Source: a virus
Reading direction: 5' to 3' (one strand)
DNA: 24,574 nucleotides
Virus record (IMG/VR): IMGVR_UViG_3300019926_000160
Location: 1-24,574 of that record
Shown here: positions 1 to 24,574 of the stretch, one piece after another
Position numbering within the stretch: the first letter of the stretch is position 1
Layout of the letters: each line of letters opens with the position of its first letter
The notes under the pieces: model-generated
What the model was told of the DNA's origin: nothing
The model's database searches: none
The model's input: only the letters and a program-made list of their open reading frames with translations
Translations under genes and position numbers: made by a program

Positions 1-165
1 CTCACGGGCGACGACGAGGACCCCTCACAACCGGGCCTCCTCTCGGAGGTCTCCGAAACCCGCCAGGACATCCGCGAACTGCGGAACCGGATGGACGACC
101 ACCACCGACAAACGGAGCGGAAACTCGATCAACTCCTCGATAGCGACCGCGAGGGTGAGGAATGA
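1..165 (+). CDS. C-terminal end of a coiled-coil protein (partial)
   Basis: The 5' part lies outside the window. Frame 1 is open from base 1 to a TGA at 163-165 and gives 54 residues. The end of the protein is a charged heptad-like helix (pattern SETRQDIRELRNRM, then RKLDQLLDS), so a short coiled coil is likely, with an acidic tail. The stop overlaps the next start as ATGA (ATG at 162), which suggests translational coupling with the phosphoesterase gene. No family is recognised. It could be a small virion-associated or regulatory protein. Confidence 0.6.
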   Translation, partial: LTGDDEDPSQPGLLSEVSETRQDIRELRNRMDDHHRQTERKLDQLLDSDREGEE

Positions 166-1331
166 GTGACACGCCCGATCTGTCGGACGCCCCGCGGCTC
201 CGGGAGTACTTGTCGCTCCTCCCGTGTTCGACGCCGGAGGCCGCCGATCGGATGGGTGTCGAAGCGACGACGGTCGAAGGGTATCGCGAGCGCCTCGACA
301 CGGCCCACGACGTCGCCCTCGAATACGACCGCGCGGCGAATCGGTGGTATATCGCCGACGACCGCGCCCCGCAACTCCGTCGGATCTCGACGAAACACAA
401 ACAGACGAAAACGCGGGAGGCCAACGAACTGATCGAAGCCGAGGAGTCGGTACTGCTCCGCCGGCTCGAGCGCAACCCGCCGCTGTCGACGCCGCCCCGG
501 AGCGCCCCCTCGCATGAGACGTTTTGCTGTGTCCTCGGCGATCTCCATTTCGGCGACCTCGTCGAGACGGACGACGGGACCGTCATTTACGACATGGCGT
601 CGGCCCGCGAGGCCGTCCGGACGTTCGGCCGCCAGGCGCTCAAAATCCGCGAGATGCAAAGCGAACTCGTGGATTTCGACGACTGTTATCTGTTCCTCCT
701 CGGCGACATCGCGACGGGCGAGGCGATCTACGAGGGCCAACACCACGACATCGAGGCCCACCTCGGCGACCAGGTCACCGACGCCGTCCAGGCGCTTGAC
801 CGCCTCGTCCGGACGCTCGCCGACGCCTTCGAGACGGTCCAGGTCCGCGGCGTCCTCGGGAACCACGGCACGAGTCGGGCGGCCGCTTCTCGCGGCGCGA
901 ACACCGATTTGATCGTGTATCGGTGGCTCGACGACATCCTCCGGCGCTCGGAACGGTCGAACATCGACATCGACATCGCCGAGGCGACCCATCACATGAA
1001 CACGACGGTTCGCGACTGGACGTTTCACGTCCGCCACGGCCAGGACGGCCAGCGCCACGTCGATAAGACCGCGGCGTCGGGCCGGGACTGGCGCGGGTGG
1101 CGCGAGGCCCATCGCTTCGACGTCGCCCTCCGGGGGCACTTTCACGACCCGAGTATCGACTACGTGTTGAATCGGTATCCGGTCATTACGACGCCGTCGC
1201 CGAAACCCGGCGGCGAGTTCATCGAGCGCATGGGCCACCCGGACGTCTCCCAACGGAAACATCTCGGATGGGTGTTCGGGACGAGCGACGACCGGCGGAC
1301 GACCTTCGAGTACCTGATTGATGACCGCTAG
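162..1331 (+). CDS. helix-turn-helix / calcineurin-like metallophosphoesterase
   Basis: A 389-residue protein. Residues about 10-66 look like a winged helix or helix-turn-helix (PEAADRMGVEATTVEGYRERL, then a wing ending in RWYIAD). The rest carries the ordered metal-binding motifs of the calcineurin-like phosphoesterase superfamily: GDLHFGD (126-132), GD (181-182), GNHG (233-236), RHG (291-293) and GHFH (325-328). All usual metal ligands seem to be present, so an active dinuclear-metal phosphodiesterase or phosphatase is expected. Proteins of this two-domain form occur near terminase genes in tailed viruses, and a role in DNA processing is inferred from that context only. The start is fixed by the ATGA overlap with the upstream gene. 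Confidence 0.85.
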   Translation: MSDTPDLSDAPRLREYLSLLPCSTPEAADRMGVEATTVEGYRERLDTAHDVALEYDRAANRWYIADDRAPQLRRISTKHKQTKTREANELIEAEESVLLRRLERNPPLSTPPRSAPSHETFCCVLGDLHFGDLVETDDGTVIYDMASAREAVRTFGRQALKIREMQSELVDFDDCYLFLLGDIATGEAIYEGQHHDIEAHLGDQVTDAVQALDRLVRTLADAFETVQVRGVLGNHGTSRAAASRGANTDLIVYRWLDDILRRSERSNIDIDIAEATHHMNTTVRDWTFHVRHGQDGQRHVDKTAASGRDWRGWREAHRFDVALRGHFHDPSIDYVLNRYPVITTPSPKPGGEFIERMGHPDVSQRKHLGWVFGTSDDRRTTFEYLIDDR

Positions 1332-1572
1332 CGACGATGCACAGGACGAGGTTCGTGACGCCGTCCGAGCGGCGTTACAGACGGTCGCCGCCACGGACGC
1401 GGTGTGGCTCAAACGGAGTTGTCTCACCGATGTCGAGCACCGACGCCGACCCGCCCGCCCCGGCCGACCGCGACATCCTCGCGTTTCAGTTGTCGAGTGG
1501 CCGCTGGATCCTCGCTCGGAAGGGCGGCGACAGCGGCGAGTGGATCCGCGCCGCCGAGACGGTGCCGATTGA
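1321..1572 (+). CDS. small protein, probable HTH fragment with out-of-frame tail
   Basis: The ATG at 1321 overlaps the end of the phosphoesterase gene by 11 bases. Residues 1-36 or so look genuine (acidic, helical, DEVRDAVRAALQTVAATDA, then WLKRSCLTDV), reminiscent of a winged-helix N-terminus. After about base 1430 the reading becomes Arg/Pro-rich, because the next gene is being read in a different frame. The coding signal therefore switches from frame 1 to frame 2 near 1430. Either a stop codon was lost so that this ORF now runs on to 1572, or the two ORFs form one protein joined by a +1 frameshift. The function is unknown. Confidence 0.45.
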   Translation: MTASDDAQDEVRDAVRAALQTVAATDAVWLKRSCLTDVEHRRRPARPGRPRHPRVSVVEWPLDPRSEGRRQRRVDPRRRDGAD

Positions 1573-1585
1573 GTTCGCGAGATAA
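1430..1585 (+). CDS. small hypothetical protein, 51 aa
   Basis: The ATG at 1430 starts a compact acidic 51-residue protein with the pattern DILAFQLSSGRWILARK followed by GEWIRAAETVPIEFAR. The regular hydrophobic/charged alternation suggests a small beta-rich fold, and codon third positions are G/C in this frame from the start onwards. Almost all of it lies inside the 3' half of the overlapping upstream ORF, in another frame. No family is recognised. It sits just before the spacer upstream of the terminase genes. Confidence 0.6.
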   Translation: MSSTDADPPAPADRDILAFQLSSGRWILARKGGDSGEWIRAAETVPIEFAR

Positions 1586-1612
1586 TGACCGTGTTCCCGC
1601 GGCGGACGCAGC

Positions 1613-1645
1613 GCCGCCGACGGCTACCGACGCGCCGTCGGTGGC
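1613..1645 (+). repeat. inverted repeat upstream of terminase genes
   Basis: An 11-base arm at 1613-1623 pairs with 1635-1645 with one mismatch across an 11-base loop. It lies in the only sizeable spacer (1586-1760) at the left end of the packaging module. It could be a transcription terminator for the upstream genes, a leader structure of the terminase transcript, or part of a packaging recognition site. No U-tract follows it directly. Confidence 0.4.
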
Positions 1646-1699
1646 CCGGGCGGGCGTTTGCACCCCGTCCGACGCCGCGGTACCACGCGCTGACGACTT

Positions 1700-1722
1700 A
1701 AGCGCCGCTTTTCTCGGCGCTT
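1700..1722 (+). repeat. perfect 8-bp inverted repeat before the terminase small subunit
   Basis: The arms AAGCGCCG (1700-1707) and CGGCGCTT (1715-1722) are perfectly complementary around a 7-base pyrimidine-rich loop. The hairpin lies 38 bases before the terminase small subunit start. A CTTAAG box overlaps its left edge. It may be a binding site for the terminase small subunit, an operator, or a terminator; the sequence alone does not decide. Confidence 0.4.
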
Positions 1723-1760
1723 CGGGCAGTACCTCACGCCTCACGAAACAAACACACCTC

Positions 1761-2426
1761 ATGGCGCAACGTAACTACGATGACGAGTGTGGGGACCACG
1801 GCGGAAACGGTGGTGACTGCGGACTCTCCGCTGGTTGGGGGACTGAGTTCGAGTCCGGAAAATGCCGACACTGTCGAGGCACGTCTCCAGACGGGTCGTC
1901 GCACGAGGGCAACGACAACGCCGTGGGCAACGACGGCGGGGCAGCTCCCGAACACAACGACAACGCCGCTCGTCACGAGATGTATGCCGACCGGAACGCG
2001 TACTATCAGCGTCGTGACGAGCGCGAACAGGCGCTCATCGACCAAGTCTACCAGGACTACCGCGAGGAGTACGAGCGCCGCCACGGCCGCGGGCCGCTGA
2101 CTGGCGACGACGTAAAGCTGTTCGGGATCGCCGTCGGTCTCCACAAGACCGAACTCCGCGCCGACGACTGGCCGGAGGATCGGCCGCCGTCGCTCGACTC
2201 GGGGCATGAACTCGTCGACCGGAGCGAAAAGAAATCGCCGCAGGGGGAGACGTACTACGAATACACGCCCGCGGCGGTCCTCCGGGGCGAAAAGACGGTC
2301 TCGCAGGACGTCCGAATGTGGCTGAAAGATCTCGGGCTGCTTGAGCCGCCGGACGACGACACGACGGTCAACGTGAACGTACACGAGGAGCTACTCGACG
2401 GGATGAAGGCGGCTCACGAGGACTGA
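1761..2426 (+). CDS. terS: terminase small subunit (predicted)
   Basis: A 221-residue protein located directly before the large terminase gene. The N-terminus has Cys10, Cys20, Cys35 and Cys38, with a GWGT motif (25-28) that fits a small zinc-binding knuckle. It is followed by a Gly/Asn-rich stretch, GNDNAVGNDGG (50-60), and then NDNA. This combination is typical of small terminase subunits and related phage DNA-recognition proteins. The middle is a charged helix (EQALIDQVYQDYREEYERRHG), and the end is acidic. The frame is open far upstream (from 1404), but that part is low-complexity shadow sequence, so ATG 1761 is chosen. Its expected role is to recognise viral DNA for packaging and to regulate the large subunit. 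Confidence 0.72.
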   Translation: MAQRNYDDECGDHGGNGGDCGLSAGWGTEFESGKCRHCRGTSPDGSSHEGNDNAVGNDGGAAPEHNDNAARHEMYADRNAYYQRRDEREQALIDQVYQDYREEYERRHGRGPLTGDDVKLFGIAVGLHKTELRADDWPEDRPPSLDSGHELVDRSEKKSPQGETYYEYTPAAVLRGEKTVSQDVRMWLKDLGLLEPPDDDTTVNVNVHEELLDGMKAAHED

Positions 2427-2427
2427 C

Positions 2428-3969
2428 ATGAGCACGCAAAGCATCGACAACGTCCGCGACCTCGGCTACCACTACGCCGAGCGAGCGAAGCGCCAGGACC
2501 CGACGTGGCTCGAGGACGCGATCGAGGACTACCTCGACGTCACGGTCACCGAGGCGCAGCGCGACATCTGCCGGACGCTCGTCGAGAATGAAAAACTCCT
2601 CGTCCAGACGGCCAACGGCATCGGCAAGTCGTTCATCCTCGCGTGCGTCACCGTCGTCTGGTTGGTCGCCAACCACCCGGCGTCCGTCCTGGCGACGTCG
2701 GGGACGTACCCGAAGCTCAAACGGACGTTCTGTAAGCCGGTTGAGCAATTGCACGCGAACGCGCTCGGCGGCCAAGGACTCCCCGGCACGTACAAACGGT
2801 CGCCGCCGCGGATCGAGATCGACGGCCTCCCGGAACAGTATTTCGAGGCCGCGAGTCCGACCGATGCCGGCGAACTCGAGGGCGTCCACAGCGGGTATGT
2901 CCTCGGGATCATCGAGGAGGCGGATAAGGACGACGTCACGGAGGCGACGTTCGAGGCGATGGAATCGCTCGTCTCCGACCAGCGCGACCGCCTCGTCGCG
3001 ATCGCGAACCCGCCGCAGGATGAAACGAATAGCCTCCAGTCGCTTTACAACGACAGTACGTGGACGGTAATCCAGCTCTCGTCGTTCGCGAGCCACAACG
3101 TCGAGCACGGTCTCGATGCCGATGCCGACGCGGCGATCGACGGTCTCGCGACGGCGTGGAAGATCCGCCAAGACTGGGAGAGCTACAACAGCGACCCGTG
3201 GCCGGGGTTAGACCAGGCCGAAGCGTGGTCCGACCCTGACAGCGACCAGTTCCGCGACGACCTTGACGAGCGGTGGTATCGCCGTCGCGCCGGCATCATC
3301 CCGCCCGGCGATGCGGCTGTCCACCGCCCGCTCGACCCCGACCTCGTCGAGCAACAGTACGAGCCGACCGCCACGCCGTCGCGCAACTCCCCGACGGCGC
3401 TTGGCGTCGACGTCGCCCGGAGCGGCGACGACACGGTCGCATCGGGCGTCCGCGACGACCACATCACCGTCGAGTATGAGGCGCAGGGCACCGATCACAC
3501 CGACCAAGAGCAGGCGCTCGCGGAGGCCATCCGACAGTGGCCGACGCCGGAGATCGCCGTCGACGCGGTCGGTGAGGGGTCGGGGCTGGCGGACGGCCTC
3601 GACAACCGGTTCGGCACGGTCCATCGGTTCAAGAACCAAGCGACAGCACACCGCGAGACGCAGTACGACGACTGCTGGGCCGAGTCGCTCGGACTGTTCG
3701 CCGACTTTCTCGAGGCCGGCGGGACGGTCGCGAACGCCGACCTCTACGAGCAGGCGAAGATCGCCGCCCGCACCGTCACCTGGACGGAACGACACATCGG
3801 CTCGCGCGGCGACGACGGGGCGAAGGTCCTCGCTGCCGACGGTCGGAAGGCGGACGTGAAACAACGCCTCGGGCGGTCGCCGGACCATCTCGATGCCGCC
3901 CTCATGGCCGTGTGGCGTGCGGAAACGGATCCAGAAGCGAGTCGCGCCAAGCCGACGTGGGGGTTTTAA
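2428..3969 (+). CDS. terL: terminase large subunit
   Basis: A 513-residue DNA-packaging motor. The ATPase domain has a Walker A-type loop, TANGIGKSF (61-69), a Walker B segment YVLGIIEEAD (157-166) with the catalytic Glu, and a coupling-motif-like AIANPPQ (191-197). The RNase H-like nuclease domain shows three acidic sites: D328 in GVDVARSGDD, D379 in IAVDAVGEG, and D486/D489 in SPDHLDAALMA. Length and motif order match full-length TerL, with no truncation. It starts one base after the small-subunit stop. It should act at the portal vertex, cutting concatemeric DNA and pumping it into the prohead. Confidence 0.95.
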   Translation: MSTQSIDNVRDLGYHYAERAKRQDPTWLEDAIEDYLDVTVTEAQRDICRTLVENEKLLVQTANGIGKSFILACVTVVWLVANHPASVLATSGTYPKLKRTFCKPVEQLHANALGGQGLPGTYKRSPPRIEIDGLPEQYFEAASPTDAGELEGVHSGYVLGIIEEADKDDVTEATFEAMESLVSDQRDRLVAIANPPQDETNSLQSLYNDSTWTVIQLSSFASHNVEHGLDADADAAIDGLATAWKIRQDWESYNSDPWPGLDQAEAWSDPDSDQFRDDLDERWYRRRAGIIPPGDAAVHRPLDPDLVEQQYEPTATPSRNSPTALGVDVARSGDDTVASGVRDDHITVEYEAQGTDHTDQEQALAEAIRQWPTPEIAVDAVGEGSGLADGLDNRFGTVHRFKNQATAHRETQYDDCWAESLGLFADFLEAGGTVANADLYEQAKIAARTVTWTERHIGSRGDDGAKVLAADGRKADVKQRLGRSPDHLDAALMAVWRAETDPEASRAKPTWGF

Positions 3970-3978
3970 CTAACACAC

Positions 3979-6441
3979 ATGACCGACGATACAGCGGACG
4001 CTGACGGCACCGACGGCGAGGCCGACCTCCAACTCGACAGTCGCCTCCGCGCGAATGAGGACTTTGCTGAGGGACTGCGGCTCGGGATCGCGGCCGAGTT
4101 GGGCCAAACCGGCTTCAACGACGACGGCAGCGAGCGCAACCACTACGAGGTCTTTGGCTGGCCCCGCAGCGACCTCGACGGCTGGGATGAAGATAACTGG
4201 CTGGCCCTCTACCTGCGGAACGCCTACGCCCGCATCGTCATCGAGAAGCCGGCGTTTTCGACCTGGCGGGACGCGCCGCAGATCCGCGATGTCGGCCGCG
4301 ATCCGGATGCCGACCCGACGCCCTTCGAGCGCGGCGTCGGGAAACTCGCGAGCAATTACAGCGCGTGGTCGTACTGCGAGCGGGCGGACCGGGCCGCCGG
4401 CATCGGCCAGCACGGCCTCCTCCTCGTGGCCTTCCGCGACGTCGCTGACGGCGACCGGTCGGCGTGGCGCACCGACGCCACCGACCAGGGATTTGAGGGG
4501 CTGTCGGCCCTCGCCGGCCTCAAACCGATCCTCGGGGCGCAAATCGAGGACATCGACTACGGCGACATGGACGACGGCGACCGGTGGGGCAAACCGATCG
4601 AGTACACGATCGACCTCTCCGAGGAGATCGACAGCGAGACCGAGGACGACGAGGACGGCACTATCCAGGTGCATCACTCACGCGTGGTCGACATCCCGGC
4701 GACGCGCCCGCTCGACGACGAGACGCTCGCCCGCCCGCGTGTCGAGCCGGTCCTGAACAATATCCTCGACATCGAGAAGATCCTGGGAGCCGCGGCCGAG
4801 GCTGGCTATCGGGCCGCGGACTACGGGTTGCATCTCAACGCCGACCCGACAAAGGTCGACCTCTCGGGCGGGATGGACGACCTCGAGGACGAACTCCAAC
4901 GCTACGAGCACGGCCTTCAACGGTATCTCCGGACGTCGGGTATCGACGTCGAACGACTCGGCGGCGACATCCAAGACCCCTCCGGCATCGTCGAGAACAA
5001 CCTCGACGCGATCGCCGGCCAAACCGGCATCCCGAAAAAGGAGTTCCGCGGCAACGAATCCGGCGAGGTAAGCGGCGCGGAGGCCGACGAACGCTCCTAT
5101 TTCGGGATGATCGCCGAACGGCGCGAACAGTACGCGACGCCCTACATCGTCCGCCCACTCCTCGATCGCCTCCAAGCGGTCGGCATCCTCCCGGCGCCGG
5201 CGGCTGGCGAATATCGTGTTGAGTGGCCCGACCTCGTCCGACTGTCGGCCCAGGACCGCGCCGAGGTCGAGTCGAAGCGGGCACAGGTGATCCAGGCCGT
5301 CCCAGGGCTGGCCGGCGACACGGCGATGCGGTATCTCAAAGACGGCGCGGACGCGTTGCCGGAGCTGGACGAGGGCGGCGATCCGCTGGCAGCGAACCTC
5401 GACGTCGACGAGTCCGACGCGGCCGTACAGGAAACGTTTGAGTCGACCGTCGGCATTTCAAACAGCAGCGATAGCGACGACATCGGCGGTAGCGATGCGG
5501 CAACCGCCGCGGCCGCCACCGGCAACGCCGCCCCCGCGCTCGACGATCCGGTCGAGCTACCTGAGCGCATCCAGAACGCTGGCGAGGCCGCGCTCAAGGC
5601 CGACGAGAAGGGCTGGATCCCCGACGACTGCGGCACTGGCGTCGGCAGCACACGCGCCGAACAGGGTGCGGACAACGATGTTGTCGTCGGCGACCTCCTT
5701 ACGCGCCGCAACGACAGGACGCCGATTCCGGCGTATCTCAACAGCCACGAGGATGATCTCTCCGCCGAGGGGCCACCGACCGAGTGGGGCGAGGAGGAGT
5801 GGTCGGACTGCGGAAACGCCGGTATCGGCCGGTGGCTCTATTACGCCGACTGGTTCAAGCGGAAGGCGAATGAACTCGCCACCGCCCGCGACGAGGAGCC
5901 ACCGTACGACGATGTCTCGGCCAACGCCACCCGCTACGCGGAGGGCGACGAGGTGTCGACGCCGCAGGGCGTCGGCGTCGTCGCGGACGTCCTCACGTCC
6001 ACGGTCAAGACCGACGAGACGACCGTCGAAGCCTCGGCGGACTCCCCGACGTATGTGGTCGTCGTCGAGGACGGCCGCGTCGGCTACGAGACCTACAAGG
6101 CCGCCGACATCCACTCGACGACGATCGAGACGGACGTCGACGACCCCGAGGCGGCGATGGCCGACGAGGAGGAAACGGCGAACGCGCTTCGGAAGGTGCT
6201 CAACGCGCTCGCACCGACATCCAACGCCGACTTTTCACCGCCGCCGAGCTGGCGGAACTCCTCGACGCCGAACCGGATCATCGCGCTGAAGGCGTTTTCG
6301 AGTATGGGCGGTAGCTTTGACGGCTGTGTCCGAAATATGCGTGGCGAGGTGTCAACGCCGGAGGATTTCTGTGGGTCGTTCCTCGATTACACAATCGGCA
6401 ATCCGTACTGGAGGGGCGACAGTATCCTCCCCGGTGACTGA
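3979..6441 (+). CDS. portal protein, DUF1073-like, with extra C-terminal domains
   Basis: An 820-residue protein directly after terL. Residues 1 to about 470 fit a DUF1073-type portal: TGIPKKEFRGNESGEVSGAE and FGMIAERREQYATPYIVRPL are characteristic of the stem/clip region. The length is well above the usual 400-550 residues. An acidic linker is followed by three apparent modules. Residues about 525-640 are helical, with PERIQNAGEAALKA and a Trp-rich part. Residues about 652-715 look like a small SH3/Tudor-type barrel (EGDEVSTPQGVGVVADV, then TYVVVVEDG). Residues about 730-820 (PPSWRNSSTPNRIIALKAF, then SSMGG and C-containing end) form another conserved-looking module. The core should form the dodecameric DNA channel; the roles of the extra modules are unknown. 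Confidence 0.85.
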   Translation: MTDDTADADGTDGEADLQLDSRLRANEDFAEGLRLGIAAELGQTGFNDDGSERNHYEVFGWPRSDLDGWDEDNWLALYLRNAYARIVIEKPAFSTWRDAPQIRDVGRDPDADPTPFERGVGKLASNYSAWSYCERADRAAGIGQHGLLLVAFRDVADGDRSAWRTDATDQGFEGLSALAGLKPILGAQIEDIDYGDMDDGDRWGKPIEYTIDLSEEIDSETEDDEDGTIQVHHSRVVDIPATRPLDDETLARPRVEPVLNNILDIEKILGAAAEAGYRAADYGLHLNADPTKVDLSGGMDDLEDELQRYEHGLQRYLRTSGIDVERLGGDIQDPSGIVENNLDAIAGQTGIPKKEFRGNESGEVSGAEADERSYFGMIAERREQYATPYIVRPLLDRLQAVGILPAPAAGEYRVEWPDLVRLSAQDRAEVESKRAQVIQAVPGLAGDTAMRYLKDGADALPELDEGGDPLAANLDVDESDAAVQETFESTVGISNSSDSDDIGGSDAATAAAATGNAAPALDDPVELPERIQNAGEAALKADEKGWIPDDCGTGVGSTRAEQGADNDVVVGDLLTRRNDRTPIPAYLNSHEDDLSAEGPPTEWGEEEWSDCGNAGIGRWLYYADWFKRKANELATARDEEPPYDDVSANATRYAEGDEVSTPQGVGVVADVLTSTVKTDETTVEASADSPTYVVVVEDGRVGYETYKAADIHSTTIETDVDDPEAAMADEEETANALRKVLNALAPTSNADFSPPPSWRNSSTPNRIIALKAFSSMGGSFDGCVRNMRGEVSTPEDFCGSFLDYTIGNPYWRGDSILPGD

Positions 6442-6444
6442 CCG

Positions 6445-7431
6445 ATGCCTTACTCACACACCGCCAACGAACAGGTCGGTCACAGCGGCGCGACGCTGAC
6501 GAAAGGGCGCGACCCGTCGAACACGCACGAACTACAAAAGGCACTCCTCCGGGCGCTCCAACGCCGCCTCCGAGAGGTTCGCGGGGCGATCCGGCGGACG
6601 GTCGGCTACGAAAACGACGCGCTCCAACTGCGGGCGAACGCCGACGCCACCGAGGCGTACGACTTTCCGACCCGACAGGCCCGCGTCCGGGCGTTCCTCC
6701 GCGATCTGCGGCGGTGGCTCCGCGAGGCCCTCGTCGGCGACGTGACGGCGACGACGAAGATCCAGAACGGCGACGTGTGGTTCGCCGAGTACATCGACAG
6801 CGCCTATCAGATCGGCGTCCAGAACGGCGAGGGGCGGCTCCTCCAAGCTGGCGTCAGTCTCACGCCGAGCGACCCGACGGACGCGCTCCGCCGACCGATC
6901 GCTCGCGACCAACTCGCCGAGTTATACGGGCGTGTCTTTGAGAACCTCCAAGGCGTCTCCGAGGACGCCGCCCGACAACTCCGCCAGGCGCTCACGGGCG
7001 GGCTGGCGGCGGGCAAGAACCCCCGCGACATCGCCCGGTTGCTCTCGGAGGAACTCCGGCAGATCGAGCGGTCGCGGTTGACGACGATCGCTCGGACCGA
7101 GATAGTGAGGAGTCATTCGCAGGCTGCAATCTCAACATACGAGCAACACGGCGCCGACGTCGTCTCCCATACCTCACGGCTCACCGCGAAAGATGCCTCA
7201 GTTTGCTCATACTGCCGTGCCCTAGGTGGCGTCCCGTTCACGCTCTCGGAGTTTCAAACTGCCACAGTGTCGTGGGGCGGCCAACCCTACCGTGTCGGCA
7301 TTCCGTCACATCCAAACGACAGGTGCTCTCCTGTTCCTGAGGTCGGGTTGTCTGCCGGCGAGCTTGATCCGCTCCGCGAGCGTATCCCGGACTCGGCTGG
7401 TGGGAAGCCGATCACGCTTCTCAGCGCCTAA
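6445..7431 (+). CDS. minor head protein, MuF / SPP1 gp7 family
   Basis: A 328-residue protein just after the portal gene, the usual place for this family. The C-terminal half shows the MuF (PF04233) signature: ARTEIVRSHSQAA (from about residue 216), a CSYCRALGG pair of cysteines (about 253) and HPNDRCSPVP (about 289-298), which together suggest a metal-binding core. The N-terminal half is helical and Arg-rich, compatible with contacting the portal or DNA. It probably helps head morphogenesis or is ejected with DNA. From about base 7095 on, codon usage shifts to lower GC, continuous with the adjacent HNH cassette, which hints at recombination in this 3' part. Confidence 0.87.
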   Translation: MPYSHTANEQVGHSGATLTKGRDPSNTHELQKALLRALQRRLREVRGAIRRTVGYENDALQLRANADATEAYDFPTRQARVRAFLRDLRRWLREALVGDVTATTKIQNGDVWFAEYIDSAYQIGVQNGEGRLLQAGVSLTPSDPTDALRRPIARDQLAELYGRVFENLQGVSEDAARQLRQALTGGLAAGKNPRDIARLLSEELRQIERSRLTTIARTEIVRSHSQAAISTYEQHGADVVSHTSRLTAKDASVCSYCRALGGVPFTLSEFQTATVSWGGQPYRVGIPSHPNDRCSPVPEVGLSAGELDPLRERIPDSAGGKPITLLSA

Positions 7432-7434
7432 GAG

Positions 7435-7444
7435 TAAGTATTAT
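7435..7444 (+). promoter_or_regulatory. candidate TATA box for the HNH cassette
   Basis: The AT-rich run TAAGTATTAT stands out in the GC-rich background. It lies about 27 bases before 7468, where the left arm of the leader hairpin begins, which is the right distance for archaeal transcription to start there. It resembles a haloarchaeal TATA element only loosely, and no clear BRE is seen. Confidence 0.3.
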
Positions 7445-7467
7445 GCGCGTAGAGACGCCACTAGTAG

Positions 7468-7532
7468 CCAAGAGCGCGTTTCCTGAAAAGGCCGGCGTGG
7501 TAGCGCCGACCGCGCTCTTGGAGACCAAGAGC
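7468..7532 (+). promoter_or_regulatory. bistable leader hairpins over the HNH start codon
   Basis: Three copies of one octamer set up two exclusive stems. CCAAGAGCGCG (7468-7478) pairs perfectly over 11 bp with CGCGCTCTTGG (7511-7521). The same GCTCTTGG (7514-7521) can instead pair perfectly over 8 bp with CCAAGAGC (7525-7532) around an AGA loop, ending directly at the ATG (7533). The GGAG Shine-Dalgarno-like element (7520-7523) lies across the right arm and the proximal loop, so it is partly masked in either fold. A second stem (7491-7497 with 7504-7510, one mismatch) nests inside the long hairpin. Translational control of the endonuclease is inferred. Confidence 0.6.
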
Positions 7533-8114
7533 ATGAGCCAATACACGTTGGAGGAGTATAATCCTCCGGGGCAGCAAATTGTACGGCCGTGTCGGGAGTG
7601 CGGTTCACCCGTCTCAAGAAGTCCGTCAGAGATGGAAGACGACAAACGCCCTTTCTGTTCGCGCGACTGCTATCACGACTGGCGCCGGGGGCGTACCTTT
7701 GGGTCACCTGACGGCAAGGAGTCCTATACCTGCGAGGAGTGTGGCGATACCTTTGAGAAGTGGCCCTCGCAAGGAAAACGCCGCTTCTGTTCGGCCGAGT
7801 GCCGGCACGATTGGTTGTCTTCTCGAACCGGGCAGGACCACCCACTGTGGGAAGGAGGCGTTGACTGGTATCGCGCAATCCGCTCCGCGCACGGGCCAAC
7901 CGGGTGGCACACGCAGCGAAAAGAACACCTCGCTGATGAGTGTGAAAACTGCGGTGAGGGTGAAGCCACACTGTCGCTCCACCACATCGTTCCGGTCCTC
8001 GCTGGCGGACCCAACGCGTCCTGGAACTACATGACGCTCTGCCGGACATGTCACCAGCGAGCCGAGGACTACTGTCGGGATCTCCCCGGAATGGAGGCGG
8101 TGCTAACAGAATGA
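7533..8114 (+). CDS. HNH homing-type endonuclease with zinc ribbons
   Basis: A 193-residue protein. Two zinc knuckles (C20, C23, C42, C46 and C67, C70, C86, C90) precede an HNH nuclease core with C137-C140, the LSLHHIVPVLAGG strand (His150/His151), Asn in NASWNY, and C170-C173-H174. This architecture is common in free-standing homing endonucleases of tailed viruses, which cut one allele of a neighbouring gene and spread by repair. The frame is open to an upstream ATG at 7443, but ATG 7533 is preferred: it has a GGAG nine bases upstream, and the extension merely translates the hairpin. GC content is lower than in flanking head genes. It overlaps the next gene as ATGA. Confidence 0.85.
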   Translation: MSQYTLEEYNPPGQQIVRPCRECGSPVSRSPSEMEDDKRPFCSRDCYHDWRRGRTFGSPDGKESYTCEECGDTFEKWPSQGKRRFCSAECRHDWLSSRTGQDHPLWEGGVDWYRAIRSAHGPTGWHTQRKEHLADECENCGEGEATLSLHHIVPVLAGGPNASWNYMTLCRTCHQRAEDYCRDLPGMEAVLTE

Positions 8115-8437
8115 CAGAATACGATGAATCAAGAGGCATACTAAGCGAGGCGGATCGTGAATATCTCAGAGGAGCTGATAACTACAGCAGACAAGCGGCT
8201 CATGAGAGAGAAAAAGCGATAAATCTGCGGTTTAAGCAGGCACTGTCTGATATAGTGCTATTATCCGATCACAAAGAAAAACTCGACATACACACTGTCG
8301 AGTTGGAAGTGTGGGATCGGGCAGTGGATGGTATTCGCAAACTCCACCCAGACGATAAAGGACCCGAGGCTGACGCCCTCCGTGATCTTGCCGAGAAGTT
8401 AGAGGAGCAAGCAGATCGGATCGAGGACGAGAGTTAA
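8111..8437 (+). CDS. conserved haloarchaeal-type hypothetical protein
   Basis: A 108-residue protein starting at the ATGA overlap with the HNH gene. Its N-terminus (ESRGILSEADREYLRG, then SRQAAHEREKAINLRF) resembles a short domain I associate with haloarchaeal proteins of unknown function: a G(I/V)LS.ADREYLRG turn followed by an Arg/Glu-rich helix and a hydrophobic segment (ALSDIVLL). The C-terminal part is a charged helix. Codon usage is the most AT-rich in the window, suggesting that it arrived together with the HNH gene from another host or virus. No enzymatic motif is visible, and its function is unknown. Confidence 0.75.
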   Translation: MTEYDESRGILSEADREYLRGADNYSRQAAHEREKAINLRFKQALSDIVLLSDHKEKLDIHTVELEVWDRAVDGIRKLHPDDKGPEADALRDLAEKLEEQADRIEDES

Positions 8438-8457
8438 CGCCGTATCGTACCGATGAC

Positions 8458-8506
8458 GCCCCGCCGGGGCCGAGACCCAGATCCGGCACGGACGTTTTTT
8501 GTTTTT
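8458..8506 (+). terminator. possible terminator ending the HNH cassette
   Basis: A 5-bp GC hairpin (GCCCC 8458-8462 with GGGGC 8466-8470) is followed after a spacer by a T6-G-T5 run (8495-8506), the densest T-tract in the window. Oligo-T alone can signal termination in archaea. It ends two bases before the protease start, so readthrough or a nearby promoter would be needed for the downstream head genes. Confidence 0.45.
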
Positions 8507-8507
8507 C

Positions 8508-10253
8508 ATGACGACACAAACCTACTACCCGGTGGCGAATAGCGTCGGCCCGCAACAGGTCCGCGAGACGGACGAGGCGTACATCATCGAGGACGTCCCG
8601 TTTATCCGGCCGATGGAGTTGGCTGGCGGCTACGTCCCCGAACAGTCCGTCCGCGAGACGGCCGACGCATGGGACGGCGTCCCGGCGACGCTCAACCACC
8701 CACGCGACGACAGCGGGATGCCGGTCGCGGCGAATCAACAGCCCGAGACCCACATCGGGACGACTGAGGCGCCGTACTACGACGGGACCCACGTCCGCGG
8801 GAACATCCGCCTCGAGAAAGCGCGGCTCGACGGCCGCGGCGCCGAGGCGACTCGCATCGAGACGGCGCTCGACAACGGCGAGACGATCGACGTCTCCTCA
8901 CAGTACGCCGCCGAGCCACTCCCGGCCGGCGAGTACGACGGCGAGGTCCGCGAGAACGTCGAGCGGATCACACGTCCGGATTCGGTGGCGATCCTGCCGA
9001 CGAAAACGGGCGTGTGTACGATCGAGGATGGGTGCGGGATCAACCCGCAACTCGCGGCGAACGCGGCGGTGTCCGTTCCGATGACCGCAAACGGCAACTA
9101 CGGCGATAAGGACATGGCATCGAGCGCGGAGGCGGAGTTCTCCGAGGGCGATCTCGTCCGCTGGTCGACGTCGGACTCGCCCGGCACCGGCCGCGTGAAC
9201 ACCGTCGCCGTCGAGCCGGGCGCGACCGTCTCGGCCGAGGGCGCGGACGTGACCCGTGAGGCGACCGCCGAGGAACCCGCCTACAAGTTGGACAACTACG
9301 TCGGCCCCGAGGCCGGCTACGACGAGGGCGTCGTCGTCAAGTCGGCATCGGAGATCATCGGCCCGTGGGAGGACGCCCCCGACGAAGCGATGTCGGCGAA
9401 CATGGACGTCCCGGACAAATACGTCCTCGACAACCCCGGCGCGGCCGTCGAGATGGCGTCGGAGATGGGGTTCGGCGAGGACGCGGCCCTCGCTGGCGAC
9501 GAATTGATCCACACCCACGAGGCCGACGGCGAGACGGTATTCATGCCGGGGCCGAGCCACGAGGCGCTCCTCGACCGGCTCGAGGAGCTGGGTGAAGTGG
9601 ACGCCGACGGCGACACCGACGGCGACATGAGCGACAACAGCGTCCGGGCGGCGTTGCGGACGTTGCGGGCGGCGCTGACGGGAGCCGATGACGAGGCGGA
9701 CGCCTCCGAGGACCCTGACCGCGGCCCGGCGTCGACGCGCGACCGTGCGGCGCTCATCGACGACATCACGTCGAACAGCCCGCTCACACGCCACGCCCTC
9801 GAGGCGCGGTGTGACGAGGGGCTGGCGGCGATCCACGACGACGTCATGGCCGCCGCCGAGACAGGGGTATCGGGCAACACAGACGACAGCGATGCGGCCG
9901 CCGACACGACAACCACAACCATGAGCGACAGCGATCCGATCGAACTCGACGACCTCTCCGAGAACGCCCGCGAGGCGCTCGTCGACGAGGCCGTCGAACG
10001 CATCGAGGCGAACCGCGAAACCGAACAGAAAGAGCAGCTCGTGAGCGAGATCATCGCGAACGCCGCGGACTACGACAGCGACGACCGCGAGACGCTCCTC
10101 GAGACGCCGCTGGACGTCCTCCGGAGTCTCAACACGAGCACGCAGGCCGCGGGACTGCCGGGGACGGGCGCGACGGCCAACGCCGCCCCCTCGACCGGCA
10201 CCGACGACAGCGTCGAGGAGTACCCCGACGGCATGATCGGGGGTGATCTCTAA
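8508..10253 (+). CDS. prohead protease / scaffold fusion, DUF2213-like
   Basis: A 581-residue protein. Residues 1 to about 195 match the DUF2213-type prohead protease region: ETDEAYIIEDVPFIRPMELA, then ATLNHPRDDSGMPV, IDVSSQYAAEPLPAGEYDG and ITRPDSVAILP. Residues about 210-300 look like an SH3/Tudor-type barrel (EGDLVRWSTSDSPGTGRV). Residues about 297-360 resemble an accessory domain (VPDKYVLDNPGAAVEMASEMGF, then IHTHE and MPGPSHEAL). The acidic, helical C-terminus (472-581) fits a scaffolding segment. The ATG at 8508 is preferred to the TTG three codons earlier. An in-frame ATG at 9921 could yield the scaffold alone. The position between portal/MuF and capsid genes supports the call. Confidence 0.8.
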   Translation: MTTQTYYPVANSVGPQQVRETDEAYIIEDVPFIRPMELAGGYVPEQSVRETADAWDGVPATLNHPRDDSGMPVAANQQPETHIGTTEAPYYDGTHVRGNIRLEKARLDGRGAEATRIETALDNGETIDVSSQYAAEPLPAGEYDGEVRENVERITRPDSVAILPTKTGVCTIEDGCGINPQLAANAAVSVPMTANGNYGDKDMASSAEAEFSEGDLVRWSTSDSPGTGRVNTVAVEPGATVSAEGADVTREATAEEPAYKLDNYVGPEAGYDEGVVVKSASEIIGPWEDAPDEAMSANMDVPDKYVLDNPGAAVEMASEMGFGEDAALAGDELIHTHEADGETVFMPGPSHEALLDRLEELGEVDADGDTDGDMSDNSVRAALRTLRAALTGADDEADASEDPDRGPASTRDRAALIDDITSNSPLTRHALEARCDEGLAAIHDDVMAAAETGVSGNTDDSDAAADTTTTTMSDSDPIELDDLSENAREALVDEAVERIEANRETEQKEQLVSEIIANAADYDSDDRETLLETPLDVLRSLNTSTQAAGLPGTGATANAAPSTGTDDSVEEYPDGMIGGDL

Positions 10254-10759
10254 TGTCCGACCCGACCGCAACCATCGACGGCAAGAGCTACGGCGAACCG
10301 ATCTACAAGGAGGGCGAGGCCGGCAGCGACCTCACGCCGGGCGAACTCCTCGTCCAGACGGGGACGAACGCGGCGGGCGAGCCGATCTACGACGCCGTCT
10401 CGACGGCCGACAAGCTCGACCCGCAGGCGCAGTTCGCGAAAGTCCCGAGCACGCCCCCGCAGCGTGACGGCACCGGCACCGATCCGGTCGACCAGACGAT
10501 CAGCGCCGGCACGCTCGTCGAGGTGCGGGTCTACCGCCGCGGCGACACCGTCAAGGGCGCACTCCTGGCGGCCGGGGGCGACCTCGGGACGGCCGCCGAC
10601 GCCGATGTCAGTCACGGCGATACGCTCGGCGCGGCCAGCGACGGCTCGTTGAAGGCGACGTCGGCCGCCGGGGCGGGCGTTGCCGTGGCGAGCGAAGCGA
10701 TCGACAACTCCGGGGCGGCCGCTGGCGACCGCGCCCGTATCGACGTGGAGGTCCTCTAA
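10253..10759 (+). CDS. capsid decoration/stabilisation-like protein
   Basis: A 168-residue protein whose ATG shares a base with the protease stop (TAATG) and which ends one base before the capsid gene. The last third (AGAGVAVASEAIDNSGAAAG, then RARIDVEVL) resembles small beta-sheet head-decoration proteins, which often end with a repeated Ala/Gly-rich turn and a beta strand. The order protease, decoration, major capsid is the standard one in tailed viruses. No signal peptide or membrane segment is seen. The assignment rests mainly on position and the end motif. Confidence 0.65.
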   Translation: MSDPTATIDGKSYGEPIYKEGEAGSDLTPGELLVQTGTNAAGEPIYDAVSTADKLDPQAQFAKVPSTPPQRDGTGTDPVDQTISAGTLVEVRVYRRGDTVKGALLAAGGDLGTAADADVSHGDTLGAASDGSLKATSAAGAGVAVASEAIDNSGAAAGDRARIDVEVL

Positions 10760-10760
10760 C

Positions 10761-11918
10761 ATGAGTCCGAATACTACCGACGCGACCGCAGCACAGCCCG
10801 GCGACCTCAGTCCGCCGACGCAACTCCACCGGCAGGCGCTCTTTGCCAACACGGCCGCCGAGCGCCAACAGGCCCGCCGACAGATCCGCGCCAACTCGGC
10901 CTACGACGCGGGCTTTTGGAAAACCCTCGACGGTGCGTTCATGGCTGGGTATCTCGGCGTCGCCCCGACCGCCAACCAGTCGGTCCGCGGGAACGCCCAA
11001 CTGTTCGACTACGACGAGTACGTCGATCGCTCCGACGAGATCATCGAGGAGGTCAACCTCGAGGTCGGCGTCCTCGACGACGCGATGGGCATCGACGAGG
11101 TCGGCTCCTCGCTCGCGACGACGATCTACACGGAGCAGGCCGAAAGCGAGGTCGGCGAGGCGGAGATCTCGATGGACGGCCAAGCGAAGGGCGACAACAT
11201 GGACACGGCGAGCATCCCGGTCGGGGTGGCCCAGCCGATCGTCCACGTCGACTACGAGATCGACGCCCGCGACCAACAGCAGTCGGCGAACATGGGCCAA
11301 GACAAGGAGGCCCGACTCGCCCGCCAGGCCGGCCGCGCCCTCCGCGAAAAGGAGGACGACCTCGCCCTCAACGGCTGGGGGCTGACGGTCGAAGGCCCGC
11401 AGGGCGGCCAGTTCGGCGTCGACGGGTTCCTCACGACCGACGCCCGAATCACCGGCAACGCGCCCGGTGCGTGGGACGAGACCGACGACACGACGTACTC
11501 AAACGTCCAGGCCACCGTCGAGCAAATGGTCTCGGACCTCGAAAACGTCGGCGCGAACAACGACAAGAACCTCATGCCGCGCTCGCGTGGCGTCTACCTC
11601 TACTACAACCAGACGCACAACGCGATCCTCGACAAGGCCGACCCGCGCGGCGACGGGAACATGAGTATCCGCCAGCGGCTCCAACAGGACCACAGCTACG
11701 TCACGCTGCGGGAGACGCCGTTCATCGGCGAGGGCGAGATCTGCATGGTCGTCCGCGACGAGCGGGTCATGTCGGTCGTCAACGCCCAGGGACCGACGAA
11801 CATGAGTTGGGAGCCGTCCCCGATGGCGACGCGCTACAAGGCGCTGTCGAGCCGGGTGCCGTTCTTCCGCTCGACGTACTCGGACATCCTCGGCGTCGTC
11901 AACTACGACGGGCTGTAA
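10761..11918 (+). CDS. major capsid protein, HK97 fold
   Basis: A 385-residue protein. The frame is open upstream, but ATG 10761, one base after the previous stop, fits gene order and composition. Features typical of HK97/encapsulin-like shells are an N-terminal helix with QARRQIRANSAYDAGFWKTL, a long middle region containing the spine-helix pattern ARLARQAGRALREKEDDLALNGWG (about residues 180-205), and a C-terminal beta segment with ATRYKALSSRVPFFRSTYSD. It would form the icosahedral shell, with the protease gene upstream maturing it. The size is normal for the family, and nothing appears truncated. Confidence 0.87.
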   Translation: MSPNTTDATAAQPGDLSPPTQLHRQALFANTAAERQQARRQIRANSAYDAGFWKTLDGAFMAGYLGVAPTANQSVRGNAQLFDYDEYVDRSDEIIEEVNLEVGVLDDAMGIDEVGSSLATTIYTEQAESEVGEAEISMDGQAKGDNMDTASIPVGVAQPIVHVDYEIDARDQQQSANMGQDKEARLARQAGRALREKEDDLALNGWGLTVEGPQGGQFGVDGFLTTDARITGNAPGAWDETDDTTYSNVQATVEQMVSDLENVGANNDKNLMPRSRGVYLYYNQTHNAILDKADPRGDGNMSIRQRLQQDHSYVTLRETPFIGEGEICMVVRDERVMSVVNAQGPTNMSWEPSPMATRYKALSSRVPFFRSTYSDILGVVNYDGL

Positions 11919-11920
11919 TC

Positions 11921-12292
11921 ATGGCTCGCTATCGGTGGGTCGGCGCACATCCGTACCGCGACCACGCCCACGGCCGCGTCATCGAGTCAGGCGAGTCACT
12001 CCCCGACGACATCGCCGGCCGCGTCGCCGACCGCCACCCGCACGACGTCGAGCCGATCGCGGACGGGGACGAGACGGACGCGACCGACAGCGACGACAGC
12101 GGCGAGTTCGATGCCGCGGCGTGGCTCGAGGCCGACTACCGAAAGCGCGCCGAGCGCGTCCGGTCCGGCGCGGTCGACGCGCACCTGGACGCGATCGACG
12201 CCGCCGAGACGAGTCAAACGGTCGCCGAGGCCGTGGCCGAGCGCCGCGCCGAGATGCAGGCCGACGCCGACGGCGAGGAGGTGATCGTATGA
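11921..12292 (+). CDS. small capsid-adjacent structural protein
   Basis: A 123-residue acidic protein between the major capsid gene and the head-tail connector, overlapping the latter as ATGA. The N-terminus (RYRWVGAHPYRDHAHGRVIE, then GESLPDDIAGRVADRHPHDV) has a compact beta-like pattern that I associate with small proteins in haloviral head modules. The C-terminal half is a charged helix (AVDAHLDAIDAAETSQTVAE) that may be a coiled coil. Its function is unknown; a head-completion or capsid-stabilising role is inferred from position only. Confidence 0.65.
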   Translation: MARYRWVGAHPYRDHAHGRVIESGESLPDDIAGRVADRHPHDVEPIADGDETDATDSDDSGEFDAAAWLEADYRKRAERVRSGAVDAHLDAIDAAETSQTVAEAVAERRAEMQADADGEEVIV

Positions 12293-12666
12293 GTGTCGAT
12301 CCCGCTGCCGTCACGGACGCACTCGGCGGGAGCGACCTCGAGCCGGCGGCGATCCAGTCGTTCATCGACGCCGCCGGCCGGTTCTACGACCGCCGCACCG
12401 AGACCGACACCGTCGCCCCCGACGCCCGCGACGACGTCGTGACGCGGCTGGCGGCGCATTTTATCGCGACCGGACCGGAACGACAGGTCGATAGCGCCTC
12501 CGAATCCGGGGGGAGCGTCTCCTTTGCCGGCGAAACCGGCGAGGGCCTCCGGGCGACGACCCACGGGCAAATGGCGATCATGCTCGACCCCGCCGACACG
12601 CTCGGGAGCGCCGACAAGCCCGGCGCGTCGCTGTCAAGTCCGACCGTGAAACGCGAGGGGCGGTGA
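12289..12666 (+). CDS. head-tail connector (adaptor) protein, DUF4054-like
   Basis: A 125-residue protein starting at an ATGA overlap. The helical N-terminus (IQSFIDAAGRFYDRR), the central LAAHFIATGPERQVDSAS and the end segment SGGSVSFAGETGEGLRATTHGQMA match the pattern of adaptor proteins that dock under the portal: a four-helix bundle followed by an arm ending in a T.YG/THGQ-type strand. Its role would be to extend the portal channel after DNA packaging. Length and position directly after the capsid genes agree with this call. Confidence 0.72.
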   Translation: MSVDPAAVTDALGGSDLEPAAIQSFIDAAGRFYDRRTETDTVAPDARDDVVTRLAAHFIATGPERQVDSASESGGSVSFAGETGEGLRATTHGQMAIMLDPADTLGSADKPGASLSSPTVKREGR

Positions 12667-12672
12667 GCGCCG

Positions 12673-13059
12673 ATGGCCCGCGACCGCATCGCCTCGGCGC
12701 TCCGCCGGACGCACTCGAGCACGCTCGTCAACACGACCATCGAGGTCTACGCGCCGAGTGAGACTTACGAGGCCGGCGAGGGGTTTACCGTCTCCTATCC
12801 GGACGCCCCGACCGCCGAGTACGACGCCCGCGTGGCCTCGCCCGCGAGTCGCGCCGACCGTGACCGTGGCGGGACCACGGCGGAGATCGACGCCGTCGTG
12901 TCGGTGCGCGACGACACCGGGCAGACGTGGACGGACTACACAGACGAACAGGAGGCCCCCGTCGAACTCGTCGATACCGCCGACGGGACGCGCTACGAGG
13001 TCGAGACGGTGATCGACCCGCACAACGGCCTCCTTGAGCTGGAGGTCGTCGAGATATGA
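12673..13059 (+). CDS. head closure / head-tail adaptor protein
   Basis: A 128-residue protein in the second connector position. The N-terminal helix (ARDRIASALRRTHSSTL) is followed by a mostly beta-stranded body (NTTIEVYAPSETYEAGEGFTV, then YDARVASPAS and a C-terminal VDTADGTRYEVETVIDPHNG). This suits the small barrel of head-closure proteins (SPP1 gp16/HK97 gp7-like). It overlaps the next gene by ATGA. Assignment is by fold impression and gene order rather than by a decisive motif. Confidence 0.62.
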   Translation: MARDRIASALRRTHSSTLVNTTIEVYAPSETYEAGEGFTVSYPDAPTAEYDARVASPASRADRDRGGTTAEIDAVVSVRDDTGQTWTDYTDEQEAPVELVDTADGTRYEVETVIDPHNGLLELEVVEI

Positions 13060-13541
13060 GCGACTTTAGCCTCGGCCTGGACGGCCTCGAAGCCCGCATC
13101 GAGGAGCTAGAAGATTTGGCCGACGACGTCCAGACGGTGACGACGTACACGGTCGGCTCCGGCGTTGAGTACGCCGTGTACCTGGAGGCGGGGACCTCGA
13201 AAATGGACGCGAAACCGTTTTTCAGACCGGCGATCAACGAAGTCCGCGCCCAGGGCGTCGAGGGCTTTATCGCCCACAACACGGGGACGTCGGTCGACGC
13301 ACTCCCGGATGTCGACGCCGTCATCAAAGTCCTCGCCCTCGCGCTGGAGCGCCGCGTCAAGGAGATCATCACCGACAAGGGGTTGATCGACACCGGCACG
13401 CTCCGGGCGTCCGTCCTCGCTGTCCGGGGCGGCGACCCGTCAGTCTTGCCGACCGCGGGCGACTTTTCGGGCTTCGATAGCGACAATCCGGCCCCGGCGA
13501 CGGCGGGCCGCGGACTGATCGAGGAGACGGTCGAGTTATGA
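13056..13541 (+). CDS. neck / tail-completion protein, HK97 gp10-like
   Basis: A 161-residue protein. The signature VEYAVYLEAGTSKMDAKPFFRPAI (about residues 37-60) is typical of the HK97 gp10 family: a Y-A-x-x-x-E-x-G-T turn followed by a K-P-F-x-x-P strand. A Thr-Gly-x-Leu-Arg-x-Ser motif (TGTLRASV) lies near the C-terminus. These proteins join head and tail. It starts at the ATGA overlap with the head-closure gene and ends in another ATGA overlap with the tail-terminator gene, so the neck genes are translationally linked. Confidence 0.8.
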   Translation: MSDFSLGLDGLEARIEELEDLADDVQTVTTYTVGSGVEYAVYLEAGTSKMDAKPFFRPAINEVRAQGVEGFIAHNTGTSVDALPDVDAVIKVLALALERRVKEIITDKGLIDTGTLRASVLAVRGGDPSVLPTAGDFSGFDSDNPAPATAGRGLIEETVEL

Positions 13542-14068
13542 CACTCACGCTCCCCGACCGACCGGCCAAGCACTTCATCGATAAGGTCCTCCTCCCGTCG
13601 TGGGACGTCTCGGAGGCCGTCGGCTACGACCCGAGCGCCGCGCCCGGCGAGGAGGCGTTCCTTCCGGTGGCAACGACCCTCGACAACGTCGGTGCGGGCT
13701 ATCCATCGCTCGTCGTCCAATACAGCAACGAGACGACCGGTGGCGAGTCGACGTACGACTACCTCACGCCGGACGGTCCTGGCCAGAACCGCCAAGGGAC
13801 GCTTCTAGCGATCGCTCGCGCCGAAGCAGAGGCCGGCGGCTATACCGGCGACAGCGGCTCCTACGCCGGCGAACCAGCCGAGGACGTCGCTGTGAAACTT
13901 ATCGAAGCCGTCGAGAATGTGTGTCAAGACAACGCTACCGGTGGGAGTTCAGCGTTCAAAAGCATCGGCTCTCAACGCGGCCCCGAAGCGCCGGACGATA
14001 CCGACGTGTCGCCGCCGGTCCGCATCGCGAACACGCAGATCGATTATTCGTGGCTCCGTCGGCCCTGA
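13538..14068 (+). CDS. tail terminator / tail completion protein
   Basis: A 176-residue protein in the position of the tail terminator, between the neck protein and the tail tube. Visible features are an N-terminal amphipathic segment (PAKHFIDKVLLPSWDVSE), a strand SLVVQYSNETTGGESTYDYL, a helix (EDVAVKLIEAVENVCQD) and the C-terminal PPVRIANTQIDYSWLR strand, which is common in small tail proteins of haloviral modules. It likely caps the tail tube when its length is fixed by the tape measure. GC content falls slightly in the second half. Function is inferred from gene order. Confidence 0.62.
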   Translation: MTLTLPDRPAKHFIDKVLLPSWDVSEAVGYDPSAAPGEEAFLPVATTLDNVGAGYPSLVVQYSNETTGGESTYDYLTPDGPGQNRQGTLLAIARAEAEAGGYTGDSGSYAGEPAEDVAVKLIEAVENVCQDNATGGSSAFKSIGSQRGPEAPDDTDVSPPVRIANTQIDYSWLRRP

Positions 14069-14106
14069 CCGTCGTACTGCTTGCTGAGTAACCGTTCCAA
14101 ATCACC

Positions 14107-15339
14107 ATGAGTACTGATCAAGCGCCCGTTGAGAGCGGGCTCCAAGACATCCGCACCGAGTGGGTCGCCGAGACGACCCCCGGCGAGTTTCCGACCGACC
14201 CCGCGTGGGGCGCGTTTGCGCCGGAAATCTCGGAATTCACGTATAGCACGGACGGAAACAAGGAGGGTCGTGAGACGCTCGGCCAAGTCGACCCTGCCGC
14301 CTACGACCGCGCTGCCGAGTCGGCGTCGGCGACGATCTCCTACCGGCAGGCGAAATTCCCGGTCGCGAGCGACGGCACTGTTCAGGACCCGATCGCGTAT
14401 CCGATCGTCGCCGACCCGAGCGAGGACTATCCGAGCCACACGGTCGTCGAGCGCCGCGAGGTCGTCTCCGGCGGCGCGACGGGTGCTGGCTTTCGCGAGT
14501 TCGCTGTTCTCTCGGGCGCACGCCCCGTCGGCGCGTCCTTCGACGGCGACCCCTCGAGTACCGAGCCGATCCCGCAGGAGCTAACCTACGAGGCCGAACG
14601 CGCCCGGACCCACATCATCCACCAGCCGAGCGGCGACGCGACGCTGACGGTCTCCTCGACGGACACGGGTGACACCAACGACGTCATCATTGAGTCCGAG
14701 GGTGCCGCCACGACAGAGACCGTCTCGCTGCCCGGGTCGGACCCGAATGAGGTCACGACAACGGAGACGTTTTCCGACATCGACGCGATCAAAGTCGAGG
14801 GCGAGCACGCGGGCGACATCCAGGTCTCGGTGGATGGCACCGACCTCCTCGAGACGCCGCTCACGGGAACGAACACCGACGGCGTCGACTCCGTCGCGGG
14901 TGTCCCGGCCCTCGGCGGCGGATCGCACGCCACGCCGACAGCCGAGGCCGGCCCGCAGTTCCTCGGCACCGACGCCACCTGGACCGGCGCGGCGCTGTCC
15001 GACCGCGTCCACGCGCTGAATCTCGACGTCGAGTTCGACAGCGACCGGAACGCCCAACAGGGCAGTCGGACGGAGACGATCGATGTCGGGACCCGCTCGA
15101 TTAGCGTCGATGCGGACGTCGCCGGCCCCTACGAGACGGCTACGCGCATCAAGGAACATCACCGCGACAAGTCGGGCGATCTCGTGTGGACGTTCGCCAA
15201 CGGCGAGACGATCACTATCAAGAACGCTGTCCTCACGGATGCGCCGGACTACACCCGCAGTGCCGGGGACACGAATTATATACCGTCGGTGACATTTGGG
15301 GCGTCGGGTGACCCCGCTATCGAAATCAACAACGACTAG
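14107..15339 (+). CDS. major tail tube protein with Ig-like insert
   Basis: A 410-residue protein. The N-terminal part (SGLQDIRTEWVAETTPGEFP, then WGAFAPEISEFTYS) and the C-terminal part (ALNLDVEFDSD, NLVWTF-like GDLVWTFANGETITIKNAVL, DAPDYTRSAGD) fit siphovirus tail-tube proteins. Residues about 165-255 are Ser/Thr/Asp-rich beta sequence (DATLTVSSTDTGDTNDVIIES) and look like an inserted Ig-like or Big-type domain displayed on the tail surface. That explains the large size; about 200-300 residues would be usual. No sheath gene follows, so the tail should be non-contractile. A 38-base spacer separates it from the tail terminator. Confidence 0.77.
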   Translation: MSTDQAPVESGLQDIRTEWVAETTPGEFPTDPAWGAFAPEISEFTYSTDGNKEGRETLGQVDPAAYDRAAESASATISYRQAKFPVASDGTVQDPIAYPIVADPSEDYPSHTVVERREVVSGGATGAGFREFAVLSGARPVGASFDGDPSSTEPIPQELTYEAERARTHIIHQPSGDATLTVSSTDTGDTNDVIIESEGAATTETVSLPGSDPNEVTTTETFSDIDAIKVEGEHAGDIQVSVDGTDLLETPLTGTNTDGVDSVAGVPALGGGSHATPTAEAGPQFLGTDATWTGAALSDRVHALNLDVEFDSDRNAQQGSRTETIDVGTRSISVDADVAGPYETATRIKEHHRDKSGDLVWTFANGETITIKNAVLTDAPDYTRSAGDTNYIPSVTFGASGDPAIEINND

Positions 15340-15341
15340 TC

Positions 15342-15695
15342 ATGAGTGACGACACAGAGGTGGTAAGTTTTGAAGAGGGCGCAGCGATTCTCTCGGAGCG
15401 GGCGACCTTTGAGGGAAACGTCCAGATCGGCGGTAAGACCATCCCCATTGAAGTGGATGAGCCGACACTTGAGGAACTCGAAGAAATCGAGGCTGGGCTG
15501 CCGGAGGACGCCGAAGAGGTCGACGTCGCCCGCGAGATGGTCGATCGGTACCTCGTCCGCCCCGATATCGAGGCAAAAACGCTCGGAATCACACGGGCGC
15601 TGGCGCTGTTTGCGGGCCTTCAACAGACGTGGCAACAGGCCGACGCCTTCGAGGCCGCTAAAGCGGAGATGGAGCTTCCCGAGGGAAACGCATAG
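15342..15695 (+). CDS. tail assembly chaperone, short form (gpG-like)
   Basis: A 117-residue acidic protein two bases after the tail-tube stop. The body is a beta strand segment (GNVQIGGKTIPIEVDEPTLEEL) and then helices (DVAREMVDRYLVRP, ALALFAGLQQTWQQADAF). Its position between tail tube and tape measure is that of the lambda G gene. It should coat the tape measure during tail assembly. The last codons contain the slippery heptamer GGGAAAC, allowing part of the ribosomes to make the longer form. Confidence 0.83.
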   Translation: MSDDTEVVSFEEGAAILSERATFEGNVQIGGKTIPIEVDEPTLEELEEIEAGLPEDAEEVDVAREMVDRYLVRPDIEAKTLGITRALALFAGLQQTWQQADAFEAAKAEMELPEGNA

Positions 15696-15943
15696 AGCTG
15701 CCGCCGCTGGCCGAACGGGCGCTCATGGTCAAACGCCTCCATGAACACGGCTATCGGTTTTCGTGGCCGCCGACAATCGGGGCGCTCACCCCGCGGCAAC
15801 AGGCTCTGCTTCAGCTGGCCGAGCGAGCGGAGACGTATCTTGAATATGAACGAAATGAACGGGAGAAGGCCGCTCGCGAGACGGGCAGCCGCCCGGACCA
15901 CTTCGGCGACGTGACGGAGTCGCGACGGTCGGCGTTCCAGTAG
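15342..15943 (+). CDS. tail assembly chaperone, long form by -1 frameshift (gpGT-like)
   Basis: A -1 slip at GGGAAAC (15683-15689) changes the frame six bases before the short-form stop (TAG 15693-15695). The extension reads RIELPPLAERALMVKRLHEH, then GYRFSWPPTIGALTPRQQAL and a charged helix to TAG 15941-15943. The predicted product has 200 residues: 116 shared and 84 unique. The extension has good codon bias, and the pattern before its first ATG (15725) is already coding-like, which argues for fusion rather than an independent start. In lambda the equivalent gpGT recruits tail-tube subunits to the chaperone-coated tape measure. Confidence 0.8.
15683..15724 (+). promoter_or_regulatory. -1 programmed frameshift site with downstream stem
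   Basis: The heptamer G GGA AAC is exactly in phase (X XXY YYZ) with the short chaperone frame. A possible stem begins five bases later: GAGC (15695-15698) pairs with GCTC (15721-15724), and after a one-base bulge GCC (15700-15702) pairs with GGC (15718-15720). The spacer length is typical of -1 stimulators. The stem is modest and its need is untested. Confidence 0.8.
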
Positions 15944-16147
15944 TTACGCCCGCTCCGTTCGGGCGTCCTCAATCACGACGGTCGGCGACGTTTTCAGTGT
16001 CATAACGTGAAACGTCTTGGTGATCGTGTAGACGCCGATGGGGAAGAAAATGATCGACCCCATGAGCATGAGCGACAGCACGAACCACAGAATGCCGAAC
16101 CACCACCCGACGAGGACGAACCATGTCCCGCGGAGTATTAGTCCCAT
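15944..16147 (-). CDS. YccF-like small membrane protein, probable moron
   Basis: A 67-residue protein on the reverse strand, between the tail assembly chaperone and the tape measure. It is strongly hydrophobic: ILRGTWFVLVGWWFGILWFVL and then MLMGSIIFFPIGVYTITK make one or two membrane segments, with a short acidic C-terminus (VVIEDARTERA). The W-F-x-L-x-G-W-W and IPxG-like turn recall the YccF domain of inner-membrane proteins. Its stop begins at the base immediately after the chaperone stop. Opposite orientation, own promoter and compact size fit a moron, an extra gene serving the lysogenised host or excluding other viruses. The function is unknown. Confidence 0.8.
   Translation of the reverse strand: MGLILRGTWFVLVGWWFGILWFVLSLMLMGSIIFFPIGVYTITKTFHVMTLKTSPTVVIEDARTERA
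15946..15966. terminator. inverted repeat at the convergent gene junction
   Basis: ACGCCCG (15946-15952) pairs perfectly with CGGGCGT (15960-15966) around a 7-base loop, just where the chaperone and the reverse membrane-protein gene converge. It could slow or stop transcription in either direction, but it lacks a T-tract, and late transcription must pass it to reach the tape measure. Confidence 0.35.
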
Positions 16148-16170
16148 ACCTGGGCGGTAGCGTATCCACG

Positions 16171-16178
16171 ATCATAAA
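16171..16178 (-). promoter_or_regulatory. TATA box of the reverse-strand membrane protein gene
   Basis: On the reverse strand the sequence reads TTTATGAT, close to the haloarchaeal TTTAWA consensus, in a GC-rich background. Its centre is about 28 bases before the ATG at 16147, which matches leaderless haloarchaeal transcripts that begin at the start codon. This gives the gene an expression signal independent of the late operon. The forward-strand reading ATAAAT is too close to the tape-measure start to serve it in the same way. Confidence 0.6.
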
Positions 16179-16196
16179 TGTACGAGGGAAACACAC

Positions 16197-18665
16197 ATGG
16201 CCTTTGACGGACTTGACATCAACATCTCCGCCTCGGCAGCGGATGCAACGTCGACGATCGCCTCCGTCAAGACGTCACTCGGGTCACTCGAGCGAAGCGC
16301 GAACGACGCCGACGACTCGATGGAGGAACTCGGGGACTCGACATCATCGACGGCGGCGAAGATGGCCGGTCTCGGCACCGTTGCCGGGTCGACCGCGGTC
16401 TCACTGACCGGCCTCTCGACCGCCGGGACGGGCGCGTCGGCGTCGATGACCGCCCTCGGCGTCTCCGTGGGGACGGCGGCGACGGCGATTACCGGCCTCG
16501 CTGCCGTGGCCGCCCCGCTGGTGGCGACGCTCGGCGCAGTCGGGGCGGCGGCGTCCGGGCTGGCAGCCGGGTTTTCGGCGGTTGTCGGGTCGGGCGTGCT
16601 CGCCTTCGGCGAAGAGCGTGCCCAACAGAACGAGCGCGAACTCCGACAGATAAACGCCCGGATTGCCGAACTCGAGCGTCTTGAATCAACCGAGGAGGGC
16701 CTCACTGCCGCCCAAGCGAACGAACTCGACCAACTCGAGGAGAAAGCGGATAAAGTCGAGGAGACGACGACCGTCACCGGGGCGCTGGCGGGCGTCGTGG
16801 GCGACCTTCGCGAGGAGATCCAGCCACTCGTCGTTGACCTTGGGCGCGAGTTCGTCCCGTTGATTGAGGCCGCCGTCGACGCGATCCCGCGCCTCGTCGA
16901 GTCGATTATCGACGCTTTGGGACCACTTGAGCCGTTCCGAGACGCGCTGCGGCAGTTCGGCGCGGCGGCGATGGAGGCGATTCCGAACCTCACAGCTGCG
17001 CTGTTAGATCTCGGGCGTGAGGCGCTCCCGGTCCTTGGGGATCTAATTCGGCGCTTCGGTGAGGCGTCCGACGGCCTTCTCGATAGTTTCGTCCAAATTA
17101 GCGAGCGAATCGGCGACGACTTGATGCAGTTGGGTGGGGCGATTAGCGACGTTCTCCCTGACCTCACCGAGCTGGGGGTCATCATTATCGAGGGCGTAAC
17201 GCCGCATCTTGACAGCCTCCTCGGCCACGTTGAGGCCGCCATCGAGACGTTCAACCGCTTCGTTCGATCCGGCGACGCGGCGGCGATCATGCGAGCGCTC
17301 CGACAGGAGATCGTTCCGTTGATCCCGCGGGTGAAAGCCCTCGCAGCCGAGTTCCGACCGCTATTCAACGAACTCGTCGACGAACTTCCGAACATTATCG
17401 AGGGCCTCGGCGCGGTCGGGGACACGTTGCTTGACATCGGCGAGGCTGTCGCGCCGGTCGTCGTCCCAGCGCTGACGAAGATCGTCGACCTGATCGGGTC
17501 GGCGGGGTCGTACTTTGCCGACTGGGTCGAAGCCTCTGAGGAGAGTGAAGCCGATCTCGCGAGCGACATTGAGTCGCTACGGCGGACTTACGACCGCACG
17601 CTTGGTCGAATCCGACGGGCGTTCGGGCGACTCCGGCGGCGAGTCAGTGGCGTCGTCGGCAACATCCGGCAGCGACTGCGTGGGATCGCGACGTGGGTGC
17701 GGTCGGGGTGGTCGCTTGCCTCAGCCGCAGGGGCCGTTTTCGGCGCCCTTCTCGCCGAGGCCGAGTCGCTTAAAACGTCGCTCGTCGGCGAAGACGGCGT
17801 CCTTCCAAGCATCTTTCGCGACTTCGCGTCGTGGGTCCAGTCGACCGCGACGACGCTGTTGAGCAACGCGTTCGACACGATTCGGTCGCAACTCTCAAAT
17901 AACGGTCTCGTTTCGCTGTTGAGTTCAATCATCGACGAGGCGTCAGAGGCCATCGAAACGCTGCAAGAGTTGACGACCATCTCAGTAACGGTGCCTGGCT
18001 TCGGAGGCGGTGGCGGCTCCGGTGGCTCGGGTGGCTCCGGATCCGGCGGGGCAGGAGCGACGCCGCCTGCCGAGGGCGGGCCAGGCGAGGATTACGATAG
18101 CTTCGTCGCGTTCAACGACGCGATCGACGCTGGCAACGAGTCGGTGATCACGCAGGCCCGCGCTGACGCCGTCGCGTCGACGAACAGCCAAATCTCATCG
18201 ATCGATGTGAGCGGCGACTCGGTGGCGATCACGTATGATAGTGGTCGTACTCAAGAGAAAGATGTCGGAGGGTACGAGGTGCCGGACGCGGTTCCCGGCT
18301 ACGGCGGAGGGGGCGACGATGACGGCGGCGGTGGTGGCGTCACCGACCCTGGTGACGACGAGTCGCCGGCTTCGCCGACGATCGGCGACGGCGGCGCGGG
18401 CGGCGTCTCCGACCCTCGCGGAGATCCGTCGGTTGGAGATGGCGTCTCCGGCCTCGCGACCGGCGGGTTGATCAAGTCGGCAGGAGCGGCGATCCTCCAT
18501 GCCGGCGAGCGGGTTGTCCCGGCGGCGCAGGTCGGGGACCGCGGTCCCGCACCTGTACAAGGCGGCGTGACGATCGAGTCGCTGACTGTCCAGGCATCCG
18601 GACGGGCCGAGGGCCGCGCCGCCGGGCGCGCACTCAAACAGGAACTCAAACGGTTTGACATCTAA
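16197..18665 (+). CDS. tail tape measure protein
   Basis: An 822-residue protein, the longest in the tail module. The N-terminus is helical and Ala/Ser/Thr-rich, with hydrophobic stretches (LGVSVGTAATAITGLAAVAA, about residues 80-140) that may be membrane-active during DNA entry. Next come a coiled coil (ARIAELERLESTEEGLTAAQ) and a long series of amphipathic helices. A Gly/Ser-rich linker starts near residue 600, and the C-terminus has the tape-measure-type end motif GLATGGLIKSAGAAILHAGERVVPA. At roughly 0.15 nm per residue the tail would be about 120 nm long. A GAGG lies ten bases before the ATG. It overlaps the hub gene as TAATG. Confidence 0.92.
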   Translation: MAFDGLDINISASAADATSTIASVKTSLGSLERSANDADDSMEELGDSTSSTAAKMAGLGTVAGSTAVSLTGLSTAGTGASASMTALGVSVGTAATAITGLAAVAAPLVATLGAVGAAASGLAAGFSAVVGSGVLAFGEERAQQNERELRQINARIAELERLESTEEGLTAAQANELDQLEEKADKVEETTTVTGALAGVVGDLREEIQPLVVDLGREFVPLIEAAVDAIPRLVESIIDALGPLEPFRDALRQFGAAAMEAIPNLTAALLDLGREALPVLGDLIRRFGEASDGLLDSFVQISERIGDDLMQLGGAISDVLPDLTELGVIIIEGVTPHLDSLLGHVEAAIETFNRFVRSGDAAAIMRALRQEIVPLIPRVKALAAEFRPLFNELVDELPNIIEGLGAVGDTLLDIGEAVAPVVVPALTKIVDLIGSAGSYFADWVEASEESEADLASDIESLRRTYDRTLGRIRRAFGRLRRRVSGVVGNIRQRLRGIATWVRSGWSLASAAGAVFGALLAEAESLKTSLVGEDGVLPSIFRDFASWVQSTATTLLSNAFDTIRSQLSNNGLVSLLSSIIDEASEAIETLQELTTISVTVPGFGGGGGSGGSGGSGSGGAGATPPAEGGPGEDYDSFVAFNDAIDAGNESVITQARADAVASTNSQISSIDVSGDSVAITYDSGRTQEKDVGGYEVPDAVPGYGGGGDDDGGGGGVTDPGDDESPASPTIGDGGAGGVSDPRGDPSVGDGVSGLATGGLIKSAGAAILHAGERVVPAAQVGDRGPAPVQGGVTIESLTVQASGRAEGRAAGRALKQELKRFDI

Positions 18666-20080
18666 TGCCCCGCCAGATTCGCGACGTCGAACTCCGGGCG
18701 TATCGCCCCGGCGACACGTCGCCGCACACGACGGTCGGGACGGACCTCCTCGAGGTCTCCGTGACGGAGGCTGCTCAGGACGCCCTCGATAGCGGGTCGA
18801 TCCGACTCGACGCGACCGACCGCGGGCTGACCGGCGAGCGGATCACGTCCGGCGACCGGCTTGAACTCGACGTCCAACTGGCTGGCGAAGCATCGTTGTC
18901 GCGCTATTGGACGGCCATCGCCCGCGATGTCTCGGACACGCTGGACGGCGGCGACGTCTCTGAGATCGCTATCGAGGCCACGGACTTCCCGTTCACCGTC
19001 TTGTCGTTTCGGAACGGCGACGGCGCGTTTGAGGGGCAAGATGCCGGCGACGTTCTCGATACGCTCGTCGCGGCGGACGCCCCCGAGGTCGGGCGATCGC
19101 AAATCGAAACGGTCGGCGCAGACGTCGATATTCAAGTAAGTGGCCGGAAGTTGATGGACGTCCTCTCGCAGGATCTCGCGCCGATCGGCGACGCCGTCGT
19201 CGCCGCGGACGAAACGGATCTTGTGTTCCGCTCGCTCACCGACGTCGACGCCAAACATCCACTCACGCCCGATGATCTCCTCGCGCCGATCAACATTTCG
19301 CGTGTTGACGACGGTCTCGCGAACCGGGCGCGGGTGGACGGCGGGACCGACCACGCCGTCGACGACGCTCAGCTTGACCAGTCGAGCACGGCTCGGGTAA
19401 CTGACTCGTCGCGACTGACGACGCAAATCCAGACGCGAAAGTCGGAGGTCGCACGGATCCAACTGTATACCGTCCCCGACACCGATTCCCCGGATAATCT
19501 CGTCGTCCGCCTCCAAGCCGCGCGGGACGGCTCGCCGGTCGCTATTGAGGACCGCTCGTCGGACCTCGCGCGGCGCGTCCTTGACCCAGAGTTCCTCACC
19601 GCCGATGGCTTCACCGAGTTCCAGCTCCCGGCACACACGTTGAATCCTGGGGAAGACCCGTTCATGATCGTTGAGGCCGAAGGCGCGACGGGTCACGACA
19701 TCGGCACCGACGGTAACAGGACGCCAACGTATGAGGCGGAGTTCCCGTATCCTCTGTTGGCGAGGGCCGAAGCCGCCGACTCGCAGGCTGAGTACCGCCG
19801 CCGCGATCATCGTCGCAAGGACGAGACGCTCCAAACCGAGGCCGCGGTCCAACAGGCCGCAACCGCGACACTCCGGCACCGGTCCGAACCGGAGCGACGC
19901 GTCTCGGCAGCCGCCGACTCGGTTCGTGCGCATCGCTTACGCCCTGCTGAGGCCGTCCGACTCGACGGTTGGCCTGTCGCTGATATCGCTGGCGAATACC
20001 TTGTCACGGAGCGGGCGACGACACTTGAGGGGACGTTACTCAGGACGGACCTCACGCTGGCCGATACGAGCACCATCTAA
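18665..20080 (+). CDS. tail hub / distal tail-associated protein
   Basis: A 471-residue protein translated from a TAATG overlap with the tape measure. The N-terminal region (IRLDATDRGLTGERITSGDR, then YWTAIARDVSDTLDGGDV) and the C-terminal strand set (VRLDGWPVADIAGEYLVTER, TLEGTLLRTDLTLADTS) fit a gp27-like hub ring protein. Between about residues 245 and 365 there is an inserted beta-sandwich (DNLVVRLQAARDGSPVAIED, then FTEFQLPAHTLNPGEDPFMI, YPYPLLARAEA) resembling carbohydrate- or receptor-binding modules. Such inserts could extend the adsorption surface. The place directly after the tape measure supports the role at the tail tip. Confidence 0.7.
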   Translation: MPRQIRDVELRAYRPGDTSPHTTVGTDLLEVSVTEAAQDALDSGSIRLDATDRGLTGERITSGDRLELDVQLAGEASLSRYWTAIARDVSDTLDGGDVSEIAIEATDFPFTVLSFRNGDGAFEGQDAGDVLDTLVAADAPEVGRSQIETVGADVDIQVSGRKLMDVLSQDLAPIGDAVVAADETDLVFRSLTDVDAKHPLTPDDLLAPINISRVDDGLANRARVDGGTDHAVDDAQLDQSSTARVTDSSRLTTQIQTRKSEVARIQLYTVPDTDSPDNLVVRLQAARDGSPVAIEDRSSDLARRVLDPEFLTADGFTEFQLPAHTLNPGEDPFMIVEAEGATGHDIGTDGNRTPTYEAEFPYPLLARAEAADSQAEYRRRDHRRKDETLQTEAAVQQAATATLRHRSEPERRVSAAADSVRAHRLRPAEAVRLDGWPVADIAGEYLVTERATTLEGTLLRTDLTLADTSTI

Positions 20081-20082
20081 CA

Positions 20083-20421
20083 ATGACTGACGAACTCACC
20101 GACGCCGTCCGCCGACTGAAGGAACTGCAAAGCGACGTCGAACGCCTGAAAGCCGCCCGTGACCAGGAGGGTGAACCACGGCTGTTCTTCGAGGCGTCGG
20201 AGGCGGCCGTCGCCATTGACGCGCTGTCGGTGGCGGGCGCGGATCTGTCGGCGGCCGAGGTCGCGGTCGCCATTGACGCGCTGTCGGTGGCGGGCGCGGA
20301 TCTGTCGGCGGCCGAGGTCGCGGTCGCGAGTGACACCCAGGCCGACCTCCGCCTCCAGCGGGCGGTCGAGAACGCGACGTACGGGACGACGGGCTACAAC
20401 ACGAGCACCTACAGCGCATGA
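20083..20421 (+). CDS. short fibre-like protein with 19-residue tandem repeat
   Basis: A 112-residue protein. The N-terminus is a coiled coil (DAVRRLKELQSDVERLKAARD). The middle holds two identical copies of a 19-residue unit (AIDALSVAGADLSAAEVAV), encoded by a perfect 57-bp tandem duplication. The end is Thr/Tyr/Ser-rich (TYGTTGYNTSTYSA). A trimeric coiled-coil stalk with an elongated body is plausible, joining the tail tip to the fibre proteins that follow. It overlaps the next gene by ATGA. No family name is certain. Confidence 0.65.
   Translation: MTDELTDAVRRLKELQSDVERLKAARDQEGEPRLFFEASEAAVAIDALSVAGADLSAAEVAVAIDALSVAGADLSAAEVAVASDTQADLRLQRAVENATYGTTGYNTSTYSA
20209..20322 (+). repeat. 57-bp perfect tandem duplication in coding sequence
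   Basis: Copies at 20209-20265 and 20266-20322 are identical, and identity continues 5 bases further. 57 is a multiple of three, so copy number can change without breaking the frame. The absence of any difference points to a recent event or ongoing slippage/recombination. Confidence 0.9.
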
Positions 20422-20903
20422 GTATCCACGAGACACCCACGGCTGACACAAACATCCGGATCCGCGTCCACGACGCGACCTCCGGCGCGCTCCTCGAGGA
20501 GTACCGAACCCACAACACCACGCGGACGGCGTACCACGAGGCGATCGTTGCTGGCCTCGCGGGCACGGCGGCAGATCTCACCGTCGACGCACTCGTACTC
20601 GGCGACTCGACGGCCGACACATCAACCCTTGCTGATTCGGCGGCTGTCGGGAATGAGTTGTTTCGCACCTCGCCAACGGATGCGTTTACCGACGGCCAAC
20701 AGTTCGTTGCCTCGGTGTTTCTCGACAGCACGGAGGGCAACGGCCAAACCTTCGAGGAGGCGGCGCTGGTCGCCGAACAGTCGGACGGCTCGGACCTTCC
20801 GTTGAATCGCTTTTTGATCGACGACCCCGGCGGATTGATCTCGCCGAAATCGGAGAACGAAACCGTGACCATCGATATCAAAATCACCCAGAAGGACGCC
20901 TAA
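20418..20903 (+). CDS. tail tip / fibre-associated structural protein
   Basis: A 161-residue protein in the fibre block, starting at an ATGA overlap. It is mostly beta: NIRIRVHDATSGALLEEYRT, a central DALVLGDSTADTST turn, then QQFVASVFLDSTEGNGQTFE and LNRFLIDDPGGLISPKSENE, ending VTIDIKITQ. This end pattern (F.ID.PGG...PKS..ETVTIDI.IT) is one I associate with haloviral and haloarchaeal provirus tail-tip proteins. It likely builds the base to which fibres attach. The precise role is unknown. Confidence 0.68.
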   Translation: MSIHETPTADTNIRIRVHDATSGALLEEYRTHNTTRTAYHEAIVAGLAGTAADLTVDALVLGDSTADTSTLADSAAVGNELFRTSPTDAFTDGQQFVASVFLDSTEGNGQTFEEAALVAEQSDGSDLPLNRFLIDDPGGLISPKSENETVTIDIKITQKDA

Positions 20904-20904
20904 C

Positions 20905-21441
20905 GTGACCGATCGAGCACAACCGGGCGCGATTGATAGCGTCGTCCGGAACGACGAACTTGCACAGATTTTCGGGCAGTTCAGCGACGGGTGGGTCGTA
21001 CCGGGTGATGATCCGACGCCGGCCGCACAGCGGCGGGGCGAAATCGATGAAACAGCGCTCGATGCGTTCGCCTTGTCTACGTCGACCTCGTCACTCGACG
21101 TGGCCGTCGCCCCCGGCGAGGCGTTCGTCGGTGGGTGGTGTGTCAGAGACACGAGCACGACGCTGACGCTGCCGGCGGACAGTACGTCGGAGATCGTCGT
21201 CGGGTGGTCGCCGGACGCGGTCTACGATCCCGACACCGACGCCGACCGCGATGCCGCCGACGAGACGATCGTCGCGCTGCGGGCGAACACGAACGAGCTG
21301 TATCCGATCGTCACCGCGTGGCGAGTCGAGACGGACGGTAGCGGCGTCGTCGCTGCGAGTCGTGTCGCGCCGATCGGCTTCTCACAGTCCAGCGCTGGCG
21401 AGATCCTCGCCTTCGAGTATCTTAACGTGACCAACACATGA
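20905..21441 (+). CDS. fibre-base / baseplate-like structural protein
   Basis: A 178-residue protein with a GTG start at 20905, one base after the previous stop. The N-terminus carries the segment SVVRNDELAQIFGQFSDGWVV. The middle has the beta pattern SLDVAVAPGEAFVGGWCVRDTSTTL, in which a virion-type 'APGEAFVGGW' turn is recognisable from phage tail proteins, followed by a strand-rich acidic C-terminus. It overlaps the next gene by ATGA. Its place between tail-tip and fibre genes indicates a structural role at the adsorption apparatus. Confidence 0.66.
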   Translation: MTDRAQPGAIDSVVRNDELAQIFGQFSDGWVVPGDDPTPAAQRRGEIDETALDAFALSTSTSSLDVAVAPGEAFVGGWCVRDTSTTLTLPADSTSEIVVGWSPDAVYDPDTDADRDAADETIVALRANTNELYPIVTAWRVETDGSGVVAASRVAPIGFSQSSAGEILAFEYLNVTNT

Positions 21442-21611
21442 GCACAATCCTTGATGAAGCTGAAAAAAGCGTCCGACAGCAGAACTGGTGGACTGTCCTA
21501 GAAAACGAACAGCGCTTCTTCGAGCTGCTGATGGACAACGACGATACCGCCGACGAAATCACACAGAGCGAGGCCGCGATGCGCGTGGTCTTCGCGCTTG
21601 ATCTCAAATAA
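21438..21611 (+). CDS. small helical protein, 57 aa
   Basis: The ATG at 21438 overlaps the previous stop (ATGA), and the TAA (21609-21611) overlaps the fibre start as TAATG. The 57-residue product is a helical, charged protein (ILDEAEKSVRQQNWWTVLEN, then EQRFFELLMDND and EAAMRVVFALDLK). Overlaps on both sides and the coding bias make it very likely real. It could be a small connector or a chaperone for the fibre, but no family is recognised. Confidence 0.7.
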   Translation: MSTILDEAEKSVRQQNWWTVLENEQRFFELLMDNDDTADEITQSEAAMRVVFALDLK

Positions 21612-22144
21612 TGGCTACTGACGCACCAGACACACTCCGAGAGTTGTTCTTCGACGCTGACCGACGCGTCGGGCAGGGACTCGCCACCTATGGCGAGCTT
21701 GATGCGACGGCGTTTGACAGTCTCGAAACGATCGAGGACATTTCCGCCGACGCGACCGCGATGGACCTGCTCGCTACGAGTGCGGCCTATCAAGAGGTCG
21801 CCCGCTCGGTCGTCGCGATGGAGGCACAGGCTGCTGATGCGACCGCGATGGATGCGGTGTCGACGTCGAGTACGGCGATGGATGCGGTGTCGACGTCGAG
21901 TACGGCGATGGACGCGGTGTCGGCGTCGAGTACGGCGATGGATGCGGTGTCGGCGTCCCAGACGGCGAGGGACAGCACCGTCCGAAGAAATCTGGCTGAA
22001 CGGCAACCCGACTCCGCCGGCAAGCCTGAGCGACGGCGGACTCGACGTCGACCTATCGACAGTCGCAGGACGGTCTGGGAACGGCGTCGCGCTGGAGGTC
22101 GCAGGGAACGGGTCGAACTCGAACGGCGGCCCGATCGGTCTTGA
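21611..22144 (+). CDS. tail fibre, N-terminal part with 10-residue repeats (frame breaks)
   Basis: The ATG at 21611 (TAATG overlap) starts a fibre-like protein. A globular/attachment N-terminus is followed by four 10-residue repeats of the type TAMDAVSTSS, encoded by 30-bp units, and TARDSTV. Up to about base 21982 (124 codons) the sequence is fibre-like. The rest of this ORF is Arg-rich nonsense, because the fibre's C-terminal domain continues in the +1 frame. As read here it would be a 177-residue protein with a basic artificial tail. A +1 change near 21980-21984 would restore a fibre of about 264 residues. Confidence 0.65.
   Translation: MATDAPDTLRELFFDADRRVGQGLATYGELDATAFDSLETIEDISADATAMDLLATSAAYQEVARSVVAMEAQAADATAMDAVSTSSTAMDAVSTSSTAMDAVSASSTAMDAVSASQTARDSTVRRNLAERQPDSAGKPERRRTRRRPIDSRRTVWERRRAGGRRERVELERRPDRS
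21845..21964 (+). repeat. four tandem 30-bp repeats in the tail fibre gene
   Basis: Units at 21845-21874, 21875-21904, 21905-21934 and 21935-21964. The first two are identical, and the third and fourth differ by a few bases. Each encodes the decapeptide TAMDAVS(T/A)S(S/Q). The unit length is a multiple of three, so the number of units can vary without frame loss. They probably form an extended stalk. Confidence 0.9.
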
Positions 22145-22406
22145 CCTCACGCTCGATCTTAGCAACTACACGAACCTCTCTCTGTATACGAAAACACCCT
22201 CTGGCAACTACGTCTCGATGACCGTCGTCATCGGAGGGAGTACAGTTTACAGCACCGACGCCAATAACCAAGACTCGAACTGGACTAACCGTACGTTCGA
22301 CGTCTCTGGATACAACGGCAACACTACGGTTCAACTCGGCGCTGAACACAACTATTCGGCAACGAACGACGGTACGTTCCACTTCTCCGACATCGAACTG
22401 AGCTAA
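21984..22406 (+). pseudogene. tail fibre C-terminal receptor-binding-like domain, out of frame
   Basis: Frame +1 relative to the fibre start, from GAAGAA (21984) to TAA (22404-22406), gives about 140 residues. EEIWLNGNPTPPASLSDGGL reads like the continuation of a fibre, then comes an Asn/Thr/Ser-rich beta-sandwich (LDLTLDLSNYTNLSLYTKTP, then WTNRTFDVSGYNGNTTVQLG, FHFSDIELS) resembling carbohydrate-binding modules. It has lower GC and more Asn codons than its neighbours, suggesting that this tip domain was acquired separately. It has no plausible start of its own at the junction, so it is either a frameshifted gene part or the product of recoding. Confidence 0.65.
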
Positions 22407-22410
22407 ACAG

Positions 22411-22698
22411 ATGGAACTGATATTCACACCGGAAGACACCGGTACGACCCGAGCGACTGGTTACGCGACCGTTCCGTACACATCCGACGCGGAGTACGAG
22501 ACGGTCGTCGAGACAACCGAATCGGACCTCGCCTCGATCTTCGAGGACGCGAAGTCGGCAGGTAAGACGCTCGACGGCCCCGACGAGTCGATCGACGCGG
22601 CGATCGACGACCCGCTCGCGTTCCGCGACTTCCTGATTCTCGTCGACGGGGCGATCGAGTTCGATTCGGACTACGTCCGAGAAACTGAAGCCCAGTAG
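22411..22698 (+). CDS. small acidic tail-region protein
   Basis: A 95-residue protein four bases after the fibre stop. It is acidic, with an N-terminal beta part (MELIFTPEDTGTTRATGYAT, then YETVVETTESDL) and helical C-terminal segments (ASIFEDAKSAGKTLDG, FRDFLILVDGAIEF). Its place after the fibre gene suggests a fibre assembly chaperone or cap, but there is no motif to support this beyond position. The family is not recognised. Confidence 0.65.
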   Translation: MELIFTPEDTGTTRATGYATVPYTSDAEYETVVETTESDLASIFEDAKSAGKTLDGPDESIDAAIDDPLAFRDFLILVDGAIEFDSDYVRETEAQ

Positions 22699-22721
22699 CC
22701 GCTCGGACGCCTAACGTTCCC

Positions 22722-22728
22722 GCTATAC
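22722..22728 (+). promoter_or_regulatory. weak candidate TATA box before the nuclease gene
   Basis: CTATACT stands in the 72-base spacer after the fibre region. Transcription would start about 27 bases downstream, leaving a leader of roughly 20 bases before the ATG at 22771. The match to TTTAWA is poor. Confidence 0.25.
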
Positions 22729-22770
22729 TGACAGATCGACTCGATCACGGGCACCAGTAACAAAATACCG

Positions 22771-23148
22771 ATGTACGAATACCAGGCCAAACTCGTCGAG
22801 GTCGTCGACGGCGACACGCAGGATGTTGTCGTCGATCTGGGCTTTCACCTCCAGCGGCAGATCCGGCTCCGCTTACAGGGTGTGGATACCCACGAGACCT
22901 ACGGCGTCGAGCACGACAGCGAGGAGTATCGCCGCGGGACACGCGAGACCGAGTTCGTCGCCGAGTGGCTCGAGACCGCCGCGGAGGCGTATGATGACGA
23001 GTGGCCGCTCGTGGTCCGCACCGAGAAGAAGGGCAAATACGGGCGGTACCTCGCGACGATCGAACGGCGGGCGGACGACGCCGTTCTGAACGAGACGCTT
23101 CGGCAGGAGTTCGACGGCGTCGACGCTCGCGACCAGGAGGGTTCGTAG
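22771..23148 (+). CDS. staphylococcal-nuclease-like protein
   Basis: A 125-residue protein with the SNase (thermonuclease) pattern. VVDGDTQDVVVDLGF forms the first strands with Asp ligands, QIRLRLQGVDTHETYGV carries an Arg-x-Arg and the D-x-x-E turn expected for Arg35/Asp40/Glu43, and LVVRTEKKGKYGRYLATI holds an Arg corresponding to Arg87. All three catalytic positions seem present. There is no signal peptide, so it acts in the cell or is packed in virions. It might degrade host DNA or take part in viral DNA processing. It is the first gene of a small group (three ORFs) that ends the rightward block. Confidence 0.83.
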   Translation: MYEYQAKLVEVVDGDTQDVVVDLGFHLQRQIRLRLQGVDTHETYGVEHDSEEYRRGTRETEFVAEWLETAAEAYDDEWPLVVRTEKKGKYGRYLATIERRADDAVLNETLRQEFDGVDARDQEGS

Positions 23149-23346
23149 ATGCAGGCCGACGAGGACGAGATCGCTTTCGACCCGCCGTTCGGGATCGATC
23201 CCGTGAGCTACCGGGAGTGGCACGCGCTGCTGGACGGCGTGTACTGTGGCGTTCACGGCTCGAGAGAGCACGAGTACGGGCAAGAAAAGCATTACTGGCG
23301 CGTCGGGTGGCTCCTCGGCGACGCGTACGACCGGGTGGTTCGGTGA
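23149..23346 (+). CDS. small hypothetical protein, 65 aa
   Basis: It starts immediately after the nuclease stop (TAG then ATG). The 65-residue product (FDPPFGIDPVSYREWHALLD, then YCGVHGSREHEYGQEKHYWR and VGWLLGDAYDRVVR) is rich in Trp, Tyr and His and could be a compact fold. No family is known. It overlaps the next ORF as GTGA, so the three genes 22771-23489 look like one translational unit. Confidence 0.6.
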   Translation: MQADEDEIAFDPPFGIDPVSYREWHALLDGVYCGVHGSREHEYGQEKHYWRVGWLLGDAYDRVVR

Positions 23347-23489
23347 TCGACGCCGTCCCGACGTGGGCGACGACCCACGCCGAGGAGTTGTTGTTGTGGT
23401 CCCACGGCTTTTTCGTCGCCCTCGCGCTGCGGCGCGGCCGGATCCGGCAGTTGTTGGATCGGGCGACGCCGACCGACAGCGACGAGTAG
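23343..23489 (+). CDS. small hypothetical protein, 48 aa (GTG start)
   Basis: The GTG at 23343 overlaps the previous stop (GTGA). The 48-residue product has a hydrophobic helix (EELLLWSHGFFVALALRRGR) followed by a charged tail, compatible with one short membrane-associated helix. The codon bias agrees with coding. It is the last gene of the rightward block before the convergent spacer. Confidence 0.5.
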   Translation: MIDAVPTWATTHAEELLLWSHGFFVALALRRGRIRQLLDRATPTDSDE

Positions 23490-23530
23490 CGAGGTCTCCT
23501 TTTCGCGGTTTCGTACTGTATCCTTACGAG

Positions 23531-23553
23531 CGCGTAGTGGCAACACTACCGCG
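23531..23553. terminator. hairpin with GCAA tetraloop in the convergent spacer
   Basis: GTAGTG (23534-23539) pairs with CACTAC (23544-23549) around a GCAA (GNRA-type) loop. With one bulged C (23550) the stem extends by CGC (23531-23533) with GCG (23551-23553). It lies between convergent genes (rightward end 23489, leftward end 23598), where termination from both sides is expected. Confidence 0.5.
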
Positions 23554-23575
23554 TACGGTGTGGGGGTCGGCGTCG

Positions 23576-23580
23576 AAAAA
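23576..23580 (-). terminator. T-tract ending the leftward operon
   Basis: Read on the reverse strand, a T5 run follows GC-rich sequence about 18 bases after the stop of the leftward gene at 23598. An oligo-T run after a gene end is the simplest archaeal termination signal. The rightward operon has a weaker CTTTTC (T4) near its own end at about 23510. Confidence 0.4.
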
Positions 23581-23597
23581 GTGGGGTCCAGAACGCG

Positions 23598-23819
23598 TTA
23601 CTCGTCGGGGCGGTCGACGTGGGCGCGGGCGACCGTCTCCTGGCCGACCATCCGCCAGTCGTCGCCGTCGCGCTCGCGCTCGATGCGACGGAACTTATCG
23701 CCCGGCTGGTCGAGCGGCTCGAATACGGTCTCCCGAACCGGCCCGAACAGCGGCTCGTAGCGGACGACGAACGCGCCGTCGGCCGTCTCCTCGGTCTCGA
23801 TCTCGACGGCGTGGCTCAT
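23598..23819 (-). CDS. small acidic protein, leftward operon
   Basis: A 73-residue protein on the reverse strand. It is beta-like and acidic (HAVEIETEETADGAFVVRYE, then FGPVRETVFEPLDQPGDKFR, DDWRMVGQETVARAHVDRPD). It is the last gene of the leftward operon and starts in an ATGA overlap with the gene before it. No family is recognised. It might be an antitoxin-like, regulatory or early virus protein, but the sequence gives no clear sign. Confidence 0.7.
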   Translation of the reverse strand: MSHAVEIETEETADGAFVVRYEPLFGPVRETVFEPLDQPGDKFRRIERERDGDDWRMVGQETVARAHVDRPDE

Positions 23820-24367
23820 GTCGTCGCCACCTCCGTCTCGGCGTCGGCCGCGTCGCTGTCGGTCTCGAGGAGCTGCCGGGCGACCGTCTCCGGACGGAAC
23901 GCCTCACACTCGGTCGTCGCGACGAGATCGTGCAACGCGAGGAGCGGTCGGTTGGTAGTCGCGTACTCCGCGGCGACCGTGTCGAGAATCTGCGCCGCCG
24001 TGAGGAGGGTTTTCGAGCGGGATCCGCGGCGTTCGTCAGCGGCGGCGAGGGCGACCTCGGCGTACGCGTCGACGCGCCCCGACAGCGTCACGTCCCAGGC
24101 GTCGGCCTCCGGCACGCGGTACGTCTCGCCGGCCGCGATGTCGATGTGCTCGAGGACGCGCTCGGCGACGTCCGACGCGGGGAGTACGACCCCAGCGCGG
24201 TAGACGTCGCCGATGTCGGCCAGGTCCTCGGCGTCGATGTCGAGGCTCGCTTCGAGGGTCGTCTCGCGCGTCTCCCGAACGGTGGCGGCGTCGGTCTCGG
24301 TCTCGGTCTCGACGATCGCCGGTCCCGACGCCGACAGCGTCAGCGTCGCCGCGTCGTCGTCGGTCAT
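23816..24367 (-). CDS. hypothetical protein, leftward operon
   Basis: A 183-residue protein. The frame is open further upstream, but ATG 24367 is chosen because it overlaps the previous leftward gene's stop as ATGA and begins the acidic coding-like sequence (TDDDAATLTLSASGPAIVET). The middle contains DIGDVYRAGVVLPASDVAER and VTLSGRVDAYAEVALAAADE. Then come a helical end (KTLLTAAQILDTVAAEYATT, RPLLALHDLVATTECEAF) and an acidic tail. It has no recognisable domain, and no catalytic motif is seen. The leftward direction suggests an early or regulatory gene set distinct from the late operon. Confidence 0.72.
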   Translation of the reverse strand: MTDDDAATLTLSASGPAIVETETETDAATVRETRETTLEASLDIDAEDLADIGDVYRAGVVLPASDVAERVLEHIDIAAGETYRVPEADAWDVTLSGRVDAYAEVALAAADERRGSRSKTLLTAAQILDTVAAEYATTNRPLLALHDLVATTECEAFRPETVARQLLETDSDAADAETEVATT

Positions 24368-24574
24368 CGGTCGCCCCCTAGGGCCGCGGCGATCCCGTCC
24401 TCGGAGTACGCCAGCGAGTCGAACCCGCACACGTCGCGGGCGTGGTTGATGTACCCGCGGAACGCCGCGCCGGGCTGGACGTCGATCCGTTCGATGCGGG
24501 CCTCGAGGTCCGCCGTCGGTTCGACGACGAGGACCTGGTCGCCAGCGCGATGCCAGTAGTGGATCCGGCCCTCG
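24364..24574 (-). CDS. leftward gene, C-terminal 69 residues (partial)
   Basis: It continues beyond the right edge of the window. The reverse-strand frame ends with TGA at 24364-24366 and reads GRIHYWHRAGDQVLVVEPTA, then LEARIERIDVQPGAAFRGYI, HARDVCGFDSLAYSEDGIAA. It overlaps the next gene's start as ATGA. The family is not recognised from this fragment. Confidence 0.6.
   Translation of the reverse strand, partial: EGRIHYWHRAGDQVLVVEPTADLEARIERIDVQPGAAFRGYINHARDVCGFDSLAYSEDGIAAALGGDR

Follow-up and report, generated by a model that had tools for sequence, protein, structure and literature searches.

Three octamer copies in front of a viral HNH endonuclease gene are one copy of a widespread, apparently undescribed family of folded RNAs in haloarchaeal and viral messages, as judged by sequence comparison. 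In its favoured reading, to which we assign a probability of roughly 0.7, the family is a two-state translational leader at the AUG with mutually exclusive A-B and B-C helices. The window was a virus record of 24,574 bases (IMGVR_UViG_3300019926_000160); related loci are given by L numbers.

The leader and the HNH cassette in the window

The octamer trio was confirmed, and the window virus is not alone in having it. As the sequence-only reading had proposed, the octamer occurs twice with its complement in between, and its last copy adjoins the ATG (Table 1). Both of the proposed pairings were confirmed: strands A and B form 11 bp with 32 nt between the arms, and B forms 8 bp with strand C around a 3-nt loop. 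The Shine-Dalgarno-like GGAG, which had been placed in the switch, does touch both helices, but across the leaders such a site is enriched rather than constant. The lone fold of positions 7466-7560 was A-B around the inner hairpins P2 and P3, with -36.5 kcal/mol and a z of -3.1.

Table 1. Positions of the leader and cassette features in the window.
Feature	Position	Strand	Basis or remark
TATA-like TATTAT	7439-7444	+	29 nt upstream of strand A; putative promoter
Octamer CCAAGAGC	7468-7475 and 7525-7532	+	Sequence
Strand A	7468-7478	+	Inverted-repeat sequence; predicted message 5' end
Inner hairpin P2, CCU GAAA AGG	7482-7491	+	Folding and covariation
Inner hairpin P3, CGGCG UGGUAG CGCCG	7493-7508	+	Folding and covariation
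Strand B	7511-7521	+	11 bp with A, or 8 bp with C via 7514-7521
GGAG, Shine-Dalgarno-like	7520-7523	+	Sequence
Strand C	7525-7532	+	Adjoins start codon ATG 7533
Hairpin inside coding region	7548-7569	+	8 bp, 6-nt loop; starts at +16
Inserted cassette	7432-8507	+	Between MuF gene (6445-7431) and next head gene (ATG 8508)
HNH endonuclease gene, 193 aa	7533-8114	+	PF01844, E 1.2e-9; N-terminus aligned with relatives
Second cassette ORF, 108 aa from ATG 8111	8111-8437	+	No Pfam match
T-tract at cassette right end	8495-8506	+	Sequence; possible terminator

The gene order near the leader is terminase-like, portal (PF06381), MuF (PF04233), HNH (PF01844), a small ORF and a further gene; the terminase-like assignment is weak, below the curated cut-off. 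The 1.08-kb cassette is absent from two sister contigs, L087 and L088, where the MuF stop is followed by the next gene within a few bases and MuF is 72% and 69% identical, respectively. The HNH gene was not found anywhere in these two records. An empty insertion site beside a conserved gene is what a free-standing HNH homing endonuclease cassette leaves in relatives, and the HNH domain was recognized both by PF01844 and by invariant H, H and Cys columns in the alignment of relatives. The gene is described here as a putative free-standing homing endonuclease cassette, the insertion of which is supported by the sequences compared. Most HNH cassettes lie after a MuF gene, as tested in the window and L008, aligned in L096 and L097, and seen by eye in several of the others. 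The second cassette ORF is AT-rich (GC about 0.48 compared with about 0.69 around it) and overlaps the HNH stop (ATGA).

The HNH reading frame is open back to ATG 7443, which falls inside the TATA-like box. ATG 7533 is more likely to be the start, since the MxQxxL motif conserved at the N-terminus aligns from that codon. An initial alignment to HATV-3, over residues 3-30, had suggested that translation begins at ATG 7443 and that the repeats are coding. This reading was rejected on account of an in-frame stop of HATV-3 just before its own start, stops of L008 and L116 inside the leader frame, and the alignment of MxQxxL at 7533. The conserved N-terminus can be written in full as MxQxxL(D/E)x(Y/F); the N-termini of the window (7533-7562), L002, L008, L096, L103, L104, L105, L107, L115 and L117 match MxQxxLx(D/E)(Y/F) exactly or nearly. 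The motif resembles the PIP box, QxxLxxF/Y, as if the protein were tethered to PCNA.

Leaders of related viral HNH genes

Viral relatives were gathered by successive protein searches and their leaders were then read. The order A-P2-P3-B-loop-C-ATG recurs in L008, L096, L097, L104, L105, L106, L107, L110, L111 and L116; with the window counted, the layout is kept in 11 viral HNH leaders despite strongly diverged sequence. The five nearest leaders, including that of the window, are 82-93% identical, while their proteins are only 37-62% identical to the window's. In the remaining viral leaders the plan is kept and the letters are not. The pair counts on the five nearest leaders were uninformative because almost nothing varies among them.

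A detector that required at least 5 bp beside the ATG and at least 7 bp to an upstream arm, thresholds chosen after the leaders had been viewed and exceeded by the window helices (8 and 11 bp), was positive in 10 of the 11 viral leaders, window counted. The chance rates were 4 in 2000 when the window leader was dinucleotide-shuffled, 50 in 22,000 when all eleven leaders were shuffled, and 4 in 654 for control ORF starts. L097 fails the detector by one C.A mismatch, and L108 starts within the leader, with only B-C visible. No leader was detected before the HNH relatives L098, L109 and L113, nor in L103 and the named halovirus relatives L003-L006. A fixed link between the leader and HNH genes was considered and rejected.

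In the L097 gene (2473-3285), the C-terminal half is HNH, with 58% identity to that of the window, and the N-terminus is unrelated and helix-turn-helix-like by eye. The gene sits behind a related leader, an arrangement that would reflect a domain exchange downstream of the leader.

The family across haloarchaeal genomes

The covariance model R1 was built from the five nearest viral leaders. L097, L096, L008 and L116 were recovered with E-values between 3.6e-6 and 9e-4, and L107 with no better than 0.3; L110 was not among the matches listed. At E<=1, R1 matches were obtained in 151 of 391 Halobacteria genomes. When 30 genomic loci of R1 were read, 21 had every element of the plan in front of a start codon (ATG or GTG), and 9 were coding-like; the latter (L189, L198, L200-L204, L207 and L209) were dropped by eye, and L181, with a GTG start, was excluded from later counts.

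The second model, R2, was built from eight haloarchaeal genomic leaders and zero viral ones. Its best match among 28 viral or related loci was the window leader, with 46.6 bits and E 4.2e-9. All 11 viral leaders were recovered, ten at E<=1.8e-4 and L116 at 0.018, these E-values being rough since the calibration of the models was short. The conserved leader of about 65-80 nt was matched by R2 at E<=0.01 in over a third (142/391) of the sampled Halobacteria genomes. One copy precedes VNG_RS11530 on pNRC200 of Halobacterium salinarum NRC-1, a laboratory strain (L300 2554-2643, E 1.2e-5). A match at L010 1817-1886 (E 0.018) had most of P1 mispaired and was dropped. The leaders studied comprised 90 R2 places (30 given loci and 60 fetched) and 12 from R1; these 102 leaders are 101 places, as L196 and L235 are one place.

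No Rfam 15 match was found over the window leader at E<=5 or over the leaders of 16 related loci at E<=1. The Rfam family sot0042 (sense overlapping transcript RNA) matched L199 278-449, about 1 kb upstream of a leader. The 30 chromosomal HNH loci (L150-L179) gave nothing below E 0.3 with R2. A different leader, of two successive hairpins, precedes HNH in HATV-3 (L002 2888-2964), L115 2880-3003 and L117 2900-3003. Its second hairpin ends at the ATG and has compensating arms, GGGCA/TGCCC, GGGTG/CACCC and GGGAG/CTCCC. This type was not matched by R2 and was left out of the family.

Covariation of the two helices

The sequence-only reading had named covariation in related cassettes as a check of the two hairpins, and compensatory changes were found for both the A-B fold and the competing B-C helix. 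For A-B, P2 and P3 the count was made on 90 genomic matches, of which 80 were distinct and 8 had also trained the model; 95.9% of the cells were paired and 17 of the 19 pairs changed on both sides. The two-sided cells numbered 149, compared with 35.8 +/- 4.8 in shuffles and at most 26 with the partners slid, in an alignment that is model-fitted, leans towards the model and tallies sequences rather than events.

A perfect B-C hairpin of at least 5 bp, ending at or beside the ATG, was present in 89 of the 102 leaders, and 86 carried both B-C and A-B (at least 6 bp), in a set partly selected for C because the models hold C as unpaired columns. Most of the other 13 had a mismatched or shifted version. 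In 73 leaders with 11 distinct C arms, C paired with its own B at 5.99 of 6 bases; with the C arms dealt out at random the value was 4.29, reaching at most 4.71 in 2000 shuffles. At the doubly pairing bases of B, A and C change together, as in the triples A-U-A, G-C-G and C-G-C at position 3. When 20 genomic leaders were aligned with MAFFT and folded with RNAalifold, only a partial fold of 10 pairs was obtained, 2 of them with two-sided change; we suspect a two-base shift of B between groups as the cause. In L265, L267, L269, L270 and L199, the overlap of the two helices on B is only 2-3 bases, and such leaders could hold most of both helices simultaneously. Taken over the sequences compared, the structure of the leader is well supported.

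Promoter, Shine-Dalgarno-like site and coding-region hairpin

In 78 leaders the AT content peaks, at 0.90-0.92, between -30 and -28 from A. With the usual archaeal TATA spacing, the 5' end is therefore predicted at A or a few bases before it. The sequence-only reading would have been refuted by transcripts beginning inside or downstream of the repeats; the start predicted from sequence lies at the proximal repeat, A. Short palindromes, among them TTTGCTTAGCAAA and GTTACAAAGTAAC, were seen just upstream of the promoter in L210-L229, L241, L245 and others, and are possibly operators.

Of 81 genomic leaders, 40 carry a Shine-Dalgarno-like 4-mer between -16 and -5 and 41 lack one; the count was 404 of 2292 for background ATGs and 8 of 11 for the viral leaders. 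A hairpin inside the coding region starts at +17 to +23 in 30 of 68 non-redundant leaders, compared with 8.8 (maximum 17) in codon shuffles. Only at these positions is the effect strong; taken generally, the excess is weak (5.07 versus 4.53 bp).

Genes behind the leader

The first ORF behind the leader is often short, 18-296 aa in 89 leaders. The tested genes encode HNH (L217), a SWIM zinc finger (L185, L266) and, directly behind L286, a tyrosine integrase; beyond the first ORF, the next gene is a tyrosine integrase in L262 and a LAGLIDADG endonuclease in L225. The downstream proteins of L225, L226, L228, L231, L234 and L236 have similar starts, of which only that of L225 was tested. RAMP-like proteins lie behind L184/L211, L188/L212, L192/L213, L197 and L208, and directly behind L240; the roughly four that were tested matched Csm3/Cas7 or RAMP weakly, without reaching the curated cut-off where there is one, and for L192 and L197 the link is sequence likeness by eye. 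A haloarchaeal RAMP-like protein family (DSIMTDRHHASNGNY...) was noted behind L184, L188, L192, L197, L208, L240 and others. Small proteins without an assigned family also follow the leader. The element is confined neither to homing endonucleases nor to viruses, given its frequency among Halobacteria genomes and the varied genes downstream.

Energetics of the two states

In the window the energy model gave 0.99 for A-B and 0.00 for B-C. The corresponding values for L116 were 0.98 and 0.01, whereas L111 was strongly B-C; the leader set is consequently not uniformly balanced. In ten viral leaders the difference between the states ranged from -4.4 to +3.4 kcal/mol, the window being the most A-B-biased. 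The 86 genomic leaders had a median difference of -1.2 kcal/mol, with 56 within 3 and 83 within 5 kcal/mol, and A-B was favoured in 57, all with parameters that apply to 1 M salt rather than to haloarchaeal cytoplasm. The claim of two exclusive hairpins thus holds in that covariation backs both helices, but for the window the energy model predicts nearly A-B alone. Two-state behaviour there would therefore need a trigger or non-equilibrium folding. The modelled energetics of the window argue against a spontaneous equilibrium switch and for a trigger or a mostly open start.

Discussion

Comparison of the leaders establishes both pairings, the junction and the position at the AUG; which state is on, and that some factor shifts the balance, we infer. 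The cassette would have its own promoter, with the message starting at or just before A, and A would pair with B around the two hairpins in a three-way junction. In this state C, the Shine-Dalgarno-like bases when present, and the AUG would be mostly single-stranded and translation would be on; A-B is taken as the open state because it leaves C and the AUG free. In the alternative, B would release A, at least its outer part, and pair with C, so that the 3' arm of the hairpin abuts or includes the AUG and translation is off or low. That B-C lowers translation is suggested by analogy with a Haloferax 5'-UTR stem-loop. The states would be exchanged by a short branch migration over the bases common to A and C, and the balance may be shifted by the folding order, the ribosome, a protein or a ligand. 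Since B can pair with either the message start or the start-codon strand, the pairing of this middle strand probably decides the translation of homing endonucleases and other mobile-element genes. For a homing endonuclease the result would be less nuclease from a message inserted among head genes.

The leader might instead be a constitutive initiation element, in which the folded leader and the coding hairpin place the ribosome on the AUG of messages most of which have no Shine-Dalgarno site, and B-C is an incidental or structural partner. The coding hairpins at +17 to +23, the preference of most genomic leaders for A-B and the Shine-Dalgarno-like 4-mers in only about half of them are in agreement with it. 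However, C covaries with B, A and C change together although A-B alone needs no C, and B-C reaches into the AUG in several leaders; we regard this explanation as unlikely. A special case of the two-state leader is a switch that senses a ligand or protein, with the junction and the P2/P3 loops as the receptor and binding choosing the state. The junction and the inner hairpins are kept with strong covariation, and many unrelated mobile-element genes have this one element in front of them, as would suit a common signal. On the other hand, no unpaired core with the high conservation seen in known riboswitches was demonstrated, the loops vary and the genes share no known pathway, which leaves sensing a rather doubtful special case.

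The sequence-only reading had pointed to the hairpins that silence homing endonuclease genes of phage T4. In T4-type genes a promoter inside the structure gives hairpin-free messages. The haloarchaeal leader is not simply such a hairpin; its TATA-like peak, as read from sequence, lies 28-30 nt upstream of A and not inside the structure. Start-region RNA structures are described for I-TevI/II/III, segB and mobE, and a timing device in which read-through transcripts carry the sequestering hairpin and an inner promoter gives free messages would be in line with them. With the start placed at A by this peak, all three strands would be present on read-through and free messages alike, and many leaders precede genomic genes with their own promoter-like box; such timing is very unlikely. 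The least credible explanation is a feature of the DNA itself, i.e. a cassette end, a protein-binding palindrome or a recombination scar. The sequence-only reading had allowed for a cassette boundary, which is correct in position only, as the leader opens the inserted cassette. The cassette right end has no counterpart of it in the sequence read, and the leader keeps a fixed place between the promoter-like box and the AUG at many unrelated loci, with covariation.

The two-state leader may, as a tentative proposal with the odds against it, define a new regulatory RNA class of archaea, a switch that works by strand exchange at the start codon and through which a common trans-acting signal reaches many mobile-element genes at once. 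If this is true, the switch covers homing endonucleases of two unrelated folds, integrases, RAMP-type and small proteins, and haloarchaea, or the elements themselves, control the translation of many mobile-element genes together.

Comparison with known systems

Leaderless messages reportedly predominate in haloarchaea, at 72% in H. volcanii (PMC7531240), and natural structured regulatory leaders in haloarchaea are, in our reading, little documented. The present leader was not found described in the literature covered by title or by the start of the abstract, a scope outside which most subscription journals lie, and an earlier description elsewhere is possible. The leader offers a ready system for studying initiation by archaeal ribosomes in the absence of a Shine-Dalgarno site, as well as the restraint of selfish genes.

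In bacterial translational riboswitches and RNA thermometers, alternative pairings hide or free the initiation region, and the leader is similar in having alternative pairings there. It differs in being archaeal, in having no Rfam match and in that it would hide the bases before and in the AUG and not mainly the Shine-Dalgarno site. The Haloferax volcanii gene HVO_0721 (the growth-phase-regulated 'hp' gene) likewise has a 5'-UTR structure that lowers translation without a Shine-Dalgarno site: in the sections consulted, the stabilised stem-loop abolished translation and the destabilised one resulted in constitutively high translation (PMC2636863). There, a single predicted stem-loop of -7.4 kcal/mol belongs to one gene, and these sections describe no family or strand exchange (PMC2636863). 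In the T4 group, RNA structure over the start region is described for I-TevI, I-TevII, I-TevIII, segB and Aeh1 mobE (PMC2988022). The leader shares with them an RNA structure over the start of a selfish endonuclease, expected to keep translation low. In these genes one hairpin hides a bacterial ribosome-binding site (PMC2988022), whereas the leader has three strands and two exclusive helices, the message start itself is one of the strands, and many other genes carry it.

Follow-up and report, generated by a model that had tools for sequence, protein, structure and literature searches.

What does the second, overlapping reading frame at the end of a putative tail assembly chaperone gene encode in a tailed virus that infects halophilic archaea, and how would ribosomes reach it? 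The locus lies in a virus contig from IMG/VR, 24,574 bases long, the whole of which we refer to as the window. The elements at issue are these.

15342 to 15695, plus strand: putative short tail assembly chaperone, gpG-like, 117 amino acids, frame 0, with homologues at the equivalent place in 20+ loci.
15683 to 15689, plus strand: candidate slippery heptamer G GGA AAC, in phase and one codon before the stop, with GGGAAAC/T kept at this position in 20 loci.
15693 to 15695, plus strand: frame-0 stop codon, TAG, of the short form.
15683 to 15943, plus strand: -1 frame extension, gpT-like, open for 86 codons, with the predicted junction ...PEGN-RIELPP...
15725 to 15727, plus strand: in-frame ATG within the extension, not a conserved start.

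We consider it highly probable, on comparative grounds, that the site directs programmed -1 ribosomal frameshifting in a gene for a tail assembly chaperone of the lambda G/GT type, and that it is very probably functional. Most ribosomes would read G GGA AAC and one further codon and stop at the TAG, yielding the 117-amino-acid short protein. In a minority, the tRNA-Gly on GGA and the tRNA-Asn on AAC would slip back by one base onto GGG AAA, and reading would go on with CGC ATA GAG and so forth, adding 84 residues. By analogy with lambda, we imagine that the short form would bind the tape measure protein, while the long form would recruit the tail tube protein, the two being made in a fixed ratio.

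The frame-0 codons at the site are GAG GGA AAC GCA TAG, and the heptamer is thus in phase as X XXY YYZ. Starting at GGG, 86 codons can be read in the -1 frame, 84 of them beyond the heptamer, before a TAG ending at 15943 closes it. An earlier reading of these letters, made from the sequence only, had given the position, the phase, and the 84-codon frame correctly, and the junction it predicted, EGN-RIELPP, is what tandem slippage should give once GGA AAC has been decoded. Within the window, however, the case is weak: GGGAAAC occurs four times against 2.7 expected, no significant excess of the word by itself, and in this G+C-rich window a -1 frame is open for at least 86 codons at 18% of in-phase gene positions. 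The coding log-likelihood of the second frame, 0.36 per codon, is intermediate. It falls between the -1 frames of the window's genes (-0.79) and 84-codon pieces of the genes themselves (0.65 +/- 0.16), so that the "good codon bias" of the sequence-only reading is no more than moderate.

The same open reading frame holds a second in-phase G GGA AAC, at 15413 to 15419, where a shift into the -1 frame would meet a stop after 7 codons. It has no counterpart in L001, the closest relative, and for both reasons the copy looks incidental. A bare heptamer that was very slippery would cost product at 15413; possibly, then, efficiency is low or context matters. This nonconserved copy offers a natural control for context within a single gene.

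The evidence that carries the argument comes from relatives. With the chaperone sequence as query, one relative, L001 (58% identity), was found in viral contigs and none in genome contigs or phage records; a query with the second domain returned nothing credible, and a plasmid search for relatives gave no match. The L001 chaperone gene ends CAG GGA AAT CCG TAG, with GGGAAAT again in phase. Further loci, among them those of the isolates Hardycor1 and HATV-3 and of many contigs, were found by way of the upstream tail protein (14107 to 15339) and by walking downstream from it. In 20 loci, the window included, the ORF that follows the tail protein gene and precedes the tape measure gene has an in-phase GGGAAAC or GGGAAAT 0 to 5 codons ahead of its stop, followed by a conserved -1 frame of 78 to 101 codons. 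Since it was the upstream gene that retrieved the loci, the presence of the heptamer is not an effect of the search. Some of the loci are closely related (L009 and L010, for example), and we estimate the independent cases at nearer 14 to 16. The short proteins are mostly 15 to 40% identical to that of the window, with most loci below 45%. By comparison, the long open frames of the related loci hold a single in-phase GGGAAAY in 38,206 codons, or about 0.0002 per gene end. This comparative evidence argues that selection keeps GGGAAAY in haloarchaeal viruses.

At one further locus, an A-rich slippery run, CCCAAAAAAAAAG, with nine A (L028, 4687 to 4702), replaces GGGAAAY at the chaperone frame junction.

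Is the second frame itself translated, and from where? Over the full 86 codons of the -1 frame, the stretch before 15725 included, the window shares 63% identity with L001. Their differences in this frame number 23, 16, and 43 at codon positions 1, 2, and 3, and an excess at the third position was seen in all pairs tested. Judged by this pattern, the second frame is under purifying selection. The question of the start is sharper, as an in-frame ATG is present at 15725, and in the GenBank entries of Hardycor1 and HATV-3 the second frame is annotated as a separate gene with an internal ATG as its start. On that view the second frame would be a gene in its own right, with 15725 as the start of a protein of 72 amino acids, and the heptamer would be incidental. 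The comparison speaks against this at each point. L001 has GAA in place of this ATG, and the other aligned sequences, with no Met there, do not start at it either. In three loci (L019, L029, and L041), the entire second frame is free of ATG, GTG, and TTG, and in four others (L008, L020, L027, and L042) start codons come solely far downstream. Moreover, what the -1 frame encodes from heptamer to ATG is a conserved peptide (ELPPLAERAL in the window, DLPPLAERAL in L001); ahead of the ATG, the differences between these two fall 1, 1, and 4 at -1-frame positions 1, 2, and 3, with four of six at the third. The recurrence of the heptamer in 20 loci speaks against it too. Given the nonconserved ATG, the loci without starts, and the conserved peptide ahead of the ATG, we reject independent translation of the second frame and regard separate genes as very improbable.

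Transcriptional slippage would likewise give a fusion of the two frames, and the run of nine A in L028 is of a kind that could favor it. In the window and the 19 other loci, however, the runs are just three G and three A, and for this reason we consider slippage by the polymerase unlikely, indeed as improbable as separate genes. Conservation of both heptamer codons in phase also fits slippage by ribosomes better, being expected for tandem tRNA slippage and unneeded for slippage by polymerase. That the frame break is a sequencing error or the mark of a decayed gene might be suspected of a metagenomic virus contig, but this is hardly credible and is refuted by the relatives, as many independent contigs, and cultured virus genomes too, carry the same break at the equivalent position, with purifying selection on the second frame.

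Programmed -1 frameshifting by ribosomes thus remains our preferred reading. The sequence-only reading had named as contrary findings relatives that lack the heptamer and the second frame, or a second ORF translated from 15725. What was found favors it: heptamer, second frame, and gene order are all kept in relatives, supporting a -1 frameshift in the chaperone of an archaeal tailed virus, and the 15725 start is not conserved.

What might stimulate the slip is a separate matter. A plausible stem starting five bases after the heptamer had been proposed, but folding of the window's downstream sequence is no better than that of shuffled sequence (z = -0.10 for 81 nt and +0.33 for 35 nt, ranging to +0.58). 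Across the 20 loci, the mean z for downstream folding is -0.28 (35 nt), -0.44 (60 nt), and -0.46 (90 nt), and no common pseudoknot-free structure was found among them downstream. With z near 0 and nothing in common among the 20 loci, we reject a downstream structure of this kind as the stimulator. Upstream, the 20 nt before the heptamer pair in Shine-Dalgarno-like fashion with the 3′ end of 16S rRNA (AUCACCUCCU), and more strongly (p 0.0003) than windows elsewhere in these genes do. Synonymous recoding of the Glu-rich C terminus yields nearly equal pairing (p 0.10), so that the upstream pairing is mostly explained by the Glu-rich protein sequence.

The gene neighborhood bears on what the two proteins might be. 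In the window, the order is tail protein, chaperone, tape measure, the neighbors being as follows.

14107 to 15339, plus strand: probable major tail protein, 410 amino acids, upstream neighbor; it matches phrog_34360 (E 4e-62), a family with no named function, and is named here by its position.
16197 to 18665, plus strand: tape measure protein, 822 amino acids, downstream neighbor; it matches phrog_58, tail length tape measure (E 5e-14).

The upstream tail protein is 33% identical both to Hardycor1 HrrHc1_105 and to HATV-3 gp29. In the other loci, the start codon of the next gene mostly lies 0 to 48 nt after the second frame. In PHROG and Pfam searches, no family recognizes either half of the chaperone. 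The AlphaFold model of the short protein is confident (pLDDT 83); it had no match in the PDB and, among viral models, two strong matches, both to unnamed proteins (E 1e-11 and 5e-6). Weak fold matches include proteins annotated as tail assembly chaperones, in the actinophages Microbacterium phage Footloose and Arthrobacter phage Salgado (E 0.02 to 0.03, prob 0.95 to 0.97) and in the halovirus Halobacterium phage ChaoS9 (E 0.06, prob 0.69). The name tail assembly chaperone is therefore a putative one, based mainly on position, size, and frameshift, and the functions we assign to the two forms are those that lambda would suggest.

Several other features of the window were noted in passing. On the minus strand, a gene for a 67-amino-acid membrane protein (15944 to 16147), YccF-like but under the Pfam cutoff, separates the chaperone gene from that of the tape measure protein; it has a counterpart at the same place in L001 (4575 to 4790) and turned up in none of the 19 other loci checked. 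In genes past the tape measure gene lie two tandem repeat arrays, at 20209 to 20334 (57-base units, 2.2 copies, 97% alike) and at 21845 to 21972 (30-base units, 4.3 copies, 92% alike). An HNH endonuclease gene (7443 to 8114, plus strand; Pfam HNH, E 1e-9), flanked by head genes, falls where the G+C content is lower.

A sister clade has no such heptamer, which counts against the preferred reading. In L021, L022, L036, L023, L024 (together with L025, L035, L037, and L038), and L046, the second domain lies in the -1 frame directly past the frame-0 stop, at junction codons ACG TAG, CCC TAG, CCC TGA, and GCG TAG. The junctions are at these positions.

L021, 4736 to 4742
L022, 4709 to 4715
L036, 4718 to 4724
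L023, 4725 to 4731
L024, 4695 to 4701
L046, 4694 to 4700

Here the second domain is conserved and shows a third-position excess. We found no in-phase heptamer in the last 15 codons, no usable start codon, and, with relaxed slippery sites, nothing convincing upstream. The agreement of several independent contigs makes an error of sequencing unlikely. We raise, tentatively and short of favoring it, the possibility that chaperone fusion in this group of haloviruses does not always depend on the heptamer and that this clade uses an undescribed -1 (or +2) recoding near the stop, or initiation at a nonstandard codon. The HF1 group offers an analogue, with a +1 shift that lacks a conventional slippery site (PMC7230728).

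How does the window's site compare with known systems? For lambda gpG/gpGT, a -1 frameshift yields a short and a long form (Xu et al. 2004, as described in PMC5009743). The window shares with lambda (GGGAAAG) the gene order, the -1 direction, the type of slippery sequence, and the predicted pair of short and long forms. The differences are that lambda has a bacterial host, that frameshifting and function are experimental in lambda and predicted in the window virus, and that no family model links the two sets of sequences.

Nearer parallels are found among the haloviruses. In HCTV-1 (KC292029, DNAM5_122/123), the identical in-phase G_GGA_AAC has been reported for the tail assembly chaperone (PMC5009743), and the -1 fusion, upstream of the tape measure gene, is annotated as a joined gene. 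There, however, 9 codons separate heptamer and stop, compared to 1 in the window; two more genes intervene before the tape measure gene; and the proteins have no detectable similarity to those of the window in the searches made. Hardycor1 (MT152698; Graaviviridae) has a homologous tail module and a second domain that aligns; its genome paper describes an in-phase G GGA AAT near the 3′ end (HrrHc1_110/115), as well as G GGA AAG in a Natronolimnobius relative (PMC7911831). Its heptamer differs in ending in T, with the stop 5 codons later, and its upstream tail protein has ~33% identity. Such a site having been published already for related archaeal viruses, the novelty of the site is low, and its presentation in the sequence-only reading as new evidence for archaeal slippage was overstated.

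HATV-3 (MZ334527; Pyrstoviridae) has G GGA AAC immediately ahead of the stop and a 78-codon -1 frame, whereas its record annotates gp30 and gp31 (L004, 6203 to 6771) as two separate hypothetical proteins. We suggest a correction of this annotation, as the in-phase heptamer would join them. In the accessible literature, the haloviral mechanism is a prediction, and we found there no direct experimental proof for the site of the window, of HCTV-1, or of Hardycor1. One -1 frameshift in Archaea, in Saccharolobus solfataricus, is experimentally established according to a 2021 review (PMC8211752), and with so few proven cases, a clean test site has some value. Our comparison extends the published halovirus cases (HCTV-1, HCTV-2, HCTV-5, HVTV-1, and Hardycor1) to about 20 loci.
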